64,000 nt of DNA from NCBI RefSeq assembly GCF_003590795.1, contig NZ_QYUL01000003.1:186001-250000 (forward strand). Direction: 5' to 3'. A program made the translations under genes and the position numbers. Origin of the DNA: Azospirillum cavernae. Its GTDB lineage: Bacteria; Pseudomonadota; Alphaproteobacteria; Azospirillales; Azospirillaceae. Every line of letters begins with the position of its first letter. The first letter of the stretch is position 1. The notes under the pieces were generated by a model, which searched no databases, was not told the origin of the DNA, and saw only the letters and a program-made list of their open reading frames with translations. Of this stretch, positions 1-64,000 are shown piece by piece.

Positions 1-3000
1 GCGGCCCAGCGCCAGCTTTTCCAGCGTCAGATACACAATCGGCGTCGTGTAGAGCGTCAGCATTTGGCTGACCAGCAGCCCGCCGATGATGGCGATGCCC
101 AGCGGGCGGCGCAGCTCGCCGCCGGTGCCATAATCGAAGGCCAGCGGCACCGCGCCCAGCAGGGCGGCTATGGTCGTCATCATGATCGGGCGGAAGCGGA
201 CCAACGCGGCTTCGCGGATCGCGTCGAAGGGCGACAGGCCGCGTTCGCGTTCGGCCTCCAGCGCGAAGTCGATCATCATGATGGCGTTCTTCTTGACGAT
301 GCCGATCAGCAAAATCAGGCCGATCATCGCCACGATGGACAGCTCGTAGCCGGTCAGGATCAGCGCGATCAACGCGCCCAACCCGGCGGACGGCAGGGTG
401 GACAGGATGGTCAGCGGGTGGATCAGGCTTTCGTACAGCACCCCCAGCACGACATAGATGGTCAGCAACGCCGCGACGATCAGGAAGGGTTGGCTTGATT
501 GCGATTGCTCGAAGGCGCGCGCCGTTCCCTGGAACCCGGCGCGGATGCTGGCGGGCATGCCGATGTCCTCCGCCGCCCGCGCGATGACTTGGGTCGCCTG
601 AGACAGCGAGACGTCGGGGGCGAGGTCGAAGGTGAGGTTGGCGACGGGAAAGCCGCTTTGGTGTTGGATCGACGCCGCCTGATTGCCGATGGTGACGCTG
701 GCCACGGTGGACAGCGGAACCAGACCGCTGCGGCCCGGCACATGGATCCGTTTCAGCGCGTCGGGGCCAAGCGCGTCCTTGGGATCGACCTCCAGCACCA
801 CCTTGTGCTGGTTCTGCATCAAATACATGGTGGAGACTTGGCGCTGGCCGAAGGCGTCGTAGAGCGTCGCCTCCAGCGCGCTCAACGACACGCCCAGGCG
901 GGACGCGGCGTCGCGGTCCACCACCACATTGGCTTGCACCCCGCCATTCTGGCGGTCGTTGGCGACGTCCACCAGCTCCGGCAGGGTCCGCAGCTTTTCC
1001 ACCAGCCGGGGCGCCCACAGATTCAGGGCGTTGATGTCGGTGTCTTGCAGGGAATAGAGATACTGGCTGCGGCCCTGCCGCCCGCCCATGCGGATGTCCT
1101 GCACCGGGGTCAGGAACAGTTGCACCCCCGGCACGCGGGCGGCGCGTTGGCGCAGGCGCGGCAGGATGACGGACAGCTCGTCCCGCTCCGCGCGCGGCTT
1201 CAACGCCACGAAGACGGTGCCGGAATAGGTGCCGCCCGGTCCGCCGCCGCCGATGGACGCGCCGACGCTCTCCACCGCCGGATCGCCGGAAATGGCGTCC
1301 TGCAAGGCGCGCTGGCGGGCGAGCATCGCCTGGAACGAGATGTCGGGCGGTGGGTCGCTGAAGCCGTTCAGCATCCCGGTGTCCTGCTGCGGCACGAAGC
1401 CCTTCGGCACCTGCCCGTAAAGCCAGACGCTGACCCCGATGATGGCGAATGTGACGCCCAGCATGATTCGGCGATGCGCCAGCACCCAATCCAAGCCGTC
1501 GGCGTACAGGCCGAACAGCCGGTCGCCGATCCAATCCAGCGCGCGACCGACGCGGCCCGGCGGCTTGCGTTCCGCCTCGGCGGTCAGCAGATGGGCGCAC
1601 ATCATCGGCGTCAGGGTCAGCGAGACGACGGCGGACACGGCGATGGCGACCGACAGCGTCACCGCGAATTCGCGGAACAGCCGCCCCATGATGCCGCCCA
1701 TGAACAGGATGGGGATGAAGACGGCGACCAGCGACAGGCTGATCGACACCACGGTGAAGGCGACCTGCCGCGCTCCCTTGATCGCGGCGGCGAAGGGCTT
1801 TTCGCCCTTCTCAATGTGACGGACGACGTTTTCGATGACGACGATGGCGTCGTCCACGACGAAGCCGACCGAAATCGTCAAGGCCATCAGCGAGAAATTG
1901 TCCAGGCTGTAGCCGATGGCCCACATCGCCGCGAAGGTTCCGGCCAGCGACAGCGGCACGGCGGTGGCCGGAATGATGGTCGCCCACAGCCGCCGCAGGA
2001 ACAGCGCCATCACCATCACCACCATGGCCACGGTGATGGCCAGCGTCTTTTGCACGTCGGCGACCGACGCGCGGATCATCGGCGTGCGGTCGCTGCGGAT
2101 GGCGATGTGGACGCTGGGCGGCATCCAGCCTTCCAAAACCGGCAGTTCGGCGCGGATGGCGTCCACCGTCTCCACCACGTTGGATCCGGTTTGCTTCATC
2201 ACGTTGATGAGCACGGCGCGCTGGCCGTCGTACCACGCGGCGGTGCGGCTGTTTTCCGGCGCCTCGATCACCTCGGCGACGTCGCCCAGCCGGATGATGG
2301 CCCCGTTCTTTTCGCTGACGATCAGGTTGCGGTAGGCGTCGGCCCCGAACAGTTGATCGCTGGCCCCGATGGACCAGGATTCCTCCGCGCCGTCAAAGCT
2401 GCCCTTGGGGCTGTTGGCGTTGGCGTTGGCGATGGCGCTGCGGATGTTTTCCAGGCTGACGCCCATCGACGCGGCGGCGGCGCTGTTGGCGCGCACGCGG
2501 ACGGCGGTTTTCTCCGCCCCGTTGATGGTGACTTGGCTGACGCCCTGAATTTGGCTGAGGCGTTGGCCGATGACGGTTTCGGCCAGCGAAAACACCTCCC
2601 CCGGCGGCAGGGTGGCGGAGGTGACGGCCAGAACCATGATGGGCGCGTCGGACGGGTTCAAGCGGCGCAGGCGCGGCGGGTTGGGCAGATCGGCGGGCAG
2701 ATCGCCCCCCGCCGCGTTGATCGCCGCCTGCACGTCGCGCGAGGCCGCCTCGATGTCGCGGTTCAGGTCGAACTGGATGATGACCGACGTGCTGCCCGAC
2801 GTGCTGTTCGACGTCATTTCCGACACCCCGGCGATGCGGGCGAGCCGCCGCTCCAACGGGGTGGCGACCGAGGCCGCCATGGTTTCCGGGCTGGCGCCGG
2901 GCAGCGAGGCGCTGACCAGGATGGTGGGAAACTCCACCTGAGGCAGCGGCGCCACCGGCAGGAAGCGGTAGGCGACCATGCCGACCAGCAACAGCCCGAT

Positions 3001-3054
3001 CATCAGCAGCGAGGTGCCGACCGGGCGGTGGATGAAGGGGGTGGAGAGCGCCAT
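1..3054 (-). CDS. mdtC: RND multidrug efflux permease, MdtC-like (3' end cut by window edge)
   Basis: Inner-membrane permease of a tripartite RND pump that uses proton flow to expel drugs or other small molecules. About 1018 codons are visible and only the last few are missing, since the left edge already shows the conserved end of the last helix (GELRRPLGIA, then TLYTTPIVYL). The N terminus (MALSTPFIHRPV) and the helix-4 motif VGFVVDDAIV, with its paired aspartates for proton relay, are intact. The ATG at 3054 lies 6 bases after the stop of the upstream permease, so the two are co-transcribed and probably co-translated. Two different permeases side by side are the mark of MdtBC/MuxBC heteromultimers. 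Substrate unknown. An outer-membrane channel gene may lie beyond the left edge. Confidence 0.9.
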   Translation of the reverse strand, partial: MALSTPFIHRPVGTSLLMIGLLLVGMVAYRFLPVAPLPQVEFPTILVSASLPGASPETMAASVATPLERRLARIAGVSEMTSNSTSGSTSVIIQFDLNRDIEAASRDVQAAINAAGGDLPADLPNPPRLRRLNPSDAPIMVLAVTSATLPPGEVFSLAETVIGQRLSQIQGVSQVTINGAEKTAVRVRANSAAAASMGVSLENIRSAIANANANSPKGSFDGAEESWSIGASDQLFGADAYRNLIVSEKNGAIIRLGDVAEVIEAPENSRTAAWYDGQRAVLINVMKQTGSNVVETVDAIRAELPVLEGWMPPSVHIAIRSDRTPMIRASVADVQKTLAITVAMVVMVMALFLRRLWATIIPATAVPLSLAGTFAAMWAIGYSLDNFSLMALTISVGFVVDDAIVVIENVVRHIEKGEKPFAAAIKGARQVAFTVVSISLSLVAVFIPILFMGGIMGRLFREFAVTLSVAIAVSAVVSLTLTPMMCAHLLTAEAERKPPGRVGRALDWIGDRLFGLYADGLDWVLAHRRIMLGVTFAIIGVSVWLYGQVPKGFVPQQDTGMLNGFSDPPPDISFQAMLARQRALQDAISGDPAVESVGASIGGGGPGGTYSGTVFVALKPRAERDELSVILPRLRQRAARVPGVQLFLTPVQDIRMGGRQGRSQYLYSLQDTDINALNLWAPRLVEKLRTLPELVDVANDRQNGGVQANVVVDRDAASRLGVSLSALEATLYDAFGQRQVSTMYLMQNQHKVVLEVDPKDALGPDALKRIHVPGRSGLVPLSTVASVTIGNQAASIQHQSGFPVANLTFDLAPDVSLSQATQVIARAAEDIGMPASIRAGFQGTARAFEQSQSSQPFLIVAALLTIYVVLGVLYESLIHPLTILSTLPSAGLGALIALILTGYELSIVAMIGLILLIGIVKKNAIMMIDFALEAERERGLSPFDAIREAALVRFRPIMMTTIAALLGAVPLAFDYGTGGELRRPLGIAIIGGLLVSQMLTLYTTPIVYLTLEKLALGR

Positions 3055-3060
3055 CGCCGC

Positions 3061-6000
3061 TTACTCCGCCGCCGCCGTTTGGCCGGGCGCCGCCTCGTCC
3101 TTCATTTCAACGGCGGTGGATTTGCGGCGCGGGCGCAGCAGACGGCCCAGCCGGTCCATGTAGAGATAAACCACCGGCGTGGTGTAGAGCGTCAGGACTT
3201 GGCTGACCAGCAGGCCTCCGACGATGGCGATCCCCAGCGGGCGGCGCAGCTCCGACCCCGTGCCATGCTCCAGCGCCAGCGGCAGCGCGCCCAGCAAGGC
3301 CGCCATCGTCGTCATCATGATCGGGCGGAAGCGCAGAAGCGAGGCTTCGTAGATCGAGCGTTCCGGGGGCAGCCCGTGATGACGTTCGGCCTCCAGCGCG
3401 AAGTCGATCATCATGATGGCGTTCTTCTTGACGATGCCGATCAAAAGAACGATGCCGATCAAGGCGATCAGCGACAGATCATGGCCGGTCGCCATCAGCG
3501 CCAAAATCGCCCCGACCCCGGCGGACGGCAGGGTGGACAGGATGGTGATCGGGTGGATCGTGCTTTCGTACAGCACGCCCAGCACGATGTAGACGGCGAC
3601 CACCGCCGCCAGGATCAGCCAGGGTTGGGTGTCGAGCGAAGACCGGAACTCGGCGGCGGTTCCGGCGAAGCGCGCGGTGGCGGTGTCGGGCATGCCGATG
3701 CTGGCGCGGGCCTGCTGGATCGCCGTCACCGCGTCGCCCAACGCCACGCCGGGGGCGACGTTGAAGGACAGGGTGACGGAGGGGAATTGCCCCTGGTGGG
3801 TGATGACCAGCGGCGCGGTGGTCCGCTGCACCGTCACCAGCCCGTCGAGCGGCACGACGCCGCCGCCGCTGGACTTCACATAGATTTTCGACAGCGAGGC
3901 CGGATCCATCTGAAAGGACGGCTCAACCTCCAGAATCACCCGGTATTGGTTGGTCTGGGTGTAGATGGTGGATACTTGGCGCTGGCCGAAGGCGTCATAG
4001 AGCGTGTCGTCGATGGTCTGCGGCAGCACATGCAGGCGCGACGCCGCGTCGCGGTCGATGGTCAGATAGACTTGCAGGCCATAGGGCTGCTGGTCGGTCG
4101 CCACGTCGGTCAGTTCGGGGCGGGCGCGCAGCGCCGCCAGCAGGCGCGGCGTCCAGTTGTTCAGTTCCTGCGGGTCGGCGTCCTGCAAGACATATTGGTA
4201 CTGGGTGCGGCTGACCCGGCTGTCGATCTGGACGTCCTGCGCCGCCTGCATGAACAAGGAGATGCCTTGCGCGTCCGCCGTCGCCGCGCGCAGCCGGGCG
4301 ATGATCTCGTCCGCCGAGGCGCCGCGCTGGTCGCGCGGCTTCAGGGCGATGGTCAGGCTTCCGGCGTTGGCGGTGGGGTTGACCGACCCGGCGCCGACGA
4401 AGCTCGCCACCGCCGCCACGTCGGGATCCTGCCGGACGATTTCCGCCACGGCGCGTTGCCGCTCGCTCATCGCCTTGACGGAGATGGAGGGGGCGGCGTC
4501 GGTCACGCCCAGGATGACGCCGGTGTCCTGCTGCGGCAGGAAGCCTTTCGGCACGACGTCGTACAGCCACAGCGTCGCCGCCAGCGTGGCGATGGTGACG
4601 GCCAGCGTCGTCGGTTGGTGGCGCAGGACAAAGCGCAGCGACGTGGCGTAACCGTTCAACAGCGCGTCGAACACCCGCTCGCTCCAGCGGAACAGGGCGT
4701 TTTGCGGCTCCGCGCTGTCCGGTTTCAGCAGCCGGGCGCACATCATCGGCGTCAGCGTCAGCGAGATGACCGCCGACACCAGGACGGCGATGGACAGGGT
4801 GATGGCGAATTCGCGGAACAGGCGGCCGACCACGCCGCTCATGAACAAAAGCGGGATGAAGACGGCGATCAGGGACAGGGTCAGCGACACCACGGTGAAG
4901 CCGATCTGCCGCGCGCCTTTCAGCGCCGCCTGCATCGGGTTTTCGCCCTCCTCAATGTGGCGGACGATGTTTTCGATCATGACGATGGCGTCGTCGACGA
5001 CGAAGCCCGAGGCGATGGTCAGCGCCATCAGCGACAGATTGTCCAGGCTGAAGCCGCACAGGGCCATGATGCCGAAGGTGCCGATCAGCGACAGCGGCAG
5101 GGCGGCGGCGGGAATCAGCGTCGCCCACGCCTTGCGCAGAAAGACGAAGATGACCATCACCACCAGACCGGCGGTCAGCACCAGCGTTTTTTGCACGTCG
5201 GCGACCGAGGCGCGGATGGTTTCCGTCCGGTCGGTCAAGACCGCCATGGTGATTTGCGGCGGCAGGGAGGCTTGCAGGGCGGGCAGCAGGGCGCGGATGC
5301 GGTCCACCGTGTCGATGATGTTGGCGCCGGGCTGGCGCTGGACGCTCAGCAGCACCGCCGGTTTGCCGTCGTGCCAGGCGGCCAGTCGGGTGTTTTCCAC
5401 CGAATCCACCACCGCGCCGATGTCGGACAGCCGCACCGGCCCGCCATTCTTGTAGGTGACGATGATCGGGCGGTAGGCGGCGGCGTTCTCGATCTGGTCG
5501 TTGACGCCGATGGACCAGCTTTGGCGCGGCCCGTCGAAGCTGCCCTTGGGGGCGTTCACGTTGGCCTGGGTGATGGTGGTCCGCACATCCTCCAACGTCA
5601 GGCCAAGGCCGGAAACCGCCGCCGGATTGACCTGGACCCGCACCGCCGGGCGCAAGCCGCCCTCGATCCCGACATAGCCGACGCCGTCCACCTGCGAGAG
5701 CTTTTGCGCCAGCAGCGTGTCGGCGGCGTCGCTGACGGTTTCCAGCCGCAAGCTGTCGGCGCTGAGCGCCAGAACCATGATGGGCGCGTCGGCGGGGTTC
5801 ACCTTGTCATAGACTGGCGGGTTGGGCAGCCCCTTGGGCAGGCCGCCCGCCGCCGCGCTGATCGCCGATTGCACGTCTTGCGACGCCGCGTCGATGTTGC
5901 GCGACAGGGAGAATTGCAGGGTGATGGTGGAGAGGCCGAAGGAGCTGGTCGAGATCATCGAGGAGATCCCGGCGATCTGCCCCAATTGCCGCTCCAGCGG

Positions 6001-6195
6001 CGCGGTGACGGAGGAGGCGATGACCTCGGGCGCGGCGCCGGGCAATTGGGTGGTGACGCGCACGGTCGGGAAATCAACGGTCGGCAGCGAGGAAATCGGC
6101 AAGGCGCCGTAGCCGAGCAGCCCAAGCAGCACCACCGCCACCATCAAAAGGCCGGTGGCGACCGGGCGCAGGATGAAGGGGGCGGAGAGGTTCAT
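3061..6195 (-). CDS. mdtB: RND multidrug efflux permease, MdtB-like
   Basis: First permease of the tandem RND pair, 1044 residues, the normal family length. The sequence shows the N-terminal helix (MNLSAPFILRPVATGLLM), two large periplasmic loops, the helix-4 motif ASGFVVDDAIVMIENI near residue 400 with the proton-relay aspartates, and the C-terminal helices ending TLYTTPVVYLYMDRL. It is closely related to the downstream permease, as expected for an MdtB/MdtC-type pair that assembles into a mixed trimer. Its ATG overlaps the stop of the membrane-fusion protein gene by four bases (ATGA), so translation is coupled. Substrate cannot be inferred. The symbol is by family resemblance only; MuxB would be an equally good name. 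Confidence 0.92.
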   Translation of the reverse strand: MNLSAPFILRPVATGLLMVAVVLLGLLGYGALPISSLPTVDFPTVRVTTQLPGAAPEVIASSVTAPLERQLGQIAGISSMISTSSFGLSTITLQFSLSRNIDAASQDVQSAISAAAGGLPKGLPNPPVYDKVNPADAPIMVLALSADSLRLETVSDAADTLLAQKLSQVDGVGYVGIEGGLRPAVRVQVNPAAVSGLGLTLEDVRTTITQANVNAPKGSFDGPRQSWSIGVNDQIENAAAYRPIIVTYKNGGPVRLSDIGAVVDSVENTRLAAWHDGKPAVLLSVQRQPGANIIDTVDRIRALLPALQASLPPQITMAVLTDRTETIRASVADVQKTLVLTAGLVVMVIFVFLRKAWATLIPAAALPLSLIGTFGIMALCGFSLDNLSLMALTIASGFVVDDAIVMIENIVRHIEEGENPMQAALKGARQIGFTVVSLTLSLIAVFIPLLFMSGVVGRLFREFAITLSIAVLVSAVISLTLTPMMCARLLKPDSAEPQNALFRWSERVFDALLNGYATSLRFVLRHQPTTLAVTIATLAATLWLYDVVPKGFLPQQDTGVILGVTDAAPSISVKAMSERQRAVAEIVRQDPDVAAVASFVGAGSVNPTANAGSLTIALKPRDQRGASADEIIARLRAATADAQGISLFMQAAQDVQIDSRVSRTQYQYVLQDADPQELNNWTPRLLAALRARPELTDVATDQQPYGLQVYLTIDRDAASRLHVLPQTIDDTLYDAFGQRQVSTIYTQTNQYRVILEVEPSFQMDPASLSKIYVKSSGGGVVPLDGLVTVQRTTAPLVITHQGQFPSVTLSFNVAPGVALGDAVTAIQQARASIGMPDTATARFAGTAAEFRSSLDTQPWLILAAVVAVYIVLGVLYESTIHPITILSTLPSAGVGAILALMATGHDLSLIALIGIVLLIGIVKKNAIMMIDFALEAERHHGLPPERSIYEASLLRFRPIMMTTMAALLGALPLALEHGTGSELRRPLGIAIVGGLLVSQVLTLYTTPVVYLYMDRLGRLLRPRRKSTAVEMKDEAAPGQTAAAE

Positions 6196-7631
6196 GACGG
6201 CTCCCGCACGGGCCGGGGCGTCGCCGCGCCGGTGTCGGTCGGGGCGGCGCCGTCTGTTGGCGGACGGTTGCGGCGGGGCGCGTCGGGGTTGTTCGGGTCA
6301 CGGGGGCTGCGTTCGCGCGGACGCTCGCCGCTCGCCAGCGGGGCGGCGGCGGGCGCGGCGGAGGAGGCGGGGGAGGCGGGGGAGGGCGGCGGGGCGGCGT
6401 CGCCGGTGGGTTGGCCTGGGGTTTGGCCGGGCGTTTGGCCGCGCGGGGGCGGATCGACCAGACGGATCTTCGATCCCGGTTGCAGGCGGTATTGCCCATC
6501 GACCACCACCCGCTCGCCGGGGGTCAGACCGTCGTCGATGATCGCCTTGCCCTCTTCAATGCGGGCGACCTTGATCGGTCGCTGCTCGACCGTCTGGTCG
6601 TCCTTGATGACGTAGGCGAAGGTTCCCTGCGGGCCACGCTGCACGACGGTGGACGCGACCGTGGTCGCCCCGCGCCGGATGGTGGAGAGCAGCCGGACAT
6701 TGACGAAGCCGCCCGGCCACAGCCGTTGCGGGTCGTTCGGCAGCGTCGCCTTCAAACGGATGGTGCCGGTGCCGGTGTCGATCAGATTGTCGATCACCGC
6801 CAGCGTCCCGGCCCCCAGCACCGTTTTGCCTTGGCGGTCCAGCGCCTGGACGGGAACCTCGCCGCGCGTCTGGGCGTCGATGATGGCGGGCAGCAGCTTT
6901 TCCGGCAGGGTGAAGACGACGGCGATCGGTTGCACCTGGGTGATGGTGACAAGGCCGCTCTGGTCGCTCGACCGCACGATGTTGCCCTGGTCGAGGGAGC
7001 GCAGGCCGATCCGTCCGTTGATGGGCGCGGTGATGGTGGTGTAGTTCAGTTGCACCTGCACCGCGTCGATGGCGGCGTCGTCGGCGCGGATCTGCGCCTC
7101 ATACTGGACGACCTGGGCGCGCTGGGTGTCCACCGTCTGTTTGGCGGCGAACTCGCGCAGGCTGAGATTGCGCTCCAGATCGCGCTTGGCGTTGGCGAGC
7201 TGAGCCTCGTCCTGCGCCTTTTTCGCCTGGGCTTGGGCCAGTTGGGCCTGAAGCGGGCGGGAATCAATGATCGCCAGCACGTCGCCCGCCTTGACCAACT
7301 GGCCTTCGCGCAGGTCGAGCCGCTGCAACTCGCCATCCACCCGCGCGCGCACCGTCACGCTGTTGAAGGCCTGCACGGTGCCGATGCCGTCGAACCAGAT
7401 CGGCACGTCCTCGCGTGCCACGGTTCCGGCCTGCACCGCGATGGTGGAATTGCGCGACCCAGCGGCGCCGCCGGGCGGCCCCATGCCGGGCGGTCCCGGC
7501 GGCGGCCCACCCGCGCCGGAGCCGGAGGAGGTCGCCGGGTGCAGCAGCTTGTCCCGCACGGCGTAACCAACGCCGCCGACCAACCCCACGAGCACCATTC
7601 CGGTGATGACCGGCTTCCAACGCATACCCAT
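6192..7631 (-). CDS. mdtA: RND efflux periplasmic adaptor (membrane-fusion protein), MdtA-like
   Basis: Periplasmic adaptor that bridges the RND permeases to an outer-membrane channel. It has 479 residues: one N-terminal membrane anchor (about 7-26), a glycine/proline-rich linker (GPPGMGPPGG), a biotinyl-lipoyl-like and helical hairpin section (DLREGQLVKAGDVLAIID, then a coiled Ala/Gln/Lys-rich stretch) and a beta-barrel section (ITAPINGRIGLRSL, TLPNDPQRLWPGGFVNVRL). After about residue 405 comes a 70-residue Pro/Ala/Arg-rich tail that looks disordered and is longer than usual. The start at 7631 follows an AGGA; a second in-frame ATG lies at 7625. First gene of the efflux operon, with an inverted repeat about 25-40 bases upstream. 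Confidence 0.92.
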   Translation of the reverse strand: MGMRWKPVITGMVLVGLVGGVGYAVRDKLLHPATSSGSGAGGPPPGPPGMGPPGGAAGSRNSTIAVQAGTVAREDVPIWFDGIGTVQAFNSVTVRARVDGELQRLDLREGQLVKAGDVLAIIDSRPLQAQLAQAQAKKAQDEAQLANAKRDLERNLSLREFAAKQTVDTQRAQVVQYEAQIRADDAAIDAVQVQLNYTTITAPINGRIGLRSLDQGNIVRSSDQSGLVTITQVQPIAVVFTLPEKLLPAIIDAQTRGEVPVQALDRQGKTVLGAGTLAVIDNLIDTGTGTIRLKATLPNDPQRLWPGGFVNVRLLSTIRRGATTVASTVVQRGPQGTFAYVIKDDQTVEQRPIKVARIEEGKAIIDDGLTPGERVVVDGQYRLQPGSKIRLVDPPPRGQTPGQTPGQPTGDAAPPPSPASPASSAAPAAAPLASGERPRERSPRDPNNPDAPRRNRPPTDGAAPTDTGAATPRPVREPS

Positions 7632-7653
7632 GATGTCCTGACCGTCGCTCAGC

Positions 7654-7671
7654 GTCTCGTGATCCAGAGAC
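7654..7671. promoter_or_regulatory. Inverted repeat upstream of the efflux operon
   Basis: GTCTC and GAGAC separated by eight bases, 23 to 40 bases upstream of the mdtA-like start. The position fits a repressor site for the pump operon, but no adjacent regulator gene is present and the arms are short, so this is only a candidate. Confidence 0.25.
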
Positions 7672-7719
7672 CCTTGATACGGCTATCAACGGCGGAATCG
7701 TCGGTCGGTTTCGAGTTTT

Positions 7720-8877
7720 TTATTCTGGGGGCAGAATGGCGGGCGGCGGCGGGGGCGGCAACAGGGCGCTTGCCAGCCGGATGCCGACATCGTCGGGGCT
7801 GTTCTCGTCGCCGTTCAGGATCAAGATGATGGTTCGGTTCGCCTCCGGGAAGTGCCAGGATTCGCAACGGAAACCGGCCAAACGTCCGGGATGGCCGTAT
7901 TTCTTGCCCCAATCGCTGTCTTCGACGGCGATTCCATACCCATAGCCGTCATCCGACTCGTCGCCCGCCCGATCCTCCAGCATCGTCGCCAGCGTTTCCG
8001 GTCGCAGCAGCAGGCCGGGGCGGCGGAACAGCGCGGTCATGAAGCGGTCGAGGTCGGCGGCGGTCGTCGTCACCGGCGCGTCGCCCAGCGGGCTGGAATA
8101 GGCGTAGAGGCTGGCGTCCACGCGCTCGGCCCCTTTCTTGGCGGCAGGGCGGTAGCCGTGGGCGAGGTTGGCCTCCGCGCGATTGGCCCCCAGCGTGGTC
8201 GCGGTCATCCCGGCGGGACGGAAGATGCGGGCGGCCAGCGAGTCGGCCAGCGGGCGGCCATCCAGCTTTTCGACGATGCGGCCCAGCAGGATGAAATTGG
8301 TGTTGGAATAGGCGAAGGAGCCGGGTTTCGTCGGGTCGCCGCAAGGGGCGCTGGTCAGTGCCTCCGCCGCCGTCCAATGGGGGTTGGGGTGGCGTGGGTT
8401 GGGCGTTTTGGCGTTGCGCAGGCAATCGGGAACGCCAGAGCGATGGCTGAGAAGATCGCCCACCGTCGCCGTGGCGATGTTGGGCAGCCGGGCCGCCCCC
8501 GGCAGGTCGATCAACGGCAAGACTGGACTGTCCAGCGCGATTTTCCCCTCTTGCACCAGTTGCAAGGCGGCGACCGCCGTCATCATCTTGCCGGTCGAGG
8601 CGACGTGAAAGCGGGTGTTGGGCGTCACCGGGCGGCGTTGCGCCCGTTCCGCCAGCCCGGCGGCGGCGATCTGCGGCGGGCCATCCGGCCCCGACAGCAG
8701 CAGGACGCCGCCCGGCGCGTCATAACGCCGCATCGTGGCGCTCAACGCCTCCTCAAGCTGGGCTTGCGGAACGATCTGCGCCCGCGCCGTGGTGGGCAGG
8801 CCGGTCAGGCCGACAAACCCGGTGGCCAGAACCGCCGCCAGCAACCGCTTGAAAATCCTTTGCGTTGGTGTGGTCAT
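7720..8877 (-). CDS. Exported serine hydrolase, class C beta-lactamase fold
   Basis: Penicillin-binding-protein-like serine hydrolase (PF00144 family), predicted to act in the periplasm. All three active-site motifs are present: STGK (nucleophile Ser and base Lys), YSN, and HPG in place of the KTG box. Family members include esterases, D-aminopeptidases, DD-peptidases and true AmpC enzymes; the HPG box and lack of a close AmpC signature argue for an esterase or peptidase. The ATG at 8877 gives a good signal peptide (basic MTTPTQRIFKR, hydrophobic core, TARA cleavage site). A GTG at 8922 overlaps the upstream stop (GTGA), but it would put 15 proline/arginine-rich residues before the signal. 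Last gene of a three-gene operon with a DUF1345 protein and the VTT-ATP-grasp protein. The C terminus ends in a run of prolines. Confidence 0.85.
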   Translation of the reverse strand: MTTPTQRIFKRLLAAVLATGFVGLTGLPTTARAQIVPQAQLEEALSATMRRYDAPGGVLLLSGPDGPPQIAAAGLAERAQRRPVTPNTRFHVASTGKMMTAVAALQLVQEGKIALDSPVLPLIDLPGAARLPNIATATVGDLLSHRSGVPDCLRNAKTPNPRHPNPHWTAAEALTSAPCGDPTKPGSFAYSNTNFILLGRIVEKLDGRPLADSLAARIFRPAGMTATTLGANRAEANLAHGYRPAAKKGAERVDASLYAYSSPLGDAPVTTTAADLDRFMTALFRRPGLLLRPETLATMLEDRAGDESDDGYGYGIAVEDSDWGKKYGHPGRLAGFRCESWHFPEANRTIILILNGDENSPDDVGIRLASALLPPPPPPAILPPE

Positions 8878-8918
8878 GGGGCGATTCCCAGGTCGTTTGT
8901 TGGGCTGCGGCGGCCCGC

Positions 8919-9572
8919 TCACCCCACCAAACCGGCGGCGAGGTTGACGCCCAGAGCCAGAACGGCGGTGTTGAACAGGAAGGACAGGGCGCCGTGAAGC
9001 AGCACGACCCGGCGCGCCGCCGCCGTGCGCGTCACCACGTCCGACACCTGCGCCGTCATGCCGATGGTGAAGCTGAAATAGAGGAATTCCAGATAGTCCG
9101 GCTGTTCGTTGCCGGGGAAATCCAAGTTTTTCGGCGTGTCCTGTTCGTCGCCATCCAGCCAGTAATCATGGGCGTAATGCTGGGCGAAAAAGACGTGCAA
9201 GAAGATCCAGGACAACAGCACGGTGACGGCGGCCAGCCCGGCGGCGGCCCCGGCGTGGGGCGAACCTTTGGCGGCGATCAACTCGACCCCGATGGCGACC
9301 AGAGACGCGGCGGCGACCAGCACGGCCCCGATCAAAACACCCCATTTCCCTGGATCAAGCACTTGGGCGCGGTGGCGGATCGACGCCACATTCGCCCGGA
9401 ACATCAGCCGGGTGGACAGAAGGATGTAGAGAGCGACGCCAACGTCCCATCCGACCAGCCCGGCGGTGACGGGCCGCAGCCACAACAGCCCCGCCGCCCC
9501 GGTCAGCAGGGCGACTCCCAAGGCGGTCAACAGGGAAGGGCGGTTTCCCAGATGGCGCAGGCTGTGCCGCAT
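8919..9572 (-). CDS. DUF1345 family integral membrane protein
   Basis: 217 residues with about five hydrophobic helices and the DUF1345 hallmark in the last third: AHDYW, LDFPG, then PDYLEFLYFSFTIGM and QVSDV. The biochemical role of the family is unknown. The ATG at 9572 has a strong GGAGGG upstream and follows the stop of the VTT-ATP-grasp gene by 16 bases. Its own stop is interlocked with a possible GTG of the downstream hydrolase. The tight spacing suggests the three proteins share an envelope task. Confidence 0.88.
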   Translation of the reverse strand: MRHSLRHLGNRPSLLTALGVALLTGAAGLLWLRPVTAGLVGWDVGVALYILLSTRLMFRANVASIRHRAQVLDPGKWGVLIGAVLVAAASLVAIGVELIAAKGSPHAGAAAGLAAVTVLLSWIFLHVFFAQHYAHDYWLDGDEQDTPKNLDFPGNEQPDYLEFLYFSFTIGMTAQVSDVVTRTAAARRVVLLHGALSFLFNTAVLALGVNLAAGLVG

Positions 9573-9588
9573 CCGCCCTCCGCTGGGA

Positions 9589-11295
9589 TCAGTTGGACGC
9601 GGGGTAAAGCGGCAGCAGGTTTTGCTGGCGTTGTTGGAACCGCACCAACTCCATCACGGTCAAGGGTTTGAAACCAAGCGCCCGGTTGGCGGCGGCGACC
9701 TCGAACATCAGGGATTGCTGCTGGAACAACACGGCGTAGGCGTCGGCCAGACGGAATTCGGGATCCCACATGTGGATGGCTTCGGCCCCGGCGCCATTCA
9801 CCTCGATGATCTGGAACTCTTCGCCGCGCTGCAACTGTTCGACCGAGGCGAAACGGATGTCGAAACGCCCGAAATGGAAATTCGGCATCGTGTCGGCGAT
9901 CTCATCGAAGCGCGCGGTCAGAGTCGCGGTCGCATGGGCGCCAGCGTCCTTGTACAGCCCGCCAACCCGGCTGCTGCCGACCAGCGACAGGCGGACGATC
10001 TCGCCCTCCGGCGGCACCTCGTCCAGCCGATTGGCCAGCGCCTCGTGATGCAGATCGGCCTTCCAGGAGGCGCGTGGATCCCGCGCGATCAACGCGCGCA
10101 AGTTTGAACGACCGTCACCCACAACATGCGGGAAGTAACGAAAGGTCATAGAAAAAATCCGGCCCGAGACTTCGCCCGGCATCCGCACATAAAACACCCC
10201 AGCTTCACCGGCATAGGGGATGTAGTCTTGCAGGATAACCCGGCAGTTCTCGGGGAATTCATTCAAATAACGCAGAAGATCGGGGACGTCCTGGACCAGG
10301 CGAACGCCTATGCCGCGCCAACCGATGTCCGGTTTGGCCACCAGCGGAAAAGACATCTGGCCGTCCGCGATCACCGTTTCCAGATCCGCGATGGTCAGGT
10401 TGGCCCGGTTGACCAGATCGCAGGACCCGGCCACCCAATGACGCGCCTCCGGCCCGATCAGGTCGATGCATTGGATCTTGGATTCGCCCAACAGCCCACC
10501 CGCCTCAATCGACGGATTCGCCGCCGTCGGCAGCGACAGGCTCCGATGACGAATTCCAAGGGCAAACCATTGAATGACTAAGGGAATGTAGAACAGCAAC
10601 GTCGGAACGCGTTCGGCGTAGCCGATTGTTTTCGCTCCGGCGGGCACCACCGGCATGCCGGGCAGAGCGATGGCGTGCGGCGTCGGCATGCCTTTCAGCG
10701 CGTCGGGAAGATGCGGGGCGACGCTGCGGCTCAGCCGCGCCCAAACACCCGAGGCCACCCGGCGCACCGTCCGGGTGCGCAGGCCGACGATGGTCAACAC
10801 GACAACGATGCCAATGGCTTGCATTTCAATGGCCGCCGCTTCCAGCGACGAGGTCATCAGCGTCAGCAAAAGCCAGACATGGATCGTCGCGGTGATGAGG
10901 GTGATGAGGATGAAACGGATGAACGGAACCTTCATGGCCCCACAGGCGAAATAGGTCGGAAACAGCACCCCCGGCACCAGCCGACACGTGACCAGCGCTG
11001 GCAACAGATTGTGCTCCAACGTCTTTCGGCAGCGCTCCAGCAACGGCCCTTCCGTGCGACGGCGCAGCCAGCCGACCCGCAGCGACAAAATCCCCAGACA
11101 ATAGATCAGCAAATCCCCGGCGATGATTCCGCCCAGCAAAGCAAAGGCGGCGACGCCAATGTTGAGGGTGCCGACGCTGATAAGACTCGCGCCCGCCGCG
11201 ATGGCCACGTCCTCGTGAAGCAGCGTCAACAAGGCGAGTCCAAACAACAGAGGGAGATCGGAAAACGCTGTTATTGGTTGCAGTGCGGCAAACAC
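9589..11295 (-). CDS. VTT (DedA/SNARE-associated) membrane domain fused to an ATP-grasp domain
   Basis: 568 residues with two recognisable parts. Residues about 5-190 are a DedA-like VTT domain with several helices (LLTLLHEDVAIAAGASLIS, re-entrant region FALLGGIIAGDLLIY, and RLVPGVLFPTYFACGAM, which resembles the conserved DedA R-x-x-P-G segment). Residues about 270-560 form an ATP-grasp fold: a lysine in FPLVAKPDIGWRGIG, a second nucleotide-contact strand VILQDYIPYAG, and metal-binding FDIR (Asp near 479) and EVNG (Glu near 498). ATP-grasp enzymes join a carboxylate to an amine or thiol using ATP. VTT proteins handle lipids (flippase/scramblase activity is reported for DedA and VTT relatives). 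The fusion suggests a ligase acting on a lipid-linked or membrane-bound substrate, which is inference. Heads an operon with a DUF1345 protein and a periplasmic serine hydrolase. Confidence 0.8.
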   Translation of the reverse strand: MFAALQPITAFSDLPLLFGLALLTLLHEDVAIAAGASLISVGTLNIGVAAFALLGGIIAGDLLIYCLGILSLRVGWLRRRTEGPLLERCRKTLEHNLLPALVTCRLVPGVLFPTYFACGAMKVPFIRFILITLITATIHVWLLLTLMTSSLEAAAIEMQAIGIVVVLTIVGLRTRTVRRVASGVWARLSRSVAPHLPDALKGMPTPHAIALPGMPVVPAGAKTIGYAERVPTLLFYIPLVIQWFALGIRHRSLSLPTAANPSIEAGGLLGESKIQCIDLIGPEARHWVAGSCDLVNRANLTIADLETVIADGQMSFPLVAKPDIGWRGIGVRLVQDVPDLLRYLNEFPENCRVILQDYIPYAGEAGVFYVRMPGEVSGRIFSMTFRYFPHVVGDGRSNLRALIARDPRASWKADLHHEALANRLDEVPPEGEIVRLSLVGSSRVGGLYKDAGAHATATLTARFDEIADTMPNFHFGRFDIRFASVEQLQRGEEFQIIEVNGAGAEAIHMWDPEFRLADAYAVLFQQQSLMFEVAAANRALGFKPLTVMELVRFQQRQQNLLPLYPASN

Positions 11296-11554
11296 GGGGC
11301 TGGCGGTCCGTCTGAGTGGGCATCCGACTGAGGATATTGGGGCAAAATTACATAAGATTCGGTAAGCTTCACGTTAAAAGTTTTTTGGAACTCTGTGTCA
11401 CTGGCAATTCGCCCTCCAAGCTATACAAATTCCTTATACCATGGATCGCAATTATGTGTTTGTGAATATGTCGTGAACGCGGCAGAGTGCCAGTCAAGAA
11501 CCAAGCCCAACACACAAGTTCAACGAACCCAGCCCCTAACGCAGGAGACGCACC

Positions 11555-12733
11555 GTGAAGAGCATGCAGTGGGAGGATCCCTTCCTTCTCGACGCCCAAT
11601 TGTCCGAGGACGAGAAGCTGATCCGCGACAGCGCTCGCGCCTACTGCCAGGACAAGCTGCAACCGCGCGTGATCTCCGCCTTCCGCGAAGAGCGGTTTGA
11701 CCGCGAGATCATGTCGGAAATGGGCGCGTTGGGGCTGTTGGGGCCGACGATCCCCGAGGAATATGGCGGGCCGGGCGTCAACCACGTCGCCTATGGTCTG
11801 GTCTCCCGCGAGGTTGAGCGGGTGGACAGCGGCTATCGCTCCGCCATGTCGGTGCAATCCTCGCTGGTGATGCACCCGATCTTCGCCTATGGCAACGAAG
11901 AGCAGAAGAAGAAGTGGCTGCCGCGTCTGGCCACCGGCGAACTGGTCGGCTGCTTCGGCCTGACCGAGCCGGATCATGGATCCGATCCCGGTGGCATGAA
12001 GACCCGCGCCACCAAGGTGGATGGCGGTTATCTGCTCAGCGGCTCCAAGATGTGGATCACCAACTCGCCGATCAGCGATCTGGCGGTCGTCTGGGCCAAG
12101 TCGGACGCCCATGACAACAAGATCAAGGGCTTCGTGGTCGAGCGCGGGACCAAGGGCTTCTCGACTCCGAAGATCGAAGGCAAGCTGTCGCTGCGCTCCT
12201 CGGTGACGGGCGAAATCGTCCTGGACGAAGCCTTCGTGCCCGAAGAAAACCTGCTGCCGAACGTCGCCGGTCTCGGCGGGCCGTTCGGCTGTCTGAACAA
12301 GGCGCGCTACGGCATCGCCTGGGGCGTTCTGGGCGCCGCCGAATTCTGCTGGCACGCCGCCCGGCAATACACGCTGGACCGCAAGCAGTTCGGCCGTCCG
12401 CTCGCCGCCAACCAGCTCATCCAGAAGAAGCTGGCCGACATGCAGACGGAAATCGCGCTGGGCCTGCAAGCCTGCCTGCGCGCTGGCCGCATGATGGATG
12501 ATGGAAGCTGGTCGCCGGAAATCATCTCGCTCATCAAGCGCAACAATTGCGGCAAGGCGCTGGACATCGCCCGCGTCGCCCGCGACATGCACGGCGGCAA
12601 CGGCATCTCCGACGAGTTCCAGGTGATCCGTCACATGGTCAATCTGGAAACCGTCAACACCTACGAAGGCACCCATGACGTCCACGCCCTGATCCTGGGC
12701 CGGGCGCAGACGGGCATTCAAGCCTTCTGCTGA
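11555..12733 (+). CDS. gcdH: Glutaryl-CoA dehydrogenase
   Basis: FAD enzyme that oxidises and decarboxylates glutaryl-CoA to crotonyl-CoA in lysine, tryptophan and glutarate breakdown. It has 392 residues, the family length. Visible marks are the FAD/substrate strand [17 protein letters not shown], the arginine in [15 protein letters not shown] typical of glutaryl-CoA dehydrogenases, and the catalytic glutamate at about residue 371 in [10 protein letters not shown]. The GTG at 11555 is favoured over the ATG at 11564 because AGGAG ends seven bases before it. Monocistronic, followed by a strong terminator. Preceded by 259 bases of intergenic DNA shared with the divergent VTT-ATP-grasp operon. 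Confidence 0.93.
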
Positions 12734-12744
12734 CGTTTGTGACG

Positions 12745-12773
12745 GGCGGGGGCGCAATGCCCCCGCCTTTTTT
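12745..12773 (+). terminator. Rho-independent terminator of gcdH
   Basis: Perfect nine-base stem (12745-12753 with 12759-12767), loop GCAAT, then six T. It begins 12 bases after the gcdH stop and overlaps the final codon of the convergent chemoreceptor gene. Confidence 0.9.
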
Positions 12774-14478
12774 ACGCCACCCGCGCGTCCGCGTTGGCCT
12801 GATCGCGCACTTCGCTCAGGAAACGCTCGACTTCGGCGGCCAGGGTGCGGGTTTGATCGGACAGGCCGCGCGCGGCGGTCAGAACCGATCCCGCCGTGGT
12901 TCCGGCGCTGTCGGCGGTGTGGGCCAGCGACGCGATGGTCGCCGACACCCCTTGGGTTCCCAACGCCGCCATCTCCACCGCGCGGGCGATTTCCTGCGTG
13001 GCGGAGTTCTGTTCGCGCACCGACTGGGTGATGTCCCCGGCGATGCTGTCGATCTCGGTGATCGTCTTGCCGATGGAGCCGATGGCGTCCGCCGCCTCGC
13101 GCGTCACAGCCTGCATGGCGTTGACCTGAGCCGAAATTTCGTCGGTGGCCTTGGCGGTCTGATCGGCCAGCCCCTTCACCTCGGTCGCCACCACGGCGAA
13201 GCCCTTTCCGGCCTCCCCGGCGCGGGCGGCCTCGATGGTGGCGTTCAGCGCCAGCAGATTGGTTTGCTTGGCGATGGCGTGAATCAAGCCGACGACCTGC
13301 CCGATCCGCTCGGCGTTGCTCATCAATCCCTGCACCGTCGCGTTGGTGCGGTCGGCGTGCGACACCGCTTCGCTGGCGATGCGGGCGGAATGGCTGACCT
13401 GATCGGTGATGCCGCCGATGGAACTGGCGAGTTCGGTGGCGGCGGCGGCGGCGGAGCGCACGTTCGACTGGATGTCGTCGGATTCCCGCGCGACGTTCTT
13501 CGATTGCCCCGACGCTTGGTCGGCGACGCTGGCCATTTGTCCGGCGCTGTCGGCCATCCCGGCGGCGGACGCCGCGATGCCCTCGACCAACCGGATGACG
13601 GTGCGTTGGAAACGGTCGGCCATGCCGATCAGGGCGACGCGCTTGGCCTCTTCGGCCTTGGCGTCGGAGGCCGCCTGTTCGGCGTGCATCCGTCCGATGG
13701 CTTGGGCGTTGTCGCGGAAGACGGTGACGGATCCGGCCATCGCGCCGATTTCGTCGCGGCGGTCGGCCCCCGGCACCGAGACGTTGATGTCGCCGTCGGC
13801 CAGATCGGCCATCGCCCCGGCCATCCCGCGCAGCGGCTTGATGACCATACGGCTGAGCAGCAAATTCAACAGGCCGATTTGCACCACCAGGGCGATGAGG
13901 CAAATGGCGATCTGGTTGCGCATCTGGTTGAGGATGGCGTCGATCTGCTGTTCCAGGCTCCAGGCTATTTGCAGGGCGCCGACCAGCCGGTTGCTTTTTC
14001 CGGTGACGACCGGCACGGTGATGACGATGTGCCCCTTGGCGGAGCGGGCCTGCGCGCCCTTGCCCGCCAGAACGGCGTCGATCAGGTCCTTGTCTTCGGC
14101 CAAATCATAGGTTGCGAAACGCGGGTTGGTGAACTCGGCCAACACGCCGCTGGGGGCGACGGCGCGCAAGGTGGTGAGTTGCACCTCGTTGCTGTTGGCC
14201 AGCGGCATGAATTCCGTCTCGATGGACGCGCCGTCGCTGGCGACGAAGCTGGTTTTGGTGGCGTTGGCCAGCATGTCGGTTTTCACGCGGGCTTCGTGGG
14301 TGGCCAACCGCACGGTGTCGTCATACTGCATGGAGGCTTGCAACCCCATGATGACGATGAAACCGCCGACGATGGCCGCGACAAAGGCCGCCGTCACTTT
14401 CCGTCCAATGGTCCAGAAATGGCGCGGTTTCGCGCCGACCGCCACCCTGTCGCCCGCTGCCCCTTTGTCCGCTGCCAT
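12772..14478 (-). CDS. Methyl-accepting chemotaxis protein
   Basis: Transmembrane chemoreceptor that signals to CheA/CheW. 568 residues: N-terminal helix (about 26-47), periplasmic sensor region to about 185, second helix (about 188-210), HAMP linker (MVIKPLRGMAGAMADLADGD), then the cytoplasmic signalling domain with the hairpin tip [20 protein letters not shown]. The periplasmic part has no motif I can tie to a ligand. The ATG at 14478 has AGAGGGA eight bases upstream; a GTG two codons earlier is too close to that site. No CheA/W/R/B genes are nearby, so it feeds a distant chemotaxis system. It lacks an obvious C-terminal CheR-docking pentapeptide. Confidence 0.93.
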   Translation of the reverse strand: MAADKGAAGDRVAVGAKPRHFWTIGRKVTAAFVAAIVGGFIVIMGLQASMQYDDTVRLATHEARVKTDMLANATKTSFVASDGASIETEFMPLANSNEVQLTTLRAVAPSGVLAEFTNPRFATYDLAEDKDLIDAVLAGKGAQARSAKGHIVITVPVVTGKSNRLVGALQIAWSLEQQIDAILNQMRNQIAICLIALVVQIGLLNLLLSRMVIKPLRGMAGAMADLADGDINVSVPGADRRDEIGAMAGSVTVFRDNAQAIGRMHAEQAASDAKAEEAKRVALIGMADRFQRTVIRLVEGIAASAAGMADSAGQMASVADQASGQSKNVARESDDIQSNVRSAAAAATELASSIGGITDQVSHSARIASEAVSHADRTNATVQGLMSNAERIGQVVGLIHAIAKQTNLLALNATIEAARAGEAGKGFAVVATEVKGLADQTAKATDEISAQVNAMQAVTREAADAIGSIGKTITEIDSIAGDITQSVREQNSATQEIARAVEMAALGTQGVSATIASLAHTADSAGTTAGSVLTAARGLSDQTRTLAAEVERFLSEVRDQANADARVA

Positions 14479-14539
14479 AGTCACGGTCCCTCTCGTGCGG
14501 ATAAAGCCGGACGCCGACCCGCGCGGCGTCCATGCATGT

Positions 14540-14576
14540 GTCAGTGTTTCCCTCGGCTGAATTGCCGAGTGGACAC
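14540..14576. promoter_or_regulatory. Hairpin upstream of chemoreceptor gene
   Basis: Nested inverted repeat: CAGTGT with ACACTG outside, CTCGGC with GCCGAG inside, loop TGAATT. It sits about 62-98 bases before the chemoreceptor start. It could be an operator or a structured leader; no T-run follows on either strand. Confidence 0.35.
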
Positions 14577-14769
14577 TGTTGTTTGCGGAAAAATGACGGA
14601 TTTATTACAAAATGCCGAAGTATGATATCGCTGAAACGCGCACAGATCCATTGGGTTTTTCTCTGAAACGCTGTTTTTGATGCGACTTCAGAGTATCAGC
14701 CAAAGATTTCGGCAGTCTCGTGGATGGAGACAGGACGCCGTTGTTTTAAAATGATCGGATTTTCTTGGG

Positions 14770-14807
14770 ATTGGCAACCGCCGGATGAGTGCCCGGCGGT
14801 CGCCAAT
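14770..14807 (-). terminator. Hairpin downstream of the liv operon
   Basis: ATTGGC and CCGCCGG pair with CCGGCGG and GCCAAT around a two-base internal bulge and an eight-base loop. It lies 41 bases past the stop of the last liv-operon gene. No T-run follows, so it may be a processing or attenuating structure rather than a classic terminator. Confidence 0.45.
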
Positions 14808-14847
14808 TGCGTTTGCTCAAAGCGTCATCATGGCGCCGTCAAAACAA

Positions 14848-15201
14848 TCACCCACGCGGCGGGACACGCTCCCGCCAATGCAGCGGTCCAGCCGCTTCAT
14901 AGATCCACGGATACTGGTTGACCATTTTGCGAGCGATGGCCATTCGGTAGGTGGTTGCGGTTATGGCGGCGATGGCGGCGGTGTGGACGATGAAGCCCCA
15001 GGGGGCGAGCAGGGTTTCGCCCGCCAGGCCCCAGGCGAGGAAGCGGTCGCCGACCCCCAGCAGGAGGGAATAGGCCCAGACCGCCGAGATCGGCTTCCAG
15101 CCTTCGGCCAGGGTTTGGCCGGTCAGCACGCCGAAGCCGCCGAAGACCAGGATCGTCAAAAAGACGAACACCGACAGCGACGATCCCAAAACAGCGTCCA
15201 T
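14848..15201 (-). CDS. DUF6867 family small membrane protein, last gene of the liv operon
   Basis: 117 residues with three predicted helices (about 9-28, 37-58, 66-87) and a short cytoplasmic tail. It resembles the DUF6867 proteins found beside branched-chain amino acid importers in Rhodospirillales and relatives. Its ATG follows the livF stop by one base, so it is translationally tied to the importer. The role is unknown; an accessory or regulatory subunit of the transporter is the natural guess from position. Confidence 0.75.
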   Translation of the reverse strand: MDAVLGSSLSVFVFLTILVFGGFGVLTGQTLAEGWKPISAVWAYSLLLGVGDRFLAWGLAGETLLAPWGFIVHTAAIAAITATTYRMAIARKMVNQYPWIYEAAGPLHWRERVPPRG

Positions 15202-15202
15202 C

Positions 15203-15925
<723 letters not shown>

Positions 15926-15929
15926 GGCT

Positions 15930-16841
15930 TCAGGCCCCCTTCTGCGCGGCGGGAGCCGAAACGCTGAGATCGGCGGCGATCTCCGGCGGCAGGTCGGCGT
16001 CTTCGTCCTCGCCCAGATAGGCGCGGATCACCGCCGGGTCGTTCTTCACCGAATTCGGGTCGCCGTCGGAAATCTTCCGACCGTAATCCAGCACCACCAC
16101 ATGGTCGGAAATGCGCATCACCACGCTCATGTCATGCTCGATCAGCAGCACGCCGGTTTGCCGCCCGTTCGGGTTGCGGGCGTCGCGGATGAAGGTCAGG
16201 ATTTCGGCCAGATCGCCCGATTCGCGCGGGTTCAGGCCCGCCGCCGGTTCGTCCAGGCACAGCAGCACCGGCTCCGTGCACATGGCGCGCGCGATCTCCA
16301 AACGGCGTTGCGCGCCATAGGGCAGATTGCCCGCCTCCCAATCGGCGAATTCGGTCAGCTTCACCCGGTCCAGCCAATATTTGGCCAGCTCCAGCGCCTC
16401 ATTTTCCGCCGCCCGGTAGGTCGGCAGCCCCAGCAACCCGGCGATGGCGAAGCCCGAGGCCCGCATCAGCTTGTTGTGCTGGGCGACGATCAGGTTTTCC
16501 AGAACGCTCATGCCGCCGAACAGGCGGATGTTCTGGAAGGTGCGGGCCACGCCCGCCTGTTGGGCGATGCGGTAGCCCGGCATCCGTTCCAGCAGGAATT
16601 CCTTGCCGTCGGAATGGCGCAGCGTCAACCGCCCCACGGTGGGGGTGTAAAAGCCGGTGACGCAGTTGAACAGCGTCGTCTTGCCGGCCCCGTTCGGGCC
16701 GATCAGCGCGGTGATCTCGCCCGCCCGCGCCACAAAGGACACGTCGTTGTTGGCCACCAGACCGCCAAAGCGCATGGTCAGATGCTCAACGCTCAGCAAA
16801 GGCTTGTCGTCCGTCATTGCGGTGCTCGTCACGGCGCTCAT
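15930..16841 (-). CDS. livG: Branched-chain amino acid ABC transporter ATPase LivG
   Basis: Second importer ATPase, 303 residues, longer than usual because of an acidic C-terminal tail of about 30 residues ([12 protein letters not shown]). Shows Walker A ([18 protein letters not shown]), the LivG-type signature [13 protein letters not shown] and Walker B ([13 protein letters not shown]), and the switch histidine in [11 protein letters not shown]. The start overlaps the livM stop by four bases (ATGA). A later ATG (MTDDKPLLS, eight codons in) is an alternative start. Confidence 0.95.
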
Positions 16842-18325
16842 CGGGCGGCCCCCCCGGTGGCGGGCTTCTTGCCGCCGTGCAAGAGAATGGTCGGGTCACG
16901 GTGGGCCAGCAGGCCGCGCGGACGCCACAGCATAATCACCACCATGCCCATGCCGAAGGCCAGCATGCGGTAATCGGCCAATTCGCGGAAGGCTTCGGGC
17001 AGGCCGATGACCAGCAGCGTCGCCACGACGACGCCCGCCTGGCTGCCCATGCCGCCCAGCACGACGATGGCCAGAATGATCGCCGATTCGATGAAGGTGA
17101 AGCTTTCCGGGCTGATGAAGCCCTGGCGGGTGGCGAAGAAGGACCCGGCGAAGCCGCCGAACATCGCGGCGATGGCGAAGGCCGCCAGCTTCATGTTGGT
17201 GCGGTTGATGCCCAACGAGGCGCTGGCGATCTCATCCTCGCGCAGGGCTTCCCAGGCGCGGCCCAGCGGCAGCTTGCGGATGCGCAGGGTGAAGAGGTTG
17301 ACGGCCAGGGCCAGGGCCAGGATCAGGTAATACATGAAGACGATGCGGTGCAGCGGCGAGAATTCCAGGCCGAACAGCTCGTGGAAGGCCGCCATCCCCT
17401 CCGCCGGGGTGCGCGAGAATTCGGCGAGGCCGAAGAAGCTCGGGCGCGGAATGCCGGAAATGCCGTTGGGGCCGCCGGTGAACTGGTACCAATTGACCAG
17501 GATGATGCGGACGATCTCGCCAAAGCCCAAGGTCACGATGGCGAAGTAATCGCCGCGCAGCCGCAGCACCGGAAAGCCCAGCAACACGCCCGAAAAAGCG
17601 GCCAGCAACCCGGCCAACGGCAGACACACCCAGAAGCTCAAACCGAAATAATGGGCCAGAAGCGCGTAAGAGTAAGCGCCGACGGCGTAAAAGGCGACAT
17701 AGCCCAAATCCAGCAGACCGGCCAGACCGACGACGATGTTCAACCCCCAACCCAGCATGATGTAGGTCAGCAGCAGAATGCCAATGTCCAGCAACTGGCG
17801 GTCGGCGAGCGGCGTCATCGGCAACAGGACGGCGCCGATGAAGGCGACCGGGGCGATGTATTTGGTGGCGTGCTGCACCTGGGCGGCGACGCGGTCCATC
17901 TTGCGGTCGCGCTCGGCCAGCGTCAGCTTGGAGCGGTGGGTGGTGACGGCGAAGGCGGCGCGGAGCGCGATGATCCCGCCGCCCGCGACCAGCACCAGAC
18001 GCAGCACCTGCGTCGGCAGCGGGATGGCCAGACCGACGGCGGCGGCGGCCAGCGCCAAAAACAGCACCGGCAGCGCCAGACCCTGGCCGATCAGGCCCAG
18101 GCCCAAGCGGCCGAAGAAGACCAGCAGGACCGAAGCGACGACCTCCTCGGGCCGGGCTTCGATGCCAAGCCCGGTCGGGCGGTCGATGGTGCGCAAACCG
18201 ACCAGCGGAACGGTCAGCAGCAGGGCGACGAAGGCGGCGAAGCCCGCGTCGCGCAGGCTGCCCGACCAGTCGACGGCCTTGGCGGCGACATGTGGAGCGC
18301 CAGCGGCGTGAGACGGCATGGTCAT
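16838..18325 (-). CDS. livM: Branched-chain amino acid ABC transporter permease LivM
   Basis: Inner-membrane permease subunit. 495 residues: the usual LivM core ([48 protein letters not shown]) preceded by about 150 extra residues with additional helices, corresponding to the N-terminal domain (DUF3382 type) seen in long LivM proteins. The loop with [15 protein letters not shown] contains the EAA-like ATPase-coupling segment. Starts four bases after the livH stop. Confidence 0.94.
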
Positions 18326-18329
18326 GGCC

Positions 18330-19235
18330 TTACACCTTCTCGATTTCCGGCCGACCCAGCAGGCCGGTCGGACGGAAGATCAACACGAGGACGAGCAGGG
18401 TGAAGGTGGCGACGTCCTTCCATTCGGAACCGACATAGCCCGACCAGAAGGATTCGATCAGCCCGATCACCACCCCGCCCAGCATGGCCCCGGGCAACGA
18501 CCCGACCCCGCCCAGAACGGCGGCGGTGAAGCTCTTCACGCCCGCCAGGAAACCGATGTAAAAGTCGATCACGCCATAGATCAACAGCACCATCATGCCC
18601 GCCACGGCGGCCAACGCCGCGCCCATGACGAAGGTCAGCGAAATGATGCGGTCGACGTTGACGCCCAGCAGACCGGCCATCTTCTTGTCCTGCTCGCAGG
18701 CGCGCTGCGCCCGACCCAGCGAGGTCTTGTTGATGAGGATGGTGAAGCCGATCATCAGCGCCAGCGTCAGCACGATGGTCGCCAACCGCACATAGCTGAC
18801 CGACACCGCGCCGTCCAGAATGGTCAAATTGCCCGGCAGGATCGGCTGCAACGGCTTCGACCGCGCGCCCTGGAGGATCTGCATGTAATTTTGCAGAAAG
18901 ATCGACATGCCGATCGCCGAAATCAGCGGGGCCAGACGCGGCGAGTTGCGCAAAGGCCGGTAGGCGATCCGCTCCACCGTCCACCCATACACGCTGGTGA
19001 ACAGCATCGACGCCGCCAGCATCACCACCAGCGCCAACGGCACCCAGGTGATCCCCAACGCCCCCAGCGCCAGAAACGTGATCAACGCCACAAACGACCC
19101 GATCATGTAGATCTCGCCGTGCGCGAAATTGATCATCCCGATGATCCCGTAAACCATCGTGTAGCCAATCGCGATCAGACCATAAATGGCCCCTAGCGAA
19201 AGCCCGTTGATCAATTGCTGAAGAAAATATTCCAT
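18330..19235 (-). CDS. livH: Branched-chain amino acid ABC transporter permease LivH
   Basis: First gene of the liv operon, the second permease subunit, about 301 residues. Typical LivH features are [35 protein letters not shown] and the coupling loop [17 protein letters not shown] place the start at the ATG at 19235 ([11 protein letters not shown]); a TTG six codons earlier is possible but has no better ribosome site. No LivJ/K binding protein is in the window, so it must be encoded elsewhere or beyond the hairpin-rich leader. Expression may be controlled through the unusually long upstream region. Confidence 0.94.
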
Positions 19236-19444
19236 AAGGTCAGGCTCTCCCAATCTCCCAGACGACGTCTCCCAGACGACCGGCCTTCGTCGATGGCATG
19301 GAGTGATCGAAACGGCTGTCGCCGCCTAATCAATGGAACCGGCGTGTGTGGCGGCGAGGGGCCGGGGATGGATGAACGGGGGAGAACATCCAAACCCGAG
19401 GCAGGGGACGCTTGGCCCCCCGCCGCCGCACCCGGTTTTGACCG

Positions 19445-19476
19445 AAGCCCTGCCGAAGGATGGTCCGGCGGGGCTT
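19445..19476. repeat. Hairpin in the liv upstream region
   Basis: Eleven-base stem with one T-G wobble (19445-19455 with 19466-19476) and a ten-base loop. No T-run follows on either strand. Confidence 0.5.
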
Positions 19477-19520
19477 GCGGTCAGCGACAGCGCTGCGCGC
19501 GCGGCAAGGCGCGCGGAGCC

Positions 19521-19553
19521 GTCGGTCGCCGGACGCTTGTCCGACCGACCGAC
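19521..19553. repeat. Hairpin in the liv upstream region
   Basis: GTCGGTCG pairs with CGACCGAC outside and CGGAC with GTCCG inside, closed by loop GCTT, with a small internal bulge. Thirteen base pairs in all. No T-run. Confidence 0.55.
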
Positions 19554-19739
19554 GCGACCGCGCGGCGCGCGTGCAAAATGAGAGGAATCACGGTTGGCGC
19601 GGAAAGGGCGTTGGCCCCTCGTTCCCAGCCAGAAACACGGCAAAACACCATACCCACAGCTCCCCCTTACGCGGCGTGGCGACAAGGCCACGGCGTTCCC
19701 ACCGGCCGTGATAGCCGGGCTGCGTCCGAACGATTCGAC

Positions 19740-19774
19740 GACCAGAACGGGCGGCGTTTCCACCCGTTCTGGTC
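19740..19774. repeat. Perfect 12-bp inverted repeat in the liv upstream region
   Basis: GACCAGAACGGG (19740-19751) pairs perfectly with CCCGTTCTGGTC (19763-19774) around an 11-base loop. No T-run follows on either strand, so it is either an RNA stem or a large DNA operator. Confidence 0.6.
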
Positions 19775-19929
19775 CAGTTGGCGTTACACGCCGAGCCTTA
19801 CCCTGTTCAAAACTGTTCTTGATCTTTGGCCCCGGCACTTTGGCGCCGGTGGCGTATGCTGGCCCTATTCTTGTCACAAACAGGTAAAGCAAAGTGATCC
19901 GTGGACGCAACACTCTCTTTCCAACCCTC

Positions 19930-19966
19930 AAAAAAAACAACAATCCGACGGTTTGGCGCGATTGTT
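19930..19966 (-). terminator. Rho-independent terminator of alanine dehydrogenase
   Basis: Reading the minus strand, AACAATC pairs with GATTGTT around a 14-base loop, then G and eight T. It ends the ald transcript about 57 bases after the stop codon. Confidence 0.75.
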
Positions 19967-20023
19967 TCCGTTGAAAGTTTCTTGAAATAAGCGTGCAGCG
20001 ATATTTTATTCAGTTTTGAGGTT

Positions 20024-21148
<1,125 letters not shown>

Positions 21149-21333
21149 TCGGATCCTCCCAAAATGTCCAGAGCCAGACTGTTCCGGGCGCTAAAAACGT
21201 CAGCGAAGCGGATTGTCTTGATGGCCCTATCTTACGTCGGGGGAACGGGGAGGATCTCTGCAAAGCCTTGCATGATTCCACGATAATGCGATTGTGGGTT
21301 CGCATGAATCGCCAATTTTTCGTATAAACTTGC
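21149..21333. promoter_or_regulatory. Divergent ald / Lrp-regulator promoter region
   Basis: 185 bases between two diverging genes, expected to hold both promoters and Lrp-family sites. On the plus strand TATAAA at 21323-21328 with a weak -35 (TTCGCA, 21299-21304) would start transcription at or next to the regulator's ATG at 21334. Short AT-rich repeats of the TTCGCATGAA / TTTCGTATAA type fit Lrp-like recognition but were not scored. Confidence 0.5.
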
Positions 21334-21810
21334 ATGCACGCTCTCGACGCCCTCGATCACAAAATTCTCCGGCTTCTCCGCAAGGATGGCCGCATGAGCA
21401 ACGCCAAGCTGGCGGCAGAGGTTGGCCTGTCGCCGTCGGCCTGCCTGCGCCGTTTGCACATGCTGGAGCATTCCGGCGTCATCCGGGGCTACACCGCCAT
21501 CGTCGAGACGGTGGACGAGGAAAAATCGGTGGTGGTGATCGTTCAGATCACGTTGGAACGGCAAACCGACGAGTATTTCCGCCGCTTCGACGCCGCCGTC
21601 CGCCGCTGCCCGGAGGTGCGGGAATGCTATCTGCTGTCGGGGAGTTCGGATTACTTCCTGCGGGTGGTGGCGCAGGATGGGGCGGATTATGAGCGGATCT
21701 TTCAGGATTCGCTGTCGCGCCTGCCCGGCGTCGTGCGCATCCAATCCAGCTTCACCATCCGCAGCGTGATTCGTCCCGGCATGGCGATGCCCGACGATTC
21801 GGGGGCCTGA
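21334..21810 (+). CDS. Lrp/AsnC family transcriptional regulator
   Basis: 158 residues: N-terminal helix-turn-helix (LDHKILRLLRKDGRMSNAK, then LSPSACLRRLHML) and a C-terminal RAM ligand-binding domain (CYLLSGSSDYFLRV). It diverges from alanine dehydrogenase, so it most likely senses alanine and controls ald and itself. The ATG has no Shine-Dalgarno sequence, and a -10 hexamer ends six bases before it, which suggests a leaderless message. The start is still well supported because the conserved LDxxDxKIL segment begins right after it. Ends before a strong bidirectional terminator. Confidence 0.92.
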   Translation: MHALDALDHKILRLLRKDGRMSNAKLAAEVGLSPSACLRRLHMLEHSGVIRGYTAIVETVDEEKSVVVIVQITLERQTDEYFRRFDAAVRRCPEVRECYLLSGSSDYFLRVVAQDGADYERIFQDSLSRLPGVVRIQSSFTIRSVIRPGMAMPDDSGA

Positions 21811-21843
21811 ACGTCCGGTCAAGGCGGCTGTGCCCGAAAAGAA

Positions 21844-21877
21844 ACAGCGCGCGGCAAGGAGGTTTGCCGCGCGCTGT
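21844..21877. terminator. Bidirectional terminator between Lrp regulator and chemoreceptor
   Basis: Perfect 14-base stem (21844-21857 with 21864-21877), loop GGAGGT. TTTT lies a few bases after it on the plus strand, and TTTCTTTT follows directly on the minus strand, so it can end both convergent transcripts. Confidence 0.9.
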
Positions 21878-21913
21878 CCTGTTTTAAGAAGAGCTTTTGT
21901 CGTCAGGCGCGCG

Positions 21914-23614
21914 TCACGCCGGGGTGTCGGGGTGGACGCTGCTGATGAAACTCTTGAACTCGCGCGACAACAGGTCCGATTGCTGGGCCAGATCCTTGGA
22001 GGCCCGCAGCACTGTTTGCGCGGTCGAGCCGGTTTTTTCGGCGGCTTGCGAGACGGTGGTGATGGATTGCGTCACCTCCGCCGTGCCGCTGGCCGTCTGG
22101 TGGACCACATCGACGATTTCGGTGATCGACACGCGCTGATCGCTGACCGCGTGCATGATCTTGTCCACGGTGTCGTGGATCGAGGTGATCGTCCGCCCGG
22201 TGGTGCGGATGGCGTCGATGGCGCTGCTGGTCGCCGTCTGCATCTCGATGATCTGCTGCGAGATTTCTTCGGTCGCCTTGGCGGTCTGGTTGGCCAACCC
22301 CTTGACCTCGCTGGCCACGACGGCGAAGCCCTTGCCCGCTTCGCCCGCGCGCGCCGCCTCGATGGTGGCGTTGAGCGCCAACAGGTTGGTCTGCCCGGCG
22401 ATGGCGCCGATGAGCTTCACCACTTCGCCGATCCGCTGGGCGGCGTTGGACAGGCCGGAAATCACCTCGTTCGTGCGCTCCACCTCGCGGACGCCGGCGG
22501 TGGCGATGTCGGCGGAGGAGGCCACGCGCTTTTCGATGGTGGTGACGGAGTTCAGCAGCATGTTCGCCGAATCGGTGACGCTCTGCATGTTGAGAGACGC
22601 CTGATTCGACGTGGACACGACCGCGACCACCTGTCGGCTGGTGTCCTCGGCGATGTGCAGCATGTTCGAGGCGTTGTTCTCCATCAACTGGGCCGAGGAG
22701 GAGACCGCGTTCACCACGCTCTGCACATTTTCCTGGAGCGTGTTGACCAGATGGACCAGCCGTTCGCGCTTCTGCCGCTCCTCTTCCGCCGCGCGCATCT
22801 TGCTGACCTGCTCGTCTTGAATGCGCAGCAGGTTGCCTTTGAAGACCTGGACAGCTTCGGCCATCTTGCCGATTTCGTCGCGCTGGTCGGCGCCGGGGAT
22901 TTCGACCGTCACGTCGCCTTCGGCCAGCCGGGTCATCGCCTTGGTCATGCCGCTGACCATCCGGGCGATGAAGCGCGTGACGACAAGGCTGAGCAGCGTG
23001 CAGAGGACCAGAACAGCGGTGAGGCCGCCGATCATGGTGATCCGTGATTGCTCGGTGTCGGACAGGGATTCGGTGATCTGAGTGTCGAAGGACGATTCGA
23101 TCTTGGTGCGGACGCCCTTGATGCCCGCGTTCAGGCTTTCAAACTCTTTGGCGACGTCGTTGAGCTTCAGCGTGCCGGTGCTCATGTCGATGTGAAGCAG
23201 ACGGATCGTCTCACTCACATGGGACAGATACAGGTCGGTCGGCGTTATCAGCTTGCCGACGTCGGACGCGGCCCCGCCCTCCTGGGCCATGCCCTTCAGC
23301 ATCGCGGAGACGCTTTCGCCGTCCTTGGTGATCTGGCCGGTCAAGCGCTTGATGTCGTCCGCCGGGAAATAATTCCCCTCCCAACTGGCGAGGAGGAAGA
23401 GGTTGCGTTGGACGTCCCCCAACCGCTGAACCACCTCATAGACGCGCTGGAGACGGGGCAGGCCCCGTTCATGAAGGTCAACGGCGACCTGCATCGCGTC
23501 CCGGCCCTGCTGCAAGCCAACAAACAGGATGGCGAACAGGGCCACCGTGTAGACCACGGGAGCGATCAGCAGCTTGATCCGCAGAGGAAGATGAGCCAAC
23601 GCAGTCATAGACAT
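21914..23614 (-). CDS. Methyl-accepting chemotaxis protein
   Basis: 566-residue chemoreceptor: first helix about 13-34, long helical periplasmic region (35-190) resembling a four-helix-bundle ligand domain, second helix about 192-214, HAMP ([21 protein letters not shown]), and signalling domain with the tip [20 protein letters not shown]. It shares the cytoplasmic half with the chemoreceptor at 12772-14478 but not the sensor. It lies downstream of a polar amino acid binding protein gene, separated by a terminator, so a link between that ligand and this receptor is possible but unproven. ATG at 23614 or 23608. Confidence 0.93.
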
Positions 23615-23647
23615 TATTCGAACCCACCCTTTTATCCGGTAAAGAAA

Positions 23648-23693
23648 AAGTGGCGGCGGTCGGTTGGGCTTCCAGGATCAACCGCCGCCACTT
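23648..23693 (-). terminator. Terminator of the amino acid binding protein gene
   Basis: Thirteen-base stem (23648-23660 with 23681-23693) with a 20-base loop; on the minus strand it is followed by TTTTCTTT. It lies 37 bases after the binding protein stop and upstream of the chemoreceptor start. Confidence 0.85.
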
Positions 23694-23729
23694 CGAAATC
23701 AACAATCGCTGATTATTTTTCAGCCGATC

Positions 23730-24542
23730 TTACGAGTTCTTTTCTTTTTGAGCCTTGAGGAAGCTGGAGGCCGGAAGCTTCCAGGTTCCTTCCAACTCGA
23801 TCAGCTTGCCGGTTTTGTGCCAATCCTTGACGACGCCGACCATGTACTCATGAAAGGCGGTTTCGCCCTTCTTGACGGCCAGCACCCACGGATCGTCGTT
23901 GCGCGACGGAAGCGGCAGTTCATAAGCCGCCCATTCCGGTTCCTGGAGCTTGCCCGCGAAGAAGGTGATGTCGAAGGCCATGCCGACGCATTTTCCGTCC
24001 TTCAGGCCGTTCAGCGCCTCGGTCGTGTCCTTGAAATTGACGATCTGCGCGCCGAACGCCGCCACATCGGCGTTGTAGAAGGCGCCCTGAACGCCGCAGA
24101 CCTTCTTGTCCCGCAAATCTTCCCAGGCCGTCAGCTTCGGCGAGGCGTTCTTGGGCGCCAGAAGGCTTTGCGCGCTGGCGTAATAGGCCGGCTGCACCAC
24201 CTCGACCGCTTCCGCCCGTTCCGGGCGGTAGGACATGGTGGCGATCATCAGGTCGATCTTGCCCTGTTGCAGGAACTGCATGCGGTTGGCGGACACCACC
24301 GGCACGATCTTCAGCTCCACGCCCAAACGCTTGGCGACGTCGCGCGCAAGGTCGATTTCGAAGCCCGCCGGTTCGCCCGACGCGTTGAGCGCGCCGAACG
24401 GAGCGAAGTCGGTCTTGTTGCCGACAACCAGTTGACCACGCTTCTTGACCTCGTCCAGGACGCCGTCGGCCTTGGCGGATCCGGCGAAGGAAGACCCCAA
24501 AAGGATGCCGGCCATGGCCACGGCTGCCCATTTCATCGTCAT
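23730..24542 (-). CDS. Polar amino acid ABC transporter periplasmic binding protein
   Basis: Solute-binding protein of the polar amino acid (family 3) type, 270 residues. The ATG at 24542 has GGAGGA five bases upstream and opens a signal peptide (MTMKWAAVAMAGILLGSSF, cleavage after AKA). The mature protein has FAPFGALNASGEPAGFEIDL and the ligand-site segment LMIATMSYRPERAE. No permease or ATPase gene is beside it. It is related to the binding protein at 33847-34656, which does sit with a full importer (both have IDLxxATMS and a VCGxQGAxYN segment), so the two may share that membrane complex or this one may serve chemotaxis. Confidence 0.9.
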   Translation of the reverse strand: MTMKWAAVAMAGILLGSSFAGSAKADGVLDEVKKRGQLVVGNKTDFAPFGALNASGEPAGFEIDLARDVAKRLGVELKIVPVVSANRMQFLQQGKIDLMIATMSYRPERAEAVEVVQPAYYASAQSLLAPKNASPKLTAWEDLRDKKVCGVQGAFYNADVAAFGAQIVNFKDTTEALNGLKDGKCVGMAFDITFFAGKLQEPEWAAYELPLPSRNDDPWVLAVKKGETAFHEYMVGVVKDWHKTGKLIELEGTWKLPASSFLKAQKEKNS

Positions 24543-25111
24543 TGCGTCCTCCACATGAGTTGAAAGCGGGATGGGATGGCGACGCTGCGGTCCCAAAGCG
24601 GACCCGCCGACAGGACGAGGCGGACAAGCGGAACCGGCCTTACGCCGCTTGTCGTCCGGGTTGCTGTTGGCGCGTTCCGTTCGCAATGTCGCCTGTCCGC
24701 CATCCAGTTGTGTATAATCGGCAGTTTTGTGCGTATCGGCTGTATCGGCGACGCAGACTAACCGTTAACAACGCACGCATCATCGTGTTTATATTCCTTT
24801 AGGCTGCTAAGCAAATACCAAAATCGGAAAAACCCCGACGTCATAGAACGTTTGAGGGTGTTTTTTTGGAAAAATCGCGATTGCAATCCCACTTTTGGCT
24901 GGTTGTTCGCGTCAAAGCATTGACAACCGGGGATGAAGGACGGGGCGGACGACGCAGGCGTGGCGATCCAGCGCCGAATCAGGCGAAAATGGAGGGGCGA
25001 GGGCGGCGGATCGTTCGCTTTTGCCCGGCTGGGCCATTTTGTCGCGCTGAAACGCGCAAGGCCCGCCGATGGGGTTCCATCGGCGGGCCTTGCGGGTGAA
25101 AGGGCTGGCGA
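24543..25111. other. Intergenic region upstream of the amino acid binding protein
   Basis: 570 bases without a supported gene. The part at about 24690-24880 is AT-rich. On the minus strand TATAAA (24793-24788) with TTGCTT (24814-24809) at a short 15-base spacing is a possible promoter for the binding protein, leaving a leader of about 240 bases. The far end holds the MmgE/PrpD terminator hairpin. Nothing else is recognisable. Confidence 0.45.
25055..25094 (-). terminator. Large hairpin terminator of the MmgE/PrpD gene
   Basis: Perfect 18-base stem (25055-25072 with 25077-25094) and four-base loop, 17 bases after the MmgE/PrpD stop. Only a short TTT follows on the minus strand, but stem strength and position support termination. 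Confidence 0.75.
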
Positions 25112-26548
25112 TCAGGCGGGGAACAGCGCCGCGAGATCGTCCAACTGGTCCAAGGTCAACAGACGCTCCAGCAGCGTGTCGGCCGCCGTCAGGCCGATGA
25201 CCGGATCGGCGCAGGCGTGGAATTTGGCGTGGAGCATAGCGTCGGGCATCGGCTGGGTCGGCATGCCCGTGCAAACGCCCCGGAACCGGCTCAAAACCCG
25301 GCCATCCCGCAGGGTCAGGGTGACGCGGGACCCTTCCGGGTACAGCTCCATCGCCTTGGGGTCGGCGGCCATCTCGGGATCGAGCCGCATCTCAACCCGC
25401 GTCATCGCCGCTTGCAGGGCCGGATCGGCCAGGACCGCTGGGGTCAGTTGGTTGGGCGTCAGCGCGCCGAAGGCCAGGGCGCAACCGACGGCGAACGGCA
25501 TGCTGAACTGGGACTCGGCGGGGGTCTGCGGTTGGGGATAGCGCAGGCTGATGTGAACCAGCGGGGTGACGTCGCACAGGACATGAGCGACGTCGTCCCC
25601 GCTCAACCCATTCTCGCGCAACAACTCGCACACCGTCTCGACGGCGGCCTGGGCGGCGGAGCAGACCGGGTACATCTTGAAGGCCACGCCCGGCTCGACC
25701 AGCACCGGCGGCGCGCCCAGCCGGTCCAACGCGGTCGGGTCGATCTGGCCGTCGTTCAGAACCTTGGCCCAACCATTGTCGCCTTCCAGAATGGTCAACG
25801 GCCCGTCGATGCCCATGCTGGCCAGCAGGGCGGCGCTGACGCCCGCCTCCGCCGCGCGTCCGGCCATCACCGGCTTGACCAGACGGCCCAGACACGCGCG
25901 CAGCCCCATCACTTGTGTGGCGGCGATGGCCATGGCGTGGGCGGTTTCGTCGGGGCCGAGGCGGGAAATCCGGGCCGCCGCAGCGGCGGCGCCGATGGCG
26001 CCCAACACGCCGGTGTTCCAGAACCCCTTGAAATACAGGTGATCGCCCATCAGGCGCCCCACCGCGTAGGTCGCCTCCGACCCGGCGATGAAGGCGTCGA
26101 GCAGGTCGCGCCCGTTGGCCCCGACGGCCTGACCGGCGGCGATGGCGGCGGGCAGAACCACCGCGCTGCCATGGGCGATGCCAACGTAACAGGTGTCGTC
26201 CAGATCATCGGCGTGGGCGGCGACCGTGTTGGCGAAGGCGGCGCCGGCGCTGACCAGCCCGGCGTCCGCCCGGTCGGCGGGCGTCGCGCCGAACAGGGCG
26301 CTGGCGCCAGGGGCGTATTGCATCCGGGCCAGACGCCGGGCGGTTTGCGCCGCCGGGCGTTGGGTTCCATCCAAGGCGACGCCGACGGTGTCGATGATGG
26401 AGCGAATGGCGGCGGCGCGCAGGCGGCTGCGAACATCCGAGTCCAGCTCAGGGCCGTCGAGGCGGAAGGCGGAAACCCAGACGGCCAACCGATGCAGCAG
26501 CGCGTCGGCGTCAGCGTTGCTGGCGGCGCCGGTGGCTGTGGCGCTCAT
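25112..26548 (-). CDS. MmgE/PrpD family protein
   Basis: 478 residues matching the MmgE/PrpD fold, which includes 2-methylcitrate dehydratase, cis-aconitate decarboxylase and related dehydratases or isomerases. Visible family segments: AAIRSIIDTVGVALDG, HADDLDDTCY (family version of the helical-domain active-site HxxDxDD), GSAVVLPAAIA, and FKMYPVCSAAQAAVET in the lid domain. The reaction cannot be told from sequence alone; lack of prpB/prpC neighbours argues against the methylcitrate cycle. The start overlaps the stop of the upstream methyltransferase by four bases, so the two are made together and may act on the same small acid. Confidence 0.85.
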   Translation of the reverse strand: MSATATGAASNADADALLHRLAVWVSAFRLDGPELDSDVRSRLRAAAIRSIIDTVGVALDGTQRPAAQTARRLARMQYAPGASALFGATPADRADAGLVSAGAAFANTVAAHADDLDDTCYVGIAHGSAVVLPAAIAAGQAVGANGRDLLDAFIAGSEATYAVGRLMGDHLYFKGFWNTGVLGAIGAAAAAARISRLGPDETAHAMAIAATQVMGLRACLGRLVKPVMAGRAAEAGVSAALLASMGIDGPLTILEGDNGWAKVLNDGQIDPTALDRLGAPPVLVEPGVAFKMYPVCSAAQAAVETVCELLRENGLSGDDVAHVLCDVTPLVHISLRYPQPQTPAESQFSMPFAVGCALAFGALTPNQLTPAVLADPALQAAMTRVEMRLDPEMAADPKAMELYPEGSRVTLTLRDGRVLSRFRGVCTGMPTQPMPDAMLHAKFHACADPVIGLTAADTLLERLLTLDQLDDLAALFPA

Positions 26549-27396
26549 CGGCTGGACACCGCGTAGAGACCATAGCCCGCCATTGCAGGGATCATCCGGC
26601 GCGCCACATCATCGACAACCGCCCAGCGCAGGGAGTGCGAGATGGTGGTTTCCGTCAGCAGGCTTTCGGCCTCAAGCTTGTTCACCGAGAAACCGGCGTC
26701 GGACAGATCACGGCGGAAGGTCCCGCCGAAATACACATGATAGTAAAGGTCGAGGCGGGCGCCGTCGTCGGTAAGGCGCGAATAGGCGATGTCGTTCGGC
26801 TCCAGCGGCGTGCCTTCAAACTCGCGCGGCCCCAGGCCGATGTGACGCAGGAAGTTTTCCTTGTGATAGCGCCGCATGCCGTTCGGCACCGACGCGACGA
26901 AACGACCGCCGACCTGAAGGCGCTGGCGGATGCCGCGCAGGGTGGCGAGGCGACCGGCGCGGGTCGGGATGTGCGACAGGACGCCGAACATCGACATGGC
27001 GCCGTCATAATCGGGGCATTCGTTGAAATCGCCGCAGATCAGCCGAACGCGATGCCGTTTGGGATGATTTTCCAGGCGCTTGCGCAGCTTTTCCAGGGCG
27101 ATGGCGCACACATCGAAGCCAATCAGCTCAGCGTCGGTGTGTTCCAGCATCCGCATCAGGTAACGGCCTGTGCCGCAGCCGAAATCCAGGATGCGTTTGC
27201 TGCCTTCGAGATCCTTGACGACGCGTTCAAGGGCGAAGGGGCTGACGTCGGGGTATCGGTTGTCGTAAAGGCCGCTCGTGTAATATTTGCGGTACGTCTC
27301 CACCATCGCATCCGCCGCACGTCCCTTTACGGAATCCATTGGCATTGGAGTGGCCTCGGCGCTGAGGGGCGGCAGGCACTGCGATTCGGGCGTCAT
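26545..27396 (-). CDS. Class I SAM-dependent methyltransferase
   Basis: 283 residues with a Rossmann-type methyltransferase fold: motif I ILDFGCGTGRYLMRML, motif II acid in LIGFDVCAIAL, motif IV region GAMSMFGVLSHI and a post-motif VGGRFVASVPNGMRR. The substrate is unknown. The ATG at 27396 has GGAG nine bases upstream; a TTG at 27423 lacks such a site. First gene of a two-gene unit with the MmgE/PrpD protein. The promoter should lie in the AT-rich DNA above 27430. Confidence 0.87.
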   Translation of the reverse strand: MTPESQCLPPLSAEATPMPMDSVKGRAADAMVETYRKYYTSGLYDNRYPDVSPFALERVVKDLEGSKRILDFGCGTGRYLMRMLEHTDAELIGFDVCAIALEKLRKRLENHPKRHRVRLICGDFNECPDYDGAMSMFGVLSHIPTRAGRLATLRGIRQRLQVGGRFVASVPNGMRRYHKENFLRHIGLGPREFEGTPLEPNDIAYSRLTDDGARLDLYYHVYFGGTFRRDLSDAGFSVNKLEAESLLTETTISHSLRWAVVDDVARRMIPAMAGYGLYAVSSR

Positions 27397-27902
27397 TGTG
27401 AATATCTCCGGTCTCTGAGACAAAAGGGATGGTTGATTTTGGTTTCAGAATTTAAATAAATTTAGTTTTGGGAATAATCAATAGAAAAGTAAGCTTTTTA
27501 AAATGTATACTATGGTATGCGGCGGCTATCGGGGCGTGGGTTTTAAGTCCTTCTTGATATACTTTTGAGTTGTTTGCAAATACATGAATATTTCATAAAT
27601 GAAATTAATGTTGATTTTTTCTGGAAGCGCGCATAGCGGAGTGGTTCTTTGCAAAAGCAAAGGGAAGTTTAGCAATTCATAATGTCAGGAAGCGGCGGTC
27701 GCCAAGCGGTGTGCTCGATAGAGCGCCCGCTGAGAGAATCAATTTATAAGATTATTTCTATGGGATTGATTGCCGCCAGCAATAGGCTTGATTCGACTTG
27801 CCGATCTAAAAAATTGTCCATCATAGACCGGGTCCGTCGTTTTTAGTATGGTGCGTCCGGCCATGGGCCGAGGCGCCATCCGGTTTCAGCAGGTCATCAG
27901 CC
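27397..27902. other. AT-rich divergent intergenic region
   Basis: About 500 bases between the methyltransferase and the divergent receiver/HD protein, clearly AT-rich at 27430-27640. It contains an inverted repeat AATCAAT (27739-27745) with ATTGATT (27765-27771). A stretch at about 27690-27730 resembles a tRNA D-arm but has no anticodon or T-arm, so no RNA gene is called. Both promoters should be here; none could be fixed. Confidence 0.45.
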
Positions 27903-29573
27903 ATGAAGCAGTCTCAGAGTCACGATGGAAGCAACGCCCAGATCGGCGCGCCGATCCCGTCCTGGAAGGTGCTGATCGCCGATTCTCAGCCGGATCAGCA
28001 CGACGCCGTTGGCCGTTGTCTGGCCAGCCTGCGTCACGACGGGCGGGGGGTTGAGTGTCTGTCCGCCTTTTCCGCGCGGGAGGCGACGGCCCTGTTCGGC
28101 CAGCACCCGGACATCGCCGTGGTCCTGATGGATGTCGGACTGGACGGACCGGCGGCCGTGCAGCGCCTGATCGAGCATATGGACAAAGCGACGGCGACCT
28201 GGGCTGGTCCGGGCCTGCGGCCCCGCGTCGTCTTGTGCACCCGCGATCCCGATCAATGGCCTGAGCGCGCCGCGTTCGAGGCGACCGCCATCGACGGGTA
28301 TGTCGTGACGGCCCCTATGGCGACGGATCGCCTGTATGGCGCCGTGTTGTCGGGGATCCGCCTGCACGCGTCGATGATCGCGCAGGACAGCAGCCAAAAG
28401 GGAATGGCGCGGGTGATGGTGTCGACCGCCGGGATATTCGAGCTGCGGTCCTCCCATCATTTTTATTTCAATCTTTTGTTGCAGATCAACAGCCTGTTCA
28501 ACATTGTTCAGGATTCGCTGTTGTTCGTCGTCGGCGACAGCGCGCCCAAAGACGATGTGGCGCGCATCCGCGCCGCGTCCGGGCGCTTTTCCGCGCTGCG
28601 CAACCAAACCATTGCGGCCATTGAGGATCCGCGCATCGTCTCTGCCGTGCGCGAGGTCTTCCAAAACGGCCGCACGGTGCAGACCAACGAGCATTTCGCC
28701 TTCGCCATCAAGACACGCTACGAGGTGATGGCGGTCGCCTTCATCGATGGGGCGCTTGGCCTCAGCGCGATGGAACGGCAAATGATCGAAATCTTCCGCA
28801 CCAAGGCGACCACGGCCTTCAGCAACATGATGCTGATCGACGAGTTGAACGCCTCGCAAAAGGCGGCGGTGTTCGCTTTGGCGCGGGTGGCCGAATACAA
28901 GAAGAACCTGATCCAGGGGCATCACAAGCGAATCGAGCGGTTGGTCAGCGAAACCGCGCGCGAGATGCTGCAACGGTCCTTTCACCCTGAGGAGCTGGAC
29001 GAGGATCTGGTGGCCAAGGTCGGCGTCGCCAGCGTTTTGGCCGACATCGGCATGATGGTGGTGCCCGATCAGGTGATGCACAGCACGCGGGTGTTGGATG
29101 GTGATTCCGTCGAATTGATCCGCCAGCACACCATTGTTGGTTGGGAGATCCTGCGCGACGCCGCGACCATGCTGCGGGGGCGCTCCATCCTGGCCATCGC
29201 GGCGGAAGTCGCGCTGTCTCACCATGAACGGATGGACGGCAGCGGTTATCCGTACCGTTTGGTTGGCGACGCCATTCCGATTTCTGGGCGGATCGTGTCG
29301 GTCGTGGATGTGTTCGACGCGCTGATTTCCGACCGCGAACATCGCGAGGCCTGGACGGTCGACGCCGCCCTGTCCTGGGTGACGGAGGAGTCCGGGCGGT
29401 TGTTCGATCCCCTGGTCGTCAAGGCGTTCCGGACCGTGGTGGCCCGCATCCGCGAGGCCGAACCCGACTGGTTGGCGACCGAAATCGCCTCTCCGGCTTT
29501 GGCGGGCAAGATCACGACGGCCAAGCGTGATTTGCGGCGGATGATCGACCGCATCACGCATCTGTTGAACTGA
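27903..29573 (+). CDS. Receiver-DUF3369-HD-GYP protein with degenerate motifs
   Basis: 556 residues: receiver-like domain (about 22-150), DUF3369 (about 155-320) and an HD-GYP-like domain (about 335-510). Proteins of this layout normally degrade cyclic di-GMP. Here the receiver keeps an aspartate at residue 77 but has Ala in the loop (VVTAPMA) where the switch lysine is expected. In the output domain the GYP motif is intact (HHERMDGSGYP, 448-450), but the metal-binding HD pair reads Ala380-Asp381 (VLADIGM) instead of LLHDIGK. Known biochemistry of HD phosphohydrolases predicts loss of catalysis, so it may act as a cyclic di-GMP binder or a protein-protein switch. Convergent with, and abutting, the SulP fusion gene. 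Confidence 0.85.
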   Translation: MKQSQSHDGSNAQIGAPIPSWKVLIADSQPDQHDAVGRCLASLRHDGRGVECLSAFSAREATALFGQHPDIAVVLMDVGLDGPAAVQRLIEHMDKATATWAGPGLRPRVVLCTRDPDQWPERAAFEATAIDGYVVTAPMATDRLYGAVLSGIRLHASMIAQDSSQKGMARVMVSTAGIFELRSSHHFYFNLLLQINSLFNIVQDSLLFVVGDSAPKDDVARIRAASGRFSALRNQTIAAIEDPRIVSAVREVFQNGRTVQTNEHFAFAIKTRYEVMAVAFIDGALGLSAMERQMIEIFRTKATTAFSNMMLIDELNASQKAAVFALARVAEYKKNLIQGHHKRIERLVSETAREMLQRSFHPEELDEDLVAKVGVASVLADIGMMVVPDQVMHSTRVLDGDSVELIRQHTIVGWEILRDAATMLRGRSILAIAAEVALSHHERMDGSGYPYRLVGDAIPISGRIVSVVDVFDALISDREHREAWTVDAALSWVTEESGRLFDPLVVKAFRTVVARIREAEPDWLATEIASPALAGKITTAKRDLRRMIDRITHLLN

Positions 29574-29594
29574 AAGGGTTTACGCCCGTTTCAG
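29570..29594. terminator. Hairpin spanning two convergent stop codons
   Basis: CTGAAA-GGG pairs with CCC-(G)-TTTCAG around a six-base loop. It covers the stop codons of both convergent genes, which are only seven bases apart. No T-run follows, so termination is possible but not certain. Confidence 0.35.
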
Positions 29595-31889
29595 GGAGCG
29601 GCGGGAGGCGGCTTCCCGGCGCAGCATGGCGCTTTCGTTTTGCGACAGCCGCAGCCGTTTGGCCATCAGGCGCAGGATGATGGCGTGGAAACGGGCGGCC
29701 AACCGGGGATGGTCGATGTTGAGCTGTTCCATGCTGTCGTTCGGCAGGCCGTAGACCACGCTGGGAACCTCCGCGATCGCCGTCGCCTGGTGGGTGCCGG
29801 AGGTGTAGAGGTCTTCCTCCCCCACCATGGCGCCGCCGACCAGACTGGCGACGCGGCGGGGCGAGCCGTTTTCATCCTCGACCATCACCGACACGCGGCC
29901 TGAATCGACCAGATAGAGCATCGTCGCCGCCGTTCCCCGGCGAAACAGCAACTCGCCGCTGTCCAGATAGAAGGGCTGGAGATAGGTTTTCAGGAACTCC
30001 ACGGCGATGCCGTCGCCCAGCCCGGTCAGCAACCATTCGTTCAGCATCGGGAACTGGTCGTCCATCCGCCCCTCGAAGGTCGCCAGAATCTGCTCCTCCG
30101 CCCACTCCGTCGCGGCGTCCAGTGTGGGAAAACTGTCTTTTTTTTGCAGGCGCAGGCTGCCCGCGCTGTTGAGGACGCGCAGGATTCGCGGGGAAAGTCC
30201 GGTGAACACCACCGCCACGCCAGCCCGCTGGGCAATTTGTCGCACCTTGAAGAAGGTCATCGCCGCCGAGGTGTCGACGCCATCGACGCCTTTGAAGTCG
30301 AGAATCAGGAAGCGCATGACGTGGCGCACCGCCAGATCATGGCGAATCCGGTCCAACAACGGGCTGGCCATGCCAAAGAAGATGAAACCGCGAAAGACGA
30401 TGACGCGAATCGCCTCGCCCTGCTGGTCGAGAACCGTCTGTTCCTCCTCCGACCGTTGGAAGGTGCTGCGGAACTCAACGCCGCTCAGATCATGCTGGAC
30501 GACGTCGACACGGCTGTAATTGATGGCGAAATCCAGACAGGCGCCGATGATTCCCGCCAGCATTCCGACGGTGAAGCCGAACAGGATCGTCACCACCAGG
30601 ATGAGGATGATGAGCAGATACTCGCGAACCAGCAGGCGGGACCAGGATTCGACCAGCCACTCGTGCATCAGCGTCGCGCCAAGCGAGAGCAGGAAGGCGC
30701 CCAGAACGATCTTGGGCAGATAGCCGACCAGGGTCGGCGCGACGAACAGCACGGCGGCGCACAGCGCGGCGACGATCAACCCGCTGACCCGCGTCTTCGC
30801 CCCGGCGCGCAGAATGGTCAGGCTGCGCCCCGGCGACAGCAGGGCCAGATAGCCGCCCGCCAGCGCCGTGACCAGATTGGCCAGCCCATGGCCGCGCAAC
30901 TCCCGATCCAGATCCATGTCCTGGCCGGTGGCGACCTCCATGCCGGTGGCGCACAGCAGGATGGTGATGGCGGCCACCATCATCACCGCCGCCATTTCGC
31001 CAGCGTGGGACAGCAGAAGTTTCCATTGCAGATCCTGGACGCTCAACAGCTCCCAGGGGGAAAAGACGCGGATGTCGGTCAAGCCCTGGAACAGCCAGCC
31101 ATCGGCCCGCGCGGTGGCCAGATCGACGCCGGACACAGCGAGACCGGCGTAGACGGCGGCGATGTCGACGACCAGCAGCAGCGGCAGGGCCAGCGGATGG
31201 CGCGAGCGTTTCATCACGGCGAAAAACAGCGCCGCCATGGCGATGGCCACCAGCAACTGAGGCGATGGCCCTTGATCCAGCAAGCGGTGCAGGCCAGCCA
31301 GCGTCAAGGGCGTGTTGGCGATGATTCCCAGCGCGCCGCTGGTCATCAGCCAGCCGGTCGCCGCCAGAAAGCCGCCCATCACCGGAAAGGGCACGAATCG
31401 CACCCAGCGCCCCATGCGGAAGCTGCCCAGCAGATACAGCATCGCCCCGGTCGCCAGCGTGCTGATGAACAGCGCCAGCATGACGTGCGGCAGCACCATG
31501 CCGCCCAGCCCCATCTCGTTGAGCTGGGTCGCCAGAGCGGCCAGCATGATGGACAGGACGGACGTCGTGTTGGAATCGGGACCGGCGACGGAGAAATAGA
31601 GGGAGCTGATCAGGCTGACGATCAGGGCGCCCAGAATCGCGGTGATGAGGGTGACGGCGACGCCATAAGGCAGATAGCCCTCCAGTGGCCCGGAAAACAG
31701 GAGGGCGGCGTAGGAGGATCCATAGGTGATGGAGATGAAGCCGGACAGCGCCCCACCGGACAGATCGCCAATCAGGGCGTGCGAGGTCAGATAGGCGCCG
31801 ACCCGGCGGAGAGGATCGGACGGCATCCAGCGCGGCGCTGGAGACGCTGTGGCCCCGCCGTCCCGCTCCCGTCTCTCACGCTCTGTCAT
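29580..31889 (-). CDS. SulP (SLC26-type) anion transporter with STAS and cyclic-nucleotide-binding domains
   Basis: 769 residues in three parts: a SulP transport core with about 10-12 helices (residues 35-455), a STAS domain (about 480-600, LDFKGVDGVDTSAAMTFF with the regulatory loop), and a cNMP-binding domain (about 620-745, with VGGAMVGEEDLYTSGTHQATAIAE as the phosphate-binding cassette). SulP proteins move sulfate, bicarbonate or dicarboxylates. The C-terminal domain suggests gating by cAMP or cGMP; the cassette reads GEEDLYTSGTHQA where an RTA or RTS arginine normally contacts the phosphate, so binding may be altered. The ATG at 31889 has GGGAGG four to five bases upstream. Substrate not inferable. 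Confidence 0.9.
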   Translation of the reverse strand: MTERERRERDGGATASPAPRWMPSDPLRRVGAYLTSHALIGDLSGGALSGFISITYGSSYAALLFSGPLEGYLPYGVAVTLITAILGALIVSLISSLYFSVAGPDSNTTSVLSIMLAALATQLNEMGLGGMVLPHVMLALFISTLATGAMLYLLGSFRMGRWVRFVPFPVMGGFLAATGWLMTSGALGIIANTPLTLAGLHRLLDQGPSPQLLVAIAMAALFFAVMKRSRHPLALPLLLVVDIAAVYAGLAVSGVDLATARADGWLFQGLTDIRVFSPWELLSVQDLQWKLLLSHAGEMAAVMMVAAITILLCATGMEVATGQDMDLDRELRGHGLANLVTALAGGYLALLSPGRSLTILRAGAKTRVSGLIVAALCAAVLFVAPTLVGYLPKIVLGAFLLSLGATLMHEWLVESWSRLLVREYLLIILILVVTILFGFTVGMLAGIIGACLDFAINYSRVDVVQHDLSGVEFRSTFQRSEEEQTVLDQQGEAIRVIVFRGFIFFGMASPLLDRIRHDLAVRHVMRFLILDFKGVDGVDTSAAMTFFKVRQIAQRAGVAVVFTGLSPRILRVLNSAGSLRLQKKDSFPTLDAATEWAEEQILATFEGRMDDQFPMLNEWLLTGLGDGIAVEFLKTYLQPFYLDSGELLFRRGTAATMLYLVDSGRVSVMVEDENGSPRRVASLVGGAMVGEEDLYTSGTHQATAIAEVPSVVYGLPNDSMEQLNIDHPRLAARFHAIILRLMAKRLRLSQNESAMLRREAASRRSLKRA

Positions 31890-32380
31890 ACCGCCTCCCA
31901 CACCATCCGAACAACGGGCCGCCCCGCTGAAGTGCCCGCTTTGGAGCCTTGTTGAGCGGTGGCGGCGAAACCGCCACCACGGACCAACCGACGCTTGTTC
32001 AATTCGCCTGAAATGGACCTGATCGCATATTTCCCGAAAGGCTCGCGAGTATATTGTTATTCATATGTCTTTAAGGTAGTACCATGCAGCCTGTTGCACG
32101 TCCTATATGATTTCAGCACGGGTGGCGCGATGCGAAGAATGGATGGTGTGTCACCCGAGTTGTCTGACGTGCATGGCTTCGATGTGGCGCACAGCCTTGG
32201 AGCCAGCCTTGAGGTTCGCCAACCCCACCACCCGCCTGATGAATGGTTGAGACATAGAAAGACTTCATAATCAAAGATCGCAAATTTTTAAGAAAAGAAA
32301 ATCGGTTGTGAAGCGGGTGTTGCTCGCATACTCTGGTATTAATCGGATGATTGCGCGAGCAATATTCTGAAGGATGGTCT
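31890..32380. other. Divergent intergenic region, SulP fusion / aspartase-like gene
   Basis: 490 bases without a convincing gene; an open frame at 31959-32270 has no domain and no ribosome site. The right half is AT-rich and holds a promoter candidate and a small inverted repeat before the lyase gene. Confidence 0.45.
32306..32334 (+). promoter_or_regulatory. Possible promoter of the aspartase-ABC operon
   Basis: TTGTGA (32306-32311) and TACTCT (32329-32334) with 17-base spacing, 47 bases before the lyase start. An inverted repeat TGCTCGC (32321-32327) with GCGAGCA (32355-32361) overlaps the -10 and start region and could bind a regulator. Weak matches, so only a candidate. Confidence 0.35.
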
Positions 32381-33829
32381 ATGGGTGACGGAATGGTCGA
32401 TGATTCTGAGATAAGTTCATCAAATATTTCTGATTTATTAGGGAAGAGAATCGAATATGATTCTCTGGGCGAGGTCGCTCTGCCCGCCGATCGCCTCTAT
32501 GGCGTCCACACATGGCGGGCCGTGCGCAATTTTCCGGTATCCGGGCGGGGGCTGGCTCAGGAGCCGATTCTTTTGGACGCTCTGTTGCGCGTCAAGGAGG
32601 CCGCCGCGCGAAGCAACCGGGCGCTTGGTCATCTGGCGTCCGATCAGGCCCAGGCGATCATCGACTCCTGCCGCGCGGTGGTGGACGGCGCGCATCGCGA
32701 CGCCTTCGTCGTCGATCTGATGGAGGGGGCCGGCGGCACCTCCTGGAACATGAACGTCAACGAGGTTCTGGCCAATCTGGGGCTGCTTCAGCTTGGCCAT
32801 CGCCCGGGCGATTACCGGCATCTGCACCCCAACGATCACGTCAATCTCTGTCAATCCACCAACGATGTGGTGCCGACCGCCATCCAATTGGCGGCCTGGA
32901 CCTATGGCGACGGGCTGGTTGTCGCGTTGAACCGGCTGGCGGACGCGCTGGGTGAACGGGCAGCGGATTTTGCCGACGCGCTGCGTTTGGGCCGGACCTG
33001 CTTGCAGGACGCCCAGCCGATGACGTTGGGACAGGCCTTTGGCGGATACGCCAGTCTGGTCCGCCGTCTGGCGCGGCAATTGGGCGCGCTGTTGCCTGGG
33101 TTGAGCGCGGTTCCCTTGGGGGGGACCGCCATCGGCACCGGATTCGGCGCGGCGCCCGGCTTTCGGGATCGGGCGCTGGCGGAATTGTCCGAACTGACCG
33201 GGCGCGCTTTGCGCGCGCCGGACGACGCGTTCGACGCGATGCAGAACGCAGACACGCTGTCCCGCTTGTCGGGCGAACTGCGCACTGCCGCTCTGGCGCT
33301 GGGCAAGCTGGCCGGGGATCTGAGCCTGCTGGCCTCCGGCCCGGTCGGCGGTTTTGGCGAGGTGACGTTGCCGCCGGTGCAATCCGGCTCCTCGATCATG
33401 CCGGGAAAGATCAACCCGGTCATGCCCATGACCCTGTCGCAGATTGGCTTCGCGGTGGCCGGAAACGACGCCTGCATCGCCATGGCGGCGCAGCAGGGGC
33501 AGTTGGAGATCAACGCCTTTGGCCCGGTGATCGCCAGCCGCCTGTTTGAATCCTTCGCCTTGCTGACCCGTGGCGTCACTCTGTTCACCGACCAGTGCGT
33601 GACGGGGTTGACCGCCAACCGGCAGCGCTGCCTGGATCATCTGCTGGCGTCGGACGCGGTGGCGACAGCCTTGCTGCCCCGCGTCGGTTACGTCCAGGCG
33701 ACGGAGCTGGTGAAGGGCGCGCGCCGGGCGGGTCAACCCTTTCTGGACTCGCTGGAGCAGGCCGGGTTGCTGACACGGGATGAGGCGCTTACCCTGATCC
33801 GCGCTACCGCCATCACGCCCAATCTTTGA
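32381..33829 (+). CDS. aspA: Aspartate ammonia-lyase family enzyme
   Basis: 482 residues of the aspartase/fumarase C superfamily. Signature GSSIMPGKINPV carries the catalytic serine; NDVVPTAIQLAAW and the GGTAIGTGF segment match the aspartase/fumarase substrate sites. The N terminus (IEYDSLGEVALPADRLYGVHT) is aspartase-like. Expected reaction is aspartate to fumarate plus ammonia, though activity on a related amino acid cannot be excluded because sequence identity to classical AspA looks moderate. The ATG at 32381 has AAGGA six bases upstream; a TTG ten codons earlier is less likely. It starts an operon with a complete polar amino acid importer, suggesting uptake and deamination of the same substrate. 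Confidence 0.82.
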   Translation: MGDGMVDDSEISSSNISDLLGKRIEYDSLGEVALPADRLYGVHTWRAVRNFPVSGRGLAQEPILLDALLRVKEAAARSNRALGHLASDQAQAIIDSCRAVVDGAHRDAFVVDLMEGAGGTSWNMNVNEVLANLGLLQLGHRPGDYRHLHPNDHVNLCQSTNDVVPTAIQLAAWTYGDGLVVALNRLADALGERAADFADALRLGRTCLQDAQPMTLGQAFGGYASLVRRLARQLGALLPGLSAVPLGGTAIGTGFGAAPGFRDRALAELSELTGRALRAPDDAFDAMQNADTLSRLSGELRTAALALGKLAGDLSLLASGPVGGFGEVTLPPVQSGSSIMPGKINPVMPMTLSQIGFAVAGNDACIAMAAQQGQLEINAFGPVIASRLFESFALLTRGVTLFTDQCVTGLTANRQRCLDHLLASDAVATALLPRVGYVQATELVKGARRAGQPFLDSLEQAGLLTRDEALTLIRATAITPNL

Positions 33830-33846
33830 TACGAGAGAGGTTCCTC

Positions 33847-34656
33847 ATGCTCTCCAGAATCGCCGCTTCCTTGCTTTTTCTGCTGCTGACGATCACGACG
33901 GCTTTAGCGGGGGTTGACGATATCAAGGCGATCCAGGCGAAGGGCGTCCTTGTTGTTGGTGTGAAGGCCGATTACCGGCCCTGGGGGTTCATCGACCCAT
34001 CGGGGGCGTTCGTCGGCATGGAAATTGACATGGCGAACGAGATCGCCAAGCGTTTGGGCGTCCGCCTGGAAATGGTGCCCGTCACCACCGCCAACCGCAT
34101 CGAATTTCTGCGGCAGGGCCGCATCGATCTGATCCTGGCGACCATGTCGGACACCCCGGCCCGCCGTCAGGCCGCCACCGTGATCGATCCGCCCTATTAC
34201 GCGGGCGGCACCAACATCCTCGCCCGCAAATCGATGAACTTCCATCGTTGGCAGGATCTGCGCGGACGGCGGGTCTGCGGCCTTCAGGGCGCCTATTACA
34301 ACCGCCCGGTTGCGGAAAATTGGGGCGCCATCATCGTGGCCTTCCCCGGCGTGCCGGAGGCTTACATCGATCTGTTGGCGGGCAATTGCGACGCCTTCGT
34401 GCAGGACAGTTCGCTCATCGCGTCCACCCTGGTCAGCGACAGCGCGAAATGGGCGGATTTTGAGATGCCGATGGAGACCTTTGGCGAACAGGCCTGGGTG
34501 ATGGCTGTGTCGGCGGCCAATCGCGACGGCACCTTTGCCACCTTTCTGTCGCGGCTGAGCGTCGAATGGCACCGCACGGGTCACTTGATCGAGTTGGAAA
34601 AAAACTGGGGCATCCCGCCGTCGCCGTTTCTCAAGACGATGCACGAGAAAAGCTAA
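33847..34656 (+). CDS. Polar amino acid ABC transporter periplasmic binding protein
   Basis: 269 residues, family 3 solute-binding protein. The ATG at 33847 follows GAGAGG and opens a signal peptide (MLSRIAASLLFLLLTITTA, cleavage near ALA-GV). Ligand-pocket segments YRPWGFIDPSGAFVGMEIDM and LILATMSDTPARR are present, as is a VCGLQGAYYN segment shared with the orphan binding protein at 23730-24542. It lies 17 bases after the lyase stop and directly before two permeases and an ATPase. Most likely binds an acidic or polar amino acid; the lyase neighbour favours aspartate or a relative. Confidence 0.9.
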   Translation: MLSRIAASLLFLLLTITTALAGVDDIKAIQAKGVLVVGVKADYRPWGFIDPSGAFVGMEIDMANEIAKRLGVRLEMVPVTTANRIEFLRQGRIDLILATMSDTPARRQAATVIDPPYYAGGTNILARKSMNFHRWQDLRGRRVCGLQGAYYNRPVAENWGAIIVAFPGVPEAYIDLLAGNCDAFVQDSSLIASTLVSDSAKWADFEMPMETFGEQAWVMAVSAANRDGTFATFLSRLSVEWHRTGHLIELEKNWGIPPSPFLKTMHEKS

Positions 34657-34680
34657 GCCGTTGTTGTGGAGCAGATTGGC

Positions 34681-35442
34681 ATGAACGGCGTTTGGGAATG
34701 GTTCGCCTGGTTGAATCAAGCGCACGGCATAAATCTGCCGGTGTTCTATGATTCCTATGACCGGCAACGCTTCTTCGCCGGTCTGCTGACCACGTTGGAG
34801 TTGTCGGCGTTGAGCGTGGTCGCCAGCGTCGTCATCGGGTTGATCGGCGCGTGGCTGTTGGGCACCTCGTCGATCATCGCCCGGCGGCTGGTGCATGGCT
34901 ATGTCCATGCTTTCCGCAACACCCCGCCGTTGATCCAATTGTCGTTTCTGTATTTCGCGGTCGGCAATCTGCTGCCGCGCCTGGAAGGGGTGGGCGGGAG
35001 CAGCCGTCCGCTTCTCGATGGATTCGCCTGGGCGGTCATCACTCTGTCGCTGTTCGGCGGCTCTTTCAACGTTGAGATCTTTCGTTCCGGGATCGAGGCG
35101 GTCCCGGCTTCCACCATCGAGGCGGCGGAGTCGTTGGGGTTTGGCCGTTGGCGTTTGTACCGTCATGTCGTCCTGCCGCTGGCGCTGCGCATCTGCCTGC
35201 CAGCGCTCAGCAACAATCTGGTCAATCTGGTGAAGACCTCGACCCTGGCCTACGCCATTGGCGTGCCGGAGCTGCTGTATGTTTCGGCGCAAGTCTGGTC
35301 GGACACCATGAATGTGCGGGAGATGATGAATCTTCTGCTGGTCGCCTATGTCGGCATTGTTGGCGTGCTGTCCTTTGGTCTGCGTCGGCTGGAGACGGCG
35401 TTGCGGGTGCCGGGCCTAGGCACGGTGGGGGGGCGGATATGA
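34681..35442 (+). CDS. Polar amino acid ABC transporter permease (first)
   Basis: 253 residues, HisM/GlnP-type permease with the signature HAFRNTPPLIQLSFLYF and the coupling motif EAAESLGFGRWRLYRHVVLP. The ATG at 34681 has GGAG nine bases upstream; a GTG at 34666 is also in frame. Its stop overlaps the next permease start (ATGA). Confidence 0.9.
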   Translation: MNGVWEWFAWLNQAHGINLPVFYDSYDRQRFFAGLLTTLELSALSVVASVVIGLIGAWLLGTSSIIARRLVHGYVHAFRNTPPLIQLSFLYFAVGNLLPRLEGVGGSSRPLLDGFAWAVITLSLFGGSFNVEIFRSGIEAVPASTIEAAESLGFGRWRLYRHVVLPLALRICLPALSNNLVNLVKTSTLAYAIGVPELLYVSAQVWSDTMNVREMMNLLLVAYVGIVGVLSFGLRRLETALRVPGLGTVGGRI

Positions 35443-36218
35443 ACGCTCTTCGGGTTTCGGGCCGCTTTGGCGTCGGCATGATGGGGCTGCTGCTGGCCAG
35501 CGTGCTGTTTGGCGAGGTGCAGGCGGCGGATGGCTCGGCAAGCCTGCTGGCGACCATGTGGAAATGGGCGCCGCTGATCGGGCAGGGGTTTCTGCTGAAC
35601 ATCCTCATCAGCGTGGTGGCGATGACGCTTGGCACCGTCGCCGGGCTTGGGCTTGGGCTGGGGCAGATGTCGCCGATCTGGCCGTTGCGGCACGCCGCGC
35701 AGATCGTGACCCAATTCTTCCGCAACGCGCCGTGGCTGGTTCTGCTGTTCTATTGCATTCTGCTGCTGCCCTATGAAATGCGGCTGGGTGGTCTGGTGGT
35801 GGCGATGCCCGCCTGGATCAAGGCCACGGTCGGGCTTGCCCTGCCGGTGATGGGCAACGTGTCGGAGATCGTGCGCGGCGGGGTCCAGGCGCTGCCCCCG
35901 GCGCAGTGGGATTCCGCCGAAGCGCTGGCCTTCAACCGGCGTCAGACCCTGTGGATGGTGATCCTGCCGCAGGCGATCAAGCCGATGCTGCCGCCCTGGA
36001 TGAATCTGTACGCCGTGCTGATTATGGCGACTCCGCTGGTGTCGGTGGTCGGGGTCGAGGAGGCGATGACGCTGACCCGTTTCGCCCTGTCCGCCGAAAA
36101 CCGCAGCGAATTGCTGTTGCCGATGTATCTGGCGCTGCTGATCGCCTTTTTCGCCTATTGCTACCCCATCGCCCGCTGGACCGCCCGCCTGGAGCGCCGG
36201 TTTGCCGTCAAACTCTGA
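35439..36218 (+). CDS. Polar amino acid ABC transporter permease (second)
   Basis: 259 residues, second permease of the importer, with VTQFFRNAPWLVLLFYCILL and the coupling region DSAEALAFNRRQTLWMVILPQ. The open frame runs upstream into the first permease, but the ATG at 35439 interlocked with the upstream stop is the natural start and gives a proper N-terminal hydrophobic segment. An alanine-rich signal-like segment (VLFGEVQAADG) follows the first helix. Confidence 0.9.
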   Translation: MNALRVSGRFGVGMMGLLLASVLFGEVQAADGSASLLATMWKWAPLIGQGFLLNILISVVAMTLGTVAGLGLGLGQMSPIWPLRHAAQIVTQFFRNAPWLVLLFYCILLLPYEMRLGGLVVAMPAWIKATVGLALPVMGNVSEIVRGGVQALPPAQWDSAEALAFNRRQTLWMVILPQAIKPMLPPWMNLYAVLIMATPLVSVVGVEEAMTLTRFALSAENRSELLLPMYLALLIAFFAYCYPIARWTARLERRFAVKL

Positions 36219-36230
36219 GGAGGTCCGTTG

Positions 36231-37025
36231 ATGCTCGACACCATCGCCGAACGCCCGGCCCCAGCCGCCGTCGCGTCCGCTCGCCCGGCGGCGGCTCCGG
36301 CGGTCATGCTCGCCAACGTCCGCAAGAGCTTTGGATCGACGCGGGTGCTGAACGGGGTGACGCTGTCGGTCAAACGGGGAGACGTCACCTGCGTGATCGG
36401 GCCGTCGGGGTCCGGGAAATCAACGCTTTTGCGGTGCATCAACGCGCTGACCCCGGTTGATGCGGGAACGGTCGTCGTCGAAGGCATTGCGGTTCATGAC
36501 CCGGCGCTCGACAAGCTCGCCTTGCGCCGCCGCGTCGGCATGGTGTTCCAGCAATACAATCTGTTTCCCCACAAAACGGCGCTGGAAAACGTCATGATGG
36601 CGCCGATCCATGTTCTGCAAGAGGACCGGGAGGAGGTGGAGGCGCGGGCGGTCGCGTTGCTCACCAAAATCCGTTTGCTGGACAAGGCCCATTGCTACCC
36701 CGGTGCCCTGTCCGGCGGGCAACAGCAGCGCGTGGCGATCGCCCGTTCGCTGGCGATGCGGCCGACCATCATGCTGTTCGACGAAGTGACCGCCGCCCTG
36801 GACCCGGTGATGGTCAAGGAGGTTCTGTCGACCATCCGCGATCTGGCGGAAGAGGGCATCACCTGCATCCTGGTGACTCACGAAATGGGCTTCGCCCGCG
36901 AGGTTGCCGATCAGGTTTGCTTCACCGATCATGGAATCGTCGTGGAGGAAGGGCCGCCCGAGATGATCTTCACCCAGCCAGAGGACCCGCGCACCCGCGA
37001 CTTCCTCGGCCATGTGACGTTCTGA
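36231..37025 (+). CDS. Polar amino acid ABC transporter ATPase
   Basis: 264 residues, GlnQ/HisP-type ATPase: Walker A GPSGSGKST, Q-loop MVFQQYNLFPHKT, signature LSGGQQQRVAIARSL, Walker B MLFDEVTAALDP (Val where most relatives have Pro) and switch His in VTHEMGF. A 25-residue Ala/Pro-rich N-terminal extension precedes the ABC fold. The ATG at 36231 has GAGGAGG seven bases upstream. Last gene of the lyase-importer operon, convergent with the short-chain dehydrogenase. Confidence 0.93.
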   Translation: MLDTIAERPAPAAVASARPAAAPAVMLANVRKSFGSTRVLNGVTLSVKRGDVTCVIGPSGSGKSTLLRCINALTPVDAGTVVVEGIAVHDPALDKLALRRRVGMVFQQYNLFPHKTALENVMMAPIHVLQEDREEVEARAVALLTKIRLLDKAHCYPGALSGGQQQRVAIARSLAMRPTIMLFDEVTAALDPVMVKEVLSTIRDLAEEGITCILVTHEMGFAREVADQVCFTDHGIVVEEGPPEMIFTQPEDPRTRDFLGHVTF

Positions 37026-37044
37026 AACGTGATTTTCTAAGGCT

Positions 37045-37773
37045 TTACGGCAGATTGCGCACGTCGGCGACGGGGTCGCGTCCGAACGCGTCACTCAACA
37101 GGTGGGCGAGCATCGTGGCGGCGCAAGCCTCTGGCGAGGTCAGGGCGCCGCTGTCCTTCAGAGAGACGAATCGCTCTCGCAGGATGAAACGGTCCTCCGG
37201 CGTGGCGCGCAGGGTGGCCTGCATGTCGGTGTCCACCACCCCAGGGGCGACGCTGGCGATGCGCAGACCGGGCCGCGCGTCGGCGGCGACGGCGCGGGCG
37301 TGGTGGTCCAGCGCGGCCTTGGTCGCGCCATAGACGCTCCATCCCGTATAGACGGTGCGCCCGGCCCCGCTCGACACATGCAAAACCCGGCGGTCGGGCT
37401 GGCCGTCGGTGGCGGCGATGACGGCGTCGGCCAGGATCAACGGCGCCGTGACGTTCAGCGCGACGGCCCGCGCGATGGCCGCCGGATCCAACGTTCCGGC
37501 GGGGCCGATCGGCTCCACCATCCCGGCGTTGTTGATGAGCAGAACCGGGCCAAGGCCGGGATTGTCCAGAAAGCGGTCGAGCGGTCCGCCCTTGGCCGTC
37601 AAGGCGGCGACCGCGTCGGGGTTGGAGAGATCGACGGCGATCTGTTCCAGACGCCCGGCCAGCGACTCATTGCCCAAGCGCGCCAATCCCAAAACGGCGG
37701 CGCCCTGGTCGAGCAGAGCGGCGGCCAACGCCGCGCCAAGCCCACGGGAATGGCCGGTGACGATGGCTTTCAT
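37045..37773 (-). CDS. Short-chain dehydrogenase/reductase
   Basis: 242-residue NAD(P)-dependent oxidoreductase. Glycine motif TGHSRGLG with an arginine that suggests NADP preference, NNAG in the central strand, catalytic serine in HVSSGAGRT and YGATK (Tyr and Lys). General shape resembles sepiapterin-reductase-like members, but the substrate is not predictable. It lies downstream of the esterase gene on the same strand, with about 70 bases between them. Confidence 0.88.
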   Translation of the reverse strand: MKAIVTGHSRGLGAALAAALLDQGAAVLGLARLGNESLAGRLEQIAVDLSNPDAVAALTAKGGPLDRFLDNPGLGPVLLINNAGMVEPIGPAGTLDPAAIARAVALNVTAPLILADAVIAATDGQPDRRVLHVSSGAGRTVYTGWSVYGATKAALDHHARAVAADARPGLRIASVAPGVVDTDMQATLRATPEDRFILRERFVSLKDSGALTSPEACAATMLAHLLSDAFGRDPVADVRNLP

Positions 37774-37842
37774 GGCGATGGTCCTTTGGGAGCTGGCGGT
37801 TTCGGCCGAACTCCGGAAAGGTCGGTGATGCGGACGCCCGCG

Positions 37843-38850
37843 TCAAGCTTCGGTCGGTTGCGCGCCGCGCGCGAACGCCTCGGTCAGATGCTGGCGCACC
37901 GCCAACGCGGCGCGGGTGACGGCCCCGTCCGCCGCCTCGACCAACCGGGTCATGCTGGCGAAGGAGTGGGGCAGGGATTCATACACCGACAACGCGAACG
38001 GAACGTCGGACGCCGCCAACCGTTCGGCCAGCCGCAGGCTGTCGTCGCGCAGGCAATCCAGACCGGCGGCCAGCAACAGAAGCGGCGGCAACCCTTTGAG
38101 ATCGGCCAGCAGCGGCGCCGCGCGCGGGTCGCGGGTCGGTTCGGCGTGGCCGAGATACTGGTCCCAATACCAGCGCATCCGCGCCGTGGTCAGGCCATAA
38201 CGGCCATCGCCAAAGCGACGGTGCGACACCGTATGAAAATCATGGGCGAACATGCCGTAGAACAGCAGGCCGAAGGACACGCGCGGTTCGCCCGGCGCGC
38301 GGGCGGCCAGCGCGACCCCCAGCGCCAGATTGGCCCCGGCGGAATCGCCGCCGACGGCGATGCGCTCGCCGTCCAGCCCATGGGAGGCGCCATGGCGCGC
38401 CACCCAACGCAGCGCGGCCAAGGCCTCGTCATGTTGATGAGGGAAACGGTGTTCGGGAGCCTTGCCATAGGCGACAGCGACCACGGCGGCGCCGCTGCGC
38501 AGGGCGAGCAGCCGCAACAGCCGGTCGTGGGTGTCAACGCTGTTCACGGCGAAGCCGCCGCCGTGGAAATAGAGCAGCACCGGCAGCGGGCCGTCCTGCG
38601 TCGTCGGCGGGCGGTAGAGCCGCAGTTGCAAGGGTCCGACCGGCCCCTCGGCGACGATGTCGCGGGCGGGAATGGGGGGCGCGTTCTGGTTCAAAAAGAC
38701 ATGGGCGCGCTCCGCCGCCGCGCGGGCCTGGGCGATGGGCATGGTCAAGGGATCCGCCGAAGCCAACCCCAACGCGCCCATCCGCTCGTGCAGGGCGGTG
38801 ACTTGCGGGTCCAAACGGTCGAGCGCGAAAAGCTGATTGGTGTCCGGCAT
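37843..38850 (-). CDS. Alpha/beta hydrolase, hormone-sensitive-lipase family esterase
   Basis: 335 residues of the HSL (family IV) esterases, cytoplasmic. Oxyanion motif FHGGGF, nucleophile elbow GGDSAG, catalytic Asp in the LAAGLDCLRDD segment and His in LPHSFAS. Acts on short-chain esters; natural substrate unknown. Upstream DNA (38880-38960) is AT-rich with a TATAAT on the minus strand at 38926-38921 and a partial palindrome ATCTA..TAGAT at 38905-38923, perhaps the promoter and an operator, although no good -35 is seen. Confidence 0.9.
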   Translation of the reverse strand: MPDTNQLFALDRLDPQVTALHERMGALGLASADPLTMPIAQARAAAERAHVFLNQNAPPIPARDIVAEGPVGPLQLRLYRPPTTQDGPLPVLLYFHGGGFAVNSVDTHDRLLRLLALRSGAAVVAVAYGKAPEHRFPHQHDEALAALRWVARHGASHGLDGERIAVGGDSAGANLALGVALAARAPGEPRVSFGLLFYGMFAHDFHTVSHRRFGDGRYGLTTARMRWYWDQYLGHAEPTRDPRAAPLLADLKGLPPLLLLAAGLDCLRDDSLRLAERLAASDVPFALSVYESLPHSFASMTRLVEAADGAVTRAALAVRQHLTEAFARGAQPTEA

Positions 38851-39044
38851 AACCCCATCCCCTTGATCGAGCGATCCATGGGCCAGACGCTACGCGGGCA
38901 TATATCTACTGACAATATAGATTATAAATCCAATAAACAGCAATATCATACTGTGAAATTATGGCGCAAGCGAGCTTCCGGCGGGCGCGACGCGGTCGCC
39001 GGATCAAGCGGCGGTCGGGGGGCGGACGAGGCGGCGGAGAAACA

Positions 39045-39069
39045 GGCGGGAGGGCGCGCGCCTCCCGCC
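39045..39069 (-). terminator. Terminator-like hairpin after the small hypothetical gene
   Basis: GGCGGGAGG (39045-39053) pairs with CCTCCCGCC (39061-39069) around a seven-base loop, eight bases after the stop at 39078; TGTTT follows on the minus strand. Confidence 0.6.
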
Positions 39070-39077
39070 CCCATTGG

Positions 39078-39326
39078 TCAGCGCACGCGGTGGCGCAGCG
39101 GGCGGACGTTGGTTTCGGTTTCCGACGCTTCGGTTGGCCGAACCTTTTTCAGTTGAACGATGAACCGCTCGGCGCCGTTTTCCATCACGGCAATGCCGGT
39201 CAGCCCATGCGCCCAGTCGCACGGAACGACGTGAATCTCCTTGATGGTGGCGGTGCCGGCCGCAAGCTCTGCGCGGTCAAGCACGACGTCACCGACCCGG
39301 AACCCCAAATAGGCATCGATCAACAT
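39078..39326 (-). CDS. Small hypothetical protein
   Basis: 82 residues from the ATG at 39326 (MLIDAYLGFRVGDVVL...). It looks like a small beta-rich protein (alternating hydrophobic strands around VGDVVLDRAELAAGTATI and RFIVQLKKVRP). I do not recognise the family. The frame remains open to an ATG at 39443, but that extra stretch is basic, proline-rich and unlike a folded N terminus. Neither start has a clear ribosome site. A terminator-like hairpin eight bases downstream supports it being a real gene. Confidence 0.5.
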   Translation of the reverse strand: MLIDAYLGFRVGDVVLDRAELAAGTATIKEIHVVPCDWAHGLTGIAVMENGAERFIVQLKKVRPTEASETETNVRPLRHRVR

Positions 39327-39827
39327 TCTGATTGGGTGTCCGTCTTCCGTTTCCGGGAGCCTCCCGGCAGGGGGCGTGATCCCGCGTGGTTCACTCTGGA
39401 CTCCATCTTGCCACAGATTGCGCCACGCGCGACGCTTTCCCATGCAGAATGGCGAAAGCGCAATTTTGTTTCAATGGGCGTGATGAGGACGGGGTGGAAA
39501 ATATGGAAGCGGCCATCCACGCGTGAGGGAGGGTGCGCGAATGGCCGCTTCCCTGGATCCGGCCTGGACCGTCGCGGCAGCGGCGACTGGGACGGGCCTG
39601 CCCATTCCCGGTGTGGGAGATGCGCGCCGGACCCTGAGTGAGGCTGTTCTACTCCGCAGCCCCAACCAGCCGCGCCCCCTACCTTGGTTCAAAAACGCCT
39701 AAATATTGGGCATTCATGGGGCTGGACGTTGTTGCCGCCCCCGCTGTTGTCTTAGTCTGTAAGCCGTGGAGATCCGGCGGTTGGTTGGGTCAGCCATAGA
39801 CTCGAAGAGGGCTAAGGGGACGTCGCC
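39327..39827. other. Intergenic region upstream of the sensor kinase
   Basis: 500 bases with no supported gene beyond the possible N-terminal extension of the small hypothetical protein. The promoter for the crbS-like gene must lie near 39690-39800, where the base composition drops; no clear -35/-10 pair or sigma-54 site was found. Confidence 0.4.
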
Positions 39828-42800
39828 GTGCAGAGTTGGCTGGTGCTGGCCGTGTCGGCGGCCTATCTGGGCGTGCTGTTCGCCATCGCCTGGTGGGGGG
39901 ATCGCCGCTCCGCCGGTCGGTCGGGCGGCGGGCTGCTGTCGGTGGGATCGCGCTGGTCGGCGGTGTTCTACGCGCTGACCCTTGGCATCTACAACACAAG
40001 CTGGAGCTTTTACGGGTCGGTTGGCCGCGCGTCGGTCAGTGGGGTTGATTTCCTGCCGATCTATCTGGGGCCGACCCTGCTGTTGCTGTTGGCCCGCCCG
40101 ATCTTCACCAAGACCATCGCCATCACCAAGGCGCAGAACGTCACCTCCATCGCCGATTTCATCGGCGCGCGTTATGGCAAAAGCCAGGCGGTGGCGGCGC
40201 TGGTGACGCTGACGGCGCTGGTCGGCGTGCTGCCCTACATCGCCTTGCAACTGAAGGCGGTGGCGGCCAGCTTCGACGTGCTGACCGCCGCTACCTTGGA
40301 GGAGGCGGGGCGGGTCCGTCCGGTGTGGGGCGACACGGCCTTTGCCGTGGCCTTGTCGATGGCGGTCTTCACCATCCTGTTCGGCGTCCGCCACATCAAC
40401 GCCAGCGAGCATCATCGCGGCCTGATGCTGGCCATCGCCTTTGAAAGTCTGGTGAAGCTGACGGCCTTTCTCGCCGTGGCGCTGTTCATCGTCTTTGGCA
40501 TGTTCGACGGTTTCGGCGATTTGCTGACGCGCCCGCAGGCGGCGGCCCTGCTGACACCGGATTTCCTGCACCCGACCTGGTGGTCGAACACGGTGATTTC
40601 GGTCATCGCCTTTCTCTGCCTGCCGCAAATGTTCCATGTCGTGACGGTGGAGAACGACAACCCCCGCCATGTCCGCGCCGCCGCCTGGATGTACCCGGCC
40701 TATCTGCTGGCGCTCAGCCTGCTGATGATTCCGATTGCGGTGGCCGGGCTGGTGACGTTCGGCGACGGGCGGATCAACCCCGACACCTTCATGATTACCC
40801 TGCCCATCGCCGCCGAGGCGGGGGCCTTCAGCCTGATGGCCTTCATCGGCGGGCTGTCGGCGGCGACCGGCATGGTCATCGTCGCGGCGGTCTCGCTCAG
40901 CACCATGCTGTGCAACGACGTGGTGATGCCGCTTTTGTTGAGTCGCCCGCGCTTCGCCGCCCGCGTCGGCAGCCGCGACATGGTCGGAACGCTGCTGCTG
41001 GTGCGGCGGCTGTCGGTGGTCGGCATTCTGCTGCTGGCCTACGTCATGCACCGGCTGGTGGACAAGGGCTATCCGCTGACCGTCATCGGGCTGCTGTCCT
41101 TTGTCGCGGTGGCGCAGTTCGGCCCGGCCTTTTTCGGCGCGCTCTATTGGCCGCGCGCCAACCGGGTGGGGGCGCTGGCCGGGTTGGGGGCCGGGTTTCT
41201 GCTGTGGGTCTACACGCTGCTGATCCCGTCGATGGCGCGGATCGTTCCGGTGCCCGACGCCTTTCTCGACAACGGCCCTTGGGGGCTGGTTTGGCTGAAG
41301 CCCCAAGCGCTGTTCGGGTTGGAGGGGCTGGACCCGATTTCCCACGCCAGCCTGTGGAGCCTGCTGGCCAATCTGCTGGCCTTCGTGGTCGGCTCCCTGC
41401 TGGCCAAGCCCAGCGCGGTGGAGCGGACCCAGGCCATCGCCTACATCGACGCCGCCTATGACGAGGGCGAGGAGGAGGAGCGCCGCCCGTCGGCCCGTTC
41501 GCTCGCCAAGCTGGCCGATCTGCGGGCGCTGGCGATCCGCTTCGTCGGGCCGGAGCGCGGCAACGCCGCCTTTGACGGCTACGGCGTCGGGCGCGGCGGC
41601 GGGGCGGGACCGGCGGATCTGGACGCCGTGCGCTTCACCGAAAATCTGATCGCCGGAGCGGTGGGGGCCGCGTCCGCCCGCGTGGTGATGGCGGCGTCGT
41701 TGCAAGGCCGCGCCCTGTCGCGCGGCGACGCCATGGCGATGCTGGATGAAGCGTCGGAGGCGCTGCGCTTCAACCGCAAACTGCTTCAGAACACCTTGGA
41801 GAATGTCGGGCAGGGGATTTGCGTGATCGACGCCGATTTTCGGTTGGCGGCGTGGAATCACCGTTATCTGGAACTGCTGGATTTGCCGCCCGACCGGGTG
41901 CGGGTCGGCGTGCCCTTCGCCGAGCTGATCCGCTTCAACACCGAGCGCGGCGAGTATGACGCGGAGGATCTGAAGGCCCTGCTGGTCAACCGCGACACCA
42001 CGACCATGGCCTGGCCCTACCGCTACGAACGCCGCCGCCCGGACGGGACCGTGCTGGAAATCGCCTGCAACCCGATGCCGGAGGGCGGTTACGTCTCCAC
42101 TTACACCGACGTGACCGAGCGTTACCGCGCGGCGGAGGCTCTGCGCGAGGCCAACGAAAGCCTGGAGCGCCGGGTGCGGGAGCGCACGGTGGCGCTGCAA
42201 CAGGCCAAGGGTGAGGCGGAAGCCGCCAACGCCAGCAAGACGCGTTTCCTCGCCGCCGCCAGCCATGATCTGTTGCAGCCGCTCAACGCCGCCCGGCTGT
42301 TCGTGTCGGCGCTGGAGGAAAGCGTGCGCGGTCCGTTGCCGACTGGACCGCAGCGCGAGGCCGAACGCGGCATGGTGGACAACGCGGCGGCGTCCCTGCG
42401 CTCCACCGAAATGCTGTTGGGCGGGTTGCTCGACATTTCGTCGCTGGACGCCGGGAACGTCCGGCCCAAGATCCGCGCCTTCGCCATCGGCGATCTGTTG
42501 AGCGGGCTGGCCGTCGAGTTCTCCGTCCTGGCGCAGGAGCGCGGCTTGACCCTGCGCGTCGTCGGCTCCGGCGCGGTGGTGCGTTCGGATCCGCAATTGC
42601 TGCGCCGGGTGTTGCAGAATTTTCTGTCCAACGCCGTCCGCTACACGCCCAAGGGCCGGGTTCTGCTGGGCTGCCGACGGCGCGGCGACCATCTGCGGAT
42701 CGAGGTGTGGGACAGTGGCCCCGGCATTCCCGAAAACAAGCAACGGGAGGTGTTCGAGGAGTTCCGCCGTCTGGGCGCCGCCGCCAGCGGCGGGACCGCC

Positions 42801-43376
42801 GCCGACAAGGGGCTGGGGTTGGGGCTGGCCATCGTCGACCGCATCGCCTCCCTGTTGGGCCATATGGTGACGGTGCGCTCGACTCTGGGGCGCGGCACCG
42901 GCTTTTCCGTGGATGTGCCGGTGACGGAGCATCGCCCGATGCCGCTCAACCGTCCCTCGGCCCCGCCCGCCGGGGTGCTGGCCGGTGGGCTGCTGGTGCT
43001 GTGCATCGACAATGAAGAGGCGATTCTGGCGGGGCTGCGGGCGTTGCTGGGGCAATGGGGCTGCCGGGTGGCGACGGCGTCGGACGTCGAGGGGGCTTTG
43101 GCGGCGTTGGCGGCGATGGGCGAGACGCTTCCCGACGTGGTCTGCGTCGATTATCACGTCGCCGAGGGGCTGACCGGCCTTGCCGTGCTGGAACGGTTGC
43201 GCGAACTGTGGGACCGTCCGGTGAAAGGGCTGCTGCTGACCGCCGACCGTTCCGAAACCGTGCGGCTGGAGGCGGAACGCTGCGGCTGCGGGGTGATCTA
43301 CAAGCCGGTGAAACCGGCCTCGCTGCGCCGCTTCCTCAACGGGGCGGCGCTGCAAACGGCGGCGGTCGCCGAATGA
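39828..43376 (+). CDS. crbS: CrbS-like hybrid sensor histidine kinase with sodium/solute symporter domain
   Basis: 1182 residues. Residues 1-520 form a 12-13 helix sodium:solute symporter (SSSF) domain, followed by a STAC-like linker (about 540-630), a PAS domain (about 650-765, GICVIDADFRLAAWNHRYLELL), a coiled coil, a histidine kinase core with phospho-accepting His813 in AASHDLLQPLNAARL and ATPase motifs (NFLSNAVRY, DSGPGIP, GLGLGLAIV), and a C-terminal receiver with Asp1108. This is the layout of CrbS/MxtR kinases, which with a NarL-type partner control acetyl-CoA synthetase and the switch to acetate or other short-acid use. The GTG start has AAGGGGA upstream. The partner regulator follows 54 bases later. 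The symporter part may sense or carry the signal substrate. Confidence 0.88.
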   Translation: MQSWLVLAVSAAYLGVLFAIAWWGDRRSAGRSGGGLLSVGSRWSAVFYALTLGIYNTSWSFYGSVGRASVSGVDFLPIYLGPTLLLLLARPIFTKTIAITKAQNVTSIADFIGARYGKSQAVAALVTLTALVGVLPYIALQLKAVAASFDVLTAATLEEAGRVRPVWGDTAFAVALSMAVFTILFGVRHINASEHHRGLMLAIAFESLVKLTAFLAVALFIVFGMFDGFGDLLTRPQAAALLTPDFLHPTWWSNTVISVIAFLCLPQMFHVVTVENDNPRHVRAAAWMYPAYLLALSLLMIPIAVAGLVTFGDGRINPDTFMITLPIAAEAGAFSLMAFIGGLSAATGMVIVAAVSLSTMLCNDVVMPLLLSRPRFAARVGSRDMVGTLLLVRRLSVVGILLLAYVMHRLVDKGYPLTVIGLLSFVAVAQFGPAFFGALYWPRANRVGALAGLGAGFLLWVYTLLIPSMARIVPVPDAFLDNGPWGLVWLKPQALFGLEGLDPISHASLWSLLANLLAFVVGSLLAKPSAVERTQAIAYIDAAYDEGEEEERRPSARSLAKLADLRALAIRFVGPERGNAAFDGYGVGRGGGAGPADLDAVRFTENLIAGAVGAASARVVMAASLQGRALSRGDAMAMLDEASEALRFNRKLLQNTLENVGQGICVIDADFRLAAWNHRYLELLDLPPDRVRVGVPFAELIRFNTERGEYDAEDLKALLVNRDTTTMAWPYRYERRRPDGTVLEIACNPMPEGGYVSTYTDVTERYRAAEALREANESLERRVRERTVALQQAKGEAEAANASKTRFLAAASHDLLQPLNAARLFVSALEESVRGPLPTGPQREAERGMVDNAAASLRSTEMLLGGLLDISSLDAGNVRPKIRAFAIGDLLSGLAVEFSVLAQERGLTLRVVGSGAVVRSDPQLLRRVLQNFLSNAVRYTPKGRVLLGCRRRGDHLRIEVWDSGPGIPENKQREVFEEFRRLGAAASGGTAADKGLGLGLAIVDRIASLLGHMVTVRSTLGRGTGFSVDVPVTEHRPMPLNRPSAPPAGVLAGGLLVLCIDNEEAILAGLRALLGQWGCRVATASDVEGALAALAAMGETLPDVVCVDYHVAEGLTGLAVLERLRELWDRPVKGLLLTADRSETVRLEAERCGCGVIYKPVKPASLRRFLNGAALQTAAVAE

Positions 43377-43430
43377 CAAGCCGGAACCGGACAAAAGCCG
43401 GACGGCGCAGCGCCAGGGGGAAACGACGGC

Positions 43431-44111
43431 ATGAGCAGCGACGCGGACACCACGACCACAACAACAACCATCGTCATCGGCGACGATCACCCGCTGGTGC
43501 AGGCGGCCCTGCGCGACGCGCTGGGCAAGGCGATGCCGGAGGCCGCCGTGATCGAATGCCTGGATCTGGACGCCGTGATGGCGGCGGTGGCGGCCCGGCC
43601 CGACGGGGTCGATTTGGTGCTGCTTGACCTCAACATGCCGGGAACCCATGGATTCGCCGGGCTGTTCCTGATGCTGGCCCATCACCCGACGGTGCCGGTC
43701 GCCATCCTGTCGGCCTTGCAGGACGCCGACACCATCCGCCGGGCGTTGGCCTATGGCGCGTCGGGCTACATCCCGAAATCCCTGTCGATGGCGGCGATGG
43801 CCGACGCCATCCGCGCCATTCTGGCGGGCGACGTGTGGGCGCCGCCGCTCAGCGCGCTCGACACCCCCGAAGCCGACGAGGCCGAAGCCGCCCGCCGCTT
43901 CGCCTCCCTCTCGCCCCAGCAACTGCGCATCTTGACGATGATCGTCGACGGCAAGCTGAACAAGCAGATCGCCGGGGATCTGAACGTGTCGGAACAGACG
44001 GTCAAGGTCCATGTCTCCAGCATCCTGCGCAAGCTGAACGTGGTCAGCCGCACCCAGGCGGCGGTGGTGGCCGGACGGCTGGCGGTGGACGGCGACGGGT
44101 TGAGGCCGTAG
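43431..44111 (+). CDS. crbR: CrbR-like NarL/LuxR-family response regulator
   Basis: 226 residues: receiver domain with DD near residues 18-19, phospho-accepting Asp66 (LLDLNMPG) and Lys in YIPKSLS, then a LuxR-type helix-turn-helix (LSPQQLRILTMIVDG, VSEQTVKVHVSSILRKL). It is the cognate partner of the preceding kinase, matching the CrbR/ErdR arrangement; in other proteobacteria this pair activates acs. An odd run of seven threonines (residues 7-13) precedes the first strand. ATG with AGGGGGAA upstream. Confidence 0.9.
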   Translation: MSSDADTTTTTTTIVIGDDHPLVQAALRDALGKAMPEAAVIECLDLDAVMAAVAARPDGVDLVLLDLNMPGTHGFAGLFLMLAHHPTVPVAILSALQDADTIRRALAYGASGYIPKSLSMAAMADAIRAILAGDVWAPPLSALDTPEADEAEAARRFASLSPQQLRILTMIVDGKLNKQIAGDLNVSEQTVKVHVSSILRKLNVVSRTQAAVVAGRLAVDGDGLRP

Positions 44112-44286
44112 GCGCGGCGCAGGGAAATGAGAAATAATCAGAAAATGTGTCTGATCCTCATGATGTGTTTAGAGCATATATGAAGTAAGGAACTTACCAT
44201 AATCTGCCAACCTTGCTCCATGTGATGGGCGGCTGCCTCCTATGAGAAGGGTTGAGCAGTTCTTGGCATCACAGGAGGCGCGCCAG

Positions 44287-44952
44287 TTACCCATAGTGAG
44301 AAAATCTATGGCAATTTGGACAGAGCGCCACGGTGTTATCAACTGTGTCGTCTCCATTCTCCGAAAGCGGGACGATGTGATGAACCTCAAGATAGGGAGA
44401 TTCGTCTGCTTTCCGTTTAAATGGAGCATTTTCCCCACACTGTTCGCATGTTCCTTTTGCCCGTGAAAGGGCGGTCGCGACCACGTTAGGATTTCTTTGA
44501 TAATACCATACTAAAATTGGCCGTTTCCCCGGTTTTTTAGGATAATTATCAATATTTTTCATCCATTTTTCCCCCTTTAGGGCATTTTCAACCTCTTCGT
44601 AAAAACTATTTTTATAATGACTAATGCTTTGAAAGCCTCCGACTCTGCGTCTGAATTCTTTTGCTAGACCTGATAGTCTAGGAGGCATTGAATGATGTGG
44701 TAATCCTGCATTTAACATTATATCGATAATATCTTGCATGGTGTAATGCTTATTATCATCAATAATGTTTGCGAGGTATTTTATTGAATCAATCAAAATT
44801 TTTGTTTCTTTTCCCCCTTCGTGATGGCTCGATGTTATAATGTGACTATCGTTTATGCCGACAATGAAGAATTTTTTCCTTTTATCTCCCGTCAATATCT
44901 CATCGTATAATTGAAATATGCTTTCGATGCTTCTCTCTAAATTTTCAATCAT
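44287..44952 (-). CDS. HNH endonuclease in an AT-rich insert
   Basis: 221 residues. The C-terminal third is an HNH nuclease domain: zinc pair CEQCG, the first catalytic histidine in LEVHHIVPLSENGDD, asparagine in TVDNTVALC and second zinc pair CPNCHRFSH. The N-terminal two thirds are unrecognised. Base and codon use (many AT-ending codons, Lys/Ile/Asn-rich) differ sharply from every neighbour, so the gene was probably acquired recently. The frame is open to 45138, but the ATG at 44952 has AAGGA five bases upstream and a TATAAT 35 bases upstream, so I place the start there. McrA-like type IV restriction or a homing-type nuclease are both possible. Confidence 0.8.
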   Translation of the reverse strand: MIENLERSIESIFQLYDEILTGDKRKKFFIVGINDSHIITSSHHEGGKETKILIDSIKYLANIIDDNKHYTMQDIIDIMLNAGLPHHSMPPRLSGLAKEFRRRVGGFQSISHYKNSFYEEVENALKGEKWMKNIDNYPKKPGKRPILVWYYQRNPNVVATALSRAKGTCEQCGENAPFKRKADESPYLEVHHIVPLSENGDDTVDNTVALCPNCHRFSHYG

Positions 44953-44986
44953 TTTTTTCCTTATCGCGTTCGATGAACATAGGCTC

Positions 44987-44992
44987 ATTATA
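44987..44992 (-). promoter_or_regulatory. -10 element of the HNH gene
   Basis: Consensus TATAAT on the minus strand, 35 bases before the proposed ATG at 44952. The -35 is weak (TAGAAC-like at 18-19 base spacing). It lies inside the longer open frame, which supports the shorter start. Confidence 0.5.
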
Positions 44993-45234
44993 GCACATTC
45001 CTGATGCCCTTGTTCTAGACTTTTCCAGTGAGAGATGCCTGGGAGTTGTGGTGCGCTCATAGTGACCAGAACCATGCCGCCGAACATATTGATTCGTTGT
45101 TTGGTGGTGGGGACCAGGCTCCTCCAGTGTGTCGTCAAGCCAATGATTTGCCCTACAATCCAGCCTCTGATGCAGGCGGAATCAGCTTCACACTGCGTTC
45201 TGTTCGGTATTGAGGCAGTGGCTTGGCTGTGTTT

Positions 45235-45249
45235 GTTCCTTTTTTGTAC
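45235..45249. promoter_or_regulatory. Possible LexA (SOS) box upstream of dinB
   Basis: GTTC-N7-GTAC, seven of eight matches to the alphaproteobacterial LexA direct repeat GTTC-N7-GTTC, about 100 bases before the dinB start. One mismatch in the second half-site. Confidence 0.4.
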
Positions 45250-45349
45250 CCAACAGACTGGCCCGGCGCGCGCGGTTTTGCTAGAGTGAGCGGGCCGGGT
45301 CGCCGCCGTTGGGTTGGGCGGGCGAGCCGGGCCGGAGGTTTTGGCTGGG

Positions 45350-46522
45350 ATGAGCGCGCCCTGTGTCTGCCGTGATTGCGCCGCCGCGTTTGACGGGCAG
45401 GCCGCGCGTTGCCCGAAATGCGACAGCCGCCGCCTGTTCCGTCACCCGGAACTGCATGATCTGACCATCGGCCACATTGATTGCGACAGCTTTTACGCCA
45501 CGGTGGAAAAGCGGGATCGGCCCGAATTGGCCAGCCGTCCGGTGATCGTCGGCGGCGACGACCATCGCGGGGTGGTCGCCGCCTGCTGCTACGTCGCCCG
45601 CATGTCGGGGGTGCGCTCGGCCATGACGATCCGCGAGGCGCTGGACCGCTGTCCCGACGCCACCATCATCCGGCCCGACATCGCCAAATACAAAGAGGTC
45701 GGCCACCGCGCCCGCGCGATCATGGAGGCCTTCACCCCGCTGGTCGAACCGATCAGCATCGACGAGGCCTATCTCGACCTGAGCGGCGTGGAAGAGCGCC
45801 TGAGCGTCAGCCCGGCCCAGGCGCTGGTCGAGATCGTTCGCCGCTTTGAAAGCGAGCTGCGCATCACCGCGTCGATTGGCCTCAGTTACAACAAGCTGTT
45901 GGCGAAAATCGCCTCCGACCTCGACAAGCCGCGCGGCTTTTCCGTGCTGGGCCGGGCCGACGCGGCGGCCTTTCTGGCGCCCAAGCGCGTCACGATCCTG
46001 TGGGGCGTTGGCCCGGCCTTGGAACGCAAGCTGTTCACCGATGGCGTCACCCGCGTCGGCGATCTTCAGGACAAGGACGAGCATTGGCTGGTCAAGCGCT
46101 ATGGTGCGATGGGGCGGGTCCTGCACAACTTCGCGCGCGGCGAGGATACCCGGCGGGTCCAGCCGGAATCGGTCAGCAAAAGCGTTTCGTCGGAGGAAAC
46201 CTTTGACTGGGACGTCACCGCCTTGCCCGCCCTGACGCAGGAGCTTCGCCCGCTGGCCGCCAAGGTGGCGCGCCGGTTGGAGCGCGAAGGGTTGCTGGGC
46301 CGCAGCGTGGTGCTGAAGCTGAAGACCAAGGATTTCCAACAGCTCACCCGCTCCCGCCGGGTTGAGCCGACCAGTTCCGCCGACGCCATTTTTGCCGCCG
46401 GTCTTGCCCTGCTGGAGCGCGAGGTGGACGGGCGCGCCTTCCGCCTGATCGGCGTCGGCTGCACCGATCTGGTCCATCCGGCGACCGATCCGGATCCGGA
46501 ATTGGATCTGTTTGGTCACTGA
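45350..46522 (+). CDS. dinB: DNA polymerase IV (DinB), with N-terminal zinc ribbon
   Basis: Y-family translesion polymerase, 390 residues. The palm motif HIDCDSFYATVEKRD and catalytic SIDEAYLDLSG are intact; the little-finger domain follows, and the C-terminal ELDLFGH contains a beta-clamp-binding motif (LDLF). About 40 residues before the polymerase core carry CRDC and CPKC pairs, a zinc-ribbon extension seen in alphaproteobacterial DinB proteins. The ATG at 45350 is preferred over a TTG at 45314. Likely SOS-regulated if the upstream box is real. Confidence 0.93.
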   Translation: MSAPCVCRDCAAAFDGQAARCPKCDSRRLFRHPELHDLTIGHIDCDSFYATVEKRDRPELASRPVIVGGDDHRGVVAACCYVARMSGVRSAMTIREALDRCPDATIIRPDIAKYKEVGHRARAIMEAFTPLVEPISIDEAYLDLSGVEERLSVSPAQALVEIVRRFESELRITASIGLSYNKLLAKIASDLDKPRGFSVLGRADAAAFLAPKRVTILWGVGPALERKLFTDGVTRVGDLQDKDEHWLVKRYGAMGRVLHNFARGEDTRRVQPESVSKSVSSEETFDWDVTALPALTQELRPLAAKVARRLEREGLLGRSVVLKLKTKDFQQLTRSRRVEPTSSADAIFAAGLALLEREVDGRAFRLIGVGCTDLVHPATDPDPELDLFGH

Positions 46523-46657
46523 TTTGTCCCTATGGCCTATGCGGCTTGGCTAGGCAGGGTCGCGCGGAACGCCACCTTGACGCTTGCCACGGCGCCGCCG
46601 ATGATCCACAAACCGCGCTGGTTGCAATCTTGGCGGTGGGGGGTGAGCCTTAACGCC

Positions 46658-48883
46658 ATGGTTGCACGATCCGTTTTGCCGTCCTGGCCTGACCGATGGC
46701 TCTCTCACCTGCGCGCGAGTCGCCCCTTGAGACTTCTTTTTTTGATTGGCGTCTTGGCGCTGGCCGCCATTGTGGCGGGAACGGCTCAGTACACCCAAAT
46801 TTTGCGCGACAAGGAGATCGACGGGGCCAAGCGCGAGTTGGCGACGCTCAACCTGTCGCTGGCCGAACAAACCGCGCGCGCGCTTCAGAGCGTCGATCTC
46901 GTGCTGACCAGCGTCATCGACCAGATGAAGGCCGAAGGGGTGGCGACGCCCGAGGATGTCGTCCGTCTGCGCTCCGACCAGGACACCCATGAGCTGCTGA
47001 AAGCCAAAGCGTCGGTGGTGCCGCAGCTCGACGCGGTGACGCTGATCGGGGCGGATGGGCAATTGGTGAATTTCTCGCGCTTTTACCCGCCGCCGGCCAT
47101 CAACGTGGCCGAGCGCGATTTCTTTCTCGCCCTGAAGGACCGCAACACCGACGAGCCGTTTCTCAGCCAGCCGGTGGAAAATCGCGGCAGCGGCGCTTGG
47201 ACCGTCTATCTGACCCGCCGGGTCAGCGCGCCCGATGGCCGCTTTCTTGGGCTGGCGCTGGGGGCCATCGACCTTGATTATTTCCAGCGGCTCTATCGCG
47301 GTTTGCGGGTTGGCGACGCGACCAGCAGCATCAGCCTGTGGCGGCGCGACGGCATTTTGCTGACCCGTCATCCGGCGCTGCCCGGCGTCGGCAAGCCGGT
47401 TGGCCAACGTCTGTTCCTGGACGTGCTGTCAAAGGCCGACTCCGGGGTGTTTCTGGCCCCGGACGGGTTGGACGCCGGGACGCGGGTGGTGGCGACGCGG
47501 GCGGTGCAGGCCTATCCGGTGGTGGTCAACGTCACGCGGACGCTGGTGGATGTGTTGGCGGGCTGGCGCGCGCAGGTCGCCACCATCGTCGTGGCCGGGC
47601 TGGTCGGTTCGTTGGCGGTGCTGTTGGCGCTGTGGGCGCTGGCCCGCCAGTTCTGGGCCTATGAGGCGACGGCCCAGGCGATGGCCGAGGCGCGGCAGGC
47701 GGTGGAGGGGCGTGAGCAGGCCGAACAAGCGTTGCGGCAGGCCCAGAAGATGGAGGCCATCGGCCAGTTGACCGGCGGCGTCGCCCATGATTTCAACAAT
47801 CTGCTCCAAGCCATTGGCATCAATTTGCACGTCATCGAAAGCCGCAGCCAGGACGACCGCGTGGTCGGCCCCGCCCGCATGGCGCTTCAAGCGGTGGAGC
47901 GCGGGGCGACGCTGACCCAGCATCTTCTGGCTTTTTCGCGGCGTCAGCAGCTTCGCCCGGAGATCGTCGATGTGGACGTGCTGACCGCGCGGGTGGCGGC
48001 GCTGTTGGAGCGGACGCTTGGCGGTGCGGTGCGGGTGGAGCGCTGGTCGGCCCCCGGCCTGTGGTCGGCGATGATCGACGCCAACCAGTTGGAAATGGCG
48101 CTGATGAATCTGGCGATCAACGGGCGCGACGCCATGCCGGGCGGCGGCACTCTGACCATCGCCGCGACCAACCGGGCGGTCGGCGAGTCGTCCATCGCGG
48201 GCCTGTCGTCCGGCGAGTATGTCGCCATCGCCATGCGCGACACCGGGACCGGCATGACGCCGGAGGTGGCGGCGCGCGCCTTTGAACCCTTTTTCACCAC
48301 CAAAGAGGTTGGGCGCGGCACCGGCCTGGGCCTCAGCATGGTGCATGGGTTGGCGACCCAATCGGGCGGGGGCGTGGCGATTGACAGCCAACCCGGCGGC
48401 GGAACCACGGTGACGCTGTTCCTGCCCCGCGCAACGGCGAAACTGGTGGCGATTGCCCCGGCGTCGTCGTCGGCTTCGGCGCGGGCGCCGGTGGGCGAGG
48501 CGGCGAGCCTCTGCTCGATCCTTTTGGTGGATGATGAGGATCTGGTGCGCGGCGCCACCGCCGATTTTCTGACTCAGGCCGGTTTCGCCGTGCAAGAGGC
48601 GGCGGACGCGGAAACCGCGCTTGGTTTGCTCGATCAAGGGCCGCCGGTTGACGTGATCGTCACCGACCACATGATGCCGGGGATGAACGGGTTGGACATG
48701 GTCCGCGCCATCCGGGCGCGCAACAACCCCATTCCCATTCTGATGGTCACGGGTTACGCCGAGGAGTTGATGGCGGAGGTGGTGGATGTGGCCGATGGCT
48801 TGTCGCTGCTGGCCAAGCCGGTGATGCCGCAGAGCCTCGTCCGCTCCATCCGCTCTATGGCGGCGATGAATTCAGCGGCATGA
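46658..48883 (+). CDS. Hybrid sensor histidine kinase with periplasmic double-Cache domain
   Basis: 741 residues: helix near 26-45, extracytoplasmic PDC/dCache-type sensor (about 50-300, with [28 protein letters not shown]), second helix about 310-332, short coiled coil, kinase core with His377 in [16 protein letters not shown] box [11 protein letters not shown] boxes DTGTGM and [14 protein letters not shown], and a C-terminal receiver with Asp670 in VTDHMMPG. Such kinases usually sense small extracellular ligands. The frame is open to 46532, but only the ATG at 46658 has a plausible ribosome site (GGTGAG). Its stop overlaps the hypF start. No separate response regulator is next to it. Confidence 0.87.
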
Positions 48884-51111
48884 TGCGGCGTTTGCAAATC
48901 CGGGTGCGCGGGCTGGTCCAAGGCGTGGGGTTCCGCCCCCATGTCCACGCGCAGGCCCTGCGCTTTGGCGTCACTGGCTGGGTGCGCAACGATTCCCAGG
49001 GCGTGCTGATCGAGGGACAGGGGGACGGCGTCGCCGCCTTTGTCGAGGCGCTGACCGCGCAGGCCCCGCCGCTGGCCCGCATCGACGCGGTGGAGAGCGT
49101 CGAATGTCCGGCGCTGGCGGGAGAAACCAGCTTCGCAATCCACGCCAGCGACGCCAGCGGGGTGGTCGCCACCGGCGTGGCCGCCGACGCCGCCGTCTGC
49201 CCGGCCTGTCTGGCCGAGCTGTTCGATCCCAGCGACCGGCGGCATCGCTACGCCTTTTTGAACTGCGCCCATTGCGGCCCGCGCTTCACCATCACCCGCC
49301 GCTTGCCCTACGACCGACCGCAAACGGCGATGGCGGGCTTTCCGCTCTGCCCGGCTTGCGCGGCGGAGTATGACGATCCGACCGACCGGCGCTTTCACGC
49401 CCAGCCCACCGCCTGCCCGGATTGCGGCCCCCGACTGTCCTGCCCGCCGGAGGTCATCCTCGACCATCTGCGCGCCGGGCGGATCGTCGCGCTGAAAGGG
49501 TTGGGCGGCTTTCATCTGGTCTGCGACGCGACGCGGGCCGACACGGTGGAACGCTTGCGCCGGGTCAAGCAGCGCAACGGCAAGCCCTTCGCCCTGATGG
49601 TCGCCAACGCCGCCTCCGCCGCCCGCTTCGTCGCTTTGTCGGCGGAGGAGCGCGCCCTGTTGACCGGCCACGCCCGCCCGATCCTGCTGGCCCGGCGGCG
49701 CGCGGACGGCCCGGTGCTGGCCCCCGGCGTCGCCCCCGATCTGGCGTGGTTGGGCGTCATGCTGCCCTACACGCCGCTGCATCACCTGCTGTTTCACGAG
49801 GCGGCGGGGCGACCGGCTGGTACGGGCTGGATGGAGGAACCGCAGGATCTGGCCCTGGTGATGACCTCGGCCAACCCCGGCGGCGAACCGCTGGTCATCG
49901 ACAATGACGAGGCGCGGGCGCGGCTGGGCGGCATCGCCGACGTCATCGTCGATCATGACCGGCCCATCATCGTCCGCGCCGACGATTCGGTGACGCGCTG
50001 GCTGGCTGGCGCCCCCGCCGTGCTGCGCCGGGGGCGTGGGCGGGTTCCCGAACCGATCCGGCTGGCCCATCCGGTTCCGCCGATTCTGGCGGTCGGCGGC
50101 CATTTGAAGACCGCGATTTGCGTGACGCGGGGGGACGAGGCGTTCCTGTCGCAGCACATCGGCGACCTCGACAACGCCGCGACCATCGGCTTTTTCGAGG
50201 AGACGGTCGGCCATCTGCTGCATCTGCTGGGGGTGGCGCCGGTGGCGGTCGCCCACGACGCCCACCCTGATTTTCCCAGCACCCGCTTTGCCGAACGCTT
50301 GGGCCTGCCCATTGTGGCGGTGCAGCATCATCACGCCCATCTCGCCGCCGTTTTGGCCGAACATCGGGTGACGGAACCGACGCTTGGTCTGGCGCTCGAC
50401 GGCTTCGGGCTGGGGCCGGGGGGCGAATCCTGGGGCGGGGAGCTGTTGCGGGTCGAGGGCGCGGGCTTCACCCGGCTTGGGCGCTTGGCCCGGCTGGCCC
50501 AACCCGGCGGCGACGTCGCCGCCCGGCAGCCGTGGCGGATGGCGGCGGCGGCCCTGGCGCGGATGGGCCGGGCGGAGGAGATTCCCGCCCGCTTCGCCGC
50601 CCATGGCCCGGCGGAGGGGGTTCGGCGGATGATCGAGCGGGGGATCAACGCGCCGCTGACCAGCTCTTGCGGGCGCTGGTTCGACGCGGCTTGCGGGATC
50701 CTCGGCGTGCGCCCGCTGGCCGGGTTTGAGGGCGAGGCGCCGATGGTGCTGGAATCGCTGGTCCACCGTCCGCGCGTCGCCGAGGGGACGTGGAGCGTCC
50801 GCGACGGCGTGCTCGACCTCACCCCCCTGCTGGAGCGTCTGTTGACGGCGACCGACGCGACGGAGGGGGCCGAGCTGTTCCACGGAACCTTGATCGCCGC
50901 GTTGATCGCCTGGGCGCTGCCGGAGTTGCGAACGCGCGGGGAGCGGCGGATCGCGCTGTCGGGCGGTTGCCTGATGAACGCCGTTCTGGCGGCGGGATTG
51001 GTGGACGGCTTCGCCGCCGCCGGGGTGGCGGCGCTGCTGCCGCGTCAGGCCCCGGCGAACGACGGCGGTCTGGCGCTGGGGCAGGCCTGGGTCGCGGCGC
51101 GGACTCTGTGA
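48880..51111 (+). CDS. hypF: Carbamoyltransferase HypF (hydrogenase maturation), orphan
   Basis: 743 residues. N-terminal acylphosphatase domain (RVRGLVQGVGFRPHV), two zinc-finger pairs (CPAC/CAHC and CPAC/CPDC), a YrdC-like domain (about 195-380, KQRNGKPFALM) and a Kae1-like carbamoyltransferase domain (HHHAHLAAVLAEH, LDGFGLGPGG, LSGGCLMN). HypF turns carbamoyl phosphate and ATP into a carbamoyl-adenylate and passes it to HypE for making the cyanide ligands of [NiFe]-hydrogenase. No hydrogenase or other hyp gene is in this window, and the start is locked to the stop of a sensor kinase (ATGA), which is an unusual setting. Confidence 0.93.
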   Translation: MMRRLQIRVRGLVQGVGFRPHVHAQALRFGVTGWVRNDSQGVLIEGQGDGVAAFVEALTAQAPPLARIDAVESVECPALAGETSFAIHASDASGVVATGVAADAAVCPACLAELFDPSDRRHRYAFLNCAHCGPRFTITRRLPYDRPQTAMAGFPLCPACAAEYDDPTDRRFHAQPTACPDCGPRLSCPPEVILDHLRAGRIVALKGLGGFHLVCDATRADTVERLRRVKQRNGKPFALMVANAASAARFVALSAEERALLTGHARPILLARRRADGPVLAPGVAPDLAWLGVMLPYTPLHHLLFHEAAGRPAGTGWMEEPQDLALVMTSANPGGEPLVIDNDEARARLGGIADVIVDHDRPIIVRADDSVTRWLAGAPAVLRRGRGRVPEPIRLAHPVPPILAVGGHLKTAICVTRGDEAFLSQHIGDLDNAATIGFFEETVGHLLHLLGVAPVAVAHDAHPDFPSTRFAERLGLPIVAVQHHHAHLAAVLAEHRVTEPTLGLALDGFGLGPGGESWGGELLRVEGAGFTRLGRLARLAQPGGDVAARQPWRMAAAALARMGRAEEIPARFAAHGPAEGVRRMIERGINAPLTSSCGRWFDAACGILGVRPLAGFEGEAPMVLESLVHRPRVAEGTWSVRDGVLDLTPLLERLLTATDATEGAELFHGTLIAALIAWALPELRTRGERRIALSGGCLMNAVLAAGLVDGFAAAGVAALLPRQAPANDGGLALGQAWVAARTL

Positions 51112-51178
51112 GGGCTGCGGTTGCGGCGACGGGGCGAACAGCCCATATGTTGCGTTCCTATGAATCTGGAAAGCGACG

Positions 51179-52459
51179 GTGTCCGTCATGCGTGTGGTCA
51201 GCGAGGGACGCCGGGCGGCGTTGGGAACGATGGTCGCCGTGGCGGCGCTGCTGTGGACGGCCAACATCCCGGCCCGCGCCGCAACCGCGTCAACCGCCGG
51301 GACGGAGCTGGCGGCGAAGACCTGCGCCACGCTGACGGCACGGGTCGATGAGATCCCCGGTTCGGGATCGGTGTTTCTGCGCAGCTACGACAACGCTTTC
51401 GCCGCCGGGCCGACTTCGGAACCGGCGCTGTCCGTCGCCGCCTTCACCTACGACAACGCGCTGGCCGTCATCGCGCTGCACGCCTGCGGCCAGCGCGCGC
51501 AGGCGTTGCGGATCGGCGAGGCGCTGTTGGACGCGGCCAACCTCGACCGCGCCGGGCGCAAGGGGCGGCTGCGCAACACCTACCGGGCGGGCGCGCAGAA
51601 GCAGCGGCCAATCCCGCCGATGGGCTGGTGGGATGTGGTGGAAAACCGCTGGCTGGAGGATCCCTATCAGGTCGGCACCGCCACCGGCAACGTCGCCTGG
51701 GCCGGGCTGGCCCTGCTGACCCTGGCCGAGGCGACCGGCGAAAAACGCTTCCGCGAGGGGGCGGCGGGGTTGGCCCGCTGGGTGGTGGAGCACGCCGCCG
51801 ACCCGCGCGGACCGGGCGGCTTCAACGGCGGAGTGCAGGGCTTTGACAACGCGTCGCAAGCGCTGACCTGGAAGGCGACGGAGCACAACACCGATCTGGT
51901 CGCCCTGTTTGACCGGCTGGGCGGCGGCGGCGAATGGGCGGCCCCGGCCAAGGCGGCGCGCGGCTTTCTGGACGCGCTGTGGGCGGCGGGCGGCGATCAC
52001 TTCCCCGTCGGCACCACGCCGGACGGGGTGACGGTGAGCCGCGCCACCTCCGGCTTGGACGCCCAGCTCTGGCCGCTGCTGCTGCGCGACGCGCCGACGG
52101 GCTGGCGGGCGGCGCTGACCTACGCCGAGCGCGCCCATGGGGTGGAGGGCGGTTTCGACTTCAACGACGACCGTGACGGCGTGTGGGTGGAAGGCACGGC
52201 GCAAGCGGCGCTGGCCTATCGCGCGGTGGGGCGCAAGGCCGACGCCGACCGGCTGTTCGCCGATCTGTTGCAAGACGTCAGCCCCGGCGGCTTCCTGTGG
52301 GCGACCCGCTCGGCGATCCTGACCACTGGCTTGGCCATCGGGCCGGAGAGCAAGACCGCCGATTTCCTCTATTACCGCCGCCCGCATCTGGGGGCCACCG
52401 CCTGGGCGGCGCTGGCCGCCCAAGGCTGGAATCCCTTCACCGGCGCGCGGCTTCCCTGA
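51179..52459 (+). CDS. Exported helical-barrel (six-hairpin type) protein of unknown function
   Basis: 426 residues with a signal peptide (about 11-35, ending ARA-AT). The rest is rich in repeated helix pairs with Gly/Trp motifs (MGWWDVVENRW, GTATGNVAWAGLALL, NTDLVALFDRL, GFDFNDDRDGVWVEGTAQAAL), the pattern of an (alpha/alpha)6 toroid as found in glycoside hydrolases, lyases and terpene-type cyclases. I cannot assign an enzyme class. The GTG at 51179 has GGAAAG five bases upstream; an ATG at 51188 is the alternative. Stops 13 bases from the convergent SPFH gene. Confidence 0.72.
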   Translation: MSVMRVVSEGRRAALGTMVAVAALLWTANIPARAATASTAGTELAAKTCATLTARVDEIPGSGSVFLRSYDNAFAAGPTSEPALSVAAFTYDNALAVIALHACGQRAQALRIGEALLDAANLDRAGRKGRLRNTYRAGAQKQRPIPPMGWWDVVENRWLEDPYQVGTATGNVAWAGLALLTLAEATGEKRFREGAAGLARWVVEHAADPRGPGGFNGGVQGFDNASQALTWKATEHNTDLVALFDRLGGGGEWAAPAKAARGFLDALWAAGGDHFPVGTTPDGVTVSRATSGLDAQLWPLLLRDAPTGWRAALTYAERAHGVEGGFDFNDDRDGVWVEGTAQAALAYRAVGRKADADRLFADLLQDVSPGGFLWATRSAILTTGLAIGPESKTADFLYYRRPHLGATAWAALAAQGWNPFTGARLP

Positions 52460-52472
52460 CCAAGCCCACCCG

Positions 52473-53603
52473 TTACGGCGTCGCCGAGGGCAGCGCCGCA
52501 GCGGGCGGCAGGGGCGGGGTGTTGGACGGCGGGTCGTTCGCCGGTGTGGTTGGCATGGTCGTGGTGGGCAATGCGGCGGTGGGCAGGGGGGCGGTCGGCA
52601 ATGCGGCGGTCGGCAGCGAGGTCGGCAACGGCGCGGCTGGTTGTTGCGGCGCGGCCTCGCGCGCTGGGGCCGCCGTCGGCTTGGCGTCGTCGGCGGTGTT
52701 CAGGATGACCGGCAGACCGTCGCGCCCGCCGATGATGATCGTCTTGGCGTTGGGGGAATCGGCGAAGGCCCGCGTCGCTTCGATGCCGCGCAGGCGCAGA
52801 TATTCCGGCGTGATGGTGTGGGCGACGGTTTCCTGGAAGTCGCGAATACCCTCGGCCTCGATCCGCTTCCGGTCCCGCTCCTTGGCCTCGCGGGCGACGC
52901 GGAAGTCGTATTCCTGCATGATCTGCTGCTGTTCCATCTTGCGGTCGATGGCCTGACGGACCAGCGGCGGCAGGGCGATGCCGCTGACCAGCACATCCTC
53001 CACCCGTATCATCGCCTCGCCCGCATGTTCGGGCGCGATGTCGAATTCGTCGGGGGGGACCGGGAAATCCTTGCGCGCGTGGGTCAGCAGGAAATTCTGA
53101 ATGTCGGCGCGGTCAAAGGAATAGAAGGTCTCCGGGTTGCGTTCCGAAATGAACTCATACACCAGGCTGGCCATTTTGGGATGAACCAGGGTTTCGGCGT
53201 AGGCCGGCCCGGTCAGCTTGTGCAGCAGACCGGCGGCGGGCGGGTTGACGCGGTAGCGGATCGCCACCTCCACCGTCAGCGCCATGCCGTTGGCCGACAC
53301 CGCTTCGTATTTGCGGTTGTCGTTGCGCAGACGCACGTCATACAGGGTCACGACGTCCCACGGGAAAATGACGTGCATGCCTTCCTTGAAGACATGTTCG
53401 GTCACGGTTCCGCCGAGAAAACGCAGCCACAACACGCCGACGTGACCGGCGGGCACCTCGATGAAGATCGACGGGCCAAGCGCGAACAGCGCCATCAGCG
53501 TGGTCAGAATCAGCGCGTAAAAGGAAATGGCGTGCCGCTTCATCCACAGCCGGGCGCGCTGTGGGGCGGATGGGTGGTGGGGGGCCAAATCGATGGTGGT
53601 CAT
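52473..53603 (-). CDS. SPFH/band 7 (prohibitin-like) membrane protein
   Basis: 376 residues: one N-terminal membrane helix (about 27-48), an SPFH/band 7 domain (about 50-200, VPAGHVGVLWLRFLGG, VEVAIRYRVNPPAAGLL), a charged helical stalk (VRQAIDRKMEQQQIMQEYDF) and a Pro/Thr/Ala-rich tail with near-repeats of LPTAALPT and LPTAPLPT (about 325-350). Such proteins form large membrane-bound rings that organise lipids and proteases such as FtsH. The start overlaps the stop of a 65-residue membrane protein gene (ATGA), a likely partner. No FtsH or NfeD gene is adjacent. Confidence 0.87.
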   Translation of the reverse strand: MTTIDLAPHHPSAPQRARLWMKRHAISFYALILTTLMALFALGPSIFIEVPAGHVGVLWLRFLGGTVTEHVFKEGMHVIFPWDVVTLYDVRLRNDNRKYEAVSANGMALTVEVAIRYRVNPPAAGLLHKLTGPAYAETLVHPKMASLVYEFISERNPETFYSFDRADIQNFLLTHARKDFPVPPDEFDIAPEHAGEAMIRVEDVLVSGIALPPLVRQAIDRKMEQQQIMQEYDFRVAREAKERDRKRIEAEGIRDFQETVAHTITPEYLRLRGIEATRAFADSPNAKTIIIGGRDGLPVILNTADDAKPTAAPAREAAPQQPAAPLPTSLPTAALPTAPLPTAALPTTTMPTTPANDPPSNTPPLPPAAALPSATP

Positions 53604-53797
53604 CGGGATCTCAGCGACAGGATCTTGTCGCGCAGCCGGGCGCTGGGCCGTCCAACCGCCTGGATGATGAAATCAACCATTGGCGTCAGGAACAGAGCCA
53701 GCAGGAAATGCCCCATGAACCCGAACACGGTGTTGCGCCCCATGACGCCGCAAACCACGCAGGCGGCGATGTACAGGCCAGAAAAGATGATCGGCAT
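53600..53797 (-). CDS. Small hydrophobic membrane protein
   Basis: 65 residues with two predicted helices (about 2-20 and 26-47) and a basic tail. The family is not recognised. Its stop interlocks with the SPFH gene start, so the two are co-translated and the product may be an accessory of the SPFH ring. Confidence 0.65.
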   Translation of the reverse strand: MPIIFSGLYIAACVVCGVMGRNTVFGFMGHFLLALFLTPMVDFIIQAVGRPSARLRDKILSLRSR

Positions 53798-53912
53798 GGT
53801 CCGGGCCTCAAGAAAAAACAGGCGTCGCTCGGGCGGCGCGCGGGATGACGCAGCCGGGGGCTGGGGCGGAGACGCCGAAACGGCCCCTCCGCCCCTGTCC
53901 TCCTAGCACGGA

Positions 53913-54602
53913 TCAGGCCGCGACGGCGTCGGGAACCGCGTCAGGAACCACGCCCTTGCGGCGGCGCAGCTCGTCATACTTCTCGCGGAAATAGGTTTTC
54001 ACCTTCTCCGGGTCGAAGGTCAGGAAGGTGCCGCCCGAGGCGAAATGCTGCTGGAACACCTTGCCAAGCGCGTAGGTGAAGGCGGCGTTGAACAGCGGCT
54101 GCGTGGCGAAGCGCGTGACCGTGCCGACCACCGGAACGCTGCGCAGCGCCGCGTTGACCGCCGCCGAACCCAGGATGCCGCCGCCCAGCAGAGCCGGAGT
54201 GACGCTGGCCAGCAGGGTTCCCACCGCCGAACGGCCGATGTCGGCGCGGAAGCTGACGCCATAGACGTCCGACAGCTCTTTCAACAGACGGAGCTGAACG
54301 ACGGCCACGGCGGCGGTGTCCACGAAGGCCACCGGGATGACCCCGGCGGCGGCCGACAGCAGCACATGGTTGCGGATGATGGTGTGGGCGTGACGCTCGC
54401 GCTCGCTCTCAACGGTCGCTTCGGAGGCGACCGCTTCCGGGGCCGCGTCCAGGGCCGCAGCCTCGGGCGCGGCTTCCGACGCGGTTTCGGCGGCGCTGTC
54501 CGTCACGAACGGGGTGGTCGGGGCGGCGGCCGCTTCGACCACCGGATCCGGCGTGAACGGCGGGGCGCCGTCGCCGGTCGGCGGGTCTTTCTTAATGACC
54601 AT
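53913..54602 (-). CDS. DUF697 (YcjF-like) family protein
   Basis: 229 residues. The first 90 are a low-complexity Ala/Glu/Pro/Ser stretch (ETASEAAPEAAALDAAPEA); the rest is a DUF697 domain with two hydrophobic segments (HVLLSAAAGVIPVAFVDTAA and SAVGTLLASVTPALLGGGIL) and a basic C-terminal helix (YFREKYDELRRRK). Members are membrane-associated and often linked with GTPases or stress genes; the function is unknown. The ATG at 54602 has GGGAG about nine bases upstream. It is about 115 bases upstream of the SPFH unit on the same strand, so co-transcription is possible. Confidence 0.82.
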   Translation of the reverse strand: MVIKKDPPTGDGAPPFTPDPVVEAAAAPTTPFVTDSAAETASEAAPEAAALDAAPEAVASEATVESERERHAHTIIRNHVLLSAAAGVIPVAFVDTAAVAVVQLRLLKELSDVYGVSFRADIGRSAVGTLLASVTPALLGGGILGSAAVNAALRSVPVVGTVTRFATQPLFNAAFTYALGKVFQQHFASGGTFLTFDPEKVKTYFREKYDELRRRKGVVPDAVPDAVAA

Positions 54603-54799
54603 CGGTTGGTGCTCCCAAAAAAGCATCGGTGAAGACCGCGCGCCAAACCGGCGCGCGGCGTGTGACGGCCCCAAGGGGACGGCCCGCGTTGAACCGCCGA
54701 CGGGTGGAACCGACGGAGTCCTGATATGGGCTAACGAATGAACGCGTCATCGTCAAATCGGCAACAGCGCAATCGGAGGGGGTGAGGACAATCATGATT

Positions 54800-55534
54800 T
54801 TATAAGTCGAGCGGAAGAATGGTTTTTACAATTTCACGGCGGTGCTGAGTCAGGAAAAAATGGTCGCCCGGCAGAGCGCGCAGGGTGAATCCGGCCCCCG
54901 CCGCTCGCTCCCAACCCGCCACGTCGGCCACGCTGACCTCGGGATCCTCGGTTCCGGCGAAGGCGAACAGGGGAATCGGCAGGGGAGCGGGGGACGGATC
55001 GGAAAACCCGTCGGACATGGCGAAATCGGCGCGCAGCAGCGGCAGCATCAGATCCATCAACTCGGCGCAGGCCAGAACCTCCGGCGGGGTGCCGCCCAGC
55101 GCGTGCAGACGGTCGCGGAACTCCGCCTCGCTCAGGCTGGCGGTCGGCGCGCGGCGAAGCGGCTGGTCGGGCGCCCGTCGGCCCGAGACGGCCAGCAGCC
55201 GGGGCGGGCGCCCGTCCGCGATCAGGGCGCGCGCGGTGGCGTAGGCCAAGGCCGCCCCCAGCGAATGGCCGAACAGGATCAACGGACGGTCCAACCGGCT
55301 GGCCAGCGCGTCGAGGATCGCCGGAACCGCCGCCGCCACCTCGGTCAGGCAGGGTTCGCCGATGCGGCTTTCACGGCCCGGCAGGCGGACGGCGATGATC
55401 TCGTCGTCCGGCGCGGCGTGGAGATGCCAATCGCGGTACAGCGCCGCCCCGGCCCCGGCGTAGGGGAAACAGACCAGCGTGCGGCGCGGCTGGGAAACCG
55501 GGCGGAAGCCTTGCAGCCAGGGATTGCGGGTCAT
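54800..55534 (-). CDS. Type II thioesterase of the NRPS locus
   Basis: 244 residues, alpha/beta hydrolase of the external (type II) thioesterase class that clears mis-loaded carrier proteins. N-terminal LVCFPYAGAGAALYRDW is the class hallmark; nucleophile serine in LFGHSLGAALAY, Asp in AGTEDPEV and His in GDHFFL. The ATG at 55534 overlaps the upstream exporter stop (ATGA); the open frame above it is read-through from the exporter gene. Together with the exporters and NRPS genes it forms one minus-strand operon. Confidence 0.92.
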   Translation of the reverse strand: MTRNPWLQGFRPVSQPRRTLVCFPYAGAGAALYRDWHLHAAPDDEIIAVRLPGRESRIGEPCLTEVAAAVPAILDALASRLDRPLILFGHSLGAALAYATARALIADGRPPRLLAVSGRRAPDQPLRRAPTASLSEAEFRDRLHALGGTPPEVLACAELMDLMLPLLRADFAMSDGFSDPSPAPLPIPLFAFAGTEDPEVSVADVAGWERAAGAGFTLRALPGDHFFLTQHRREIVKTILPLDL

Positions 55535-57186
55535 GCCGCGCCTCCGTCTTGCGTCGAGGCGGGGCCGACGCGCCCGGCTTCGATCCGGCCCTCGTTCATG
55601 TGGTACACGCGGTCGGCCAGACCGAACCAACGGTCGTCGTGGGTGACGCAGATGACGATTTTTCCCTTGGCCTTCATCTCGGGCAGCAACTCTTCATAAA
55701 AGACACGGCGGAAATGGGGATCCTGGTCGGCGGCCCATTCGTCGAGGACGATGACCGGCTTGTCCTCCATCTGGGCGACGACCAGGGCCAACCGCTTGCG
55801 CTGGCCGGTGGACAGATCGACGGTGGTGAAGGCCCCATCCTGAACGTTGGCCTTGTCCTGCATCTCCAACCGCTCCAGCAGGGCGCGCGCGCGGGCCGGG
55901 TCGGGATCGGCGACGCCGTAGAGCCGCCGCGACAGGTGATAGTCCGAGAAAATCGCCGAAATCTGGTCGCGGTAGCTTTGCATCCGCTCCGGCTCCACCG
56001 GCTCGCCATCGGCCAGCAGGCTGCCGCCGCTGAGCGGCATCAGTCCGGTCAGCAGCCGCAGCATGGTCGATTTGCCGGACCCGTTGCCGCCGGTGACGAA
56101 GGTGATCTCCCCGGCGTGGAACTCCGCCGACAGCGGTCCGACCGAAAAGATCGGGTTCCCCGCCGCGTCGGTGTAGGAAAAGCTGGCGTTGCGCAAGGCG
56201 ATCCGCTGCGGCGGTTGGTCGAGCGCGCGGGCAGTTTCGTCGGGGGAATCGCCCGCCGCCGTGCTCAGCAGCGTCGCCATGCTTTCGATGTTGGCCAGGG
56301 CGAATTCGGTCTGCGTCACCAGCGGGGTGACGTGGGCCAGCGTGCCGACCGGCCCGACGATGAACAGCGCCGCCATGGTGGCCGGGACCACCACCTCGTG
56401 ATAGCTGGTGGTGAACAGCGGCACGACGAAGACCATCAAGCCGACCAGCACGTAAAACAGGGCCTGGAGCAGGGCGAATTCGCGGCCCCACTGCGCCTTC
56501 ATGCCGGTGTTGACCCGCCGCGCGGTGTCCGAGGCGTGGGCGAGATCGTCGATCACCCCGTCGGCCCGCCGCACGCTCATCCGCACCTCTTTGAAGCCGC
56601 GCAAAAGGTCGGTCAGCCCGTCGAACACGGACATCTCCGCCCCCATCGCCGCCCGCATCGACTGGCCAAGCGCCGCCATCCGCGAAAAGCGCAGGGCCAC
56701 GGCGAATCCGGCGAAGCTGAAGGCCATCACGCAGGCGATGGGCGACAGCCACGCCAGATAAAGGGCGAGGAAGACCAGCATCGTCGCCTGCTGCCCGCCG
56801 ATCACCAGCATCGGCAGGGTGCGGGCCAGCGTTTGGGTATCCTGCGTCAGGGCGCCGTGCAGGGCGGCGCGGCCCACCCGTTCGACCGTCACCAGATCGG
56901 CCCGGCGCACCGCGTCGAACAGGCGCACGCGCAGCCGGTGGATCAGCCCCTCGACGTCCTGCGAGGCGGTGACGAGCACGTAATTGTGGGTCACGCCGAA
57001 CAGGGTGATGGTGACGGCGAACAGCAGCAGCAGGCGGACGCTGAGGGTTCCCTTGGCGGCGTCCTTGGCGGCGAGATCGACGACCCAGAGAAGGACCGAG
57101 GTGGACAGCGCCGACAGCGCGGTCATGATCGCCAGCGACCGCAGATTTTGCGGAATTTCCTGCCGGATCAGACGGATCAGCCTCAC
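55531..57186 (-). CDS. Cyclic-peptide-type ABC exporter, membrane-ATPase half-transporter (second of two)
   Basis: 551 residues: six membrane helices (about 1-300), then an ATPase domain with Walker A TGGNGSGKST, signature LSTGQRKRLALV and Walker B VIVLDEWAADQDP. The signature and DEWAADQDP belong to the PvdE/SyrD group that moves siderophore precursors or cyclic peptides into the periplasm. Interlocked with the neighbouring exporter gene and the thioesterase by ATGA overlaps. Paralogue of the gene at 57183-58832. Confidence 0.9.
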   Translation of the reverse strand: MRLIRLIRQEIPQNLRSLAIMTALSALSTSVLLWVVDLAAKDAAKGTLSVRLLLLFAVTITLFGVTHNYVLVTASQDVEGLIHRLRVRLFDAVRRADLVTVERVGRAALHGALTQDTQTLARTLPMLVIGGQQATMLVFLALYLAWLSPIACVMAFSFAGFAVALRFSRMAALGQSMRAAMGAEMSVFDGLTDLLRGFKEVRMSVRRADGVIDDLAHASDTARRVNTGMKAQWGREFALLQALFYVLVGLMVFVVPLFTTSYHEVVVPATMAALFIVGPVGTLAHVTPLVTQTEFALANIESMATLLSTAAGDSPDETARALDQPPQRIALRNASFSYTDAAGNPIFSVGPLSAEFHAGEITFVTGGNGSGKSTMLRLLTGLMPLSGGSLLADGEPVEPERMQSYRDQISAIFSDYHLSRRLYGVADPDPARARALLERLEMQDKANVQDGAFTTVDLSTGQRKRLALVVAQMEDKPVIVLDEWAADQDPHFRRVFYEELLPEMKAKGKIVICVTHDDRWFGLADRVYHMNEGRIEAGRVGPASTQDGGAA

Positions 57187-58832
57187 GCCGCACCCCCTTG
57201 CGGGACAACAAGTTCGCTCAAACGGCCTTCCTCCATGTGCAGGCGGCGGTCGGCGACGTCGAAATAATGATCGTCATGGGTGACGGCGATGATGGTCAGG
57301 CCGCGCCGTTTCAGCTCAGGCACGATCTCGCGGTAGAATTTCAGGCGGAAATGCGGATCTTGATCGGCGGCCCATTCGTCGAGGATCAGGATCGGCTTTT
57401 TCTCCAGAATGGCGGCGACCAGCCCCAGCCGCTTGCGCTGTCCGGCGGACAGGTCGCGCCGCCCAAAACGGTCGCCTTCCACAGCGGTGACGCGCTCCAT
57501 CTCCATCCAGCGCATCAGGGCGTCGGCCTCGGCCCGGTCGGGGCGATCCATGCCGTAGAGGCGGGCGAACAGGTGGAAATCGGCGAAGACGGTGGCCATC
57601 AGGGCGCGGTAGGCCGTCTGACGGCCCGGCCCGATGTCCACGCCATCCACCGTCAACCGCCCGCGCAAGGGGTGATAGAGGCCGGTCAGCAGCTTGATGA
57701 AGGTTGATTTGCCCGACCCATTGCCGCCGGTGACGAAAATCGTCTCGCCGCGCCGGATGGTCAGGTCGAAGGGGCCGACGGCGAAGCTTTGCTCCCCCGC
57801 CGGGGCGGGAAAGGCGAATTCGATCCCTTCCAGGCGGATCTCCTGGAAATCCTCGGGCACCGGCAAGGGCGGGGCGCTGGCCCCGGGTTCGGCCAGCCCG
57901 TCCAACTGGCTTTCCAGCTCGATCATGCGCCCGGCGGCAGAATCCGCCGCGCCCATCACCGCCATCGACTGCATCAGGCCGAACACCGGCGAGGCCATGA
58001 ACAGGATCGCCGCCGTCACCTTCACCACCTCCTGCCCGAAGGCGGACGAGTAGTTGGGCACGACGAAGACCACCATGCCCAGCATCATGTTGAAGGCGGT
58101 TTCGCCAAAGACGAACTGTTGCCAGCCGTGGAGATGCACCTCGTTGCGGGCGGTGGTGGTGGTCGCCGACACACGGTCGAAGGTGGCGTTGAGGTCGCGG
58201 CTGCGGGCGCTGTTCAGCCGTTGTTCCTTGAAGCCGTCGAACAGGTCCGACACGCTTTCAAACAGACCGGCCTCCTGGGCGTTCAACGCCTCCTGCCGTT
58301 CGTTCAGCGCCTGGCCCAGCCGGGTGTAGCTGACCGCGCCGACGGCCATCAGCGCGCCGATCAGCAGGAAGGCCAAGGGCGACAGGATGGCGATGTAAAC
58401 CAGCACCGCGACGATCATCAGGGCCGAGCGCAGCGACAACGCCAGAAACTGCGAATTCATCGAAATGACTTGGCAGCTCTGGGTGATGCTCTCGAACAGC
58501 GGGGTTTCGCCAAAGCGCTCCAGCTTCCACAGATCGGCGTGGCGCAGCCGGTCGAGCAGCCGCATGCGCAGGCCGTCGATGGCCTCCTCGATGTCGGCCC
58601 CCATGCGGGCGACCATCCAGCTTTCCGACGCGGTGTAGAGCAGCACGCAGACGACGAACAGCGCCGCCATCCACAGATTGACGACGTCGTTCTTGTTGTC
58701 GGCGATCTGCTGCGCCGCCTTGTTGACGACGGCCAGCACCACGGCGCTGCTGAGCGCCGAGGCCGCCGCGCCGACCACCAGACGCCGCAACGGCAGCGGC
58801 CCCAACCGGGCCAGCAACAGCGCGACGTTCAT
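57183..58832 (-). CDS. Cyclic-peptide-type ABC exporter, membrane-ATPase half-transporter (first of two)
   Basis: 549 residues with the same layout: six helices, Walker A TGGNGSGKST, signature LSAGQRKRLGLV and Walker B ILILDEWAADQDP. GGAGG lies six bases before the ATG. It starts 42 bases after the NRPS stop. It and the downstream exporter are similar along their length and overlap by four bases, so a heterodimer is likely, whereas PvdE and SyrD are normally single homodimeric genes. Confidence 0.9.
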   Translation of the reverse strand: MNVALLLARLGPLPLRRLVVGAAASALSSAVVLAVVNKAAQQIADNKNDVVNLWMAALFVVCVLLYTASESWMVARMGADIEEAIDGLRMRLLDRLRHADLWKLERFGETPLFESITQSCQVISMNSQFLALSLRSALMIVAVLVYIAILSPLAFLLIGALMAVGAVSYTRLGQALNERQEALNAQEAGLFESVSDLFDGFKEQRLNSARSRDLNATFDRVSATTTTARNEVHLHGWQQFVFGETAFNMMLGMVVFVVPNYSSAFGQEVVKVTAAILFMASPVFGLMQSMAVMGAADSAAGRMIELESQLDGLAEPGASAPPLPVPEDFQEIRLEGIEFAFPAPAGEQSFAVGPFDLTIRRGETIFVTGGNGSGKSTFIKLLTGLYHPLRGRLTVDGVDIGPGRQTAYRALMATVFADFHLFARLYGMDRPDRAEADALMRWMEMERVTAVEGDRFGRRDLSAGQRKRLGLVAAILEKKPILILDEWAADQDPHFRLKFYREIVPELKRRGLTIIAVTHDDHYFDVADRRLHMEEGRLSELVVPQGGAA

Positions 58833-58874
58833 CGCGCGGCCTCCGAGGCGGCGTGGCCCCGTTTGCGCGCCCTA

Positions 58875-61800
58875 TCACCCATTGACCGCATCCAACCAGC
58901 TCCGCAGACACTCCGCCAATTCGTCCAGCCAGGGCTTGACCAGCATTTGACCGTGGGTGCCTTCCATCCAGCGGAGAGTCACCCCGCCCGACGGCAACGG
59001 CCCCCAGCCGTTCAGCGGGTCGCCGGACACGCCGGGCGCCTGCTTGGTCTCGACCTTCGGACGAACGAGCAGCAGCTTGCCATCGAAGCCGCGCGGGCGA
59101 TAGCGCACGGCGGCCAAGCCGTTGTTTTGGAACAGCGCCATCAGGCGGCGCATCCCGGCGCGGTCCATGCCGTCGGGCAGGAAATGGCCGCCTTTGCCGC
59201 GTTCCAGGATCAAGTCGAGCCGCTGTTCGGGCGTCAGCGGGCGCAGGGTTTCGGCGTCGAACAGGCCCATTTCGTCGAACAGGGCGGCCAGATAGTCCGA
59301 CTCGTCCTTGCGCAGCAGGTCGCGCACCACGTCGGGAATCGCCACGCCGTCCAGCACGGCCACGGCGCGGACGTCCACGCCCGCGCGCTGCAACTGGCAA
59401 GCCGCCTCCCACGCCAGCAAGCCGCCGAAGCTCCAGCCCGCCACCGCCACCGGCCCGTCGGGAACGACGCTCTTGGTGGCGGCCAGATAGGCGGCGACCA
59501 TCGCCTCGACCGAGGCGTGGAGCGGCTGGCCTTCCTCCAGGCCATAGCTTTGCACCATGTAGACCGGCTGGTCGGGGCCAAGCGCCTCGGCCAACTCGCG
59601 GTAACACAGCACGTTGCCGCCGACCGGGTGGAAGCACAGCAGCGGCACGCGGGCGCCGCCCGCGTTGACGGCGACGACCGGATGCCAGTCCGACGCGTCG
59701 CCGCGCCGTTCGATCAACGCCGCCATGCTGGCGATTGTCGGGCTGGTGAACAGCTCGGCCAGCGGCAGGCGGACGCCGAACTCCTGTTCCGCCGCCGCCA
59801 GCAGCCGCACCGCCAGCACGCTGTGACCGCCCATGGCGAAGAAATCATCCTCGCCATCCTCCACCGGGATCTCAAGGATGCGGGTCCACAGCGCCGCCAG
59901 CCGCTTTTCGGCGTCGGTGGCGAGCGGGCGGCGGGTCCGGTTGGGGCGGGCGTTGAGTTCGGCGGGCGGCGGCAGGCGGCGCTCGTCGAGCTTGCCGTTC
60001 GCCGTCATCGGCAAATCGTCGATGGCGACCAGCCAGGACGGGATCATCCAGGCGGGCATGGCGGCGTCCAGATCGGCGCGCGCCTGCGTCGGGTCAAAAC
60101 CCGGACGCGGCACGACATAGGCGACAAGCAGTTTGTCGCCGTCGCCGCGCGGGTCGGCGGCGACCACGGCGACGCGCCCAACCAGCGGATGGGCGGCGAG
60201 CTTGGCCTCCACCTCGCCCAACTCGACGCGGTAGCCGCGAATCTTGACCTGCCGGTCCTCGCGCCCCAGGAATTGCAGCAGCCCGTTCGACAGACGGCGG
60301 GCCATGTCGCCGGTGCGATACCAGCGTCCCCCGGCCTCGTCGGTGACGAAGCGGCTGGCGGTTTGCGCCGCGTCGTTCAGATAACCGCGCGCCAGCCCGC
60401 GCCCGCCGATGCGGATTTCGCCCGGCATGCCGTCCGGCACCGGCCGCCCGGCGCCATCGGTCAGGTTGACCAGGATGTTGTCGAGCGGCAGGCCGATGGG
60501 CGGGGGCAGATGCTCGGCCCAATTGACGGCGGTCATGATGTGCTGGGTGGCGCAGACGCAGCTTTCGGTCGGGCCATATTGGTTGACGATTTTCAGATCG
60601 CCGTGGGCGGGCAGGCTGTAGAGGCGACGCAGCATCTCCGCCTTTACCGGCTCGCCGCCCAAAATGGCCAGCCGGACCGACGTCGCCGTTCCGCTGTCGT
60701 GCCAGTGATCGACCAGCATGGCGAACAGGCTGGGGGTGCCGTCGCAGACGTCCAGCCCGTGCGCCTCGATGAAGGCGTGCAGGCGGGCGGGGTCGCGGCG
60801 CGTCTCTTCGCCGGGGATGTGCAGGGCGTGGCCATTCAGCAGCGCCGTGCCGATGGAGTGCATCGACCCGTCGAAGGCGAAGGCGAAAATGCAGTTCAGC
60901 GCCAGTTGATCGCCCTGTCCCAGCGGCTCATACAGAGTCCGTTCGATGGCGTCGGCCAGATTGACCAGCGGGGCGTGTTCGACCAGGACGCCCTTGGGCG
61001 TTCCCGTGGTGCCGCTGGTGAAGATGACGTATGCGCCCTGGTCGGGCGTGATCGTGACGGCGGGCGGGCTGTCCGACAGGCTGTCGAGCGCGCGGCGCCC
61101 GTCGAGATGGCGGCATGGCTGCGCGCCCTCGCCCCGGCCATCCAGGCGGATGACCAGATCGAAGCCGTAGGGGGCCGGGTCGAAGCCCGGCGCGTCGATG
61201 GCGGAGAATTCCAGCGAGGGCTTTTCCGCCCGCTTGGCCGCCCAATCGCGGAAGAAGGCGGGGGGAACGAAGAAATCGTCGCTGAAATCCAGGCGCGTCG
61301 CGTAGCCCTGCCCGGCGTGGTCGCGGGCGAAGGCGGCCAGATCGGCGAGATAATCGTCCTTGCGCTCCAGATTCCACAGGCTGCCGAGGAACAGCGACCC
61401 GCCCGGCGCCAGCAGCGTCACCGCCTTGTCGAGAATGTCGGCGAGATAGCCGAAGCCGGGGAAGCTTTCGATCACGCTGTTGAAGACGATCAGATCCAGG
61501 CTGCCCGGCTCCAACAGGTCGATGTCGTGCGAGGTCAGATGACGCCCGGCGACGTGGGTCAGCCCCAGCTTGCGGGCGTTGGCCTCCACCCGCTCGGCGT
61601 TCAGGCGGCTGATGTCGGACGCGATGTAGGATCCGCACAGCGGCGCGACGTGCCGCATGGTGAAGCCTGACGCGCAACCGACCTCCAGCACCCGCGACGA
61701 CGGGGTGAGAAGCGGCGCGGTCTTGGCCCGCGCGTTGGCGCCGAAGGCGGCCAGCGCCTCGCCCGGAATCGGCAGCCCGGTGAAGGCGCTTTTCCAGCCG

Positions 61801-62378
61801 CCCGCCCCGGCGTCGTCGGCTTGCTCCCCGGCCAGATGGTCCCACAGCTCGGTGGACATCATCACGCCCGGCGCTTCGATCACCCGCTCGGCGTCGTCAG
61901 CGTCCAGGCACAGGCCGTGGCGCAGGGTCGGGCAGCGCCATTGCAGGCTGCGCAGGTCGCCCAGCGCGGCGGCCTCGGTGACGACGGCCTCGACCCCGGC
62001 GGCGTCGATCAGGGCGCGACGGCGGCTGAGCGGTTGGGTGGGGTCGAGCGGGACATAGACGCAGCCCGCCTTCATGACCCCGACCATGGCGGCGAGCGCG
62101 CCGCGCTGGCGGCCCATCATCACGCCGACGCGGGTTTCGCGCGCCAGCCCCTCGCGGGTCAGCCATTGGGCGATGCGGTTGGACCACAGGTCGAGCGCGC
62201 GGTAGCTGGTCGATCCAACCTCATCCACCAGGGCCGGGGCGTCGGGACGCCGGGCGGCCCAGGCGGCGACGCGCGAGACGATGGTGTCGGTCGATGGGGC
62301 GCTGGCGGCGGCGGTCAACGGAACGGGGGCCGCCGTCGGCTTGGCGCTGGCGTCAAAGACGAAATCGGCGATCCTCAT
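58875..62378 (-). CDS. Non-ribosomal peptide synthetase module: A(with inserted methyltransferase)-PCP-TE
   Basis: 1167 residues, no condensation domain. The adenylation domain begins near residue 30; motif A2 is MKAGCVYVPLDP (about 102), but motif A3 (TSGTTGTPKG) appears only near 450. The 270-residue insert between them carries a SAM-binding motif VLEVGCASG (about 230) followed by YIASDIS, so it is a methyltransferase placed between A2 and A3. A4 FAFDGS, A5 NQYGPTE and A10 NGKLD (Lys near 792) follow. The carrier protein has its phosphopantetheine Ser in MGGHS (about 850); a type I thioesterase ends the protein (Ser in GWSFGG near 980, His in GTHGQ near 1140). By family knowledge, inserts at this spot methylate the side chain of the loaded amino acid. 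The ATG overlaps the stop of the upstream NRPS. A hand-read specificity code (D-G-H-D-I-G-Q-V-C-K) is tentative and matched no code I know. Confidence 0.9.
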   Translation of the reverse strand: MRIADFVFDASAKPTAAPVPLTAAASAPSTDTIVSRVAAWAARRPDAPALVDEVGSTSYRALDLWSNRIAQWLTREGLARETRVGVMMGRQRGALAAMVGVMKAGCVYVPLDPTQPLSRRRALIDAAGVEAVVTEAAALGDLRSLQWRCPTLRHGLCLDADDAERVIEAPGVMMSTELWDHLAGEQADDAGAGGWKSAFTGLPIPGEALAAFGANARAKTAPLLTPSSRVLEVGCASGFTMRHVAPLCGSYIASDISRLNAERVEANARKLGLTHVAGRHLTSHDIDLLEPGSLDLIVFNSVIESFPGFGYLADILDKAVTLLAPGGSLFLGSLWNLERKDDYLADLAAFARDHAGQGYATRLDFSDDFFVPPAFFRDWAAKRAEKPSLEFSAIDAPGFDPAPYGFDLVIRLDGRGEGAQPCRHLDGRRALDSLSDSPPAVTITPDQGAYVIFTSGTTGTPKGVLVEHAPLVNLADAIERTLYEPLGQGDQLALNCIFAFAFDGSMHSIGTALLNGHALHIPGEETRRDPARLHAFIEAHGLDVCDGTPSLFAMLVDHWHDSGTATSVRLAILGGEPVKAEMLRRLYSLPAHGDLKIVNQYGPTESCVCATQHIMTAVNWAEHLPPPIGLPLDNILVNLTDGAGRPVPDGMPGEIRIGGRGLARGYLNDAAQTASRFVTDEAGGRWYRTGDMARRLSNGLLQFLGREDRQVKIRGYRVELGEVEAKLAAHPLVGRVAVVAADPRGDGDKLLVAYVVPRPGFDPTQARADLDAAMPAWMIPSWLVAIDDLPMTANGKLDERRLPPPAELNARPNRTRRPLATDAEKRLAALWTRILEIPVEDGEDDFFAMGGHSVLAVRLLAAAEQEFGVRLPLAELFTSPTIASMAALIERRGDASDWHPVVAVNAGGARVPLLCFHPVGGNVLCYRELAEALGPDQPVYMVQSYGLEEGQPLHASVEAMVAAYLAATKSVVPDGPVAVAGWSFGGLLAWEAACQLQRAGVDVRAVAVLDGVAIPDVVRDLLRKDESDYLAALFDEMGLFDAETLRPLTPEQRLDLILERGKGGHFLPDGMDRAGMRRLMALFQNNGLAAVRYRPRGFDGKLLLVRPKVETKQAPGVSGDPLNGWGPLPSGGVTLRWMEGTHGQMLVKPWLDELAECLRSWLDAVNG

Positions 62379-64000
62379 TCGGCGGCATCCTTGTTTGCGT
62401 GGTTCACAACCATCGAGGCGAATTGCTCCAGATAGGCCAGCCAGCGTTCCGCCGTGGCCCGGTCGAACAGGTCGGTGTCGTATTCCAGGGTCAGCGTGCC
62501 GCCGTCGCGCCGTTCGGTCAGGAACAGCAGCAGATCATGCTTGGCGGTCGGCGTGCGGATCGCCTCTTCCAAGGCCCCGCCAAAGGCCGGATCGACCGGG
62601 CGCCCGCCGCCGAACAGGCGGTCGCCCAGCGCGTCGGCGCAGGCCGCGTCGGCGTCCAGATCCTCAAAGCGCTGATACTCGAACACCACGTTGATGAGCG
62701 GCTGGCGGTTGGCGACGCGGCGGGGGGCGACGCTGCGGACCAGCAGATCGAACGGGAAGTCGCGATGGTCCATCGCCGCCATCATCGCGGCGTGGACCTG
62801 ATCGACCAGCGCCCCGAACTCCGTCTCGTCGCCGATGCGCACGCGCAGCGGCAGGACGTTGACGAAGAAGCCGATCAACCCCTCCACCTCGGCCCGGTCG
62901 CGCCCGGCGACGCCGAAGCCGATCACCAGATCGCCCTGGCGGGTCAGGCGGTAGAGCAGCCCGGCGAACATCGCCAAGGCGGTTGACGCGCTGGACGCCC
63001 CGCGCTGGCGGGCGTAGGCGGCCAAGCCCTGGGTCAGCGCGGCGGGCAGGCTGCGGCTGATGGTGTCGCCCCGGTGCGATTGCACCGCCGGGGCCGGACG
63101 GTCGGCGGGCAGCGCGACGCTGTCCGGCGCGTCCGACAGGATCGAGCGCCAATGGCGGGCGGCGTCGGTCCAGTCGCGGCGGTTCTGCCACACCGCGAAA
63201 TCGCGGTAGGCCACCGGCAGGGCGGGCAGCGGGGCCAGCGCGTCGCCGCCGGGACGGGCGGCGCGGTACAGCCTGCTCAACTCGCGCAGCAGGATGCGCG
63301 ACGACCAGCCGTCGCCGACGATGTGGTGCAGCACCAGCAGGACCAACCAGCCTTCGCCGTCACCCGGAAGATCGTTGTTCGGGTCGAGAAGGCTGGCCCC
63401 CATGCGGATGGCGCGGGCGCGCAGCAGCGGCGGCGCGGCGAGGTCGAAGGGGGTGGCCGCTTCGCGCCGGGCCAGACGCAGGCTTTCGCCGCGCGGGTCG
63501 GGGCTGGCCGACAGGTCGTCCACCGCCAGGGGCGGCACGGCGCTGGCGGCGACGCGCTGGCGGATCGCCCCGTCCTCTTCGATGAAGCCGGTGCGCAGAG
63601 TCTCGTGACGCTCCGTCAGGCGGGTCAGCGCCGTCCGCAGCGCGTCGAGATCGAGCGGCCCACCGAAGGGCAGGGCGAAGGTGATGTTGTAGGCGGCCCC
63701 GCCCCCGGCGGATTCCCCCTCCATCCGGCTGGCCAGATAGAGCCGCGCCTGGGCGTGGCTGGCCGGGTGGCTGGGGGCGTCGGGAACCGGAACGATGTCG
63801 TCGCTGGCCTCGGCGTCGTCGTCGATCAGGGCGGCCAGACCGGCGACGGTCGGGGCGGCGAAGAAGCCGCGCATCGACAGCCGCACCCCGGTCGCCTGGG
63901 CGATGCGGTTCACCACCTTGATCGCCAGCAGCGAATGACCGCCAAGATCGAGGAAATTGGCGTCGCGGTCGGCGATTTTGCGCCCAAACACCTCGCTGAA
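62375..64000 (-). CDS. Non-ribosomal peptide synthetase, C-terminal PCP-C part (5' part beyond window edge)
   Basis: The visible 541 codons are the end of a larger protein. They show a carrier protein (Ser in LGGHSLLAI) and then a full condensation domain: SHAQARLYL (C1), RHETLRTGF (C2), active-site HHIVGDGW (C3), GFFVNVLPLRVRI (C5) and FPFDLLV (C6-C7). The protein ends with the condensation domain, so it must hand its peptide to the loose A-PCP-TE protein encoded next, with a four-base ATGA overlap between the genes. Upstream domains and any tailoring genes are outside the window. Confidence 0.92.
   Translation of the reverse strand, partial: FSEVFGRKIADRDANFLDLGGHSLLAIKVVNRIAQATGVRLSMRGFFAAPTVAGLAALIDDDAEASDDIVPVPDAPSHPASHAQARLYLASRMEGESAGGGAAYNITFALPFGGPLDLDALRTALTRLTERHETLRTGFIEEDGAIRQRVAASAVPPLAVDDLSASPDPRGESLRLARREAATPFDLAAPPLLRARAIRMGASLLDPNNDLPGDGEGWLVLLVLHHIVGDGWSSRILLRELSRLYRAARPGGDALAPLPALPVAYRDFAVWQNRRDWTDAARHWRSILSDAPDSVALPADRPAPAVQSHRGDTISRSLPAALTQGLAAYARQRGASSASTALAMFAGLLYRLTRQGDLVIGFGVAGRDRAEVEGLIGFFVNVLPLRVRIGDETEFGALVDQVHAAMMAAMDHRDFPFDLLVRSVAPRRVANRQPLINVVFEYQRFEDLDADAACADALGDRLFGGGRPVDPAFGGALEEAIRTPTAKHDLLLFLTERRDGGTLTLEYDTDLFDRATAERWLAYLEQFASMVVNHANKDAAE

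Follow-up and report, generated by a model that had tools for sequence, protein, structure and literature searches.

The gene at positions 58875..62378 (minus strand) of the window, the whole 64,000-nucleotide stretch of Azospirillum cavernae DNA that we analyzed, encodes a terminal NRPS protein of the build A(MT)A-PCP-TE, in which a methyltransferase (MT) interrupts the adenylation (A) domain. Sequence comparisons suggest, with a probability of roughly 0.8, that this protein forms the last module of an NRPS-PKS line of the thalassospiramide type, and that its MT would N-methylate the PCP-bound residue and its thioesterase (TE) would close a lactone. This kind of terminal module is already known, and Azospirillum is a further occurrence.

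Domain organization of the terminal protein

The open reading frame begins with ATG and codes for 1167 amino acids, and its assignment is based on the frame itself, on Pfam, and on whole-length relatives of the same build. The first-pass annotation had given no strand; the gene and all features named in the following lie on the minus strand. Pfam found the AMP-binding domain split in two. Its first part (about residues 20-164; 61887..62321) contains A2 (YVPLDP) at residue 108 and is followed by the MT insert (about residues 165-432; 61083..61886), in which Methyltransf_12 was detected at residues 231-329 (E 1.4e-11) and which carries the SAM motif I VLEVGCASG (residues 230-238; 61665..61691). 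The A domain then continues from A3 to A10 (about residues 433-803; 59970..61082), with A3 at 454, A5 at 601, A7 at 688, A8 at 705, and A10 at 794, AMP-binding_C at 722-796, and the substrate pocket DGHDIGQVC. A peptidyl carrier protein with a GGHS motif (PP-binding, PF00550, residues 826-889; 59712..59903) and a type I thioesterase (PF00975, Thioesterase at 912-1045; 58899..59645) with GWSFGG at 981 and the candidate residues Asp 1010 and His 1142 complete the protein. The interrupted A domain in a terminal protein is thereby confirmed, and the domain search that the first-pass annotation had proposed for the insert region returned the MT family that it had expected between A2 and A3, ahead of the thioesterase that it had likewise recognized.

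The methyltransferase insert

The spacing between A2 and A3 (TSGTTG) is 346 residues, compared to 70, 71, 72, 72, 73, 75, and 80 residues in those seven A domains of this genome that have no insert and in which the patterns found both motifs; one extra match with a spacing of 232 was dropped as an apparent chance hit ('LTPLSA'). The excess is therefore about 272 residues, in good agreement with the 270 or so estimated at first.

A protein search scored 7997 candidates of 0.55-1.75 times the query length, a range that misses inserts in longer NRPSs. In 101 of 119 rows (the query and 118 search matches), the A2-A3 insert could be aligned and contained motif I; among these rows are Thalassospira proteins and one protein named TtbB by its source (Tistrella bauzanensis). 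Motif I was conserved with small changes in all 101 insert-carrying rows (100 search matches plus the query), and the absence of SAM-binding residues in homologues, which had been named as an argument against an MT, was thus not observed. The statement that interrupted A domains are uncommon needs to be softened, as 183 insert rows were placed at A2-A3, a number that stems from a collection made with A2-A3 queries and in which some proteins appear twice, once under a P and once under an L name.

Of four segments compared with Azospirillum griseum, the insert shows the highest conservation (96.3% identity; dN 0.021, dS 0.425), and its dN/dS of about 0.05 shows that it is under purifying selection. 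With Nitrospirillum, the identity of the insert is 72.0%, which is lower than that of the T-TE part (75.7%), and dN/dS is about 0.31. These values bear on the idea that the MT is inactive, with the insert retained for structure and the residue left unmethylated. Such an inactivity could be suspected from motif I, which reads GCASG and not GxGxG, but GCASG hardly varies among the family members, also in genera with N-methyltyrosine products, and we set this highly improbable explanation aside on the basis of motif conservation and dN/dS, of which the Nitrospirillum figure is the weaker one.

The preceding gene and the assembly line

The first-pass annotation had described the protein as stand-alone and lacking its own condensation (C) domain, but this turned out to be only a gene split. 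The stop of the upstream gene overlaps the start of the terminal-module gene by four bases, and this upstream gene encodes a 5677-aa NRPS-PKS whose C-terminal PCP-C end (Pfam Condensation and PP-binding) lies at 62375..64000, the gene running past the window to contig position C3:265408. The missing C domain thus reflects a gene boundary. The whole preceding protein has the order TubC-C-T-C-A-T-C-A-T-KS-DH-KR-T-C-A-T-C, and the second half of the Azospirillum line follows the thalassospiramide order, namely Ser, KS-DH-KR, Val-like A, and A(MT)-T-TE. An AT-less KS-DH-KR lies between the Ser module and the Val-like module. The codes of the two A domains are DVWHFSLVD and DAYWVGATF, which we take to be specific for Ser and Val, respectively, and the Ser-type code was identical in nine of nine genomes compared side by side, the own genome included.

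TtcC/TtmB of Thalassospira and Tistrella, also present in Oceanibaculum, have the same build on a separate protein of about 1165 aa, with the MT at A2-A3, a C domain that closes the protein before it, and preceding Ser, KS-DH-KR, and Val-type modules. Over the whole protein, the identity with the members from T. mesophila, O. pacificum, and T. mobilis is 52-53%, and the T. mobilis locus is, judging from the species, TtmB itself. Collinearity begins with the module before Ser and extends over the KS-DH-KR and the Val-like module to the MT module. The Cys and His motifs of the KS, the KS-KR interval, and the DH stretches H-xxx-G and HPxLxD all align with Thalassospira, Oceanibaculum, and Tistrella; the DH query scored no DH in Nitrospirillum, Oceanibaculum, and Tistrella, although the interval aligns.

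The beginning of the line is different. The O. pacificum, T. mesophila, and Tistrella lines begin with a C domain, which is taken as the N-acylating starter of thalassospiramide synthetases, whereas the first Azospirillum protein begins A-T-KS-AT-T, with no Condensation domain shown by Pfam, and the second protein begins with a C-T module lacking A. The only MbtH-like gene of the genome is located at C1:1279244 and adjoins a second NRPS cluster; an MbtH dependence of the terminal module was not arguable on this basis.

Relatives and phylogeny

Of 131 relatives, 80 were kept in a genome scan with patterns from A2-A3 members, which resulted in 79 loci. Within the terminal-module family, a TE was seen in 34 of 36 loci, and the upstream gene ended with KS-(DH)-KR-T-(T)-C-(A)-T-C in 26 of 36, although the upstream frame of L045 breaks within the last C, and the A of this ending went unscored in L045, L048, L050, and L059. 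Tistrella pTM1 contains the same gene set across the record start, likewise without a scored A. The split with the C domain on the preceding protein recurs in the family; in one soil MAG (L031), the terminal-module gene occurs without any upstream NRPS gene.

Insertion sites were assigned by whether the A3 and A5 motifs lie before or after the MT, with three inserts on truncated contigs left unplaced. In the A8-A9 group, an A8 motif precedes the MT in 14 of 18 P rows, and one L row matches TioS collinearly. A tree was calculated from the window and 20 of the 36 TE-family loci, together with TioS, the full set of 29 A8-A9 rows, and 25 of the 47 remaining A2-A3 rows. The TE family, including the window, formed one side of a branch with a support of 100/99, and the MT of the window was bracketed by Tistrella (basal) and by Thalassospira, Oceanibaculum, and Fodinicurvata. 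The phylogeny that had been suggested as a check thus gave the bracketing with thalassospiramide genera but no grouping with the A8-A9 N-MTs including TioS, as A2-A3 MTs and A8-A9 MTs constituted two separate clades. Kinship to A8-A9 N-MTs alone therefore does not settle the chemistry, and any closeness to N-MTs applies within this set of rows, to which the side-chain MTs TioN, MarQ, and KtzH did not belong.

A profile of nine inserts matched the backbone N-methylating MT of TioS A(M)A (PDB 5wmm, thiocoraline) with an E value of 4.4e-31, the next solved match being at 1.3e-11. The alignment of the MT core covers profile positions 52-273, and NSVxxxFP is common to both, whereas the first 51 profile positions are unmatched and the TioS insert is located at A8-A9 and belongs to the other clade.

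Methylation target and product

An older survey found every N-MT that it knew at A8-A9 (PMC2613160), and TioN and MarQ, which share the A2-A3 insertion site with the Azospirillum protein, are S-methylating according to reviews (including PMC11355689); we set them beside the Azospirillum MT by description only. The first-pass annotation had deduced side-chain O- or S-methylation from the insertion site. However, the rule that A2-A3 inserts methylate side chains and A8-A9 inserts the backbone has exceptions in both directions, as the A2-A3 MT of TtcC/TtmB is listed as a backbone N-methylase and the O-methylating insert of KtzH is listed at A8-A9 (PMC11355689). The final two modules of thalassospiramide synthesis are described to add Val and N-methyltyrosine and to close a 12-membered lactone (PMC3705361), and the N-methylation by TtcC/TtmB appears to have been deduced from product structures. 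As TtcC/TtmB are excepted from the site rule and the protein belongs to their family, the deduction from the site loses its support.

The substrate pocket was the other point that could speak for a TioN- or MarQ-like O- or S-methylation of the last residue. DGHDIGQVC differs at four of nine positions from the Thalassospira pocket (DGVDVGAVS) and at five of nine from the Tistrella pocket (DAIDVGAVG), and these two are also unlike each other. With these differences, the last residue may not be Tyr. Nevertheless, we regard methylation of the side chain as unlikely, and as less likely than that of the backbone, considering that the own family is listed with N-methylation at this very site, that the window is flanked in the tree by the genera for which thalassospiramides have been published, and that TioS, a backbone N-MT, is the best match among solved structures.

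The order of the domains, the motifs, the collinearity, and the position in the tree can all be seen in the sequences, and from them we infer the nitrogen rather than O or S as target, as well as the identity of the residue, the closure of the ring, and the product. In the predicted N-methylating module, the A domain would adenylate an amino acid, perhaps Tyr, and load it onto the adjacent PCP, and the MT, with SAM as donor, would methylate the alpha-amino nitrogen of the residue bound to the carrier. The terminal C domain of the preceding protein would join the ...-(Ser + C2 enoic acid)-(Val-like)- chain to the N-methyl residue, and the TE would form the lactone with the hydroxyl group of the Ser-derived unit, thereby releasing a small unsaturated ring. 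Methylation before release or cyclization, as proposed at first, remains likely.

A possible non-marine branch

The literature matches listed contained no report of thalassospiramide in Azospirillum and, for thalassospiramide with four host genera, no thalassospiramide paper; earlier descriptions may exist in work outside this search. The lines of Azospirillum, Nitrospirillum, and a Pleomorphomonas MAG all begin without an initial C domain, and their products would therefore be without the usual N-terminal fatty acyl group. We tentatively consider, at somewhat less than even odds, that these bacteria, with relatives in Chlorobium and Acidobacteriota, represent a non-marine branch that produces rings with the same Ser-derived Michael acceptor but no fatty acyl group, and that the A2-A3 clade consists of backbone N-methylases; the last residue of this branch may be another N-methylated amino acid. 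Thalassospiramides from marine bacteria are protease inhibitors and a source of calpain inhibitors. If the branch is real, its products would be small covalent inhibitors of a class not reported so far, made by bacteria of soil, freshwater, and plants. The A2-A3 MTs of this sequence clade, which occur in many phyla, would likewise be backbone N-methylases, and the insertion site would not predict the chemistry. The assignment of the terminal module to its family already points to thalassospiramide-type biosynthesis outside marine habitats, including named Azospirillum and Nitrospirillum strains, and with N-methylation as the likely outcome, the working rule that an A2-A3 insert means side-chain methylation is corrected by a family-wide case.

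Downstream neighbors

Two cyclic-peptide-export-type ABC transporters, which distinguish the Azospirillum locus from those of TtcC/TtmB, adjoin the terminal-module gene (57183..58832 and 55531..57186; TIGR01194 with 291.5 and 302.9 bits, respectively, at a cut-off of 286.2). TIGR01194 is a family that includes siderophore exporters, and the exporters prompted us to consider a siderophore cluster, or an unrelated cyclic peptide with a terminal module that is merely a recombined piece. The first half of the line, which is unlike the marine clusters, would be compatible with such an origin, but the collinearity from the module before Ser through the MT module argues against it, and no match to iron-uptake families was found among the neighbors scanned, which were a subset. 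A siderophore cluster was set aside once the NRPS-PKS order had been read, and we regard this origin as very unlikely. The exporter genes are followed by a type II thioesterase gene (54800..55630; PF00975, E 8.8e-42 over 50-271).

A thalassospiramide-type terminal module

By its sequence, the open reading frame at window 58875-62378 (minus strand, 1167 aa) is a thalassospiramide-type terminal module in Azospirillum. Modules of this kind are already known; what is new here, within the limits of our literature search, is the range of hosts and the changes at the ends of the line. Pfam detected a split AMP-binding domain, Methyltransf_12, AMP-binding_C, PP-binding, and Thioesterase. Motif A2 lies at residue 108 and A3 at residue 454, and as this spacing of 346 residues compares with 70-80 in seven A domains of this genome that are not interrupted, the insert comprises about 272 residues, in agreement with the excess of about 270 in the first-pass annotation. 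The SAM-binding motif and the terminal thioesterase (TE) noted there were recovered as well: the methyltransferase (MT) contains SAM motif I, a following acidic residue, and NSVIESFP, the proposed domain search of the insert returned Methyltransf_12, and the TE has GxSxG with candidate Asp and His. Motifs A3, A5, A7, A8, and A10 and the PCP serine motif are present.

Ahead of the MT core, positions 61812-61961 of the window (profile positions 1-50 of alignment A1, LQWxCPxL...LCLD...MSxELWDH) form a linker that goes with the insertion site and may in part be the strand that precedes A3 in the A domain itself. The profile match starts at position 1-5 in 183/183 A2-A3 rows and only at position 29-54 in the 29 A8-A9 rows.

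The nearest named record found was Azospirillum griseum (96% identity in the insert, 90% over the protein). Its insert differs with dN 0.021 and dS 0.425 (identity 96.3%), whereas the first 139 residues are only 77.5% identical. Compared with Nitrospirillum, the T-TE part is more similar (75.7%) than the insert (72.0%).

Gene cluster

The window covers contig C3:186001-250000 in a genome of 6.46 Mb, and the NRPS cluster extends past the window's edge. In transcription order, the cluster encodes a 1659-aa A-T-KS-AT-T protein, a 5677-aa protein with a TubC docking domain and C-T-C-A-T-C-A-T-KS-DH-KR-T-C-A-T-C, the A(MT)A-PCP-TE protein, two cyclic-peptide-type exporters (TIGR01194 above cut-off), and a type II thioesterase. 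As the 5677-aa protein ends in C, the condensation domain initially thought missing is this last domain. The type II thioesterase gene adjoins a DUF697/TIGR01620-like gene (53913-54674, minus strand, below the TIGR01620 cut-off), and a Band_7 protein is encoded beside it (52473-53603, minus strand). Ordinary genes near the cluster encode a HypF carbamoyltransferase (48880-51111, plus strand) and a hybrid histidine kinase with a dCache sensor (46532-48883, plus strand). Outside the window, contig C1 carries a second large NRPS cluster (1282328-1309452, loci L024 and L025, at least seven A domains), and the one MbtH-like gene found in the genome lies about 3 kb before it.

Backbone or side-chain methylation

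Side-chain methylation had been the main inference from the A2-A3 position. TioN and MarQ, the A2-A3 examples named in PMC8949500, are listed as S-methylating in Table 2 of PMC11355689, and PMC2613160 describes N-MTs as known only at A8-A9 as of 2008. However, the same Table 2 lists the A2-A3 modules TtcC and TtmB of thalassospiramide lines as N-methylating, and the A8-A9 enzyme KtzH as O-methylating. PMC3705361 describes the final two modules of thalassospiramide assembly as incorporating valine and N-methyltyrosine, closing the 12-membered lactone.

In the tree of 76 MT cores, one branch (100/100) sets off the A8-A9 inserts and another (100/99) the TE family, the A(MT)A-PCP-TE relatives. The window's MT lies between basal Tistrella mobilis and rows from Thalassospira, Oceanibaculum, and Fodinicurvata. 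As PMC5577590 describes thalassospiramide clusters in these genera (Fodinicurvata without a detected product), the MT is bracketed by relatives from N-methyltyrosine lines. The proposed insert phylogeny thus grouped this MT with thalassospiramide genera and apart from A8-A9, but it contains no TioN, MarQ, or KtzH sequence, which counts against reading N-methylation from it. Bit scores were 195.6-490.9 for 183 A2-A3 rows and 73.0-135.7 for 29 A8-A9 rows, with three rows unplaced. The best solved structure for the nine-insert profile was the backbone N-MT TioS (5wmm, E 4.4e-31), followed by an MT-domain protein (E 1.3e-11). As the tree lacks TioN, MarQ, and KtzH and the A2-A3 clade stands well apart from A8-A9, it is the orthologues, rather than kinship to A8-A9 inserts, that support the assigned chemistry. 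Backbone N-methylation is the likely function of the MT, in place of the side-chain methylation first inferred.

Assembly line and predicted product

We compared the NRPS-PKS lines of nine genomes, including our own. The pocket DVWHFSLVD, which we take as a Ser code, occurs in 9/9, directly before KS in eight and on a separate gene in Chlorobium. The next pocket is DAYWVGATF in our genome, DAFFMGVTF in T. mesophila, and DAFFLGGTF in Oceanibaculum, all presumably Val-like codes. The KS-KR interval aligned with H-xxx-G in 9/9 genomes; its second DH stretch follows HPxLxD in seven, the exceptions being Chlorobium (HPGVLD) and Nitrospirillum (DPALLD). A KR Tyr pattern was detected in 7/9, and the DH query scored in 6/9, giving no score in Nitrospirillum, Oceanibaculum, and Tistrella. 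From the domain order, we therefore predict a product in which an enoic unit built from Ser precedes a Val-like residue and a final methylated residue, with closure to a ring. This resembles the thalassospiramides, whose ring binds covalently to calpain according to PMC4350077.

The line also differs from marine ones. Oceanibaculum, T. mesophila, and Tistrella have an initial C domain, whereas the window's first protein has none, like those of A. griseum, Nitrospirillum, and a Pleomorphomonas MAG; an Acidobacteriota MAG line begins C-A, unlike the window. Further differences are the C-T module without A that opens the second protein, and the last A pocket, DGHDIGQVC, common to 29/119 rows of the protein search. 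The chance that the last residue is Tyr appears even.

Relatives and distribution

The search with residues 135-440 gave 118 matches, 119 rows with the query. The insert lies at A2-A3 with motif I in 101; in the remaining 18 the MT lies later in the protein, following A8 in the 14 rows with a detected A8 motif, and the A3/A5 rule assigned 18/18 to A8-A9. Members include Thalassospira, Nitrospirillum, Telmatospirillum, Pleomorphomonas, Magnetovirga, Chlorobium-group and acidobacterial records, and 'TtbB' of Tistrella bauzanensis.

A genome scan (80 of 131 relatives kept) yielded at least 79 loci, among them 36 of the TE family (L027-L061 and L067), with the TE seen in 34 and the other two truncated. 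An upstream gene ending KS-(DH)-KR-T-(T)-C-(A)-T-C was found at 26/36. Seven of the 36 are from Chlorobiaceae, with a different gene order in six and one truncated. The contig start cuts L054, leaving T-C-A-T-C, and L058 lies where plasmid pTM1 begins, the remainder of the line being at the plasmid's other end. At L031 (soil MAG), no NRPS genes precede the terminal-module gene. In Thalassospira sp. HF15 (L045:2-9580), the upstream frame is split within the last C domain.

Within Azospirillaceae, the insert exceeded 480 bits in 4/82 genomes and is therefore scattered in the family. Another genome (G020) had one distant match (227 bits), and 12 had weak matches (93-129 bits), 11 of which were examined and all placed at A8-A9.

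A broad second set of A2-A3 MT inserts (L062-L105, 44 loci, many phyla) includes Clostridium, Paenibacillus, Chitinophaga, Kordia, Aminicenantes, Verrucomicrobia, and other hosts; L067 is counted with the TE family despite its number, and two of the 44 (L092, L096) are on contigs of insufficient length for placing the insert. The inserts of this set lie mostly in longer NRPS frames, mostly without a TE match.
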